Assembly: GCA_009733575.1 (NCBI GenBank)
Contig: ML769472.1
Coordinates: forward strand, 63,731 to 127,730
Direction of reading: 5' to 3'
DNA: 64,000 bases
From: Gymnopus androsaceus JB14
Lineage: Eukaryota; Basidiomycota; Agaricomycetes; Agaricales; Omphalotaceae
Part shown: positions 1 through 64,000 of the stretch, one piece after another
Numbering within the stretch: position 1 is the stretch's first letter
Layout: each line of letters begins with the position of its first letter
Translations under genes and position numbers: made by a program
Notes under the pieces: model-generated
Told to the model about the DNA's origin: nothing
What the model saw: only the letters and a program-made list of their open reading frames with translations
Database searches by the model: none

Positions 1-3000
1 CCAGTACAGGAGATTGCTTCATTTTTTGGTGGTGCATAAACTTTCCCAGAAAAACGACGAGATCGTCACCGTTGAGCCGCCAGTTTACCAGGCAGTAAAT
101 CCAAGTGTAGGACACTATTAGCTTCGAGGACAAGAGATTGCTTCACTTCCTCGCGGCTATCTTGTCCAGGATGCTAAACTTGTCAGAGCTAGGTAAGTTA
201 CCAGCCTTCATGGGCAAATAAATTATCTGACTAGTCTAACTCAGTCTCAGTTCATAGAGACCTTGGATTTCAACGCCGGCAGCTGGTCCCAGACATTGAA
301 GGTCCGCTGTTCCTTCAGTGTAACCTTTCATATTCTGGTTCACTTTCAACTCTTACGGACATAAATAAAATATCAGACCTCCTTTGTTCAACGACATTCG
401 CCTTTTAATATCTCGAATCCAAAAATCTGGAACCCGATTTTCATTGTCATAGAGAGAATGCCACGTTCTTCCGAGTCGTCTCTTGAAATCATCCGCTTCT
501 CTCATGGAACCCTTTAACCTGTCCTCTACGACCTGAAGATATTAGCTCAGAGCTGGTCAGCTCTGAAGCACCTGCGATCCAGGATAATTCGCTCTGGATA
601 GACCGAAATGCGTTACGCCTCGCTCCTTACTTCATTTAGCGTCAAAGCGCTGCCATTGCTACCTCTCAGCATACCCCCCGAAATATTATTCCGTTTCAGA
701 AACTCCTTAGGTTGGATGCTGCATTCTTCTGTAAATGACTACTAGCCCATATCCTCGCTCAATTTTTGCCTGGCTATGCCCGCCGCCGCCATGGAAGCAG
801 GCACCCTCCGTCTCCCCTCTCCTTCTAGGCTTGCCAAAACCCGAGTGGGAAGTTTATTAGCCGATTGCAGATGAAGAGTTCGATTTTGCGGCATGAAACA
901 TGGTGAAAAATAAATCTGCAATAGTGAACCAACAAGCAGTAAACGCCGCATCCTGCTCGTATCTTGATGTATAAAATTTCTCCCTTCACGGAGCCGAGCT
1001 AACTCGTCGTTCGCTTGCTGTAGTCGCGTTAGGCTGCAAGCTCTTTCTTCCAATGTCTCCGGAGCTCGTTAACGGGAGGAATGGACGCGACTTCGGTTTA
1101 TGTTTCACGGTTGCGCCACTAATCGACCCCTCGCTCGGTATTTGCTCACCTTTCTACTAGTACTCACCTTCGAGATTGGGAACAAGGGATATTTACTATT
1201 TGGGACGGTGTGGCCCGGAAACTGGGACCAGCCAATGCCAAGACCGTCCAGGGACTATACTCCTGTAATGGCGGAACCCGAGTGCAAAGCTTGTAAGTTT
1301 CCTTGACCACTTCACAGGTTACGGCTCGGAATCGAGTGCTACCCTCTAATTAGTAGTATTGATTTTTCGGTCGACGGTGGGCTAAATTCAGTGCTCATTG
1401 CTACGCTCCCTGACGACATGGACCTGATGCAGACTCTATACTCTGTGACTCGACTTCGCACGTTTCAGCCACGTTTACTCAAGAGGTTCATTATCATCTC
1501 AGGTTTACTTAGAAATGCTCGCTGGTAGTTTTTGTTGTCCCTAATTTATGATGAGGCTAACGTATGGCAATGACACCAGGACTGAGTACCGATATGTATC
1601 TCTCAGAAACAATGTCACAGAATCATTTTCACCTATGCATAACGGGACCCAACGCATAGAGATGCTTGCCCACTCTGGTCCATTGCTGAAACGGTTCCCT
1701 GGCCTATACAATCTGTGCGCCGCCCCGTCCTAGATGGAATAGATTGCAGTTCACCGTCCATTGATTCACCGCCACTCCACAACCGTGTAACCTCGGCTAT
1801 ATGCCGGAAAACACAATACTGTAGGCTAAGGCTGATAGGCAAAGCTCTAGTCTAGCCTGGTATAGGTAGTGATTGATAACAAGCAGCACTACCGCAAAAC
1901 TCAACATTGCGCTCGCAGGTAGTCACCTATACAGTCTCGAAGAGCGTCTCTCTATTTCTGATCTGTTTACAATCCAAAAGGAGAAGCCAGAAAGGTTCAG
2001 GGAACCAGAGGAACCTTTTTAAAAAAACTCCCAAGTCGAAATGAGCATAAACGATTTGACCTTCTGCTCAATGATTCTCTGGCAACCTCATCTAACCATG
2101 TGTTTGTATCTTTTGGTGCTATTTCTGTGGTCGGCGGTCCCACTGAAACAAAAGCGATAACAGCTGGCGTTACTTATTGCGTATACTTATTGCTTGACCG
2201 CCCACAATTGAAGTTCTATGCATAATCAACGGCACTGTCATTGGCACACAAAAAAAAGACCTCGCTATGATGTCTTGCGTGCGTATGCTACTTTCTACGA
2301 GTTCTTGTTGGCTATACTTACTGATGAATTTCAGCGGAAATCATTGCCGTATGATACTTGTGCGAATTCAACTCTTGTCTCCATATTATTATGATCAAGG
2401 AGCGTTGGAGTCTCACGTAAGTATCGAAACTGAGTTGCTGGAAAATGTCCGTGTGCAGCGTGCTCAGCTTGGAACGTGTTTTCTAGTTCGGTATTGAAAC
2501 CCGCCCTCGAAGCCTTGTTGTATCTGAGGGATCTTGGAATGGCGGGTACGCAGGCAGCAGATATCAGATATCATTCAAGGCGCTCTAATGTTTTCACCTG
2601 CCTCTCACACACTGCCTACGCCCTCCACCTACAACCTCCACCTACGACCGGATATTTTTTCTGCTGAAAAACCAGAGAACTACTTCGCTTGCAGTGAGTC
2701 CTACAAGGTCCTACATTTGGGTGTCAGCTCAGCTCATCATGCTTCTTTCAACTTTCAAAGATGTCAAAACTATTGATATCGTGGTCAGATCTTGACGTAA
2801 GATTTGCGAAACCGGGCACAGAAAATTCAACGAAAGCTTTGACCGACCACGCTTCGTGGCTTCGAATATGATGCTTCCAATAAGTATTCAAGGTCTAGAT
2901 CATGTCATGAATCAGGAACGAGTCGAAGTCTGAAAGTCTATGGCCCACAAAGCTCTACATATGTACATACTTGAGAATTGAACTGAATTGCGGGAAAGGC

Positions 3001-4057
3001 ACCCATATTGTCACTCAGATCTTTGAAATGAAAGCGCTCGTTGTATGGATGGCTCTTGAATAACAATGGTACATGTACTCCGAACCCGAAAGGAAGATAT
3101 CACGAGGCGAACGCTGACGTCTGAACAGCGGTGAACGTCAGAGTACGTCAGAGTACTATAATGCTGAAATCAACCGGTTCCTCAAACTACGGCCTCCCAG
3201 GACCTACTACTTAATATGCATATGTACGCGTTCTGCAGATCAACCGCGTTTTATTCGCATCATCATGCGAAATGAGGCATTTACTTTGAAACGAGAGCGC
3301 ATACATAGATTCACACATGGGGCTCTTTGCTGCTGAATTTCCGTAACTTGAGAGGGGAACATATCCCCGCGAAGCAGCGGAGCTCGCACGATCTCCTAAA
3401 TTGAGACGCGTATGCTCGGAGTTTTGTTGTAGTTTGTAGGGCCCATCTTTTTTCCGCGGGTTCAAACAGCGAGGTGGATGTCATCAATCCACGGAGAGAG
3501 ACGTGGACGTGTGAGGTCAGAGAAAGATATATTCCTCATCATTGACGATGAAACTGAGTCCGGGATGCCAGTCAAACTTGCTCCCGGTGTTCATCGACTC
3601 GACAGGACATGCAAAATAAAAAATATCAAACACTGAACATTTGGTCTCCGAGAACATAACATAATAGAGCAATAAAAACAGAAAAAAGATTGATTACAGT
3701 TTATTTATACGGCAGTGCTAGTGATACTTTTGTAAAGCGCATGATTGCTCATGACGCGGGTATGTATAGAGCGCGTCGCGGTGATGATGTCTGAGGTCTA
3801 ACAAACGTCAAAACCAAAGGGGGATGGCGGACAATTGTACAGAGTCCAAAGGTTTGAGAGCGAAACTTTTGGACAAACGGGAATGAAGTAGAGCGACGAT
3901 AGCGGGATTAAGAGCGATTAAGAAGTATTATGGCTACAGACAAGATGTGTTCTGGATGAAAGACGATGGAGTCACAGTGTCGCATAGAAGGACAAAAGCT
4001 AAAGGGAGTAAGTTAGCACATGAAATAATGCACTGAAGGAAAAGAATGCTTACTGTT
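1..4057. other. Gene-poor left end, possible F-box/LRR debris
   Basis: No gene could be assembled here. Around 676-705 (+) the reading SIPPEILFRF resembles the start of an F-box, and 240-480 and 1350-1500 contain short leucine-rich readings, but their order is wrong for one F-box/LRR gene and stops interrupt them. The short open frames elsewhere have no recognisable domain or splice pattern. Best read as intergenic DNA with possible F-box remnants. Confidence 0.3.
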
Positions 4058-4546
4058 TTATTTATAGGCAAGGAAGTAAGCCGAGAGAGCAGGAAGATCA
4101 TTAGGGCTAGCGTCAGTGTATCCTTGACGCCTAGACCCGTTGAACTTCAACACAACCACGGTTCCGCACCATGCCTTGGAAGCTGAGCCGCAAGTGATAT
4201 TGAAGATGGAACGGTTAACAGGTGCATTCCTCTGCAGGGCAGTAGGAGAGTACCAGAGGTGAAGAGGGAATCGAAGATTTTCGCCGTTCAGACCCTGAGT
4301 CAAAACGATGCCTTCTGTGAGACCGTCGTGGAAGAACATGTTAAGAATGGGGATGGGGCATTGTCCATGGGTGCTTCGTGAGGTCGGGCGACAATGAACT
4401 TGGGTAGTAGTCCATCGGTCTGAAATAAACTATATTAAAACCGAAAGCCGCGGTTAATACTACAAGTACGCACCAGCTTCCGGGGAAAAAAGAATTGCTG
4501 TAACACTAATATATTGAGGTTCTGCTGGAGGCGGAGTGGCAATCAT
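4058..4546 (-). CDS. Small agaricomycete-specific conserved protein
   Basis: Two exons, 4474-4546 and 4058-4419 on the minus strand, join in phase (73 + 362 nt = 144 residues plus stop) across a 54-bp intron with a GTGCGT donor. The start codon is the first ATG of the exon. The protein opens with a proline-rich stretch, contains a PIPILNMFFHDG segment, then RFPLHLWYSP, and ends in a C-terminal block with KFNGSRRQGY and NDLPALSAYFL. From memory this C-terminal block is shared by uncharacterised mushroom proteins. No signal peptide, membrane segment or catalytic motif is visible and the function is unknown. The frame is intact, unlike many genes in this window. Confidence 0.65.
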
Positions 4547-5391
4547 ATTGGTGCTGGCGTAGCTTGCCGTAGGTTGGGGTTTGACACATTCTAAACGATG
4601 GCGAGCCCAATCCTAAACGCGTGCCACTCGTCAGCATACTTTTTGCAAGTTAGAGAATGGGACATACTGATTGCAAGTGTTCTGGACAACAGTACCATGC
4701 ACTCTGGCAGCGGCTGCACCACATTGAAGTGGGATTTCCGCAGAGTGTGCAAGCTTGGTTTATGGCGGTTTGCATATTTTGATAGAGGAAGATGTAAAAG
4801 AGGCGGGGAGAGTGCGATGGAGAGCAATCATCTGTGGGCGTATTTAAAGAAATTCAAAAACGGGTAAGGCCGCTTGTTCTTGACGCGAGTTCGCGAGAGA
4901 AAGATCAAGATCGATGAAATGTGAGCATCAGGAACTACGTGACAGTTTGCTGGTATATTCAATTTTTTTGCATCAGTTCAGTTCACCGAGCTTTGAACTG
5001 ACTTTTGACGCTATGTATTGCATAATCATAATGGGCAGGAAGAACGTATGGCGAGTGCGGGAGTCCTTGCAAAAGAATGCAATGCAAGGGTCCAAGCGCT
5101 CAATTCGATACGGTGATAACGAAGGAAGGTCAAATTCCTCCCTTTCTCCATTGGATCCGAGAGAAAGGGTTTTTTCATTTATTTGAAACGATGTTTAGTT
5201 CTGATTCGGGCACAAGAGGCGTTCGATTAGGGGCCGAGATACAAGCTTCTTTTTCTCCAAAACAGGTTTTTTTTTAGCACGTTAGGTGGCAGGGGTCCCA
5301 GTGCGCTTATGCCGTCCGAAATCTATTAGATTTTATCCGGCTTTGTGACTAACCGCTTACGATGCGTGACATGTGACATCGCGCTTCAATC
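4547..5391. other. Intergenic, divergent promoter region
   Basis: Separates the minus-strand small gene from Y14 on the plus strand, so it probably holds both promoters. Open frames at 4598-4867 and 4914-5186 have no domain and no splice context. Nothing else is supported. Confidence 0.4.
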
Positions 5392-6104
5392 ATGTCCGAC
5401 GATGAGATGAACATTGACGAAGGTTGGAACAGCTTTTCCAATTTTTTCAACAACTCTAAACGACTCCCTTCACCTTCTAGTGGCTGCTGGCGGAGCTGTG
5501 AGGAGAAGAGGTCGTGGATTCCAGAGCTCAGGCAAGTTCTACACTTGTGTAAAATATGCTGTCGTTCACATTTGTGATCACAGGAGGAAACGCAGGAGAT
5601 GCAGGAGGCGCAGAACCAACTTATGACACGGTAGAGTCGTCTCATATGAAGGACTCGGACACCAGAGCAGCTCGATGTATGTTTGATTCTCGATTTTGTT
5701 TTCCTAGATTTACTAATGGGCTTTATTGAATCTAGCTGTTGAAGGGTGGATAGTCCTAGTCACAAACGTCCACGAAGAAGCAACAGAGGAAGAAGTTACA
5801 GACAAATTTGCTGAATTTGGCGAAATCAAAAATCTACACTTGAACCTTGACCGACGCACAGGTTATGTCAAGGTTTGCAGACTTTCTTTCTTATGCTGTA
5901 CGTTCCAACTCTTTTTGACAGGGATACGCACTCGTCGAATATGAGACCATGACCGAAGCACAAGCAGCGATCGATGGTGCTTCAGGGACTGCGCTCCTTG
6001 AACAGGACATTCAATGCGACTATGCTTTCGTTAGACCTCCGCCATCGGGTCCAAGGAAAGGCAGAGGGGCAAGGGGACGCAGTGCAAGTCCTTCACGTCG
6101 TTGA
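5392..6104 (+). CDS. RBM8A: Exon-junction-complex RNA-binding protein Y14
   Basis: Five exons (5392-5422, 5481-5531, 5584-5676, 5736-5872, 5922-6104) total 495 nt, giving 164 residues. Order: acidic start [10 protein letters not shown], a basic RRRGRGF patch that matches the KKRKGRGF element of animal Y14, a linker ending DTVESS, a single RRM (about residues 60-140) beginning [19 protein letters not shown] with [11 protein letters not shown], and a short Gly/Arg/Ser tail ending SPSRR. Known for the family: Y14 pairs with Mago nashi in the exon junction complex, which marks spliced mRNA in the nucleus for export and nonsense-mediated decay. The second intron (5532-5583) reads GC-AG with a strong GCAAGT donor and is needed to keep the frame. 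Length and layout are normal for the family. HP1 follows 166 bp downstream on the same strand. Confidence 0.93.
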
Positions 6105-6270
6105 AATGTACTTTTCGTTTACTTCTTGTAGTTTGCTTTGAGTTTGCTGTAAAATAATTCTGAGAACCAATCAGAGCAGGCGCTTCCATCGTGAGAGCAG
6201 GAAACGTTTGAGCGTCAAAACTTTCGTTGAATTCTACGAACACGCTCTTGCTCATCTTCTGTGTCGCAAA

Positions 6271-7286
6271 ATGGCTCGTTCTGTTTCAATCGTTGCTGAT
6301 AGCGAGGGTAGACCCGACGACGCTCACGCCCCAGAGGAAGAAGCCACCAACAATGCAGGAGTTGACGGGGAAGAGGGTGAAATTGAAGAGGAAGAAGAAG
6401 AATACGAAATAGAGGAAGTTCTCAAGCACAATAAAGGCCAATTCCCTGAAGTATACTTTCTTTCTCTCAAATCCATAGTTGGGACGTGTCTAACTAGTCG
6501 CTTCATCCAGGGAAGGCTGGGCTACTTTGTGAAATGGAAAAATTACGGATCAGAGCACAACAGTTGGGTCGACGAGCAGGATGCTGGGTACGCATATTCT
6601 AACCTACTAATTCTCTCTTCTGAACCATTTTTCTTTCAGCAACGCGCAGGAACTTCTCGATAGCATACTGGGCCAAAAAGAACGCCGCTAAAGCAGCGCG
6701 TACCTCAAGAGGTCGCAAATCCAATGTCCCCGCTAGCCCAGAGCCATCCAGAAAGCGTCGAAAATCGGTCAAAAACGATGAAGAAGAAGAAGAGCAGGAG
6801 ACCGTGAGCACCGAAAAAGAAGAGGATGAGCAGGAAGAAAACCGCGTCTACCGAGCCGGAAGCTGTACCCAAAGAGGAGGAGGAAGGCGGAGAAGACGAA
6901 CTCATGTCCGCTGATAAATTCATCCAACAAAACAAGCACCGTAATGCATGGGATGATCTGATTTCGAGAATCGACACTGTCGAGAAGCCCTCTGGTTCCG
7001 CAAAGGCCGACGATCTAGTTGTCTACTTCAGACTGTAGGTGGCTTTCTATTGGAGACTTTTTCATCGTCACTTACACACACTTTTCGATAGTAAAAAGAT
7101 AACAAGCGCGTATGTTTACCGGCCTCTACCTGTAACAAAAGATTCCCTCAATTGGTAAGTCCTTTGCAAGTTATCCTCAAATCGTTCATTGATGAAGGTG
7201 TGTAATAGATGCTAAAGTTTTACGAGTCCAACTTGAAGTGGAAAGAAACCGACATGGATGTTGACGACGAAGAGATGGCTTCGTGA
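6271..7286 (+). CDS. Heterochromatin protein 1 (chromodomain + chromoshadow)
   Basis: N-terminal acidic stretch; chromodomain beginning YEIEEVLKHNKG and continuing after a 60-bp intron (6451-6510) with GYFVKWKNYGSEHNSWVDEQ; basic hinge (TSRGRKS, SRKRRKS); C-terminal chromoshadow domain with NAWDDLISRIDTVEK, DDLVVYFRL and MLKFYESNLKWKE. Family role: the chromodomain reads methylated H3K9 and the shadow domain dimerises and recruits silencing partners in nuclear heterochromatin. The aromatic cage is plausible (Y at the start of the fold, W in VKWKNY). The frame breaks at about 6662 unless the acceptor at 6648-6649 is used, again in the GAAG run at 6804-6850, and at 7135-7139, where either a GTAACA donor or one missing base is required. 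I start at 6271, the first in-frame ATG. Either assembly errors or real damage; the domains themselves are well conserved. Confidence 0.85.
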
Positions 7287-9817
7287 TAACAACGCTTTTT
7301 GCTCTTCTCGCTATTATCATGCTCATATAAAATCTTGCATTTTACCTACCAGATTTCAGAGATACGGTTCTTGTACTTTCGTTTGTCAATTATTCTTTTT
7401 TGCTTCCTCTTACCCGAGGGCCATAACTTGCACTAGGCAAGAGGCTACCATATCCATTTCATTGTTGCAAATACAGCTATTCCGAATTCGAGAAAAGATT
7501 GAACCGCGATGTTTCGCAGTATGAATCAAGTTAGTGCGTACACTACTTGAAAGCTTGACGTGTTGTTTTCATCTTGGGCTAATTCCTTCTGATGCTCGAC
7601 GGGCCCGCATTTGCGCTTCCATTAAGATTGAACTTTTAGGCTCTCGTTTCTGACGATTCGAGGGTCTTTTTCTTGCATCTATCATCGTCAGCGATCATGG
7701 ATGTTCATTGAAATTTTGCTGCTAATCTTTAATTTTTTTTCCATGTGCGCATGTGCGCACGACCTGGTCCATGTGTGCTATAGGAAAAAGTTTGGGGCTA
7801 GGGCCCTAGCTACGTTTTGTACTTGTGTTTTCGGATTTGTGGTTAGGCTTGTTGCCCTGGTAAGCATCCGTATTCATCTCAAAAATATTTACACGTACAA
7901 TCGCTACTCGGTGAGTCTCCAAGGGACTTCCGAACTAACGGCTAGGAATTTTAAAAGCTCTTTCGCAGTGTGAGAAGCACTATGATGCCTTCTGAGCCAA
8001 AGCATGCTTTATCGTCGATTTCAAAGATGCCTTTGAGGGATTTTTTTTTGCAGTGCGTCTGGACCCCAACAACGGAACCAAATTCCGCCGTTAAAGCCCT
8101 CGACGAATCATGATGGCGGGGTTCAGGGTATTACCACGATTCAGAATCGGTATTTGAAACTGGGGTTCTGCACAGTGTAAGAGAGTGCACAGGTCTCCCA
8201 ATTTACAAACTTCCAAGAGAGTAATAATCACCTGTACTGTATATTCTGTATGGTTTCCATGATGGGATTGGGATCTACAGCGCGGGCCAGCTGCGAGCTC
8301 GTCCCGTTTCATCATGGACGCCCCGGTGTGCCCTTGCTAGTGCCGCATTGGGTAATTCTCACCGGCGTTCAGTCCTTCCTTCCTTCCAAGTTATCTTATC
8401 CACCTATCGATGTCTCTCTCGATCTTGAAAGGCACAAGTGTGCGGTCATCGCACAGTCGGCCAGTTGGCAGTCCCCGTCGCCACCGTCTGACCCATTGTT
8501 TTCAGCCGACGACTTGAGGGACTTGTAGTCATTTCTTCAGCCTACCATACGACTTGATACAAATCGTTTGTCAGCGCCGCTCAATAGAGAGCCTCTGGCG
8601 TTGCCCCAGTTCCTGAGCATTCTCTCTTCAAACGAGCGGGGTCTTCAAGGGTCTTCAGGGTCTTTGGTGCGCTGAAATAAATCTCGATAATAATGTCGAT
8701 CAATGGGTAAATAATTTACTAACGGAGAGAAAAACTGATTGGTTGCATCATTTAGAGATTAGAGATCATTGCTTAGCGCTTCACAAAAAATTCTTTGACG
8801 ACCAATATGGGCTGGTTGTTGGCCTTCTCTATGGGGGGGAGGGGGGATTCCGTTAGTGGCTAGTAGAGTAGAAACTCAAATTTACATGGCAAGTTACTTA
8901 CATGGAAGCGACCTATCGCTGCACCGCGGATTAGTCGCTGTACGGGGGTAAACCTTGTGTTCTCCAGGCGCCTAGTGCAACTTTGTATAGACGCGTTCAT
9001 GACCCCATCTTCGCGTTCCCAGCTTCGCGCGTTCCTTCTAAATGTAAGTACTATTCTCACAGGCACATACCGATTTCGCCGGATACTCCACGATAGAACC
9101 TGCTTGAATCCAACAAAGATGAGATGGTTTTAGAGGTATAAAAGGTTTCAAAGGATAGCTAGTAAATAATCGCTGACTTTGAAGTATAGTTCGGTGAAAT
9201 TTTTGGACCCGAGGAACGACAATTTTATAAGGGTCGTGAGCCGTCACTAACGAGTAGGCTCCGAGGATAGGATATGTATGCATTAATCGGTACAGTGCAG
9301 TTTTTAGTAGGAGCAGGACTGAATTTCAGTGAGGGTTCAAAAAGAGGAAGTAAATTGGATCACGTAGGTCGGAAATTATGGAGGGTTCTCACGAGATGTA
9401 GAGCTAGTCTACCTATTCCAGCTACTTTTCAAAAATGTCAAAAAGTAGTGAGCTCAGAAGATCTAGAAGCCCAGTTTACGTGCGAATGATCTGCAATTGA
9501 TCTCAACTTAATGTGAACAGCTCAAATCATGTTTCGACTCTACCTTCTCTCCGATTGTTGCGGAGAGAGAGCAACTTTCTTCGACGGCGGGAGTGACGCG
9601 CCTGCCATCATCATGCCGGTTGAAGGACATCACGGTTGCACTTCCTTGCAGTCACTGCTGGAGTGGTTTAGAGATGTCAATGAACATGAATGCATAGACC
9701 AAGCATAGACTGCCAACACAAGTACAGCAAATAAATACATAACGACATCCTTACCTGAAATCCTTCATGCCCACACAAAATCCTCTCTCACCTCTCCCTT
9801 GAACCCTCCTCCCACGT
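7287..9817. other. Long intergenic stretch
   Basis: About 2.5 kb between convergent genes. Open frames at 7701-7973, 8250-8528 and 9038-9283 lack domains, splice structure or composition that would support a gene. No repeat or RNA gene was recognised. Confidence 0.4.
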
Positions 9818-12556
9818 TCATAGCTCTTCATGTAGGAGCTCCTGAGCAATAGACATTGCCTCCTCGACCTGCTCCGGACTCTTCCCGAGAATGATCTTGC
9901 TTGCGTCAAACGCACCCTGTTCCTCCTCCACAGGTGACGTCTGAACTGGATCAATGGGCAAGATACTGACTTGCTCTTCTTCCGCCGAGACAGATTCTTC
10001 CCCTGTTTCTTCAACTGGGTTTTGTGGTGGAGCCAAGATGTCGTTTATCTGAACACCATATGTCCTGACTTGTATTTTGAATCCGCTGGCAACGTCTTCA
10101 AGATCCCTCTGAAGCTTGTCGAGAGCTGGAACAAGTGGATCTATTGGCGGAGAGGGGTGACTACCGTTCTGGATCATACGGATTTGTTCATCGAAACGCT
10201 CGTGTGCTGGGGAGGGAAGTCAGAAAATAGATAGAGCAGGTTGTTTTTTTTTTGCTTACCTCGCATAAAGTCGTGATATCTTTGCCAGTCCTTGTATGTG
10301 ATATCGTCGAGCCACGCCATAGGCATAGCCATTTCACCTTGAGCTTTGTTTGTGAATTCTTTGACTTCTTTGGTGGCACGATGGTACTAATGAGGGATGG
10401 CTAAATGAACAATGAAGTAAGGAAAGGCAAAACAACGTACCTCCTGTACTTCGAGCTCGCGGACACTAAGGTACCACCATTGAACCTTTTCTTGTAGCTC
10501 GGCGAGGCGTTCGGTAAATCTCTCTTCAACTCGCTCGACGACCGTGTACCAGCGCCTGATCCGATCATCGACATCCACAGTAGCAGAATCTGTACGCATG
10601 AAGTTGAGTGCCAGTGAAAGAGAAAAAATCAAAATAGAAATTGAACGTACCACGGACGCTCTTCTCTTCCTTCTTCAAGTACGTCTCAAGACCTTTCAGC
10701 AACTTTTCAGACTCGTTCTCAAAACGTCCCAGTATTCCGGCAACATCTTCGCCACGAACGTGAGTCAATGTCTCTTCCAAATCACTATTATCGCCTTTTT
10801 CAGGATCGGGGAACAGCGCTCTCACCGCTCCCTTACGAATGCGAACCATTTCCTTTCTGAACGCCTTTGTGCGACCTTTAATCAAGGCGTCGATCTCAAG
10901 CTGCCACTTGTCCAAGTCCGCTTCGATTTTGGCACGTTTTGCAGCGGTCTTAGCTTTACGGGCTGCTAGAGATTCTTCAGGAGTGAGAGATATTGTCACT
11001 GTCTCCGGTTCCTCCTCGACGATCGAAGGCTCTGGTTCAGCTTCTTCATCCTCCAGAAGACCCAACTCGGCAAAGAAATCATCGAGATCTACTTCTTCAA
11101 CGACTTCGGGCGCAGCTTCAGCTTCATCCTCAGCCAAGAAATCGTCTTCTTGTGGAGGTACAGCTTCCTCAACCACGACCTCGGGCTCTGATTCAGCTTC
11201 CACCTCGACCTCAAATTCTGGTTCAGCTTCCGCCTCAACCTCAGTCTCTGGTTCAGTTTCCGCCTCTACCTCAGTCTCTGGTTCAGCTTCCACCTCGACC
11301 TCAATTTCTGGTTCAGTTTCCGCCTCGACCAGCAGTGTTTCCATAATGGCAGAAGACGTCAAGGATGGTGCAGATTCTGTGGATGATGCCTCCATCACCG
11401 AAGCAACAGAAGACAGAGTCTCAACGGAGGAGGAAGTGGAGGTTTCGACAGGAAGAGACGATTCCTCGGGGACAGAGGCGGCTTCAGATGTAAAGTCTGG
11501 GACAACCGACAAGTTGGACGTTGTGGCAGATGGAGCAGCAGACGAAATCGTTTGAACTGTTTCCGGTTCAATCTCGGAGGAGGTAGCTTTGGTTTCCTCT
11601 ACAATAGTCGAAGTAGAAGCAGGAGCCACAGTCATAGAACTAGGCACAGTAGTACCGCTCAGCTCGACTACTTTTGCCCAGATTCTGACGACGTGTGGAT
11701 CCACAAACTGCCGCCTTGCTTCTACGCTTTTGTCCAAAGCCAAACCAAAGAACGTCGCGCATATTTCTACGGCATTCGTGAGATGTGGTTTAGCCTTTTC
11801 CCAAGCTCGGCCGACGAAAGGCCGGGTATGTGCGTATGCGGTTTGGATACGGGGTGTAACCAAAATATATATCCGGTGAGCGGTGACAAGAGCTCTGTTG
11901 GTGTACTGGTGAGCCTTGAGTGAAAATGGGGTGAAATACGGGTCTATTACGCGTGATCGAACGAGACGCACGCGGGGAAGAACGTGTCGCTTGTACTGAG
12001 GCAAGACATATTTTCGATAAGAAGGCTGGATGGACCTAATGTATATCGGAATAAGGACTTTTTCATAAGTAGCCACAGCAAGCTTGGCTGCTTTCGTGAT
12101 ATAGGGCTGGGCAACGACACGGGTACGACGTATGACGGGTGTCACGACGCGCTCTGCATCATGATACTTGGCAACCGCTGGCGCAATAGATGGATGGGAA
12201 AGAGCCTTCTGTAATGGAGGTAGTACGTATGGGTCCAGTACGTGCGTTCTATACTGGGAAAGAGAGCGACAAAGCGGATTGGAAAGGTGGGTATCGGCTG
12301 GACATGTCCATAAAGCATACGTTGTGAATATGGTAAGCAGGATAATGACAACCCGGTCCACTATCGAGGAAGATTTCGTAGATTTGGATGCTTTGGTATG
12401 CTTTTTCTGTTTCGGTTTTTTAGAAGTGGAGGAAGGACCAGCCGTCGTAAGTTTGGAATTAAGGGTGGCTTTCGTGCGAGGGAGTGGCTGAGTCGAATTT
12501 GTCCTAGAGCCCATAGGCGGGGCTACTGGGGTATTCTGTTTCTTGTTCACCACCAT
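9818..12556 (-). CDS. Membrane-anchored acidic coiled-coil protein, function unknown
   Basis: Four exons on the minus strand (10651-12556, 10441-10589, 10260-10386, 9818-10206) join in phase. Order: Lys/Ser-rich cytosolic or nucleoplasmic head (1-65), one hydrophobic segment around residues 69-87 (IVDRVVIILLTIFTTYAL), CRSLSQYRTHVLDPYVLPP, then about 200 residues of repeated amphipathic Tyr/Pro-rich helices, a Ser/Thr linker, a long Glu/Val repeat tract, and charged helices to the C-terminus (KWQLEIDALIKGR, RWYTVVERVEERFTERL). From memory, Coprinopsis-type relatives with the same CRSLS-YRTHVL-PYVLPP block carry the label 'transcription factor hoxa13', but no homeodomain is present. Topology suggests an ER or nuclear-envelope protein; that is inference. 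Two CACGTG sites lie 226 and 377 bp upstream. Confidence 0.75.
11186..11335. repeat. 30-bp minisatellite inside the acidic tract
   Basis: About five imperfect head-to-tail copies of a 30-bp unit containing ctggttcagcttcc followed by acctc. They encode the Glu/Val/Pro decapeptides (EAEPETEVEA type) of the overlapping minus-strand gene. The unit length is a multiple of three, so copy-number change preserves the frame. Confidence 0.8.
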
Positions 12557-15116
12557 CTCAGGCTATAGCATAAAGTAGGAATAAGTCGTCTGACTGACGT
12601 GGTGTTGATCAAGTTGTGTGCTGGTATTTTCTCATGTCATAAGGCGTCTAATTAGGCGCCATACGCTTTGACGCGTGAGCGTCTTCTTTTGCTTCTTGAA
12701 ATTGATTGCTCAGGCGCTTCAGTAACATCCTCATTCTCGTTTCACCAACTGGTAGATACGCTAAGGACACAAGGGCTATATCACGTGATCTTTATTTGAG
12801 TATTTTGCTAAGCTTCTCAAAACTCACAAACCCTTTGATATTTATACCATTGGAAGCCTCAAATTCTGCATAACCTTACTGTGGCATTTTTGAAAAAAAT
12901 TGGTTGCTGGCTCAATATCAGCTTGAGTCTGTCACGTGATATGGCCGCTTGCGTCCTTAGCGTATCTTACCTATGATGATAGATCCCAGGTATATTATGA
13001 AGCTCCATTCGATACCTCAAATGCACTGAATCGAGATTTCTTGAAGTGACCGGTCGTAGCCGACTCGTAGGTACGGGGCTCGGAATCATGTACACGGCGG
13101 GAGCTGCCAGGATACTGTAATCCTCCTTAATCCTGGCAAGCTTTTCCACTCAGAGCATTCTGACTTACAAAAACGCAACACAGATCCCTGGTCCACTGCA
13201 AGCTCCGGAGACACTCAATCGTATAGTGGTCGACAAAAGTTGAATCTGTGCTCTGCCAAAAACAAATCACAGTCATTTCGCAGGTTATCCTTCTCTTTTC
13301 TACAGACTAAGTGCTTGTTAATGCATCACTTTGTCTGTATCCTTTCAGAATTGAGACAGCTGCTTTGTGACAGACCGCGTGTCTGACGTTTCAAAGATGC
13401 TTGACCCCCGGGCCATTGACTGTCTTCAATAGGCCACGGCCATGGCGCATCAAGACTGGCTCAAGCCTCTGTATGATGCATTTATCCAACTGGGGCCTGC
13501 TTGGCAGACATGTTTTTGAAGCTTTTAGCCACAGCCGACCCTGGGCCAAGCTCATTCACCCAAGCCGGCGGCGTGTGCTTGATTAACGACTCCGAGTCGC
13601 GTCCGCATGGGGTGTATACAGTATGCAGAATGCCTCAAGTTGGTGGCGGTGATTGCTGCTCGGTCGGTAAGTCTTGCTTTGACACTACTTATTGGAGACA
13701 GACTCAGAACGCGCTACAGAAATTTCTTCAAGTTGAGGCTCCGTCTCGGAGGTTGATCTGAGGCATTCAAAGTCAGTCTCTAGGCAAATTTGTCCTAGTA
13801 TGCAATCCTCTGACAGAACTCGAAGACTTTGTCTACAGTGGTCAGTTGATGTTGACTCGATGTGATGATTCCACTAGATGGGACTAGTACTAGTACTATT
13901 AGCGAAATGATCTATGAAGCTCTCGTTACAGGTCAGACGCCGTGATTGGTTGTCTGCAGTGCCCGTCTAGCCTTAACGAACTTTCGTTTTCGTCGAAGTT
14001 CCCAGAAGATGCCGGCGCCCAAGTTCATTCCTCGGAAACAATATACATCGGATAACACATAAAAAAACGGTTCCCTTCGTGCTCGGAACTCCTCTTAGCT
14101 CCGTAGGATCTCCTCGCAACAGCGAATAAACACTCGAGCGTTAGTAACACTTTAATCTTTCCCAACATTCAATTATAGTCCATTGCATTTATCCTTACTT
14201 ATAAGCCACCGACATGCAAGTCTAAACTTTGCTGAAGACCAATGCTCATCAAAGATGCAGCCAGTAGACTCGATGATATCCATTTGGAGCGCTCGAGATG
14301 GACATTGTGGACTTGAATTGTTTTTTTTTGTCCTTTTCGCTGTCTGCTGTCGCTCTTAAGCATCAAGAACGCTTGCTATCATGTCTAGGCAGCTGTGATG
14401 TGTCTTTCTAACTTTTTAAAATTCATTTCATTGAGCAGCAAAGCGTAATCAAGGCGATTTTGGAATGCCTGACTCTGGATAACTCCATTTGGGCGGACTT
14501 GGCGAAGCACTATCATATTCAATTTGCAGATCTGAGGTGCCAGTTGGGTAAGTACTTAATAACTAACCGTATAACAGGCTTGTGAGACAAGAGATGACGA
14601 GATATATGGGATGGGATAGGAGAAAAATTGAATGGAAGTTGAAAATTTCTCTGGTTGGGCCTACATGGTATCGGAACTCAAAGCTATGTCATAAAAGACG
14701 CAGATGACTTCAATCCGATAAGACATATGTGTACCGGGAAGCTCGAACAATTGACTGACAGTTTTCTAGAGTTTTCCTCGATTTTATCCTAGAAAATACT
14801 AGTCTTTCCCTGCATCTGGGATAGTTTGACGTACCAGGTCGGAATAGTAAGGTATTCGATATCCAAGCTTGTACGACCCCATGAATTGAAGTCTCCAAAG
14901 TCGCTCTCACTGTCTGTAGTGCGAAGTATCGCGGACTATCAAATTCTCAACTTGTCAAGGTGACTTGCCTGTGTACCTGACATTCAGTAACAGATCTAAC
15001 GAGAGATTTGCAGTCGTGGATTTAGAGTTCGTATTAAGTGCGAATTATAACAACAAATAAGTAAGATCAATACGCCGGAAGTAGAAAAACAAAAAACTAG
15101 ACATTGTCTTCATACA
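12557..15116. other. Intergenic; paired CACGTG sites near the left end
   Basis: CACGTG occurs at 12782-12787 and 12933-12938, each followed by AT, upstream of the minus-strand gene that starts at 12556. These could bind bHLH factors such as Cbf1, but that is unproven. The rest (13.0-15.1 kb) has short frames only and no recognisable domain. Confidence 0.35.
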
Positions 15117-15205
15117 TCCGACCTGCCTGGTTCGAACAGGCGACCCCAAGATTATCGCAAGAATCCAATTACAGTCTTGTGCTCTTCCAACTGAGCTAAG
15201 GTCGG
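15117..15205 (-). tRNA. tRNA-Tyr (anticodon GTA), with intron
   Basis: Read on the minus strand: acceptor stem CCGACCT pairs with AGGTCGG (15199-15205 with 15118-15124), the D arm contains TAGCTCAGTTGGAAGAGC, the anticodon stem is CAAGA/TCTTG, the anticodon GTA lies at 15170-15172, and the T arm is GCCTG-TTCGAAC-CAGGC. About 16 nt interrupt the loop just after position 37, where nuclear tRNA-Tyr introns normally sit. The discriminator base is A. Confidence 0.93.
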
Positions 15206-15304
15206 ATAATTCTTCGACATACAAAATTTGACTATGTTACATCAGACTGAGTGAGCGGTAAAACCAGCAAGGTCTGCTACTTTTCGCTTTGATCTTGTAC
15301 GACC

Positions 15305-17754
15305 ATGAAGCGTAACATTTCCATGGACGCTCAAAACGATGCGCCGGTCAAGAAAACCAGAACCCGAAAACCTCTTGATACCAGATACGAGACTCCTAAT
15401 CCTTCTCATTTTTCCGAATCCCAAGCCTATAAACTTCCTTCCTCTGTTGGATCTTATCTTTCTCCTTCGAATTTCTCTCCAATTCCGAAGGGTCCTTCAC
15501 CTCGACGTACACATCGACGAACGAGCTCTACCAATTTGAAGGAAAACGCGTCGATTAATGCTTTGCATAGCCCATTCCCCAAAGGAAAACAACCACTGCA
15601 CAAAAGAAATACGGAAAATCGCGTCGTAACCGCAGAAAACGCGATGCTATTCCACTCGAAAGTCCTTTTAACAGCTCGGGCTCTGCATCTTCAGCATCTA
15701 GCCCAAATTCGCGTCCTATTCATAACATTTCGCGTTCGGCTTCGCAGTCGACGACCAATTTACCAGCCACAGAATCACCAACCAGAATTCGTCGTCCTTC
15801 GGCACCAACACCTCCCAGAGTATCTGACTGGAAATATATTCCTACTCATACTGTTTCAGCCCTCGATTTGCACTCGCCCATCACTGATTCTCTTCTCGAC
15901 GCAGACCTTCCTCCAAATGCTTTTCTTCCTTTTGTTCGACCTTCGCCCAACCACTCGCAGCTGGATTTCAATCGTCCACCGTCTCAGCTTTCTTTGTACG
16001 ATTATAGTCGCACCGTGACCTATGGCGACAAGCCTATGGAAGTAGATGATATCGATCCAGCGATCAAGATGCCTTCTTCACCGATGTACGCGGTACCTCG
16101 ACTCCTTTCAAACATCTCGGCTCTCTTAGTTTCAAAGACCGTCGAGTTGGAGGCACTTTAGATCCTGCTTATCTCTCCAGATCTGCCCTTTTGCAGTCGA
16201 TCGCTGGAGCAGAAACCGACACAGATAACGATTCCTCTGGGGTCGATTCTGATGAAGAGTTGGACTCGAAACGACACGAATCCTTCTTCCGGAGCTTGAA
16301 GCTCGCGTCAAGGAAGCGGTCGAAGACTGGAAGTGGATATGTTACTCCCGATGATTCAGGTGACGAGGAGATGGTCCAGAGGTCCCCATGGATTAGTGAC
16401 TCTCTCATCTCTCCTCCGAAGACCGTTGATTGGAAGTTGGTGCCTAAACTTTCCGAAGATGGCGCATATAAGGATACGGGCGGCCTAGAGGATATACTGA
16501 TGGACGAAGAACGTATTCCCGAACATGCGTTGAAGGGTTTGTTCGACAATTTGAATCTCAGTGAGTTGTTTATCTAGTGCTTTGTTGCCGTAGCATCGAA
16601 CTGATGATTGCTAGGTCACACCTCTTTGGAAAACGACGAAGTCCATGACTCTATTTGCAAAGACACTGGAATCGCAATGCATCCGTCTTCCTCAACCTCT
16701 TCGTACTCGCTCCCTCGATGCCGCCCTTGCTTCTTCATCTGAACTTGGCCACGATGCCACTCGCCCCGCAGCTCCTGTGACCTCCGTAGGTAGGCGAACA
16801 CGGAGCGGAACCATCATCCCTGGAACCTCTTCCGCTGAGCTGACTGCGGTTTCTAACGCTCCGCCAGCACTTCCAAGGAGGACTAGAAGCGGAACCGTCG
16901 TTCCAGGCAACGTCGGAGCTTTCGGTCCCGCTCTCACCAACAATGATGAACCAGTAGCTCCATCTCTTCCTATTCGCCGTAATCGCAGTGGAACGGTAGT
17001 ATCAAACCCAATGGGCCTCGCGCCTTCTCTGCCTATCAAGTCTGGAGCCTCGAGTTCTGTGGCGGGCTCTACCGTAGGCACGGCCCTACGTACTCGAATC
17101 AGGAGCGGAAGTATCGTTGTCGGAAACACGTTGGCGAACCTTCCTAGTCAAGCAGCGGGAATGATGAGACGTACGCGCAGCGGAACCGTGGTACATGCAC
17201 CTTCAGCTCCTGCCTCGATTCCGGGACTGGAGCCTACCGCTGAAGTAGCTACCAACGCCGTCCCTGAAAGCACTGCAAGTGGAAAGCCCAGTGATGTCGG
17301 CGATGAAGCTGAAGATGTCGAAATGGATCTCCTCTCTGAGCCTGTAGCTTCTGATCTGGAATCAGTTCGATCTGAACGTGTAACTCTCTCAAACAGCTCA
17401 CCTGGGCATGGTCCTAAGCGAGACGACACCATAAACTTCCTTGACGAGCCGATGGTCTTTTCTAGCCCTACGCACTCCTCTCCTGCGCGTTCATTGACCA
17501 CGGACATCAACACCGCTCTGAACGCTCGTTCTTCCAATGGTCTGCGCGCACGCGCTAAAGCTGCTGCTTCGAAGGCAAAAGGATTCAGCAAAGCCTTGAC
17601 GGGGAAAGGTGGTGCCCGAGGTAAAGGTTTGACTGGACCCGAGGCGGGCGCTGCTGCTGTTGCGCGCGCGAGAGCCAGAGCCGAACAAAAGTTACTTGAA
17701 GAAGGTTTGCGTGACGCAGAAGATTCGTCGGACGATGAATTGTTGTTGAAGTGA
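15305..17754 (+). CDS. RTRSGT-repeat nuclear-type protein, unknown function
   Basis: Basic head (KKTRTRKPLDTRYETPNPSH), a Ser/Pro-rich disordered middle with a conserved-looking STPFKHLGSLSFKDRR block, an acidic DSDEELDSKRHESFFRSLKLA segment, KTVDWKLVPKL, and a C-terminal region with five copies of a basic RRTRSGTVVPG-type motif (about 16790-17200) before an Ala/Arg-rich end. An intron at 16561-16614 is clear. The reading frame changes near 15585, 16085 and 16690 without splice sites, so at least three single-base errors or mutations are present. The motif repeats and low complexity suggest a chromatin or cell-cycle substrate, but nothing here identifies a function. A tRNA-Tyr lies 99 bp upstream. 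Confidence 0.65.
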
Positions 17755-20207
17755 TTCCCGACATGCAGTGTTCGCTATTATTTGGTGAGATTTTACGTTT
17801 TCATTCCATTGTCCAGCCTGATTTTCTTACCAATCTAGTCAACGGCGTTGGAGCTTCTCATCTACACCCAGCTAATTCGTGGTCGGAAAAATCCCAGAGT
17901 GGTCATCGTCGCCAAGTGTCAATAATTCTGATGGATCCAAGTTTTCCCTCAATTTTTTTTCTTTTCGCCGTGGAAAGATGCACTCAAAGAGTCTTTTCTA
18001 GTGCTCAGTTTTTTCGCTTTCTTCGTTCTCGGCTTTACACTCTTATCGTTTTCAATTCGCTTTCAGCTACGATCGTCTGCGCAGTATTCTTGCGCAGCTT
18101 TTTCTCGTTCTTCACTGGAAATTCATATCTCTGTATTCTAAATTTGCATCGTCGACACTGTTCTCAAGCTATCCGCCGGTGTTTCCAAGACCGGAATCTC
18201 CAAGTTACTCTCAAGTTGTCATATTTTGTCATTGTTCTCAGTTCCTCCATACACCCCGCTCTTTCTACATTAACGTTGTTCTTCTCAGTCGCTCCACAGA
18301 TACCATCCTTGGTCTTAATTTGAACTTATGTGTATGGTTTTGACCCCTCCTGTTTTTTCACGGATCCTTCGTCCATGTATGTTTTTTGTTGTTTTTTTTC
18401 TTTTGTAGGCGCTGTATATCGAAGTTTACTGTACAAAAAAATCATATGTATGAAGATTGCATTCGGAACTTGTCCGAATTATCTGCTACTTCAAGTTAGG
18501 GGGATTGACAAATGATGCAATCTAGGCATCTTAGTGACGGACGACTCTATCCAAAGATTTGGCGCTTTCGTCAACCCAGCAACGAGCCCGACCAGCAAGG
18601 ACTCAACCAAGGACTCAACCAAGCGTCCAATAGCCTCTTTATGGGAGAAATAAGCAATTGAAAACACGGAGGGAAGTGGAATGGTGGATGGAGACGGGGT
18701 TCATTTCGGGAAACCTATGTCAGCTGCATTCACTGTAGACTTGGCGGACATGGGCCAATCTGTAAAATATTTGGGGACCTGACTCACAGTTAGGGACTCA
18801 ACTCATACGCCACTGCCATCCAAGAGATTAGTGAGAATGAGAGTTTGGGCGCAAATCGTAGCCTAGTGTGCTCCTAGTCGAGGCGTGTGCAATAATATGT
18901 ATCAATTCAGATCGACTCAATTGATATTTGAAGATAGTAAGTTTGATCAGAGGCATCCTTAAATGGGACTTGGTGTGACACAACCTGCTCCTGGGGTCCT
19001 ACCAACTGTCGGAGGCGAGGTTCGGAGGCTCGGAAGTACGGATCATGCGTGACGCTTTGGTCGTTCGTCGCGTGGGTCATCGCGTGGGTAGGCCTGAAGG
19101 ATTGATTTAACATAATGAGATTAATACTGCAAGGAAGAAATAAGCTTGTATTTTTGGAACACCGTACCGGTACCGTCATACACAGTAAACTAATTCGCTG
19201 TTACATAGAGCAAAGACACCGGTGGCCGAAATAAATTTCGACGAGGTTGAGTACTCAGTCTTGAGCCCATTTGCCAATTTCCGACCTGTACTCGGAGGGC
19301 TCGCGATCGTCGAGCCATTAACAGCTATTTGCTCGAAAGCGGAAAAATGTCAGGGATTCATGAAGTTGTAGATGTATTGACCACCAGGAAAAGAATTCGT
19401 TACGAATGCCGAAAGGTTTCAACGAGGAAGAACCCTGTCCGCCACCCCCACGAGCCAAGCAGGTTGTTAGGGTAGTGAATGAGGCCAAAAGTATACTGTA
19501 CTTACAACGCGAGCGGAAGCTGTTCCACGAGGGCGAGCCTGAAGTTCAATCTTGAAATCGTATACATACGGTATGGTGTCATACAAGAATGGGTACTGCA
19601 ATCCGATTATCCGAGATGAGATTGCCCCTGGTGGGATGTTGAAGGAGCGACGTTTGGGCCTAACGGGGTATGAGCATGGTATGAGCGTGGCACGCACGCG
19701 AGTAGCCCGTCAAAGACTTCAGAAATACCGACCTAGGGTCGACCATGCACTTCCACATCGGTCCCGTCATCCATTCACATTATTTTTTGAATCGCTGGTG
19801 GAATGTTTCGAACTGAAAGAAATTTAACATTAGAGAGTTGAGATTCTTCGAGTACCGTTTATGGTAAGTGCATCCACAAATGAAATCACCGAAGAACTAG
19901 CTAGTCTCGAAAACACGACAAGTTGACCCCTGTATAGAAAGAAAAATCAAACCTACGAATGTTCATCTCCGACAAGAGGATCTTGAGAGGTCCTGTTCAA
20001 ACAATCTCGATGTTAAAGCGTTGTGTACAGGAAGCATGGTCGAATAATTTGAATGCCACCTCGTGAAAGCTGACAGTATGAGGTCAACATGTATATAGAT
20101 TACAGCAAAATACAGAAGATAAAGAAAAGAGTGACAACATTCCGAAGATGGGCATCGCATAGAGAGAAGATGGCTCGGGAAGCTAGCCGAGCGCGCAGGA
20201 AGTGCGC
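17755..20207. other. Intergenic, T-rich 3' flank then featureless DNA
   Basis: 17755-18330 is pyrimidine-rich and open in one frame (190 codons), but it has no domain and sits directly behind the stop of the RTRSGT gene, so I read it as 3' UTR. 18.5-20.2 kb contains only short frames and a small ggactcaacc tandem near 18600. Confidence 0.4.
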
Positions 20208-20761
20208 TCACAGATGAGTGATGGCTTTGGAATCCAACGGCATACCTGGAGCAGATTAGATATAGAAGCATGAAGGAGAGGTTAGGTTATACCTGAGGGA
20301 TCAATTCCATTGCTTGCAAGAATTCTGTTGTGGCGAATCAGCCTTGCCTGATCGAAACTGCGTACTAGCCATGAGTCTTGTCTTTTGTCACCAATGACTT
20401 TATGTGCTCACTTGACTCTCTCCCGACGCATGATTTCCATCACTTCCTGAGTTCCATGCTCATCCAAACCAGTTCTCGAATCTCCGTCCAAAATATTTGC
20501 CTCGATATCAAAGTTGGAAGATGACATTCCAGCGCCAGCTTGATCGGCAAACGTGGATAAAGGAATATAGTTATTGAGCCGAGGGAATAGCGATTTCACT
20601 CTGTGGGGAACCTCGGGGAGATAAGGCGCTATGGAAAAGCGGTACCGATGGAGAGCTAAAAGAAAAGTTATCGAACAATTGAATCTAGCCAAGGTAAGTT
20701 CAAATTTCTCACCCAGAACGATAAGAGCCACAATGGCGAATAGAGAAACGTAAAAAAGCAT
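20208..20761 (-). CDS. DUF2015 family small membrane protein
   Basis: Four exons on the minus strand (20713-20761, 20412-20655, 20293-20357, 20208-20245) total 396 nt, 131 residues. An N-terminal membrane anchor (MLFYVSLFAIVALIVLAL) is followed by HRYRFSIAPYLPE, then the family core: GMSSSNFDIEANI, GDSRTGLDEHG, EVMEIMRRERVNFDQARL, and the end NGIDPSGMPLDSKAITHL. These are the hallmark blocks of the fungal DUF2015 family, whose function is unknown. Single-pass membrane topology is inferred from the first 18 residues. The gene is intact and diverges from the SMR gene with only 243 bp between start codons. Confidence 0.88.
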
Positions 20762-21004
20762 TCTTCAAGAATAATGACCACTGAGGCAATCTTAAATTAA
20801 AGAAGGAAGCTTTATTGGAGGGGTATTCTTCAAGAATAATGCAATGACCGCTGAGGCAATCGAGGTACAGAAGGAAGCTTTTTGGCGCGCGCCACGCTGC
20901 TGTATGCGCCCATGAGTAATCAGCAAGCGCCTATTTCTTTCTCTTACCAACTCTGACTCTCTGTACATTCCTATTTCTCAATCTGTATTCTCCACTGTAC
21001 AGTA
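20762..21004. promoter_or_regulatory. Shared divergent promoter with duplicated ~60-bp block
   Basis: This 243-bp spacer must serve both the DUF2015 gene and the SMR gene. It contains two imperfect copies of a block that begins attcttcaagaat (itself an inverted repeat), continues through gctgaggcaatc, and ends agaaggaagctttt; copies run at about 20760-20815 and 20825-20882. The first copy overlaps the DUF2015 start codon. A GGCGCGCGCC palindrome follows near 20884. Confidence 0.5.
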
Positions 21005-23117
21005 ATGCAAGCTAAATTATTTGCGCGCTTTAAAGTCAGTTTCTTCCTTATTTCCGTCAACGCTTGGTTCACAATTCCACAGAGCTTTTGCCCGCCCGAG
21101 GGGCCTCTAGACTCTTCCTTGGTTGCAGCGATCTTACTAGATATAGATCCAGACTCTGAACCATCCGAAGAACAAATAAATGTCATCCATGCGACTTTGT
21201 CAGAGCTCGCCGCTCAGGCTGACGCTTTACAATTTGCTGAGGATTTTTCCGATTTGCCTACAACCGATGATAGCACTCCTAGTTTCACTCAAGGAGAAAC
21301 TTCTACTTCTGGCAGCAGCTCTGGATCATCACAGCAGCCTTTTAGCACTCCTCTTGGATTTCTACAGGCTGCTCTGCCTCACATACGAACCCAAGACCTT
21401 CACCATGCTCTCCTTGATGCAGAATCGGCTGACGGAGATCCTGACATGTGGGACATTGTTGCTCGCATTCTGAGCGAGGAGTCGATTAGGGAGATGGAGG
21501 AAAGGGGTCTGGACGGCCTGGATGACAGCGAAGAATCTGTGGAAAATGAATGGGAGATGGTAGGCAAGAAGAAGACCCCTCGTTCGGCGGACATCGAAAG
21601 ACCAAAGAAAGACAAAGGAAAGAAGAAAAAGGTCGTCTTGGTCGATATTCGCCAACAACAGCACACGAGACCATCTGCCTCAGATCCTGCAGTCTCCTCT
21701 CGATCCTTTCCTGCACCCGATCCATGGACGCAGATATCATCGCTCTCCACTCATTTGGCTTCGCTGCTGCCCTCTCAGCAGCCATCGTTTTTTATGACGT
21801 ACTTTCACTCACCGAAATATTCGACGCCCTATCATGCGCTTGTTGAAGCCCTTCGGGCGATTACGAAACCCGGCAATGGAGATTATACGCATATGCTAAT
21901 ATCTTTATTGGATATTCTTATTCCCTTCTACGACGACTTGGATCCTGAGCAATACTCTCGTCTAGTATCGGACACTGAGCTTTCGCTCAACGCAACGCAG
22001 GGCTGCGCGGATGAGGCTTTAGACCTTGTCCATCTGCTTCGATGATTTAGACGAGGATTCAACCTCGGGATTCCTAGAAATGGGAATCTATCACCAGCCT
22101 ATCACGCCGAGCTCTAATGATGCTCAACCAAGTAAATCTTCCCAAGCGGGAAAACCAGGAAGCGCTTCCATACGGAGACCTCAACTCCCCTCTGGTCCAC
22201 CCCCAGTCCCACCACCACCTTTCTTGAAAGGCAAAAACCCGTCGGAGCGTTCAGGTAACAAACCAAGCCCATACCAGTGGCAGTCTGTACCCCAACGCAG
22301 ATCTCGTAAAACACCTCACCCACTCGCGGAATATATACCCGCTTATACTAGAGATGTGAATGGCATCAAAGTACGGGGATCTGGGAATGGCTTGGGCAAG
22401 GGCGGTAAAGGCGACGTGGGTGAACTGACCGAGTTCAGGAAAAGGATCGGAGATAGTATGCGTCGGCGGAATGAGATGCTGCGGGAAGCTTTGCGGATGT
22501 GGCAGAAGGGAAATGCCAAATCAAGAGGCGGGGAGGTTGCGCTCTATTTTGCTGAACGAGTATGTTTCCACCATTTGACGATTGCTCTGCACATTCTTAG
22601 CTCTTTGAATAGGCGAGGCAGTTCCAGGAGATTGCTAGAAAGGACGCCTTGGAGGCCGCGCGACTGATGGTTGAATCGAAGCGGTAAGGTTTTTTCAATT
22701 TTTTTCGTTGTATTGTGACTCATTTTTTTTTTTTGTGAATATAGGATGTCTTCGCAAGGCCGAGATACGATAGATCTTCACGGGACGACAGGTACATTTT
22801 ACTATGATTTATTCCGTGCCGTTTACTTACCGAATCTCCAGCGGCCGAAGCTATAGTCATCGTTTCAGAGACCCTTGCGAGTATGGGATGTTCATCTAGT
22901 ACGTTGTTTTATATTTAATTCTTCAGCGCCATCATTTTTAACGAACCCACCATCTTTAGCAAAACCATTGAAAGTAATCACTGGTCGGGGTACGCACTCT
23001 ACCAATCAAATAAGTGTTTTGAAGCCGGCTTTACGAAAAGCTCTCGTGGAAGATGGCTGGTTGGTTAGCGCTTGGGACGGCGGTCTCACTGTTAGAGGGA
23101 AACGTGGAATGACTTGA
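21005..23117 (+). CDS. DUF1771-SMR domain protein
   Basis: Exons begin 21005-21034, 21083-22559, then 22613-22683, 22745-22791, 22842-22898 and 22927-23117. The N-terminal region has a CUE-like start (FCPPEGPLDSSLVAAILLDID), an acidic Ser/Thr-rich middle, a Pro-rich linker (GPPPVPPPPF), a DUF1771 helix pair (RRRNEMLREALRMWQKG ... ERARQFQEIARKDALEAARLMVE) and a C-terminal SMR domain with DLHGTT, the signature TGRGTHS and GWLVSAWDGGLTVRG. Known: SMR domains are often RNA endonucleases; yeast Cue2 shares this CUE/DUF1771/SMR logic and cleaves mRNA at collided ribosomes. A role in no-go decay is therefore plausible inference. One extra base near 22035 breaks the frame in the middle. The first intron (21035-21082) is a multiple of three and open, so its use is likely but unproven. 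Confidence 0.85.
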
Positions 23118-23437
23118 CGTGGAATGACTTGAGAACACACTTTTTTTCTCTGTTTCTTTACATTTTTTGCTGGGTCTTGTGTATGTATGTCGTGGCTTGT
23201 AGCTCTAGATTTCGTTCTCGATCTACTTCTTGCTAGATATCTTTTTGTATCCAGACATGGACATCTCTCTCTGTATCTACTGTACTCATACTTATACCGT
23301 ACTTAATAGTTGTAGGTACTTATTCGTTGAAGTGGCTTTGAGTTTTGCCGGCCGAAACGATTTTCTTGCTTTGACCTCTACCACAATCTCGGAAACTCCT
23401 TCTCAAAGCAGAGTTCAAACGGATTCACTATTCTATC
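23118..23437. other. Short intergenic spacer
   Basis: 3' flank of the SMR gene and promoter of the acetyltransferase gene. It is T-rich, with no specific site recognised. Confidence 0.4.
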
Positions 23438-24980
23438 ATGTACTCTGATGATCCAGATGACTCTGATGAGTACATTGACCAGAAAAAGGCCTCCAAGGTA
23501 TATCTCCTCCCATCGCCAACTTTGTCATATAATGGAAGGTTTCCAGTCCCGCCGCCGTAAATACAAACGCAGGAAGACAGAAAATCAAGAAGGCGTATCC
23601 GTAGAGCCTCCGGAGCCGCAGGTTTCCTTTGAATCTCTGTTAGATCAAGTGGGGGAGCTTTCGGACGACGAACTACTTGAACTCGATTACTCTTTTGACG
23701 ATATCATCAGTGACGAACTACCAGAATACGTCCAGGCCCGCAGGAGCTTGATGGTCAAAGACGCTGAAAGAGATGATGCTGTGTGTGTGTTCGAGTCTTT
23801 GTATCTGGTAATGGTTGAGCTAACACGACTTTTGCAGGGAGTTTTACTCAGACGGCTAACTCGGGCAGAGATCACCTCTTTGAATCAACAGTTCTCCGGT
23901 TCAAAATGGACCCTTTAGCGTCCCCGAGGCTATTGCTTTACGAAAATTAAAGGTCGAACGAGTGCGTCATTCTTTTGCTGCATATTGCCTTTTGAATTCA
24001 TGTAGACAATCCCAGGAACGACGCCGCGCGTCTCTGAGAAGCACCAACATCTCAACAACCGCGGACGGCGTGGTTGAAGGTCTCGTCGAGGCTACATCCA
24101 CTCAATCAAATCCCGAAATTCTGGACGCTCTTGCCTGTATCCGTAAAACCCCATACGACAACTCCTTCGCATTCAGACTCTACGGTAATCATGCGCATAC
24201 TCCTGGATTGATATACGTCGACTGGGACACCAAGACGCCATGGATGAACTTGATGGAAGACGTTCGTGAACACCATCAACTTATGCAGTACGGTGCCCTG
24301 TTTGAAAAGAAAAATATTTCGCTGATATTTTCCCGCAGTCCAGATTGCGATCCAGCGTCCAGAAAATCGATCCGCAATCATGTATACTTCGCTACAGCCA
24401 CACCATTTGCAACAAGTCCACGACATTCTCGCTCGATCCTTTTGGCAGGGCATAGATGGTAAGTGGGATCTAAATCTTCCAACCATTCCGCGCTGACGCC
24501 TTTGTAGTTTCGGATTCACTAGAATATTCTCCTGAAAAGTGTACCGTCGTCGCTTCGTATAACAAACTGGTCGTTGGTGTGGCCATCATGAGCTCTCCAA
24601 GGGAAACCTACATCACGTACTTGTCCGTAAGACATGGCTGGGATAGCTCCAATATCGCAACGTAAATCTATCTATCACAACGGGAATGCCTACGCTCATG
24701 ATTGTTCATTCAGGACAATGCTTTATCATCTCATAACATCAAATCCTAGCAAGGACATTACTCTGCATGTTTCAGCGAACAATCCCGCGATGGTGGGGTT
24801 TTGTTTTTGTTTTTGCTCTTTCTGCCCTGAAGCTTACCTACCTGGCTGCTTTCTCAGCTATTGTATAACCGTTTTGGCTTCAAGTCGGAAGAATTTATTG
24901 CTGGTTTCTACGATGCCTATCTCGACCCCGAATCTCGTGCATCCAAGAACGCTGTCCGGTTACGCTTGCGACATCACTGA
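23438..24980 (+). CDS. KAT14 (ATAC2/CSRP2BP)-like GNAT acetyltransferase
   Basis: Start MYSDDPDDSDEYIDQ at 23438, then multiple short introns (23498-23546, about 23781-23837, one near 23962, one near 24460, and two flanking the GNAT core). The C-terminal half reads VYF/FWQGID, VVASYNKLVVGVAIM, ETYITYLSVRHGWDSSNIAT, TMLYHLITSNPSKDITLHV, SANNPAM-LLYNRFGFKSEEF and ends SKNAVRLRLRH. This is the C-terminal GNAT domain of animal KAT14 in order and wording; the ITLHVSANNPAM-LLY motif is diagnostic. In animals KAT14 sits in the ATAC histone acetyltransferase complex. The acetyl-CoA loop (RHGWDSSNIAT) departs from the usual R/Q-x-x-G-x-G/A. Frame breaks near 23913 and 24330 look like single-base errors. 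Substrate is unknown; nuclear location is inference. Confidence 0.75.
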
Positions 24981-25667
24981 TTCTGAACAGACCCTTTCTC
25001 TCCTAGACCCACCGCCGCCCCGCTTTCTCCTCCCGGGCCTTCCTCAATCCTTGGCAGCAGTTGCAGGACACCAAACTCCCACTGTAGCCTTTGATCTGAG
25101 TAACCTGGGTTCGGCGAATGTGGTTAGTCCGTTTATAACTTTCAATTGCTAGGCTTTAAAGGCCGATGCACTGGTCGTTCGGCAAGCTTAAGACGTCTGT
25201 CATTCGTCGCTCACTAGGCAGATGAAACCGGGTGAAGAATAATCACTTTCAAAAAAAAATCTTTGATGCTGCAGCCTATATCGAGTTAGATTGTCTCTCA
25301 CTTGGATGGACTGTTGGTTTGTTGTTAGTCCCTTTTTGACTGCATCTGAAATACGCTTCAACCGTCTTCTTGCGGTGCTCGAGGCATGATGTTGTGTCTT
25401 TTTTGGTGTCTTTTTTTTTTGCGATACGGTAATACCTACGAAATGTACTATAATGTGGAAACAAAATGCTAATACGATGCTTCAAACAGTCCAATGGTGG
25501 TACAAAAGATCTCGTAAGGTCATCCAACTTACAACTGCATGTCGTTACAATCATCGGAAGACACCCTTGACGACAGCGATACTGGTCAATCGCCTCTTTT
25601 TCGTCCTCCTTGGCCTCCATCTGCTGCTTTCCTTGCGCGGGGATAGAAGCTACACTTGCAAGTGAGC
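24981..25667. other. Convergent intergenic region
   Basis: 3' flanks of the KAT14-like gene (plus) and the next gene (minus). A minus-strand reading from 25671 to about 25560 (SSLASVASIPAQGKQQMEA) may be a continuation of that gene if one base is missing at its stop. Confidence 0.35.
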
Positions 25668-26617
25668 TCACCCGGCGACGCGCTGGTCCTCTCCGATGAC
25701 CGTCTGCTGCAGCGGACCGTAGCGAGCGGTCGGGAAGGGCACCGATGCATCGAAACTGCTGCGACGCTCGTTGATTTCGCTGGAAGCCACGGCCGCATCA
25801 TATACCCAAGCTGCCTTCTCGTCGACGTCCATACCACTCATCGACTTTCTCCTGCCAACACACCGTTTCTTGATCGCTCTCTCGTCGTCCCGAGCTTCTA
25901 CCCGAGGCATAGAACCCTGCGGCCCTTTCCTTTGCTCCCAGAAGAAGCTACAGTGTAGCTCGGAGGTCGACCAGTCCGCTTTGTCGGTGAATTGATTCCA
26001 AATTCTCCTCGGAAATGCACACGTCCAACGTCATGATCCTCCTTCGTTGCGACTTTTCCCTCTTCACGAATGTTCTCCTTTTCAGATAAAGGTTTAAACT
26101 CCTTCTGCGACCTCTCCAAAACCTCCCTGACTTTCCTCCCCCAATCCTCCAGCTCGTAAAGCTTGTGAAGCATCATTTTGAATTTGAAAGGGTACTGTTT
26201 GCCCTGCAAAGGAAATTTAGCAACAGAGTCCGAGTCCGAGTCGGTGTCCATGTCGTCGGAACTGGATGGAACTGCGACGGTGTTTCGTCGGCCTTTGCGC
26301 GTCGAACTGCCAGAGGTAGTCCTCGGAGTGACTAGGGTGGCGAGATTGCGGAATACAGGCTGCAAGTCCGTCGGAATGGATAGAGTATGGGTATCATCCA
26401 TATCCTCGAGCTCTCCAACATCAGCAGCACGTCTGCGTCGGGTGGCGAGTCGTCTCGAATAGCTCGAAGAGATGAGCGAACTCGGCGTTTTGGGGAGCAG
26501 GAGGCATGGCTGAAGAGCTATAGGTATAGAGGATGGTGATTCCGAGGAGATGGGGTCTGTAACCTGTCGGTTAGCATGACCGAGGTCATTGTGGTTATAT
26601 AGGTCAAGATTACGCAT
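25668..26617 (-). CDS. Unrecognised nuclear-type protein with charged helix
   Basis: No known family recognised. The minus-strand reading from 26617 has a Ser-rich head, RRLATRRRRAADVGELED, a disordered acidic stretch (SSSDDMDTDSDSDS), then a block that looks ordered and conserved: GKQYPFKFKMMLHKLYELED and WGRKVREVLERSQKEFKPL. The frame shifts near 25908, after which PRVEARDDERAIKKR and RRSSFDASVPFPTARYGPL follow. The first 50 bp after the ATG can also be read as an intron (GTAATC to CGACAG), so the true start may lie about 60 bp further upstream. Composition suggests a regulated nuclear protein. The C-terminus is uncertain (see the flanking region). Confidence 0.55.
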
Positions 26618-26865
26618 GGGCCGCTTTGCAGGCGTGGCTAATCGCTTTTCGGTCCTTCATTGTCCTCCGACTTGTTTGATGGTCCAAGTTGTTATGGTTT
26701 CTCCATTATTATCCGGATTTAGCTATTGATGATGGGACAAAGTGGGTGGACAATGAAAGTACAAGTAATTTCCGATGGTGTTGTATCTAAACGAGTCCCT
26801 GAATAGCAGTAATACCAGTTGCAAGCATTATGATCGATAGGGAAAGGAAGTGTAAAACAATCTGT

Positions 26866-28107
26866 TCAGGGAAGTGTTCTCCATCTTCTCGTCTGCCATG
26901 TACCCTCTGGACCGTCCAATTCAAACTCTACACGTCCGCTCTGGAAGTGTGTCCCGCTGCTTTCCTGTCGCTGCTCTGCATTTCCAGCCATTGCTCCGTC
27001 TTCCGAGCGACAGAAGAAAGTGCTCCAGCAAATCCGACGAAGACTACTGAGCTTGGAGGAGATCGTCCTGCTAGCGAAAACTTCTCTCGCACGGACGTCG
27101 AGCCCAAATGTATTTTCGCATATTTCGCAGCTAGAAGGACTGTTGGCGATATACTCATCCTCATTCTGGTGGGCAATATGGTCGTAAATGATGTATTCGT
27201 CTGAGAGGAAGATGCCGAGTCGCAATTCGGTAAGTTGAGAAAGTGGTGTCAAGGCCGTTCCAAAGGCTTCCTGAGACTGGAGTTAGTCGACGAAATGCCA
27301 TATTTGAGAATGCTTACAGCAAGCAAAGATACATCACTGTAAGTTTCCGGAACAGGCGAGTGCACAGAGCATTCCAATACGTCCTCGAAACAGCACCAGC
27401 ATTCACACTCTTGCGCGGCCGATGTAAGACGTCCCGTCACAGAAACACTGAGAATTTTCAAGCAAGGAAAGGTTTTCGAAATGAGAGATAGCAATGAACG
27501 GTCGATTCGAGGTACTAAATCGATGGTTAGTGTGGAGAGTGTGGATGACGACGCAGTGAGATTCGAGAACAATCGAAGACAAGTCGAGTGCTGCGTGGAT
27601 AAGCCTTCTTTGTAGAAGAACATCGTGAGTTCCTGGAGCCTAAGGAATCTGAGCCTTGTGCATTTGTCGATGACGGATTTTGTGTCGGTGGCGAGTGTTC
27701 TATGGATCAATTCAGTTTTTTTCAAGTCCACGATAATGCGCATATACTGACCTTAACAAAGTGAACGCGTTCGAGTCCGGATTTCTAGTTTGATGCATCG
27801 AGACCATTTTGTATATCCCATTCCAGCAAGCAGAGTCTAGTAGATGGAGCGATCGAAGAAAGTTTCTGAAAGCGATTTGTCGAAAGGTCTTTGAGACCCG
27901 AGCGAAGGAGGCAATTGCGCGGAATGAGGCTCTGGTATCTGCGTGATTCTCTGGTAAAATCATGAATGCAACGATATTGAGAAGTTCTGTAGGAAAATGA
28001 GAGGATGGTTCGGCGATGCTCTCGGAGGCAACGACAAATAGAGAGACTGGAGACTGAGCATTTCGCTTCGGCTTGCTGCTAGTGCGAGAAAGAGCACGAG
28101 AGAGCAT
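26866..28107 (-). CDS. F-box-like protein with leucine-rich region
   Basis: Three exons (27752-28107, 27318-27699, 26866-27270) total 1143 nt, 380 residues, fully in frame. The N-terminal region carries an F-box-like helix set, FPTELLNIVAFMI followed by ASFARVSKTFRQIAFRNFLR; the middle and C-terminal parts contain leucine-rich readings (LRFLRLQELTMFF, CLKILSVSVTG, LSQLTELRLGIFL). Known: such proteins act as substrate receptors of SCF ubiquitin ligases by binding Skp1 through the F-box. The family is hugely expanded in mushrooms, so the substrate cannot be guessed. A longer start at 28170 is possible; I chose 28107 because it is nearer the F-box. One of the few fully intact long genes in the window. 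Confidence 0.72.
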
Positions 28108-28443
28108 TTGAACGAAAAATGAGCGAGATATTTCAAGAAGTAGCAGTCGACGAAAGATTCCGGTGATCAAAGTAAGGAACCAAAAACAGGTCGGTCAAAG
28201 CAGGTTTTATTACGCGGCCCGGCAGCAACCCTTCAAGCTTCAAGCTGCAACAGCCACCGCCATGAGCAACGAGTCTAAAGAAGCGACCGTGCATTTGTTT
28301 TATTCTTTGCCAGATGATTCGGTATGCCTTCGTAGAAATATGGACATATCCTATCGTAATATGCTCAGCTTCTGCTTCGGTTTCTTCCGCTTTCCTACTC
28401 TTTCCTACTGAAATACTAGCATCACGCAATAAAATTGGACCAT
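28108..28443. other. Intergenic spacer
   Basis: Promoter side of the F-box gene and 3' side of the GNAT gene. Nothing specific seen. Confidence 0.35.
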
Positions 28444-29252
28444 TCACTTTCGAGCCCTCTTCTCCCTCTCGATTGCTGACTTACATGGTTCCCTCCGCAT
28501 CATCGTGTACTCGTTAATCCAGATCTCCTTAAGATCTCTTGGATTCTTGATTTCGAATCGCACCTTTTCAAGGTCGGCCGCGCCATTTTTGGCATACAGA
28601 TGGTGGCCAGTCGGGGTACCCTCGATATACATGGGCACAAACAGCTGATCAGCCAGCGTGGTTCCCCACTGCACTTGCATACTGCCTGCACCGCACTTTT
28701 GGTAGGTCGGATCGGTGAAGAGGAGGGCGAGGACTGTTGGGAGAGGTGTCAGAGGTAAATAATAACAATTTTCGAATGCACAATTTACGAAGGTGAGAAT
28801 GGCTATACATGTACCGAGCACGGCGCATCATCCAGTCTTTGAGCATTGCTTCACCCATGTACCGGTCATCACCCTCAAGATAGTCGATCGATACCTTTGC
28901 CGCTGCGGTCTCGGTGAAGCCTTCCGAGGGAACCCAGTTGGGATAGATCTGAAGAGATGATAGTACTATTAGTATTCCTCTTTCGTGACGATCCTCGAAC
29001 TCGGGTACTGACCATCCACCACGATCCAGAAATAACCTTCCCAGTCTCCTTCTCAATAACCTTCAGCCACACATTCTGTCCTCCCTTCTTCATTGAAGCA
29101 GCGATCCGCGCCTTTGCACTTGCCCTACTGGCCGGCGTGTCATGTCCAAAGAACATGGTGCGAAGATCGTTCCCTTTGAAAGCGGCGTAAAGTGGGTCTA
29201 GCAGCTCGTCGATATCGGTTTCGCTGGCACGAGAGAGAATGAGGGAAGGCAT
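28444..29252 (-). CDS. GNAT family N-acetyltransferase
   Basis: Three exons (29013-29252, 28789-28948, 28444-28733) total 690 nt, 229 residues. N-terminal SLILSRASETDIDELLDPLY and AFKGNDLRTMFFG are typical of fungal GNAT enzymes related to insecticide- or drug-acetylating types; the segment KVIEKETGKVISGSWWMV is the central sheet, and LLLALLFTDPTYQKCGAGS is motif A, where the usual R/Q-R-x-G-x-G/A acetyl-CoA loop appears as YQKCGAGS. WGTTLADQLFVPMYIEGTP and LYAKNG complete the fold. The reaction is transfer of acetyl from acetyl-CoA to an amine; the substrate is unknown. The last intron uses a GTAAAT donor (28734-28788) chosen because it alone keeps motif A in frame. An ATG 27 bp upstream is an alternative start. 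Confidence 0.8.
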
Positions 29253-29264
29253 TTTTGATTCAAG

Positions 29265-29901
29265 GTGAGGACAAGACATGCTCTATTATACGGTATGCCA
29301 CATGATTATATATGTGATTTTTCTCTTGGATTTGAATACTTGATTTCAACGTGTACAGGGATGGAGTGGGACGGAGCACGTTCTTATGTATTAAAGTCTA
29401 CCCATCGGAGGTCGGAGCAGAGTTTTAGTTGCCCAGCAAAGTCTTGACTTGGGTCATGCAGTCGAAGAAAATCACCAAATTTGAATTGAGTAGACGATAC
29501 AGCCAAAAACTGATTCTCCCATTCATCTTCTAGATAAATAACTGCCGTCCAAAAACGGCATGAGTCCCTCTCTAATACTGTCAGATTCACAAACCACTTA
29601 CTGACTGGGAACTTGAATATGACGGACGGCAAGAACGATATGAGGCCCGGGATTGTTCCCTTCCTCGTTAGGAGTCGCTGGAATTCAAAGAAAAAACATA
29701 AGTGTGTTATCATACTGAGATCGAAACCGAGTCCTACGCACGGAGTTGGACACCCGTAGCAATAGTTTCTACCACTGCGCGACGAGCAAGCGCTTCCATT
29801 CTCCTTGCATTTATCCTCTGCAACAGTATCTCAGCTTCTCGACTTGCGGCAGTGATACGCTCTAGAAGATCATTGATAGTATTTTGTAGATGCTGGGACA
29901 T

Positions 29902-29905
<4 letters not shown>
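29265..29905. repeat. Duplicated segment, copy A
   Basis: This stretch, starting just upstream of the GNAT gene (aggacaagac) and running through the small coiled-coil gene, is homologous in the same orientation to about 32300-33040. Shared landmarks in order are tattatacggtat, cacatgattatata, ccgacctccgat, the gene's exon 2 and its exon 1. The copies are diverged, with many indels in the non-coding part. Confidence 0.75.
29598..29901 (-). CDS. Small coiled-coil protein, paralogue A
   Basis: Two exons (29742-29901 and 29598-29677) give 79 residues: MSQHLQNTINDLLERITAAS, REAEILLQRINARRMEALAR, then AVVETIATGVQLPTPNEEG and PGPHIVLAVRHIQVPSQ. The first 55 residues form one amphipathic helix with heptad leucines/isoleucines. 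A paralogue lies at 32750-33037 with exon 1 of identical length (160 nt). A GTAAGT donor overlaps the stop codon, so a spliced longer form is possible. Function unknown. It diverges from the BVMO gene. Confidence 0.6.
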
Positions 29906-32258
<2,353 letters not shown>

Positions 32259-32299
32259 CAGAAGGTACTACGGCTCTTGGAATCAGACTTACGTCCAAG

Positions 32300-33040
32300 G
32301 CGAGGACAAGAAATGCTATTATACGGTATACTGGCACATGATTATATATATGTGCTTTTTTTCTCGGATTTGAACACGAGATTTCCATCCGTGTACACAG
32401 TACCGCTTGGATAGAGTAGGATGGAGCACATTTGTATGTATTAAAGTCTACTCATCGGAGGTCGGAGTAGAGAATTATTTCCATGAAGTTACTCGGCAAA
32501 AAGTCTTAACTTAGGGTGATGCAGTCGAAGAAAGCTGACCCACCAAATTTAATATGAGGAAATAAACTCGTACAGCAAGAAACTGATTCTTCCACTCAAA
32601 AAATACACCCTCGGGCCCCTCCACACTGTCACGTAACAAAAACCACGTACGTTAACCCATCGTCTCCTCCAATATTCGCAGGCTGTGAATCTAGTCGTGC
32701 ATAAGTTCCTCTAGCCCGTCACGCAATGTAACCGTAGATCCACCACTTACTAATTGGGAGCTTGAACATGACGAATGGTGATAATGATATGAGGATTGTT
32801 CCCTTCCTCGGTCGGAGTCGCTAGAAGTCAAAGAATGAGTGTATTCTGAGAATTTCGAAATCAAGTAAGTTACGCACAGAGTTGTACCCCCGTAGCAATA
32901 ATATGTGCCACTGTACGCTCCACAAGTGCTTCCTCCCTCATTGCGTGAATTCTCTGCAACAGCATCTCAGCTTCTCGGGTTGCGGCAGCAATACGCTCGA
33001 GAAGGTTATCAAGATTATTTTCTTGATTTTGGGACATGTT
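32300..33040. repeat. Duplicated segment, copy B
   Basis: Counterpart of 29265-29905. It lies on the other side of the BVMO gene, in the same orientation, and contains paralogue B. It lacks the GNAT gene that adjoins copy A. Confidence 0.75.
32750..33037 (-). CDS. Small coiled-coil protein, paralogue B
   Basis: Two exons (32878-33037 and 32750-32820), 76 residues: MSQNQENNLDNLLERIAAAT, REAEMLLQRIHAMREEALVE, then a segment ending TEEGNNPHIIITIRHVQAPN. It aligns end to end with paralogue A at 29598-29901, with exon 1 of the same length and the same intron position. Differences are mostly conservative, and both frames are open, which suggests both are maintained. Function unknown. Confidence 0.58.
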
Positions 33041-33091
33041 GGTTGCGGCTGAAGTAAAGCCGATTACAAAAATCAATTATCCGCTGATATC

Positions 33092-33189
33092 GCCCGCCTA
33101 GCTCAATCGGATAGAGCGTCAGACTTTTAAGGCGGTGCGAGTCATCTTGAATTATCTGAAGGCTGCGAGTTCGACCCTCGCGGTGGGCT
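33092..33189 (+). tRNA. tRNA-Lys (anticodon TTT), with intron
   Basis: Acceptor stem GCCCGCC pairs with GGTGGGC (one G-T pair), the D arm is TAGCTCAATCGGATAGAGC, the anticodon stem is TCAGA/TCTGA with loop CTTTTAA (anticodon 33126-33128), and the T arm is GCGAG-TTCGACC-CTCGC. About 22 nt are inserted after position 37. The structure is otherwise complete. Confidence 0.92.
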
Positions 33190-33461
33190 ATCAAAATCTC
33201 CGTTTAACTCGATGTTTTATTTTTTCCAGATTTTTCCTTTATTTATTGAAATTTAGGCTGAGTCGAACGGGTAAGTCAATGAATTTTCTGACACTAAATT
33301 GATCGGGAAGATTTATTGAGCTGATTAGAGCTGGCGACATTAAGCGCCCTAAACATTCCATCACGGGACTGATCAGCTTCTTTCAACTCAACACGACCAA
33401 CTCATTGTCTTCCGTCTCCTCCTCCATCTCTCGCGGCTTTTTCTGCAATTCTCGCTGAAAT

Positions 33462-36400
33462 ATGGAGTCCTTGGTAGGAAGGATGAATCACCGTGAGACT
33501 AGCTTCTCAGACGATGAATCGGTACGGATTAGAAAACCGCCAACCCGGGGTGCTGGCATAGTCGCAGAGGATCTGGGTACATCGGGATTCGCGTCGAAAA
33601 AGTCACAGCAGGCGCGCAAAGGCTCAGCTACAAATGCTAAAGCCAATGAGCGCGTAAAACGCGGTCCCCAGAAGCAACCTATCAACATTCCCGATTCCGA
33701 TTCCGACGAGATTGATTTTCTAAGCGGACAGTCACAGTCCGAACGCGAGAACCCACAAAGCCCAACCGTTATACAGAGAAAAACCGATGTTATGAAAACT
33801 CTGCGTTTCACGAAGAAGAACAATCCACCTCCAATGTCCTTGAACCGAAAAGTCCCAATCTCTCCAGCACCTTTCCTCTTTCACCTCCAAGGAGATCGTC
33901 GGCGAAAAAGTCATCCCAGCAGTCATCCAACCACGCTGCTGGAAAGCCTAGTGGGGAAAAGACTCATACCAGGCGCACAAGGAGGGCCGATAGCGCGCAG
34001 TCTTCTGAGAACGAAATAGTAGAGGTAGACCCGCCCGTTCTCCGAGGACACGGAAAGCAGAAGGAATCGGTCGAGGATCCTCCTCCTCCCAAGAAAGAGA
34101 GGCCCAGACCCAAACCCAAACCCAAACCAGTCCCTTCATCCTCGTCGTCAGCCCTTTTCCAACCTCCCGCTGGTAAACAGCAACCTGCACCCGCTAGCTT
34201 CCCCGTATCACCCGATATCACACCCAAGAGGAGCTTCCCTGTCTTACCATCACCCGATAACACACCCAGGAACAACGCCTTCCCTGTTTTAGCATCACCT
34301 GTGAAGAAGGTGTTCCCTGTTCGAGTTGAACCATTCCCGGTGTCGCCCAATATTTCCTCCAAAACAGTCGAAGAAGCTAGGAGGAAACGGAAAAGAGAGC
34401 GATGAACTGCCAAGGAAGCTGAAACACAAGAAGGGCGCTGCTGTTCCAGCGGTTGCGCCGTTTCCGTTGTCATTGGAGGACTCGCAGTCTACTCCTCAAG
34501 CCGGTCCTTCGTATAGATGCACCGGGAGGAAAAGAACGTCTAGCGGGTCGCCTGAGGATGAAGATAGCCCGTCGAAGAAAAGACGACGGGAGTACGTTGA
34601 CATTGTTGCTACCCTCATGCGATACTAATCCTTTCACAACTAGCTTATCTTCTTCGCCTCCTGAAGGTCTTCATTTCGATGATGACGATGACGAAGAGGA
34701 AAATTACTGTACGTTTACTTTTCTATTCATCTATTTAATCGCTCACTCATCTATCGTTCATTTAGTCTACAACCCGCAAGTGGATGCCAACACTCTTTGT
34801 CCCTATTGTGACGAACCTCTTCCTTCCTCGCCCACACCACATCTCGAACGCCTCCTTGCTACCACTGCCGAGAAATCCGTACGCGCCCCTAGACCCACCA
34901 ATCCACTAGGACGCAAAGCCGCTGTCGGTGTGTTCATCAACGTATGCCAGCGCCATCGATTCGAATCAGAGCTTCTACCCGAAGCGGAGGAGAAAGGCTG
35001 GCCAAAGTCGATCAAGTGGAGCTTGATTCATGGACGGGTGTTGAAGATGAAATATCATCTAGAAGCAATCCTGGAGAATAAGTCTAGGTCTGATGACGAT
35101 AGCGACGAGAATAGCGATTGGCAAATGCCCGGACCAAGTCAGAAATTGAAGAAGAACTCAACTCCCCGAGATGGATGTGTTTTCTGGGAAGAAATCATAA
35201 CGGATATCAAGGAAAAGGGAACCCGTGTCGCTGCAAATGTCAAGAGTCAGTTTGCCAACTTTCAAAAGACTCAACCGGATAGTGCGTATCTCGTATTGCC
35301 CCGGTCTACGTGTTATTAACTGTTTACCCTTCCTCCTCTTGCAGCTACGGCGAATTAGGTTCCCTCATCATCCATCAGTCTCTCTACGAGCTATTCCCTC
35401 CCGAGGACATGCGTCCAGACCTGGTCTCGCCGCTGAGTCCCAAAGAGTTCATCGACCGTGTTTTGCTCCCAGAGGTCGCCGTGCGGCTCATCATGGAAGA
35501 TAAATCTCTCTCTGGATCCTCTGGTGCACGGAAGGCGCTGCAGATTCTACGAGATAGTAGCTCGTATGGTGTTGCGATGTTCCCTGAAGACGCTGGCGAG
35601 CAAGGAGACGACGAAGGCAAGCGCAAGAACAAGAGTAGAGGGAAAGGGAAAGGGAAGGGTGTATATCAGTCAGACGAAGCGGATGACGACGAAGCGGAGA
35701 AGGAGATGAACATTGCTGATCAGATGGCCATGGAGAAAGCGAGGAAACGCAGACTGGAGCTCGAGAAGGAGGAAGAACGAGAGGAGGAGATGATCCAACA
35801 GGAACAGGAGCGGGCGAAAAGGGAGCTGCGGAAAGGCAAAAAGAAGCGAAAGGAGAAGGAAAGCGAGACGGAACCCGCTGTTGTTCAAGCATCCTCGTTA
35901 CAGAGACCCAAACCAAAGCCGAAACCTAAACCGAAAGCGATTTCGAGAATGGGTAGCACCCTCTCCCTTACGGACAACGAACTTGGATCTGACCTCGAAC
36001 CAGGACCTGAATACGCGCCTTCGGATGATCAAGGGGTTTCCGACTTTGACATGGAAAGTCCGCTGACTCCAATCAGTAATGCCAACGCTGTTCCTATCGC
36101 CGAGGATGACGACTTGGACGACCTCGACGCCGCACTTGATAATGCTTTTATCGAAGAAGACGATATTAGACCCCCGCCCAGGTCAACGGCTAGTCGCTCC
36201 TCGCGCAGAGTGCCGGAGGAGCGTGTTTGTACTGAAAGCGATTCCGAACACGCCACGGTGATCTCCTCCGAGTCTGAGATGGGTTCCAACTCCAATGCTC
36301 GACCACGACGACGAACGCGCAAGGATAAGGCTGCTTCTGCGAGATCACCTAGCATCGAAATGCTCCCTCCTCCACCACCAGAATCTTCCGAGCCGGCCAA

Positions 36401-36759
36401 TCCCAAGCTAAGGCGTAATAATATTCAACCCGTCGCATCGTTGGCTTCTTCATCTTCGTCTTCTTATGATCGAAATGAAGGAATGCCGGGTTCATCGTTA
36501 GGCGACTGGAACGATAACTGTGGACTACCCCCTCTAGAATATATGAAGCAGAGGCGAAAATTCGAAGGGGCTCAGAAGAAACAAACACGACCACCGTGAG
36601 TCTAAAGCTTTTAGTTATCCTTCCTTCATCTATCCATGGCTTATCGTTCTAGTATCTAGGCCGAACGTTGAGAAGAAGGGCAGCTCGAAATTATTTCAGC
36701 GGTCAGATTCTATGTATTCGGATTCGGGGTGGATAATGGATGACAGTGACGACGATTAG
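33462..36759 (+). CDS. RTC4-domain protein, copy 1 (complete)
   Basis: A long disordered N-terminal half (Ser/Pro/Lys-rich, with SFPVSPDITPKRSFPV-type repeats) leads into the RTC4 domain: DANTLCPYCDEPLPSSP (CxxC), NPLGRKAAVGVFINVCQRHR (C-x2-H), FESELLPEAEEKGWP, VFWEEIITDIKEKG, YGELGSLIIHQSLYELFPP and FIDRVLLPEVAVRLIMEDK. A charged coiled coil (EMIQQEQERAKRELRKGKKK) and an acidic tail ending SGWIMDDSDDD follow. Yeast Rtc4 was named for restriction of telomere capping; the domain's biochemistry is unknown. CxxC plus CxxH suggests a zinc site. Introns at about 34589-34643, 34709-34765, 35281-35345 and 36598-36656 are clear. Frame changes near 33830 and 34395 are probably single-base errors. Two degraded copies lie downstream (42.1 and 59.7 kb). 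Confidence 0.82.
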
Positions 36760-37041
36760 ATGGCCATATGATATACTGTTTCGTAGTAAATACTTTAACC
36801 CTTTGCTATACAACTACAGTAAGTTTGTATAAATGAATGTGTCTGTAATTCGCGCGCGACAACTTGAACCTCGTGGGCGCGTTGCAGTGTCTAAATAAAC
36901 GCACACGAGCGCTACACCCTCTCTCCAGTGTAGATCAATAACACGTCGGTATCTTGAATCCACTAAATCCACGAAAAAGCCATGTTCTTAATATGACTCC
37001 GATTATATTACTGTAAATGTTGCATCTTTATTCTTTCCATC
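36760..37041. other. RTC4-MFS intergenic region, copy 1
   Basis: Starts with atactttaaccctttgc, a block that recurs at 51768 and, slightly diverged, near 61760. It provides the reference for placing rearrangement breakpoints. Confidence 0.6.
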
Positions 37042-38786
37042 ATGTCCATACAAACTGACCAGATTGTTGAACTTACTCCTCGTTCAGTTCCTGCAGTCTC
37101 CTACCACGACAGTGCGGAATCAGAAGGTACTTCAGGGCAGGCTAGCGTCAACGCTCCATCTCATGTACAGCAGCTCCCTCCTGTCGACGGTGGATTCCAC
37201 GCTTGGGCTTTCGTCAGTTATACGAATTTAATCTGTGTTTCCGCTCATTTACACCTTGATTCATTTAGCTCGGGGCTGCCTTCTTCATTGAAGCCCTCGT
37301 CTGGGGATTTCCCGATGCTTTTGGAGTGTTTCTAGACGGTAGGCACAAAATACGTCGATGATACCATATATTCATATATATATCCAGCTTATCTTGCAGA
37401 CCCGATTTACACCTCCCAACACAATGCTTCTTCACTTATACCTCTGATTGGACCTATTTCCTCTGGAATTATATACTGTGTTGCGCCCTTCATCACCCCA
37501 CTCATTAATCGCTACCCGTCTTACCGCCGGCCAGCAATGTACATCGGCCTTTTGGTATGCTGGGCCTCTCTGTTCGGCGCGAGCTACACAACCAAGGTCA
37601 CCACGCTCGTCGCCTTGCAGGGTGTCTTATACGCTCTCGGCTCTGCCTTGCTCTATTTCCCGTCACTTTCGTATCTCGCTGAATGGTTCATTAACCTCAG
37701 AGGATTCGCAAATGGTGTTCTGTTTGCTGGGACGGGTGTTGGAGGCATCGTCCTTCCGCTGACGATATCTCGACTGTTGAGTGCATATGGAGTGAATGTA
37801 ACGGTGAGGATATTATCGGTAGCAATGGTTGTTTTACTTTTGCCGTTGCTTCCATTGGTAAAAGGGAGGTTGCCTGTGGGGTATAACGCGGTCAACGCAG
37901 AAATGCGCCCAGTCCCTAGGGGAAGTGCGGCAAGTGCAAGATCCTGGATGCGATCGATTCATTTTTGGGTGCTGATGGCTGCAAATACGATACACGGGTT
38001 TGCATATTTCGTACCTCTTTTGTGGTTACCAAGTAAGTCAAAGTCTTTCGTTCACTGCACTTGCTGACTGACTATGTATGGCTAGCCTTTGCAAGCAGCC
38101 TGAATCTGAGCACTACTAAGTCGTCTGCTACAATTACTGTATTTCACAGTACGCATAATTTCTATCTCAAGCTTATGCATAGAGGTTTTCATTCTAATTT
38201 CTCAGCTGGCTCTTTTCTTGGCCGTCTCTTAATGGGTTACCTGTCCGACAGAACTGCGAACTGCTTGCTTCTTGGGCTTGGCTCTCTGCTCGCTACCTCT
38301 GTCACGACATTCGTTCTATGGGGCGTGTGTAGTACAAATCTCGCTGGGTTGCTTGCTTTCTCAATGATGTTTGGATTTTTCGCTGGTAACTGGCCCAGCT
38401 TATGGAGTGGATTTGGGAAGGTATTGACTAGTAAGCAAGATCTACCAGTATATCCTTCTAATTCACTTCAACGACATTGCACTATAGTAAGCGATCCAAC
38501 GTTGTCCATGACGCTATTTGGCATGCTACTCTTCTCGCGTGGACTAGGGAACATAGCTTCGACGCCAATATCTTCTGCCCTAACTGGAATTTCCTCGTCT
38601 TCTCCTTCTCAAGCAATCTCTGGCTCGAAGTCGGTCCACTTTGGTTCAGGCTTTGACGTCGCCGGAGGACGCTTTTCCACTACCATTGTGTATGTGGGGA
38701 CGTGTTTCGCTGGGGCGGGGATAATATTAATGTGTGGATGGGTGGTAGATTTGTATCGACTCTCAAGATCTCACAATTTATCTTAA
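37042..38786 (+). CDS. MFS transporter, monocarboxylate-porter type
   Basis: N-terminal cytosolic segment (MSIQTDQIVELTPRSVP) then PPVDGGFHAWAF, the typical start of fungal MCT-type major facilitator proteins (usually D-G-G-x-x-A-W). Membrane segments include AAFFIEALVWGFPDAFGVF, IPLIGPISSGIIYCVAPFI, MYIGLLVCWASLFGAS, VLYALGSALLYFPSLSYLAEWF, GVLFAGTGVGGIVLPL, VVLLLPLLPLV, then loop and second half with SFLGRLLMGYLSDRTANCLL, SMMFGFFAGNWPSLW and YVGTCFAGAGIILMCGWVV. Substrates of this family include monocarboxylates and other small acids; the actual substrate is unknown. Several short introns interrupt it, and the spliced model between 38420 and 38500 is uncertain. Broken copies lie at 44.8-45.5 and 62.1-63.7 kb. 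Confidence 0.8.
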
Positions 38787-39295
38787 CCTACTTATAAGCG
38801 AACGTTTATCTAGTACGTTATATCATCGGCAAAAACTTCACAAGGATGGTTTATCCTCAGCGAAAGGCTAGATAAGTAAAAGGCCGAGGACAGTTTCATG
38901 ATTGCGTATTGCTAGATATTGGTTATCTCGCTATCTCAGCTTGGAACCTACTGCTCTCAGGAATTCTCACTAGTGAGACTAGATGCTACTTACTACTACA
39001 GCTGGCTGCGGTATTTATTATGAGAGTTGTACACTTGAATTGGCGCAATATTTTGCTTAAAGGGTTCCACCGCAGTCGGTGAGTGTCCATCCATTTCAGA
39101 TGCAATACACCCTAAGATGAGAATAATTTTTAACAAGGGAGGAGCAGTATTACCCGGAATTGTTGGTCCGGGCATGTAGGAACTGATGGGTTTACCGATT
39201 TGAAGCTGATGATACTGCCTAATCCTATGGCCCATTCTTACTGTGCTTGCCTTGCAATGGTTTAATTCCAACTTGACGGAGGTGCAAACCTTTGG
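38787..39295. other. Convergent intergenic region
   Basis: Lies between the MFS gene and the 3' end of the kinase gene. The minus-strand frame at 38996-39271 lacks support. Confidence 0.35.
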
Positions 39296-41624
39296 TCACC
39301 TCTCTTGCGCACCCCAATTGATGCTGACACATTTACCAACTTGGATCTATACTTCAGAGTGATTAGCTTTCTCTTGTAGCAAAAAAAACCAATATTTTAC
39401 TCACCCTCTGACCCTCCATTGTATAATTGTCAAACATTCGCAAGGCTGTTTCTCCACCTTCATCTGTTTTAAATCTGTAACATACATGAGACAACTCACT
39501 ACCAAGAAAGTTTGAAGAAAGACTTACTCAACCACTGCATGTCCTAGTCCATTACCACTACAGTCACTGTGTAAGCTGGCCCATTCCACTTCCCCTGCAG
39601 TATTGAACACCTCCCGAATGCTTTCACTTGTTGCACTATCTGGGAGCTTTGTAATGTAGATCCGCCTGTTTACAGCGGAACCAAAATTTGAGCACATTTG
39701 GACAAAACGAGATATGTATCCTTGCCTATTATGAGTTTGATGCGAATCTGTCAACATTTTCATTTTCCACCTTCCCCACCTCCTTGAAAATTCCGACACA
39801 AGATAGCCAAAATCTGGATACCATGACAAAAACAGTTGTGCCCACACCGCAAGTAACAGTAACACACTGGCCATCATTGGTAGATCCTCTGGTCTTTCTG
39901 TAGAGTACACAACAATGACCAGATTGATGCAGAGCTCCAAAATACTGACACCGATTCCAAAAACATGAAGGAATGTTAAGTTGTGGGCAGTTATTTGTAA
40001 GATAAAACGCAAGTCGGTCCATATAGTAATGCGAAAGGAAGCCAATTTAATGTGACCTGAGAGAGAGAATCTGATAGCAGAAATCAGAAAGAAGGGAATT
40101 GAGGGAGTTGTCGATATCAAGAAGACATTATTGGAAGGACTGCGATAAGGTAGCTGTAGCGTTGCTACCCCAAAAAATCCAAGCAAAGGTTGCAAGACAA
40201 GCAAAATACGAGCCTTGCCTGAAAAAGTGGCACTGATGATAGGCAAGCCACTTGCAGCAGGATCAGTTAGCCTACTGAGAAAGAATGTATCCTCCATATT
40301 GGGACGCGAGGAAGCATCGGAGGACCAACACTCTGACATTAAACTATAAACAGATTGTTTGGCTGCCAGAGTTATAAAGCCGGGGGCTTCCAAGACACAG
40401 GATTGACAAGGTCGCATACCATCAGTGACCTTTTGCAGAATGAGAACATCACTACGAATATGATCGTACGGTGTCCGACAGGATATGAGCTGCATATCTA
40501 TTCTGTCAATTGCACATTGTGACCAAATGATTTCACACTCACCTCCCAAAGCAATATGCCAAATGCATAAACATCGACAGCTTGATTGGGTTCTGAGCCT
40601 CCATCAAAGAGCTGTTCCGGTGCAGACCACCGAAGGCTTCCAGCGGAAATAAGAGAGTCAATTCGAGGCGTCATGGTATTTGTGTGGTGGAAGGTACTGA
40701 GCCCAAAATCACACAGACATGCGTTATGCCATTCATTGATCAAGACATTGCTCTGCAGGGATTCAGTCGAACGGTATCCAAAAAAATCAAAGGATAACCT
40801 ACACTCTTCAAATCCCCATGGACAATACCAATAGAGTGCATAAACCTCAGACCATCTGTCACATTGAGTACGAGTCGTTGAATATCAGCCGAGGGATTAG
40901 AAGCAATGTAAGAGACAATGTCTCCATTTTCCATCCAAAGGCTTGCGAGACTCAGCTCTGAGGGCAGATTGATATATACTGCTATGAAAGGTAGGATGTT
41001 AGGATGCCGAAGTTGAGACCACACAGATGCTTCGCGCATAAAAAGCTGTTTGACGGTATTAAGTCAACCAAACAGTACAAAAGACATGAACCTTACCTTG
41101 TGGACGCGGTCTTTGTCCTCATATGTATACACCCGTAGCCTTTTAAGCGCAACTGTACGAGGCCCTTGATGTCCTAACTCCAACACCCACGAAAGACGTC
41201 TGCGTAGCCCCCACGACCAACAGGGTGATGAGATTCCAGCTGAGGATACTCATCCATAGGCCGCCTACACCATGTCGGTAACAATTTGTATTGCTCACAA
41301 AGATTTCTTAGCCTTCTAAGTGATCGACGATATGAGTTGATGAAAAAGTCACTTCCTCCTCCCTCTTCTATGCTTCTAACAGTGTGCTGGGCTTCACTGG
41401 ACAAAGACTACTCATATCCCCCATCAGCGTAGTCTTGAAGAAAAGTCTGGGCACCTTACAAGATCAAGAGAGTCTATGCATTGTTGCGCATCTTCCGGTG
41501 AAAGATTGTAGTCTATTTGTAGATGGTCTGCCATATCTTGAACTTCGTCTCCATTTGTCCTTGCCATGAACTGTGTGTCGTCAAGTACGACTCGGTCTTG
41601 AGCTTCAAATGCAGCATCTTCCAT
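39296..41624 (-). CDS. TKL-type protein kinase fused to membrane segments and an RRM
   Basis: Seven exons (41460-41624, 41097-41407, 40803-41045, 40543-40752, 39528-40489, 39405-39474, 39296-39346) give about 670 residues if one base is missing near 41190, the only frame break. Kinase (about residues 125-385): glycine loop GRGGYADVFRG, VALKRL lysine, αC glutamate in REASVWSQL, RHPNILPF, catalytic loop HGDLKSSNVLI, DFG in CDFGLS, SAPEQL, VDVYAFGILLWE, CWSSDASSRP. All catalytic residues are present, with HGD in place of HRD as in other mushroom TKL kinases. Four hydrophobic segments follow (about 400-555; RILLVLQPLLGFFGVATL, FLHVFGIGVSILELC, MMASVLLLLAVWAQLFLSW). The C-terminus is an RRM: RRIYITKLP as RNP2, GLGHAVVEF as RNP1, ending GKCVSINWGAQER. 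Exon 5 is one open frame covering kinase C-lobe, membrane region and start of RRM, so the fusion is not a splicing guess. Function unknown. Confidence 0.82.
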
Positions 41625-41737
41625 GGGGATTAGGTTCGTTCCAAGCCTCTCCGTCAGCGGTCCTGCGAAAATTGTTTGTACATGTATTTGTTTTGCTATA
41701 TTTACTTACCTTTCTGACGAAGAGTTGTGCTCCGATG

Positions 41738-42096
41738 TAGGGACTAGCATGGTCGCCCCGGGTGCTGCCCGGGGGCGGACTTTGAAATCCGCATGGATTT
41801 CAATCCACCCGGGGCAATTTTCACGGTTACGGGTGACCACGGTTGCAGTACCTGACCATAATGATACATCTAATCCATTGATTTACTATATTAAGCATGC
41901 CAAAGCAAGGCGTTTTGCAACTAAAAAAGCTCATAGGAAGGACTAGAAGTATGTAAATATGCAATTATAATGAAATGTTTGTACACTTTGATCCCAATAG
42001 TATCAACTTTTGTCAGATGATCCTCCTCCTCCTCTCATAGCACTCTCTAATGCTGATACAGCTTCATGAAAATCATAGAAAGGTGCATTGCACCAA
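41738..42096 (+). mobile_element. hAT-like element, left part only
   Basis: Near-identical to 50512-50871: it begins with the terminal sequence tagggactagcatgg and ends within the element at gcattgcaccaag. There it is joined to the 3' flank of RTC4 copy 2. The 8 bp before it (ctccgatg) differ from the target duplication of the complete copy, so it is a separate insertion or a rearranged piece. Confidence 0.8.
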
Positions 42097-42133
42097 GAGT
42101 ATCTACCACGGAAACAGTATATCATATGGCCAT

Positions 42134-44048
42134 CTAATCGTCGTCACTGTCATCCATTATCCACCCCGAATCCGAATACATAGAATCTGACCGCTGAAAT
42201 AATTTCGAGCTGCCCTTCTTCTCAACGTTCGGCCTAGATACTAGAACGATAAGCCATGGATAGATGAAGGAAGGATAACTAAAAGCTTTAGACTCACGGT
42301 GGTCGTGTTTGTTTTCTTCTGAGCCCCTTCGAATTTTCGCCTCTGCTTCATATATTCTAGAGGGGGTAGTCCACAGTTATCGTTCCAGTCGCCTAACGAT
42401 GAACCCGGCATTCCTTCATTTCGATCATAAGAAGACGAAGATGAAGAAGCCAACGATGCGACGGGTTGAATATTATTACGCCTTAGCTTGGGATTGGCCG
42501 GCTCGGAAGATTCTGGTGGTGGAGGAGGGAGCATTTCGATGCTAGGTGATCTCGCAGAAGCAGCCTTATCCTTGCGCGTTTCGTCGTCGTGGTCGAGCAT
42601 TGGAGTTGGAACCCCATCTCAGACTCGGAGGAGATCACCGTGGCGCGTTCGGAATCGCTTTCAGTACAAACACGCTCCTCCGGCTCTCTGCGCGAGGAGG
42701 GACTAGATGTTGACCTGGGCGGGAGTCCAATATCGTCTTCTTCGATAAAAGCATTATCAAGTGCGGCGTCGAGGTCGTCCAAGTCGTCATCCTCGGCGAT
42801 AGGAACAGCGTTGGCATTACTGATTGGAGTCAGCGGACTTTCCATGTCAAAGTCGGAAACCCCTTGATCATCCGAAGGCGCATGTTCAGGTCCTGGTTCG
42901 AGGTCAGATCCAAGTTCGTTGTCCGTAAGGGAGAGGGTGCTACCCATTCTCGAAATCGCTTTCGTTTAGGTTTCGGCTTTGGTTTGGGTCTCTGTAGCGA
43001 GAATGCTTGAACAACAGCAGGTTCCGTCTCGCTTTCCTCCTTCCGTTTCTTTTTGCCTTTCCGCAGCTCCCTTTTCGCCCGCTCCTGTTCCTGTTGGATC
43101 ATCTCCTGCTCTCGTTCGTCCTCCTTCTCGAGCTCCAGCCTGCGTTTCCTCGCTTTCTCCATAGCCATCTGATCAGCAACGTTCATCTCCTTATTGGTTT
43201 CGTCTTCATCCGCTTCGTCTGACTGATATACACCCTTCCCTTTCCCTCTACTCTTGTTCTTGCGCTTGCCTTCGCCGTCTCCTTGCTCGCCAGCGTCTTC
43301 AGGGAACATCGCAACACCATACGAACTACTATCTCGTAGGATCTGCAGCGCCTTCCGTGCACCCGAGGATCCAGAGAGAGATTTATCTTCCATGATGAGC
43401 CGCACGGCGACCTCTGGGAGTAAAACACGGTCGATGAACTCTTTGGGAACTCAGCGGGGAGACCAGGTCTGGACGCATGTCCTCGGGAGGGAATAGCTCG
43501 TAAAGAGACTGATGGATGATGAGGGAACCTAATTCGCCGTAGCTGCAAGAGGAGGAAAGGGAAACATTTAATAACACGTAGACCGGGGCAATACGAGGTA
43601 CTCACTATCCGGGTTGAGTCTTTTGAAAGTTGGCAAACTGACTCTTGACATTTGCAGCGACACGGGTTCCCTTTTCCTTGATAATCCGTTATGATTTCTT
43701 CCCAGAAAACACCATCCATCTCGGGGAGTCGAGTTCCTTCTTCGATTTCCGACTTGGTCCGGGTATCTGCCAATCGCTATTTCCGTCGCTATCGTCGTCA
43801 GACCTAGACTTGTTTCTCCAGGATTGCTTCTAGATGATATTTCATCTTCAACACCCGTCCATGAATCAAGCTCCACTTGATCGACTTTGGCCAGCTTTCT
43901 CCTCCGCTTCGGGTAGAAGCTCTGATTCGAATCGATGGCGCTGGCATACGTTGATGAACACACCGACAGCGGCTTTGCGTCCTAGTGGATTGGTGGGTCT
44001 AGGGCGCGTACGGATTTCTCGGCAGTGGTAGCAAGGAGGCGTTCGAAG
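42134..44048 (-). pseudogene. RTC4-domain gene, copy 2, 5'-truncated at a gap
   Basis: Very close to copy 1 through the RTC4 domain (FWEEII, GELGSLIIHQSLYELFPP, AAHH in the shifted frame), the coiled coil, the acidic tail and the last exon ending at 42134. The 5' side stops at a run of N after ttcgaac, which equals about 34841 in copy 1, so the whole disordered N-terminal half is missing. Several single-base shifts (for example near 42594 and 43450) break the frame relative to copy 1. It is transcribed opposite to copy 1. The high similarity points to a recent duplication or to unresolved haplotypes. Confidence 0.8.
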
Positions 44049-44073
44049 NNNNNNNNNNNNNNNNNNNNNNNNN
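44049..44073. other. Assembly gap (25 N)
   Basis: A run of 25 undetermined bases. It truncates RTC4 copy 2, and the sequence on its right side is unrelated to RTC4, so order and orientation across it are not certain. Confidence 0.98.
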
Positions 44074-44819
44074 TGGAATGGGGTTACGGGGGGGATTTTC
44101 CTTTTCGAGGTGGGTTTGGTCGAGTTTTCGGTCGAATAGTTTCTTTTGCACGGCTGTAAGTACCGTTGAAGAACTGCGATTCGAGGAGGAGCTGGAGGGC
44201 GAACCTCGGAGGTAGACAGAGGTTTGTAAGTGCGGTATCTGAGGTGCCAAAAGCGGAGAAGAGAACAAACGGAGTCATGTTTTCGGGAGGTTCAACGAGG
44301 GGAGAACTTAGAAAAGCATGTCGGAGTAAGTACTAGATGCTTCAAATAAATATGCATACGTTTTACGGCGTCTATCTCTGGGATCAAAATTTTACGCACA
44401 TTACAGTTTAGCCTTGTCATTTGGTCCATGGATGGATGTGATGGGTTCACTTGCGGGGGGACCCTTCAAGCGAAATTTGCATGACGGGGGGGAGAGGCAA
44501 TTCAAGCTTAAAGTAATTCTCAAATTCAATTACCGCCGCGCTGGTGTAGCATCTAGTCTGGTTCTTCGACTGTCTGAAGAATTCTCGAGGAGCCCAGGAA
44601 ATGGATTTGATGAATGATAATTTTTGAGGGGAGACTCTAGTTTCCGAGGATGAGATAGGTTATATTACCATTCACTGCAATGGCGCAATTCATGAATTGT
44701 CTTACCCTAATCTATCGCATATCTTTCGATTGAGGAAAATCATCCTTGCCCCTGATCTACGCTACGGAGAATAAACGTGACGGTGCCCTCAGGTTAAGAC
44801 TTGTGGAGAGTCGATACAC
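44074..44819. other. Unassigned sequence right of the gap
   Basis: A minus-strand reading near 44080-44270 (STVLTAVQKKLFDRKLDQTH) looks protein-like but is cut by the gap and could not be assigned. 44.3-44.8 kb holds nothing recognisable. Confidence 0.3.
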
Positions 44820-45510
44820 ATCTACCACCCATCACACATTATAATATCCGCCCAGCGTTTAACACGTCCCCCACATACGCAATGGTACTGGAAAAGCGTC
44901 CTCAGCGGACTCAAAGGCCGACCAAAAGTGGACGACTTTGATCAGAGATTGCTTGGAGAAGGAGAAGGACGAAAAATTCCAGTGGAGGGCAGAAGATATT
45001 GGCGTCGGAGCTATCGTTCCCCGAGTCACGCGAGAATTGAGTAGAATTTCCAACAGCGTCATGGACAACGTTGGATCGTTCACTACAGTGCAATGGTTGT
45101 TGAAGAATTTAGGGAAGGGCATACTTAGCAGATCTTGGCTTACTGTCAATCCTTCCCAAATCCACTCCCATAAGCTGGGCCAGTTACAGCAACGCAAACA
45201 TCATTGAGAAAGCACGCAATCAGCGAGGTTTCATAGGAACGAATGTCGTGACAGAGGGTAGCGAATAGAGAGCCAAGGCCCAAGAAGCAGCAGTTCGATT
45301 CTTTTGTCGAAGAGGTATCCATTATGAACGGAAGGAAAGAGCAGCTAGAATAATGGGGTGCCTCTATAAGCTTTGGGATAGCAATGTGCGTTACTGATGG
45401 AAAATTACATGGATCGTGCAGACGATTTAGTTGCTGCTCAGATTCAGGGTGGCTTGCAAAGGGCTAGCCATACGTATTCAGTCAGCAAGTGGTGAGACTA
45501 GGATATGACT
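44820..45510 (-). pseudogene. MFS transporter, copy 2, C-terminal fragment
   Basis: The minus strand matches copy 1 from about 38050 to 38790: it contains NWPSLWEWIWEG, NDPTLSMTLLEILLNSR, PTPISSALHWNFSS and FWSAFESAEDAFPV in the copy-1 order. The N-terminal half is absent, and stops and indels interrupt the first part (45200-45510). On the minus strand it lies upstream of RTC4 copy 2, the reverse of copy 1, so the pair has been rearranged or misjoined at the gap. Confidence 0.8.
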
Positions 45511-46620
45511 TACTTGGTACCACAGAAGAGGTACGAAATACGCCAATCGTTTATCGTGGTTTCAGCCATTCAACAGGCAAATACATGTGCATCCGAATCT
45601 TGCCTTTCCGCCACTTCCCTAGGACTGGAGCGCGACTCTGCCATTGTACAGGTTATATCCCCAGGTAATGTATTTATTAGCTCCTTCGACGAGCTATTTG
45701 ACTGATCACGGAAAAAAAAGCGGACGACGTCCTGAGCTCTGGCCTGACTTGCATGTACAAGGCCCTCCTTTGCCTTGCTACTACGCCCGTAAGCACTTCC
45801 AATGCATCCTTTTAGCGCGAAAGCTGTCGGACCAAAAGTGGACTTTATTCGTCAAGCTCTCCAAGCCAATAGTTCCTCTTCCGTGTCGTACACATGGCCT
45901 TTGGAACACATCGTTTGGCCACAGAGTGCTGATCTCGGTTAGTTTTCGATCCTCTTGTAGTTTAGGGGATGTACTGACCATTCTATACAGGTCTCTGGAG
46001 CACTGGAAATGGCTGGGGCGAGTGGCTGGAAATGACTCCTATCCTTCGGACTGTAATGAAAGCTTCCCGCTACACTGCACATCCGGTTTGGAAAGATTCG
46101 AGGGCCGTCAGCAACCTCTGACTTCTTGGATCCAGGAATTAGTCGATTGGTGCCATCGGCTCGCCTATTGATGGACGATTCTTGCTGCGCAACTACCTCA
46201 ACGACACCCCGGCGATTGCTTAGGCTATGGCACAACTTCAGCCTCCTCCCTCATTTGGCTTCAGTCCGCATACAGGTCAGTTTCAGTTACAGTCAACATT
46301 CATTGATACGCTCTGACGCTGTGTCATTTCTTAGAAGGCTATTCTGCAAACCGCGCACTTTTGGCTCCTGAAAATCGATGGACAGATTGTATCCGCGCTA
46401 TTTTAGACCGATCACTGCCTTCTGTCAACCCGCTAGGCATGGAGTGACACCCAACCACCGTATACGGTAGTAGCCCTGAAGGACAGAAATTTGGTCGTTT
46501 TGATGGGTATGCTGGCATGAAGGGATTCGTTTTTGGTGGACATCTGCCGGGAGTATGGGGGCATCTCCTAAGAGAGCAGGAATGGCAAATTCCGTAACTA
46601 AAGGATTCGGAGTACTTCAA
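45511..46620 (+). pseudogene. Six-hairpin glycosidase (GH105-like) relic
   Basis: Scattered but ordered motifs of a fungal six-hairpin glycosidase: VDFIRQALQANSSSS, TWPLEHIVWPQS, then after an intron (about 45937-45989) GLWSTGNGWGEWLEMTPILR, SNL-SWIQELVDGAIGSPID, LLRNYLNDTPA, SVNPLG and GSSPEGQ. The GLWSTGNGW, LLRNYLND and SPEGQ blocks are typical of this family, which acts on unsaturated or rhamnogalacturonan-type oligosaccharides. Stops occur after SNL, within YLND-PAIA, and after NPLGME, and the GNGWAA catalytic region is altered. I judge it non-functional unless the region is badly misassembled. Assignment is from motif memory. Confidence 0.55.
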
Positions 46621-47741
46621 GAATGGTTATCACATAGTGGCGGCAGCAGACAAACAAGGAGGACCATTCTACTATTCCCAGTCCCCGCTTCTTACTTCCC
46701 AGCTTTCCAGACCCTGGTCCAAAAACGGAAGCTTACCTTGGTAGTAAGAGTGACTCTTGACACCCGCGCTCGCATCTGCATTAGCGTCGAGGCGCGTTGG
46801 CTTGGAACCCAATCGGTTCTCGGAGTAGCCCCAATCCGAACATGTATTATTATTCACTCCTTCGGCCGCTGCAACTATCCATTCGTTTACCGATGCTTCT
46901 AACTGTGAATCACTGGGTCACAGCATCAATCTTCGGGGCTGTTGGCAGGCTCTTCTGTGAATGATGGGGTCTCCCGCCATTTTTTAACCACGGATTTCGG
47001 CAATCCCTCTGCATCAAACTTCTACGAAAATGATCGGAATTGAAAGCGTTTGACCAACCGGCAAGGAGAAAATCAAGCTGGCCGTACCAGGGTATTAATA
47101 GTGATATATGGGAAGATTGCCATATGCAAGGTTCCACCAGGACTTTGGTGATTTGAAGTGGGGGAATACTCTTCGCTCTCCAGCTTGAGCATCCGAATTG
47201 TTGCGACGTCGAAATACGGGCCCTATCAAGGGAAAAGATCAGTAGGCCAGCCCTACGGGTAGAAGATGTTAGCATAAGATATAGCACCGGGGTTGTTAGA
47301 AAATCACGCAGATGCTAGGTATTCTTTCTGGTCACGGTCATCCACGATATCTGTTAAATATTTATTATTTCCCTAGGTTTTTGGACTTTTAAATGAAAGA
47401 ATGCATACTGCACTGAACGAAACCCACACAGTGGGTGGCAGGACGATGCATAGCTGGACTGACTCTACCTCCCCACTTGCTTCAAACATGTTACCTGATA
47501 TCATCTTCACTAACCAACAGGTCCAACATTGATACAAGAGGTCTTCATGGCATGGGGTTATGCAAAGGGATCAAGTGTACTAAAAAAAAAGACCTACTGG
47601 GGTATGGGTGACAACAGAAGGCTTTGAATTTCATCATCGATCCATCTCTGTTCCCTAGCTTTTCTGCTCCAGCATTGAGGCGCAAAGTAGAGATGAACAC
47701 ATTCTTCACATCATGATATACCCGAGATCAAAAGAAAGCCC
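46621..47741. other. Degenerate sequence, no supported gene
   Basis: Short frames on both strands (for example 46910-47287 minus) have hydrophobic patches that may continue the decayed kinase's membrane region, but no RRM or other motif could be read. Confidence 0.3.
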
Positions 47742-49407
47742 TTACAGCTGACCCATAGAAAGACAAACGAAAAATCGCTGAAGGTTCTTCTGGTCCCCAG
47801 GCCTCATGGAATTCTGCAAATTCGTTGAAAGAACCCCAAGGAAACAAGGAGAGATTGCGCCTGGAATGGCAGTAAGATGCCACAGCAGTGCAAAAAGCGT
47901 ATTATAAAGTGTTTTTCCCAGTTTCGGGATGGCGCCCACATCAACCAAGGCTATAATTCCATACGTCCGCAGGGAGGACTGGCTAGCGCACAGCAGGATT
48001 ACAAAGATGGCGGTGGTGAATATAACAACTGTAGCCAGGAGGTATTGTTGGCAGTGGAGGAACGCCTCAAGCTCTTGCAGCAAGGCCCAGAGCATGTGAT
48101 TGCAGCGATACCAATGAGGGATCGATAATATCAACATACAAGGGAGACAGCCATGAAATCTCCGGATTTTTGGGGAGGGCAAACGTCTGAAATAGGCATT
48201 GACGCCAATCCGGCTGATTTTTTGGGCCGGGCATGCGGAAAGGTGGCCCAACAATTTTCTCATAGTTTTTAACTATGGAGATTGGCCAACGGTCTGCAGG
48301 GTGATCGGTGAATCATGCCGAAGCAAGGTCGGAATCCTTGAGAGACATGTAACCATGGGACCGACTGGTCGTGGAGAGATGTTCATAGGGTACTTTCGGA
48401 CATTGTTGAATATCACTAGGAAGGTTTTGGAGAGGAATTTTTGAGCTCGGCTATTGAACGTACCTCCCAGAGTACAACTCCGAAACGCATACGCGTCACT
48501 TGCCGAAGGAAGGGTTTCTTCGGGACAGGAGAAAAGAGTAAGTTCAGGTGCTAAGCCATCTTATACTTCCTCCCCAAGAACAGTAGTTGTCCTGAAGTGG
48601 CCGTTCCAATCTGTTGGTCTACAGCATTGCGATATACATTGGACATTCCCAAAGTCTGATAGACATGCCTCTTGATTTTCATTTACAAGAATGTTGGCCT
48701 AGATGAACATCTTCATTAAGAGCTGGTACCAAGTGTAAGATTAGGGATGGAAGTAACGCGCACTCCCTTAGGTCTCCATGGGACGACACTGATCCATGAA
48801 GAAACCGACAACCGTCGATAATGTTCAAGATCTTTGAATTGGATTAACGGCGCGTTCACCGCAGAAAGGATATGCACATTACGAGAGGTTGGATATCCGT
48901 TTCAGGATGTTCTTCAAGTAGGAGATTATATTGCCATGGTTCATCCATGGGGCTTATAAGACATGGGCTCGGTGCGTGTACCAGTGCAGCGATAAACGGC
49001 GCTATATTTCTGTGATTTGCGTGTTTCAAATGACGGCCCTCAAGGAAAAGCAGCTGTCAAAGCCTGAATGAGCAACGACTTGTAAGGAAAAATCATGATA
49101 AGAGACAAACTTCGGGTTTTGCTGCAGCAAAACATCTGGGCGTAACCTTTTGGACGGCGATCTGACCAAAACTTCCAGTGAACCCTCGATTATACTTTCT
49201 GCAAATCCTCCTTTTTGCAAAAGCCTGACATTCAACAACCAATCCATTAGTTTCTTGAAGAACGCAAGTCGAAGGAAGACGCGATATCTTTTGCATGCCT
49301 TTGCTCAAATGACGAAGTTTTCGCATTACTGGGAGGCGTTTGACAGGATCAGTTGCATTGACGCCTCTAGATACGACGTTGCAACGGTTATTTGTCATAC
49401 ACAATGA
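47742..49407 (-). pseudogene. Decayed TKL kinase with C-terminal membrane region
   Basis: Kinase motifs appear in order on the minus strand but in different frames: GGFAESIIEGSLE (glycine loop), KRLRPDV (lysine strand), LKHANHRNIAPFIAALV, APSPCLISPWMNHGNIISYL, HGSVSSHGDLRES (catalytic loop), NILVNENQEACLSDFGN (DFG), SIRWL-APEL, DAYAFRS and CWATFPHARP. A hydrophobic region follows (LLATVVIFTTAIFVILLC, NTLFALLWHL), as in the intact kinase at 39.3-41.6 kb. More than five frame breaks and stops make expression of a whole protein impossible as written. No RRM is recognisable at its 3' side. Confidence 0.65.
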
Positions 49408-49872
49408 GGGATTAAAGGATGCGCAACCTGGTCAAGGTTCGTTTATCGCTTGTTGGGCAGGCAATCGTCGCAAAGGTCATGTTGCGAGAGATGGTTCTGC
49501 GTCGACTCTGGATAACTCAATACCATCCTTGTCTTCGTCCCTCAAGTAACGGTCTTTGTACATCTTCAAAGCGACTTGTTTGCATTGGGTACATTGGTGA
49601 TGTTCTGTTTTTGAATAGCTGTATTCATGGGATTGGCACGTCAGCCTAGCGCGGCCGCCTAACGATTTGCAAGCAGACTGCGGGCCCATCACTGGGTAGT
49701 GGCATCAAATAATTTCGGGGCGAAATTTTATATCGAAATTACTTTAGGAGGTTATTCAGTCTGAATTTCGCCCGTAATCTCTTGGAGTCAAATCGAACTC
49801 ATTTCTCTTTCAGATTTCAACCGAATCACTTTACTGTAAGAGGGAGGAGATTTTAGTTCAGAAGGACACTTA
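49408..49872. other. No supported gene
   Basis: A minus-strand reading VALKMYKDRYLRDEDKD at about 49540-49580 resembles a kinase lysine strand, but nothing around it supports a second kinase. Confidence 0.25.
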
Positions 49873-49880
49873 TCTGGCTA

Positions 49881-50247
49881 TAGGGATCCGCACATAACCG
49901 GTATACGGTTACGGGCCGTATAAATACGGGCTGTAAAAACAGCAAAAATCTCTTTACGGTACGGTATACGGTGGCGGCTGCCAGCACTCGTATACCCGTA
50001 TTTTTACGGTATACAGCCACATCAGATCTCAAGCCGGTCCCGGCCAATATCAATGATTGCAAAAATCATTGATTTGACCATTTTGGGACCTACGGGCGTA
50101 ATGCTGGACTGCAAAATTCTTGCTGTACGGGGTACCCGTATAGTAGCCGTATAAAGTGTCTGTGGACACCCTTTACGGTACGGTTACGGGTACCCGATAT
50201 ACCCGTTAACCATAAGCCGTATCTTACGGTTACGGTGCGGATCCCTA
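49881..50247. mobile_element. hAT-type MITE (367 bp) with 8-bp target duplication
   Basis: The ends tagggatccgcac and gtgcggatcccta are perfect terminal inverted repeats. They are flanked by direct 8-bp copies of tctggcta at 49873-49880 and 50248-50255, the target-site size of hAT elements. The interior has many gtatacgg/ccgtatac and cgggtacc subterminal motifs in both orientations and no coding capacity. A non-autonomous hAT element. Confidence 0.92.
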
Positions 50248-50511
50248 TCTGGCTATCATGTTCAATAAATGAAGAAATTATAAGTTATTTCTGTGTGATT
50301 ATTCGCTGTGCAAATCGTGCCACCTTCAAAAATGTAAGCCAAAAAGAATGTGTTAAGAAAGCTATTAAATAATGCTCCAATTGCCTTCAAAGCTGGGTAT
50401 AGTATTGATTGCCATCCTGGTATGTCACTGTATGCTCGGAATTATTATCGCTTAAATGTGGAACAGTACTTACACTGTCGGAAGCAGCGAGCTCAAAATT
50501 TGTGCGCTTCT

Positions 50512-51257
50512 TAGGGACTAGCATGGTCGCCCCGGGTGCTGCCCGGGGGGCGGACTTTGAAATCCGCATGGATTTCAATCCACCCGGGGCAATTTTCACG
50601 GTTACGGGTGACCACGGTTGCAGTACCTGACCATAATGATACATCTAATCCATTGATTTACTATATTAAGCATGCCAAAGCAAGGCGTTTTGCAACTAAA
50701 AAAGCTCATAGGAAGGACTAGAAGTATGTAAATATGCAATTATAATGAAATGTTTGTACACTTTGATCCCAATAGTATCAACTTTTGTCAGATGATCCTC
50801 CTCCTCCTCTCATAGCACTCTCTAATGCTGATACAGCTTCATGAAAATCATAGAAAGGTGCATTGCACCAAGGTCCCAGAGCCATTGATGACTTGAATGT
50901 ATTACATGGAGAATCAACATGAAGGGAGCGATATGGCTTCTAAAAACAGCACTGGCTGTAGAGCGAACAAGGGTGAAGAAGCTACAAGATGACCTTAAGT
51001 TAGCAAGGGGGCAATAGATACTCACCACTAACTGTAAAAGACTTTCTCTTATTGTTTGATGCAGTAGAAAAGATATTATTTCATTTATTAACGGTCGTGT
51101 CGTACAGGAAGTAAAGAAGGCACCAAATCACGTACCGAACCACGGATATCCATATCCATCCCGTACCCGTGGAAAAGTCCCCGCCCCGTACCCGTCCGTA
51201 AATTCACGGGTGGGCATGGGTGGATACCCGGATTCTCGAATCCATGCTAGTCCCCTA
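50512..51257. mobile_element. Non-autonomous hAT-like element (746 bp), complete
   Basis: Begins tagggactagcatgg and ends ccatgctagtccccta, an imperfect inverted repeat with one extra base. It is flanked by direct 8-bp copies of gcgcttct at 50504-50511 and 51258-51265. Subterminal GC-rich blocks with ccgtacccgt-type motifs occur at the right end, and a gccccggg/cccggggc inverted repeat at the left. No transposase domain is encoded. A partial copy lies at 41738-42096, and an inverted right part forms the second arm of the palindrome. Confidence 0.9.
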
Positions 51258-51766
51258 GCGCTTCTCATGCCACACGTGATATCAGATCACGGTTTCTAAC
51301 TCCCCTGAATCATCGGAGTCCGATGATTCAGGGGAGTTAGAAACCGTGATCTGATATCACGTGTGGCATGAGAAGCGCTAGGGACTAGCATGGATTCGAG
51401 AATCCGGGTATCCACCCATGCCCACCCGTGAATTTACGGACGGGTACGGGGCGGGGACTTTTCCACGGGTACGGGATGGATATGGATATCCGTGGTTCGG
51501 TACGTGATTTGGTGCCTTCTTTACTTCCTGTACGACACGACCGTTAATAAATGAAATAATATCTTTTTCTACTGCATCAAACAATAAGAGAAAGTCTTTT
51601 ACAGTTAGTGGTGAGTATCTATTGCCCCCTTGCTAACTTAAGGTCATCTTGTAGCTTCTTCACCCTTGTTCGCTCTACAGCCAGTGCTGTTTTTAGAAGC
51701 CATATCGCTTCCTTCATTGTTGATTCTCCATGTAATACATTCAAGTCATCAATGGCTCTGGACATA
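50870..51766. repeat. 0.9-kb near-perfect palindrome
   Basis: Arms 50870-51317 and 51319-51766 are reverse complements around a single central base at 51318 (tcatcgga-g-tccgatga). The arms include the right half of the hAT-like element plus about 60 bp of its flank with the gcgcttct target copy. A few single-base differences exist between arms. Could be a real fold-back duplication or a chimeric-read join. Confidence 0.92.
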
Positions 51767-52090
51767 CTTTAACCCTTTGCTATACAACTACAGTAAGTTT
51801 GTATAAAATAAATGTGTCTATTAATATAATTCGTGGGCGGGTTGCAGTGTCAGGCGTCCGGTGATTTCTCTACAATGTATAATACTTAGTCAGGAACTCT
51901 CCGGCGGAGAGTTCCTGACCTTCTCCATAGTTTATAATCTTAATGAATGTAGGGTTCTGTTACATGTCTGGGATCCTTTCTAGTCTGCACATCGGAATCG
52001 TAACATCTCCGGGACGAGTATGGACTGTTGTATATCGCACGTCAAAGCACGAAGGATCAACGTCGTGCGCGTCGGCTTGAAAGTAACTGA
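51767..52090 (+). repeat. RTC4-MFS intergenic sequence, displaced copy
   Basis: From atactttaaccctttgc (51768) it follows the copy-1 spacer (36790 onward). Then, from about 51960 to 52060, it follows the copy-3 spacer (61830-61930: atctccgggacgagtat, then aagatcaac/aggatcaac). It has no RTC4 gene on its left; instead it abuts the palindrome. Confidence 0.8.
51889..51919. repeat. Perfect 15-bp hairpin with 1-base loop
   Basis: gtcaggaactctccg (51889-51903) and cggagagttcctgac (51905-51919) are exact reverse complements around one G. It lies within the displaced spacer and is absent from the copy-1 spacer. No function can be assigned. Confidence 0.85.
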
Positions 52091-52918
52091 GATGGAGGGA
52101 TCACGCACAGCCCGACAAGCAGGTCACTGCGTCGTGTTGATTTACTGTATCACGAACGAGTTTATAAAGATGATGCAATGAAGGTGTATAAGTAGAATTG
52201 GTTTTGGTTTCAAGCGCATTGGTACTAGCTAGGTTTCCCAGGTATTTGTTGCAAAGGTAAAGGCGTGTCAGAATTAGAATAAGAGATGTAGATTCTGGAA
52301 AGAGAGGAGAGTCGTTTTTTCCTGACGCTTAGTACTATGCGTTAACGATACCTACATAACCAGTATTCGATGATGATTGGTCAGATAAAGCTGGTTATTC
52401 CGAGAACGACTTGAAGAAGAATAAAAGTTATGTACTTGTCCCGTCTCCGAGTCCAATACGCGCACGCACCGTCCTTCGTTTGAGCTGAAATGATATGGAA
52501 AGTACGAAACAGACCAGAGCCCACTAGCGTGTCTCGGGATAGAAGTCGCTTAGCCTGACTGTCAGCTATCTTGTAGTTGATGATTTCCCGTTTCTGTGAG
52601 CTGTAACGAGCTGCCCATAAGCCTGAGCCAGAGACTGGGTAAAACAGTACTGAACGATACGCTAAATCCAATTGCTCTTTAATCCGAAGGATCAACAAGG
52701 GCTTGCTGAATCAAAGTAGCAACCGAGAGAGAGCTAAGTAAACGCGATTTTTTAGGTCTGATAACGATTGCTGTTTCCAGATATTATATCATACAAGTGA
52801 GAATGAACACATTCGTTAAGAACCGTCAAACGAAGGAAGAATTAAAGCAAGCAAAAAATATATATCCTGAAACGGAGAGTAGCATAAGAAATCGCGTATT
52901 CAATCATAGTACCATTCA
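52091..52918. other. No supported gene
   Basis: The minus-strand frame 52381-52698 has no domain. This is the 3' flank of the large gene that follows. Confidence 0.35.
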
Positions 52919-55900
52919 TTATCCCGCTGCCCTCTGCCCAGCCGCGGCCACATCTGCATCCCTCTCATTAATCAGCGCATCCCTCACCCTCCCCAAAATC
53001 TTCCCCAACTCATTCGCACCTCTCCCCTCTCCCCCATCGGCCCAAAACGCATCCCTCTCATCCCTATAAATGATCTCCCTGCCCTCCCGCCTTCAACTCT
53101 CTCAACCAACAACTCACGCAAAGACGGATGCTGTTTAAACTTCCAAAGCAACACCTTCTCCATCTCATGTAAAAACACCAAGTCCCAATCTACCCGCATG
53201 TGAGCGCTGTTTTGCGCAGAGAGGGGGTAAACGGAGAGGAGGTCAACGCATAAGCGGATTTGGGTGGCGATCTCCGGGTGAGCAGGAAGGTATTTGAGAG
53301 CTTCGTGTAAGTGGGTGGCGGTTGGATATGTTTCGTTTTGGTAGGTAATACGATGCTCTGAGCGGGGGAAGAAGCCTTTGTAAAGTTGGGTGTCTACGGT
53401 GAAATAAAGGGAGGGAGGAGTTGTTGTGGTGCGACGGGAGGAAGTTCGGGATGGAAGATGGATTGGTGCTGGGATAAGGAGGGCGTACGAGGTTCGCTTC
53501 CTCCATCATACCCGATCTCAACAAAAGGAAGAGGTGAGCCTGGCAAGGACATTGGACTGTTATTAGAGATTTCAGATTCATCCGAGTCATCAGGCGAGTC
53601 CGTTCTCAGTTGACTCAGTTGAATGATACGTGTTCCGTTTGGAGTAGTACTAGTCACAGGAATAAACCCTGGTGGAAGAGCATCGACGATAGGAATACTC
53701 CCGGATGTACTTGTGTAGGGCCTTAGAGATAGATTAGTCATTGTGTCCACACGTACTCGCAAGATGGGATGCTCCAAAGTATGGATTGCTTTATGGTCAA
53801 CCATGAGCGTGCAATCTTTGAGCTCACATTCGGTGCATATCACAATATATGTGTGTGTGTTTGGATCGGCTGCCAAGGACAGAATTTTGTCAAAAGAGAC
53901 ACTTTAAAGCATGACTATTGAACAAAGAAGACTTACAACAAGGCAAGCAAACCCAATAGACATCAAAGGAAAGGTCCACCACCTTGCGGCAAGAAGCACA
54001 GTGCCGCTGGTTAGGTTTGGACGAAATTTTCTCTTCATCAGTAACACTCTCATCGGTTGAAGGGCCGCTTGACACAATGGATGGCTTTTCAATCGGAGAA
54101 GTTTTGCCGCTTTGTTCCTCCAGAGAAAGGTCTAAGTGAGACGAAGAAGACCCACCTACCGTAGAAGACTCGACTTCGTTCACAGATGGATTAAAGCGAA
54201 CCTTCTGAGTATTGAAAGGAGAGCTCGGAACAAAGGATGCACCAGGTGATAGAAAGGGTATGCCAGTGGAGGGTGTGAAATTGTGGAATAATGGTCTTGT
54301 AGACAGTGCAAAGGCGCGCATTTTGAGAGTAAACATATCTCTCATGTGAGCAAACATCTTCATTTTGACCAATGAATGCCCTAGAGTTGGGAATGCATCG
54401 TGAGCATGTCGGCATTTGGAGCAAAAACTCGAATGCATCATGCTCTTGCTGTCGGATATGCAAGTAAAGCAATCAAAACGAGTCCCTAAAATAACCGTAT
54501 CGCATATGGTGCATAGGCAACCACTGAACAAGGAGTGAATAAAAATCATGGAAAAGCATAGTAATAAGCTCGTACTAGTGTAATGTTGCCCAATCAAACC
54601 GAGAACGCGCGACAGAACGATAGAAGCGAGAGGTCCAGGGTGGTGATACCAGCAGGAGCCGGTTCATCTCCGCCTGGTTGCTGTCATTCAATGGTTTATC
54701 ATTGATCAAGTATTGGTATCGGGACAGTTCAGCTCCGCGACGCAGTTGTCCTAACATCTCTCGCACTGTTTCCGTGCATAAAAGCTGCTTCTGAGAATAC
54801 ACCTGATGACGAACTACACTGCAGGCAAATTTCCATAGGGATCCCGCTACACGTGTACGCGCTCCATTAGGGCTTGTAGATTCAACAATTTGAGATTTAA
54901 AGTGATGGGCCCAGGTAGGCGTCTGACTGAAATAGAAATCTCCACAGATTTGGTTCGTGTTCGACTCGGAGGTGTAACCCCACTCTCCTGACATCGTATA
55001 TTGAGGAGGTAATGATGGCACAATCTAAAGCAATAGGTAGGTTAAAATCATATTCACGGTTATAATAATATATATTGTAATTACTGACTGAGGCTTGACC
55101 CGAGGAATTATCCAATGTACCGTGTAAGATTATTTCGAATGCCTGATCCATTTTATAGTCCGGCGAAGCCTTAAGATGTGCTTCTAGGGTATATTGTTGC
55201 TCAAGAGTTGCTATTCCGTTGATGGAAATAGTCCCTTGTGAGTAACTGCCGTTCCCTCGAAGCTGGAATTTGCCAACGCCGGAACACTTCCAAGTATGGA
55301 CCCTAAATTCAACCATTCCATGAATGGGGATGTGATTTCCATCAAAGAAATGGCCAGTCCAGAACCCCTCAACATCCGTGATATAGTCTTCAAGCCGCCT
55401 GAAAAATGGCCCAAGTGCTTGAGGATAAATGATCTCCGGTGAGGGAAATTTGAGAGTGACATTTGAAATGTTTTCCGGGTGTGGAGGGCAAAGTTCAGCT
55501 GAATCGTATGACGGGCCAGGTAACTCGTATGGATTTTCTCGTCGAAAGACCCCTGAATACTACAAAAAATAAAAAATAGAAATGCTTGCTTCAGTGGCAG
55601 TCTGATAATATGAATATATTTACCATGCCAAATGCAAATCTGTGAAGGCGTCCTTCAACTATAGTAGGATCAACTAAATGAGAATTTTGTGTGGTAAATA
55701 GCCCTGCAGGAGGTGTCAGTCATGGTTCTTCTCTGCTCGGACATAATACCTACAATGGAGTGTTTCGACTCGAAAAAGAATAGCATTAGAAATTTGGTGC
55801 AGAGTTTCTTTAGCGCCTGTCAACTCCTCGCGATCAAATACAATACGGGAGCCTGTTTGGAACACTGCCAAATGATGTTTGAGCAAGAGATAAATGAGGG

Positions 55901-58739
55901 GAAGGAGGTTCTACATTGAGTCAGCAATTGATACCCAAGTACAATAACCACTTACTCTTTCAATCTGCGACTCACCAATGATAAATTCAAGTGTGTCAAG
56001 CCCGTCAATTTCGTAGTTGAGAGCTTTCAGTGTTTGCTCCATGATTTCTTCTTCAGCACGAGCATAAGTTGCAATTTTCTCAGCAAAAACTCCCTCCGGT
56101 TGGTCCATGCAAGGAAAGATCTGCTGGAGCACTTGATCCACAGTATAAAAATCTGGGATGGCAAGGTATTGGTCAACAACAGCCCTGTTGGTTGGTAAAA
56201 GAGTCTCCAAACAGTTATGCATTTGGTTAATGATGGCACCAATTTTTTGTTGATACTGCCAGACTGTGAAATGTCGTCCTGTACAAATTTAAGTTCCATT
56301 TTTAATTGACAAGAAATCTGAATTCTGACCAGCAGCCCAATATGCCAGCCAATGAAGAAAACTGGTATAATTGGTTAGTGAAAAGAGAAGCACAGTATAG
56401 TATGCATCAACAAACCTCCAGTCCTTTGGACACAATGAAGTAACTTGGTTTGCCTCCCAAACGGTCACAAATCCACTAGCATCTCCATCAAATGTCTCCT
56501 TGAGTGGAACAATGTTGGCCATATTGATGTGCTTCAAAGCCCATCTTTCTGCTGCCCGTTGTTTTGCAGCAGAGAAAGCCTCACGCAGAGCAACAATCTG
56601 GTCTTCCAATGTTGAATCTGGCAAAGGCGGGCTCCTAAAGTGATCTGACACTATGGAAGAATCACTGTACTGAGCAACATAGTAGTCATGCACAGTATGC
56701 ACAAATTCCTCCACAGGGACTGACAGCTTCCAACCCTAGGAAAAGGACAGTCATCATGTAGTGAACACAACAAACAGATCACTTGGTGCCATACCATCTC
56801 CTTCCATATAGCACGCAGTTCCTGGCGTTTCATAAAACTGATATTCATTTAGCATTTAATGGTAGACTTACTGGATCGTAAATTCTGTCATGTGGCCCTT
56901 CACGAAATGCAGAAATCACTCTGCTACCTTGACGAATTACTGTTTCCTCAATGTGTTGAAGCAGCCTCTGCTGTTCATCGAACTTCCGGTTGAAGACTTG
57001 CAGATTCTTCTTCAGATCATCATCAATATTAACCGCTAACTCCTCCTTCAGGTTGCTGATAACATGTTGTGGAATTTTCACATCCACATCTGGGGCCCCA
57101 CCCTGGGAGAACCTAGTAAATTGCAATGGTATAAGGATAGGGTCAGATTTTGGTTCCCTATATGTGGAACCACCCTGATAAAATTTAACAGATTGTGATG
57201 GTACATGGATGGGTTTGGAATTTGGATGCATGAGTGGTGTTGGTCCAAAGTGATGTGGCATTGGTGGTGGGGCAGAGTAATATGCAGCTGAAGATCCAAA
57301 TTGCCGTGTAGCTGGTGGTGGGGCTGAATAATATGCTGCAGCTGGTGCTGGTGTTCTTGGTAATGCAGATGGTGTGAAGCTCATTGAAATTCCAAATGGT
57401 GATGGTTCATTTGTCTCTTCAAATGCCCATATTCTGTGAGAGATCAGTGGTAAGTAATGATACCATCATATGCCCTCTACTACTTACTCTTGCGAATCAA
57501 GCTTCAACAGTTCCCCCAGTACACTTTCATCTGAAGAGCATTTCTCTAATCCACCTCCAGCTTTGATAAGCCTCCACAGCTCCTTCTCAAGTGGGCTCCG
57601 AGTACAGAGCTTTGCAAAGATGACTTGAATGGAAGCAGCAATTGAATTAAGCACTTGTTGGTTGTTTTCCAAGAGAGAGAATGCGGAGTGGATCTTTTGT
57701 GCTGTGAACATGCTGAGCACTGAATCCAGCTCCGTGCGCCGTTCAATAAAGATCTGGATGTATCCAGCTAGTCGACTGTCATAGATTGGACTTTTGAGCA
57801 GCTTAACTAAAGCATTATTAGTTCTGAATGATATGATATGAATTTTTCAAAAAGTTGGTAGCCAACTTACCTAGACGCCGCTTCTTTGAATATGAATCAC
57901 AGAGATTTGCGCAGGAACCCATATCCTTGGCAATTTGGTCACATAGACTTTTAAAGCTCTGTTCTACTGTAGACCCTTTTTCATGCTCCTTTTGCTCCGG
58001 TTTAATGGCTCGAAGTCTGTTTCAAAAGATTATTCAGTAGTACCACTATAGTAGCAAGTACGGAGTGAATCTGAAACCTACTGGACAAATATTTCCATCA
58101 TCTCTTGCATCTTGACCTGCAATACTAGCACTTTCTGATCGTTATCTCGTCGTTTGAGTTCCAGCGTGACAATAGCTTTGAATGCTAGGACAGCAACACC
58201 TTTGGCAAAGATAATAAATCCTTCACTGGTGATATTCATTCATTGAATCCACCCACCTATGACAGGATGTATCTTCCGCACGTCATCGAGAATGTCCATC
58301 AGCACCTGACTGGACGTAGCAAAGTCCTTGACCTTGTCCTCTATTGCTTTAAACTCAGCTGAGGACACGATGTTGGAGATGCTATCCTGGTTCGTTGACT
58401 GGAAATTGGAATATGCTTGGTAGGCTGCGGTTAGGTCTGCCAGGCGACGATCTGTATCTGAAGTATGTAACGTTGATTAACTATATATGAAGAAGTTCAA
58501 ATATTGCGATTTCGCAGCATACCTTGTGACAATCCTTCATGAGTACCTTGAGTTTTCTCACTTGAAACTGCTGCACTATCACGGTCGGGATTATGGGCAG
58601 TATGATTGGAATTGCGATTGATCTTGGTAATTGGTAGAGGCATGATAGATGTCATAAAAGCGCCCATACTCTTGTACTGCCGAATCATTCGGTCCTTGAC
58701 TGCGTCCCGTTCTGTCCGCTCGATTTTGAATAGCCCCAT
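52919..58739 (-). CDS. Large EF-hand / ZZ zinc finger / NADAR multidomain protein
   Basis: Starts MGLFKIERTERD at 58739 and runs through many short introns. Order: helical N-terminal domain like those of mushroom STAND-type proteins (VLMDILDDVRKIHPVIG, VTLELKRRDNDQKVLVLQVK, RLAGYIQIFIERRTELDSVL); Pro/Tyr-rich linker; helical KKNLQVFNRKFDEQQRLLQ and GPHDRIYDP; a canonical EF-hand loop DGDASGFVTVWE; a β-rich region (FWTGHFFDGNHIPI, MSGEWGYTSES, ICGDFYFSQTPTWAHHFKSQ); two ZZ fingers (CTICDTVILGTRFDCFTC with CSKCRHAHD; HCASCRKVVDLSFDVYWVC with CTECELKDC); and a C-terminal NADAR domain (YKGFFPRSEHRITYQNETYP, VDWDLVFLHEMEKVLLWKF, ERDAFWADGGEGRGANELGK). The EF-hand/ZZ part is a known agaricomycete family of unknown role; NADAR domains act on ADP-ribose-type substrates. 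Frame breaks near 53400 and 53080 separate and split the NADAR part, so the fusion needs confirmation. Confidence 0.75.
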
Positions 58740-59726
58740 GATGCATGACTTCACCCGGAGCTATTTATATCCAATCAGTCGCCGGTGTATAGGGGGACGA
58801 AGCCATTTCTCATGCCAAAGCTGCAGCGACGTTTGATGGTACTACAAAGCCAGCTCGAGTCTGGGCTTTCCACAGTTCTACGCCATTTTTTTCTAGATGG
58901 AATCCACTGGAGGTTACCGTGGGAAGTGTTTATCGTTAATATCAACTCGATTTTTTTATAACTTTAAATTCAGGCTTCTCCTTTTTTCGTCCATCGTACA
59001 CCACTATTTGCACGGAAGGTTCCAGGAAAGGACCTTAGGAGATCCTGTTAGGCCGTCTATGACTCCGCCACGTACACCATAACCTCTTATCCTTTTCCCA
59101 TTGCCCACCCTCCGATAGTCCAACTTCAACGACACTAGGTCCAGCGCCATCTATGCACAGTTGGAACCGACTCCGCAAATGCTCACTCGACATCCCTTCA
59201 AAACAAATAACGGACCCGGTTGGGCTCAACCTTCCCAGTATTATTTTAAATAATATTACTCAGTATATCCTTATCGGACGGGGCAGCCTCTGGTGGATCA
59301 CTGGATGTCCTACATGCAACCTGCTTGGTTCCGGGGGTTGATTTTGGTGCGTATTGTCCTTCTTGTGTATCTCCTATTCACTAGGCTAACTGCCATTCCC
59401 TCTTTCCTTCGTTCCCGTTGGCTCCTCGCTAGCTAGCGAACGTCATCCTTTGGCCCGCAACATTGTACTGCATCGTTACGGTCAGGCCCAGTCGGACTTT
59501 ACTCGTGGCCCTGGGTTTGCGATGAAGTTGCGATTCCGACGGTTCCTCTTCCGCACTCGTACAGTCTATATCAACGACTTCCTCTTCCGACTCTATACGC
59601 CTCGCTACACAATCACGACAACCGTACACTATTAGAGATAACAACTCGTTGTTTAAGTACGCCCCTAAGCCCAAGAAACCGAAGGTCTTTCGCAGCTCTA
59701 GTGACGACAAGCGGAATCATCCGCTA
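58740..59726. other. Intergenic, left border of RTC4 copy 3
   Basis: Promoter region of the large minus-strand gene, then unassigned DNA. Homology to RTC4 copy 1 begins abruptly at about 59727 (acccgctagcttcccc). No gene is supported. Confidence 0.35.
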
Positions 59727-61733
59727 GACCCGCTAGCTTCCCCGTGTCACCCAATATCACACCCAAGAGGAGCTTCCCTGCCCCACTATCACTCGATAAC
59801 ATTCCCTGTGTTAATGTCACCTGTGAAGAAGGCGTTCTCTGCTCGAGCTGAACCTTTCCCGGTGTCTCCCAATATTCAACAGGCGAAGAAGCCAGGAGGA
59901 AGGGGAAAAAAACGATGAGCTGCCAAGGAAGCAGAAGCACAAGGAAGGCCTGTTGTCCCAGCAGTTGTGCCGTTCCCGTTGTCGTTGGAGGCCTCGCAGT
60001 CTACTCCCAGAGCTGGTCCTTCGCGTCGACGCACCAAGAGAAAAAAGAATGTCTAGCGGGTCACCTGAGGTTGAAGATAGTCCGTCGAAGAAAAGACGAC
60101 GTGAGTACGTTGACATTGCTGCTACCCCTCATACGATACTAATCCCTTCACAACTAGCTTATCTTCCTCGCCTCCTGAAGGTCTTCATTTCGGTGATGAT
60201 GACGATGACGAAGAGGAAAATTACTGTACGTTTACCTTTCTATTCATCTATTGATCGCTCACTCATCTATCCTTCATTTAGTCTACAACCCGCAAGTAGA
60301 TGCTAACACTCTTTGACCCTATTGTGACGAACCTCTCCCTTCCTCACCTACGCCACATCTCGAACGCCTCCTACCACTGCCAAGAAATCCGTTCGCGTCC
60401 CTAGATCCAGTCTACCCGCCGAGCTCCAAGGAGTTCAACGACCGTGTTTTGCTCCTCCCAGAGGTCGCCGTGCGGCTCATCATGGAAGATAAATCTCTCT
60501 CTGGATCCTCAGGTGTACAGAAGGCGCTACAGACTCTACGAGATAGTAGCTCGTATGATGTTGCGATGTTCCCTGAGGATGCTGGCGATGGCAAGGGCAA
60601 GGGCAAGGGCAAGGGCAAAAACAAGAGTAGAGGAGAGGAGAAGGAAAAGGAAAAGGGAAGGGTGTATACCAGTTAGACGATGCGGGTGAAGACGAAACCA
60701 ACAAGGAGCTGATCAGATGGCGAGAGAGAAGGTGAGGAAACGCAGATTGGAGCTCGAGAAAAAGAACGAACGAGAGGAGGAGATCATCCAACAAGAACAG
60801 GCGCAAGCGAAAAGGGAGCTGCGTAAAAGCAAATCGAAGCGGAAGGAGAAGGAGAAGGAAAGCGAGACGGAACCTGCTGTTGTTAAAGCATCCTCGCTAC
60901 AAAGACCCAAACCAAAGCCGAGACCTAGACCGAAAGCGATTCCAAGAACGAAGAGCACTCCTTTACGGACAACGCACTTGGGTCTGACCTCGAACTAGGA
61001 CCTAGATATGCGCCTCCGGATCATTCCAACTTTTGACATGACCAACGCTGTTCCTATCCCCGAGGATGATGATGGCTGGGACAACCTCGACGCCACACTT
61101 GATAATGCTTTTATCAAAGAAGACAATATTGGACCCCCCGGTCGACATCTAGTCTCTCCTCGCGCAAAGTGCTGGTACTGAAAGCGATTCTGAACACGTC
61201 ATGGTAATTTCCTCCGAGTCTGAGAGAGACTCCAACTCGAATGCTGATCACGACGACGAACGCGCAGGGACAAAGCTGCTTCCGTAGCTTCTGCGAGATC
61301 ACCTAGCATCGAATGTTCCCTCCTCCACCTCCTCCACCTCCACCAGAATCTTCCGAGCCGGTCGATCCCATGCCAAGGCAAATTCCAACCCGTCGCATCG
61401 TTAGCTTCATCATCTTCGTCTTCGTCATCTTATAATCGAAATGAAGAAATGCCGAGCTCATCGTTAGGCAACCGGAGCGATAACTGTGGACTGACCCCTG
61501 TAGAATTTGCGAAGCAGAGGCGAAAACTTGAAGAGGCTCAGAAAAAAAAAACAGGACCACCGTGAGTGAAAACTTTCATCTTTCCTTCATCTATACGTAG
61601 TTCATTGTTCTACTTAGTATCTAGACCAAACGTTGAGAAGAAGGAAAGCTCGAAATCATTCCAGCGGTCAGATTCTAAGTATTCTGACTCTGGGTGGATA
61701 GTGGATGACAGTGACGACTATTATAGTGTATAA
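59727..61733 (+). pseudogene. RTC4-domain gene, copy 3
   Basis: Follows copy 1 from about 34189 to its last exon, but it lacks the first 730 bp. A TGT to TGA change at about 60316 converts the first cysteine of the CxxC pair into a stop. About 520 bp (34905-35430 in copy 1, the core of the RTC4 domain including VCQRHR and FWEEII) are deleted at about 60405. Frame shifts and stops follow (for example 60674 and 60996). The coiled coil and acidic tail are still readable. Clearly non-functional. Confidence 0.9.
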
Positions 61734-62104
61734 TATACTTCATGGTCTGTTTGGTTAGTACTTTACCCTTTACTATACAACTACAGTAAGTATGTTTAAA
61801 ATAAATGTGTCTGTAATTCGCGCGCGAGTTCTGGGATTCTTTCTAGTCTGCATATCCGAATCGTGACATCTCCGGGACGAGTATAGACTGTTGCATAGCA
61901 CGTCGAAGCACGAAAGATCAACATCGTACGCGTCGATCCAACGCTGTTCAACGATGCATGATGGAAGGAAAGAAAGAGTAAATAAACGTGCACGAGCGCT
62001 GGATATTCTAACACAGTCGGTATCTTGAATCCACTAAATCCACGAAAAAGCCATGTTCTCAACATGACTCCGATCATGTTGTTGCATCTTATATTATTTC
62101 CATC
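61734..62104. other. RTC4-MFS intergenic region, copy 3
   Basis: Homologous to 36760-37041 and to 51767-52090. It contains ccatgttctcaacatgactccg just upstream of the MFS start, matching copy 1. Confidence 0.6.
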
Positions 62105-63700
62105 ATGTCCATACAAACGGACCAGGTAATTGAACTTACTCCTCGTTCAGTTCCTGCAATCTCCGACCACAATGCGGAATCAGAAGGTATTTCAGAGCAA
62201 GCTAGCATCGGCGCTCCATCTCCTGTACAGCAGCTCCCTCCTGTCGATGGTGGATTCCACGCTTGGGCTTTCGTCAGTGATTTGAATTTAATATCTGTTT
62301 CCACTCATTACAGCTTGATTTATCTAGCTCGGGGCTGCATTCTTCATTGAAGCCCTCGTCTGGGGATTTCCCGACGCTTTTGGGGTGTTTCTAGAGGGTA
62401 GGTACTAAATACCTCCATGATTCCATAGTTCGAATTATATTCATATATATATAATCCAGCTTATCTTGCAGACCCAATTTACACCTCCCAACACAATGCT
62501 TCTTCGCTTATACCTCTGATTGGACCTATTTCCTCTGATATTTCTATTTTTATTATTTGTGTGTCCTCCTTCATTTCATCTTCCTATCTTAGTGAATCTG
62601 TCTATGCCGCGTTGGTTTCTACCGTTTTCGCGCTGTCTGAGCATTTTGGTTTAATCACGGCGTTCTTTCTGTTTTGTATGCTGGGTTCTCTGTTCGTGCT
62701 CTTGATGTCTTTATCATGTCAAACCTAAGGTCTATCCTAACGCTTTCGGTCGCTCTTGTTCAGGGTTCTTTATTGACGTCCGCTCTTGCCTTGCTCTATC
62801 GTTCATTTTCGTTTTTTTTTATCTTGCTGAATGGTTGTCATCCTCTATGAGTTGTGTTATATGGTCTGTTGCTGTTGCTGGAACGGTTTTGTCGTGATGT
62901 GTTCTCTTCTCCCACTGACGATTTTTTATCTCGATGTCTATAGTGTTTATGGATTATTTAATGTGACGCGTCCGAGGATTTATCCGAGGCTTGTTGTCAC
63001 TGGGTTGTTTTTACTTTGCCTGTTGTCTTCCATTGGGTTATTATAAGGAGTTTGCCTGTTGTGGTTTTTTTGTATAACGCCCGATATGGATCTGCGTCCT
63101 AGTCTCCTTAAGTATGATTGTGCGTGAAAAGTTGTCAATGATTCTGGATGCGTATCCGATGCATTTTTGTGGTGTTGATTGGGCTGCAAACACTGATACA
63201 CGGTTTGCGGTATTTCCTCATCCTGGCTTCTGTCGGTTATCCAAGTAAGTCACACGCGGTTCACTGCACTTTTGCTGATCTGAGTTATTCTTATGGGCTT
63301 AGCCTTTGCAAGCAGTCCTGTAATTCTGTATGCACTACTAGTCGTCTGCCATCGTCTACTGTTATTTCATTCAGTACGCATAATTTTTATTTCATGTTTA
63401 TTACATAGAGGTTTAATTTCTATATTTCAGCTGCCTTTTTCGGTGCCGTCTTCTTATTGTGTTTGTACTCTGTCCGACATGTAAACTGCGATTTATTGCT
63501 TCCTTCTTGTTGCTCCCTGTCTCTGCTTATCCTCTGTCACGATTGTATTCGTTTTATTGGGTTTTTTTTTTTATGTTATGTACAATGATGCCTGCTTGGT
63601 TTTGCTTGCTTCTCTAAGTGTATTGTTGTGATTTTTTCCTGGTAACTGGCCCAGTTTATTGGAGTGATTTTTGGTAATGGATGTGACTGTAGTAAGAAAC
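62105..63700 (+). pseudogene. MFS transporter, copy 3, decayed
   Basis: The first 420 bp follow copy 1 closely (MSIQTDQVIELTPRSVP, PPVDGGFHAWAF, then ALVWGFPDAFGVF and the two introns). From about 62535 to the end the similarity continues only as islands (for example tgctgggttctctgttcg, gctgaatggttg, agcctttgcaagcag, ggtaactggcccag), separated by T-rich insertions and many stops. No membrane protein could be made from it as written. Confidence 0.85.
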
Positions 63701-64000
63701 TAACATATATCTTCTTAGATGCGTACTTTCAATCGGACAGTTGCCCGTAGTGAGCTGGTCCAAGTGTGTCTATGATCGTATTTTGTCATGCTTATCTCTT
63801 CTTCGCGTGGATCTAGGGAAATATTCTTAGCTGTCGATCGCCTAATAGTCTGGTGCTGGCCGCGTAAGCTGGAATTTCGCGTCGTCTAGCTCGTTCTCAA
63901 GCCAGAATCCTCTTGGTATCGAAAAAAGGTCGGGGGTTGCCATGTTTTGTTTTGGGAGTCCTTTCTTTTTTTTTTTTTTTGTTTGTTTTTTCGGGCGTTG
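63701..64000. other. Low-quality-looking T-rich end
   Basis: Long T runs and no supported feature. It probably continues the decayed MFS copy. Confidence 0.4.

Follow-up and report, generated by a model that had tools for sequence, protein, structure and literature searches.

In Ire1 a single chain combines a kinase, a passage through the membrane and a domain related to RNA, and in both Ire1 and RNase L the kinase is paired with a KEN nuclease. Kinases with an RNA-binding-type domain of their own are rare; examples are PKR and UHMK1. The latter (UHMK1/KIS), an animal Ser/Thr kinase whose RRM is of the U2AF-homology type, lacks membrane segments to our knowledge, and we know of no kinase in which membrane segments lie between the kinase and an RNA-binding-type domain. 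A TK-related fungal lineage, FslK, is described in PMC3937382 as expanded in Agaricomycetes. The Gymnopus androsaceus genome contains at least 153 exon-level matches to the kinase profile PF07714.

In a 64,000-nucleotide stretch of the G. androsaceus JB14 genome (hereafter the window), three-frame reading together with splice sites reveals one gene on the minus strand (41624-39296) that encodes a TKL-type kinase, four hydrophobic segments and an RRM, in that order and in phase. We rebuilt eight exons (41624-41460, 41407-41097, 41045-40803, 40752-40543, 40489-39726, 39665-39528, 39474-39405 and 39346-39296, the second of which contains a frame break), separated by introns of 50-60 bases. A first-pass annotation of this DNA had assigned kinase, membrane segments and RRM to the same protein, and we indeed find the kinase exons, the four segments and the full RRM in phase on the minus strand; the two further exons that it had named as completing the RRM are those at 39474-39405 and 39346-39296. 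The features, in the order of translation, are as follows.

41460..41624, minus strand: exon 1, N-terminal segment MEDAAFEAQ...IDSLDL (spliced reading)
41180..41407, minus strand: N-terminal helix and glycine loop GRGGYADVFRG; the frame breaks at the 3' end (frame reading, alignment to relatives)
41097..41180, minus strand: kinase beta3 with the ATP-binding lysine (VALK), part of the glycine-loop exon, frame one base off (26 nt versus 9 codons in two relatives)
40803..41045, minus strand: kinase alphaC to catalytic loop (REAS ... HGDLKS; equals P0001 from the Met at 41039 on)
40543..40752, minus strand: kinase SNVL, DFG, HHTNTMTPRIDS activation segment, APE, to LLWE (frame reading)
39726..40489, minus strand: exon with the end of the kinase C-lobe, four hydrophobic segments and a basic RRWGRWK stretch (hydropathy, splice sites)
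40151..40213, minus strand: predicted membrane segment 1 (hydropathy; helix in orthologue models)
40067..40126, minus strand: predicted membrane segment 2 (hydropathy; helix in orthologue models)
39908..40009, minus strand: predicted membrane segment 3, with its hydrophobic core in the second half (hydropathy; helix in orthologue models)
39812..39880, minus strand: predicted membrane segment 4 (hydropathy; helix in orthologue models)
39666..39725, minus strand: GC-AG intron, 60 bases, in frame and stop-free (removed in P0001; paralogue C has an intron at the equal place and phase)
39528..39665, minus strand: RRM exon 1, RIYITKL ... GHAVVE (frame reading, Pfam, splice sites)
39405..39474, minus strand: RRM exon 2, FKTDEGGETALRMFDNYTMEGQR (frame reading, Pfam, splice sites)
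39296..39346, minus strand: RRM exon 3, IQVGKCVSINWGAQER, then stop (frame reading, Pfam, splice sites)

The region 39528-40489 had been read as one long open exon, but it is interrupted by the 60-base GC-AG intron at 39725-39666, whose length is a multiple of three and which contains no stop, so that it is easily mistaken for exon. The 20 residues that it would encode are missing from the other fusion proteins whose models extend to the RRM, all five of them (see below), and a metagenome protein (P0007, 91% identical to that of Stygiomarasmius scandens) ends at precisely this junction. Our spliced reading agrees throughout with the protein deposited for G. androsaceus JB14 (P0001, 489 aa; 149/149 plus 340/340 residues). 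An HMM search of the joined exons, which had been suggested as a check, bears out both domains: in Pfam the joined protein matches PF07714 (E 1e-36, 127 bits) and RRM_1 (PF00076; E 4.5e-10, 39.7 bits with the cut-off at 20.7; profile positions 1-69 of 70), and its N-terminal part matches no Pfam family above cut-off. Since five further species share the architecture, and since the 254-codon open stretch from the C-lobe into the linker has a probability of only ~3e-6 in random sequence of the same composition, we exclude chance as the source of the arrangement.

The first-pass annotation had also asked whether the same architecture occurs elsewhere, and it does, in five species besides G. androsaceus: we find the kinase-membrane-RRM order in S. 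scandens (644 aa), Dendrothele bispora (639 aa), Marasmius tenuissimus, Marasmius sp. AFHP31 and M. crinis-equi, in deposited proteins named "kinase-like protein" or "hypothetical protein". The Marasmius sp. AFHP31 model (P0005) ends before RRM strand 4, and the M. crinis-equi model (P0006) is partial at its N-terminus. In a profile search, 113 of 7999 scored proteins reached E <= 1e-10, and PF00076 was given for exactly the six fusion proteins, which scored 530-1371 bits; the next protein scored 261, and P0007 is a fragment that ends before the RRM. Compared with S. scandens, the G. androsaceus protein is 75% identical over the kinase (from alphaC) and 72% over the RRM, but the membrane part reaches 39%; compared with M. 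tenuissimus, kinase, membrane part and RRM are 60%, 26% and 62% identical. One would not expect a mere passenger to stay as conserved as the kinase; the sequences show constraint on the RRM.

All six fusion proteins match PF07714 with 90-136 bits (cut-off 23.1). The glycine loop, the VAxK-type lysine, HxD, DFG and APE/SPE are, by eye, complete in P0002-P0005 (SPE in Marasmius), with P0006 partial. The Arg of the HRD motif is absent: all six have HGD instead, and HGD.K is found in 33 of the 113 profile-search proteins. Structure comparison, which reflects mainly the kinase part and does not bear on the membrane part, likens the predicted fold to RAF or RIPK kinases. The activation-segment string HHTNTMTPRIDS is invariant in 6/6 fusion species, while none of the other 107 proteins has it (P0007 has no coverage there); it is possibly a regulatory or substrate-specific loop. 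In a kinase-domain tree of P0001-P0006 and P0008-P0040 (42 rows with second kinase domains added, and excluding P0007 and P0041-P0113), the six fusion kinases form one clade with a support of 100/100 on a long stem of 1.05 changes per column, which marks an old fusion and not a gene-model error.

A diverged paralogue (C) lies ~26 kb away on the same contig, outside the window (C90:131323-133414, which is 2824-4915 of the stretch L011, C90:128500-135500). When it is spliced by eye, its glycine loop, lysine, HGDLK, DFG, membrane part and RRM all lie in open frames; its RRM matches RRM_1 with 26.1 bits over positions 1-57 of 70, and both RRM introns fall at the places and phases of those in the window gene. 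The paralogue thus carries the same order, implying that the fusion is older than the duplication.

Several other observations concern the neighbourhood of these genes. Window positions 45039-51734 (minus strand) are 92% identical to the L011 paralogue region, ~13.5 kb apart from it, and the comparison of 45039-51500 with that copy gives 267 one-base gaps and 133 mismatches; the segment resembles unpolished long-read sequence, or a false duplicate, more closely than an aged pseudogene. A further kinase copy (B, at ~47.4-49.4 kb) lies inside this indel-ridden stretch. Copies of a dispersed repeat with, by eye, a GC-rich imperfect palindrome (window 41738-42097 and 50512-50675; L011 1350-1709) stand upstream of the window gene (kinase A) and of kinases B and C, those of A and C being 100% identical over 360 bases; a 176-base repeat probe has 23 genome matches including itself, two others of which are on this contig. 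The window gene adjoins a gene that appears from its translation to encode an MFS-type transporter (36992-38786), and paralogue C adjoins a similar copy (L011 6217-7001; 87% identity over 659 aligned bases) in a different orientation relative to the kinase. A run of 25 Ns (44049-44073) lies ~2.4 kb upstream of the kinase gene. We also considered a kinase at C130:178959-179863 as a further fusion, and set it aside when the downstream frames, read by eye, showed just a zinc-finger-like stretch, with no RRM and nothing comparable to the membrane part.

Kinase and RRM domains are usually found in separate proteins, and one might therefore suspect that gene prediction has merged two neighbours, a membrane kinase and an RRM protein. 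We regard this as highly improbable and in effect ruled out by the equal order in six species, whose models agree, and by the introns common to the paralogue: in the window the C-lobe, the membrane part and the linker share one open exon with the RRM following a 60-base intron later, and the linker RRW is invariant in seven sequences. A separate question is whether the JB14 gene itself is intact. The claim that all kinase catalytic residues are present holds for the letters, in that each motif can be found, but fails for the reading frame, the glycine loop and the ATP-binding lysine being in different frames: between them, near 41180, the window has 26 bases in place of nine codons in S. scandens and D. 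bispora. The gene could thus be a recently broken copy, whose one-base frame break leaves at most a kinase-dead membrane-RRM protein. In keeping with this, the deposited model P0001 begins downstream of the break and so has neither glycine loop nor ATP-binding lysine, and the window copy has accumulated more lineage-specific changes than two relatives in the kinase (16 versus 8 and 4) and in the membrane part (18 versus 4 and 6), an excess part of which may be phylogeny. A mini-intron does not remove the break: by eye, the sole GT-AG pair giving the right frame would be 38 nt long, compared to introns of 50-60 nt here, and would delete conserved residues. However, the remaining exons are open and their splice sites usable, exon 1 and the glycine-loop exon keep 72/117 residues (62%) identical to S. 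scandens P0002, and the RRM has only 2 lineage-specific changes (versus 4 and 7). The dense one-base gaps elsewhere on the contig (window 45039-51500) make an assembly error possible; the 360 bp directly upstream of the gene match the other copy perfectly, which indicates that sequence quality in its neighbourhood is not uniformly poor. PMC8480192 names Gymnopus androsaceus among its genomes and gives Illumina and PacBio as the sequencing platforms. The break may be a sequencing or assembly error or a real mutation, and we hold the broken-copy explanation to be possible but somewhat doubtful.

The second question is what the RRM does. A chance Pfam match can be dismissed, as RRM_1 is above the cut-off of 20.7 in 6/6 fusion proteins (34.8-44.2 bits), the fold is predicted and PDB RRMs are matched. 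In an orthologue model the order is beta-alpha-beta-beta-alpha-beta (strands 563-567, 588-594, 604-609 and 630-636; helices 575-582 and 612-622), and there is a match to RBM7. The canonical RNA-contacting surface is only partly retained. The RNP2 Tyr is kept in 6/6 species, but RNP1 positions 3 and 5 are His and Val rather than aromatic in all six, and paralogue C additionally has Leu in place of the RNP2 Tyr, so the RRM may bind protein instead. UHM-type RRMs such as that of UHMK1 provide a protein-binding precedent, and the RRM fold could accordingly be a module that docks a partner protein or another RRM, with the kinase acting in ordinary membrane signalling without any RNA. Against such an explanation, the Tyr, a Trp and a His of strand beta2 and the RNP1 His are invariant in 6/6 and, given how residues alternate along a strand, would point to the RNA side of the sheet; furthermore, the nearest PDB sequence matches of the RRM profile (among the best 60 of 196) are RRMs of PABP, nucleolin and PUF60, all RNA-binding proteins. 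Pure protein docking seems to us somewhat doubtful, although by no means negligible, and RNA binding by the predicted RRM is plausible.

The membrane passage is predicted from hydropathy, with a permissive threshold, and from AlphaFold2. The orthologue model built from 7 rows had a pLDDT of at most 46 in the kinase block, and we repeated it with 20 more kinases. Conservation, orthologue structure prediction and hydropathy all back the earlier proposal of a membrane-tethered kinase carrying an RRM. The individual segments vary in strength: segments 2 and 4 give weak signals in several fusion proteins, segment 1 in M. tenuissimus and segment 4 in P0007 are below the threshold, and stretches within the kinase also exceed it. 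In S. scandens a weak fifth hydropathy peak (466-484) adjoins segment 3, and the model merges both into one 35-residue helix. If the number of segments is even, kinase and RRM would face the same side of the membrane; with an odd number, the RRM would be on the other side from the kinase. The charge bias at the segments is modest, and two Marasmius proteins have acidic N-flanks. A polytopic membrane kinase with both kinase and RRM in the cytosol is the most likely topology. In S. scandens the loops on the predicted non-cytosolic side, away from the kinase, have only ~8 and ~14 residues, leaving no lumenal sensor domain.

Our preferred reading, for which we judge the chances to be about even, is a membrane protein common to the six species, with kinase and RRM in the cytosol, in which the RRM would likely dock RNA or an RNP and so bring its proteins to the kinase. 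The architecture, its conservation, the single clade and the constraint on the RRM are read from sequence, and the helices, topology and RRM fold are predicted. In such a protein the four helices would hold the kinase in the membrane without a lumenal domain, and the RRM, on the kinase's side, could serve as a docking arm for RNA or an RNP, so that proteins of the docked RNP would come within reach of the kinase or several kinases might cluster on one RNA. As a tentative extension, which we consider to be on the doubtful side, the Marasmius-Gymnopus group may possess an RNA-gated membrane kinase. Its cytosolic RRM would capture mRNAs or RNPs at a membrane, and the kinase, clustered or positioned by this capture, would phosphorylate RNP proteins; if true, the group would have a signalling route of its own, bound to a membrane, that leads from RNA to phosphorylation. 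A conserved single-chain kinase-membrane-RRM protein would make a direct link between RNA, membrane and phosphorylation testable in fungi, which have endosomal mRNA transport, and it would show domain fusion giving new functions to the expanded kinases of mushroom-forming fungi.

How, then, does this protein compare with known systems? The likeness to Ire1 that had been suggested does not survive: a lumenal sensor domain is absent, neither the window protein nor any of the six fusion proteins gave a Pfam match to a nuclease domain such as the KEN ribonuclease at E <= 1, and the order differs, being kinase, membrane, RRM. Without a lumenal domain, the fusion kinase would not monitor the lumen in the way of Ire1. 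It shares its TKL/TK-like domain and the HGDLK catalytic loop with other Agaricomycete TKL-type kinases, whereas the other 106 profile-search proteins (P0007 apart) have no RRM listed. As for RNA-binding proteins working on membranes, Rrm4 reaches endosomes by way of its protein partners and is not known to be a kinase. The Rrm4-Upa1 system of Ustilago maydis endosomal mRNA transport (PMC4466420, PMC9249222) provides a basidiomycete example of this kind of work. Open-licence literature on kinase and RRM combinations included no such fungal protein among the matches listed; the parts are known, and their combination is undescribed as far as our literature search reaches. UHMK1/KIS likewise has a kinase and an RRM-type domain in one chain and is a model for substrate recruitment through an RRM fold. 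At the position aligned by eye with the UHM R-x-F motif, which stands in the loop before beta4, the fusion RRMs have YTM, YEM, YVM or YIM, and an R-x-F string (for example RMF or RTF) occurs one turn earlier. Among kinases with a docking domain of the RRM type, UHMK1 comes closest as a precedent.
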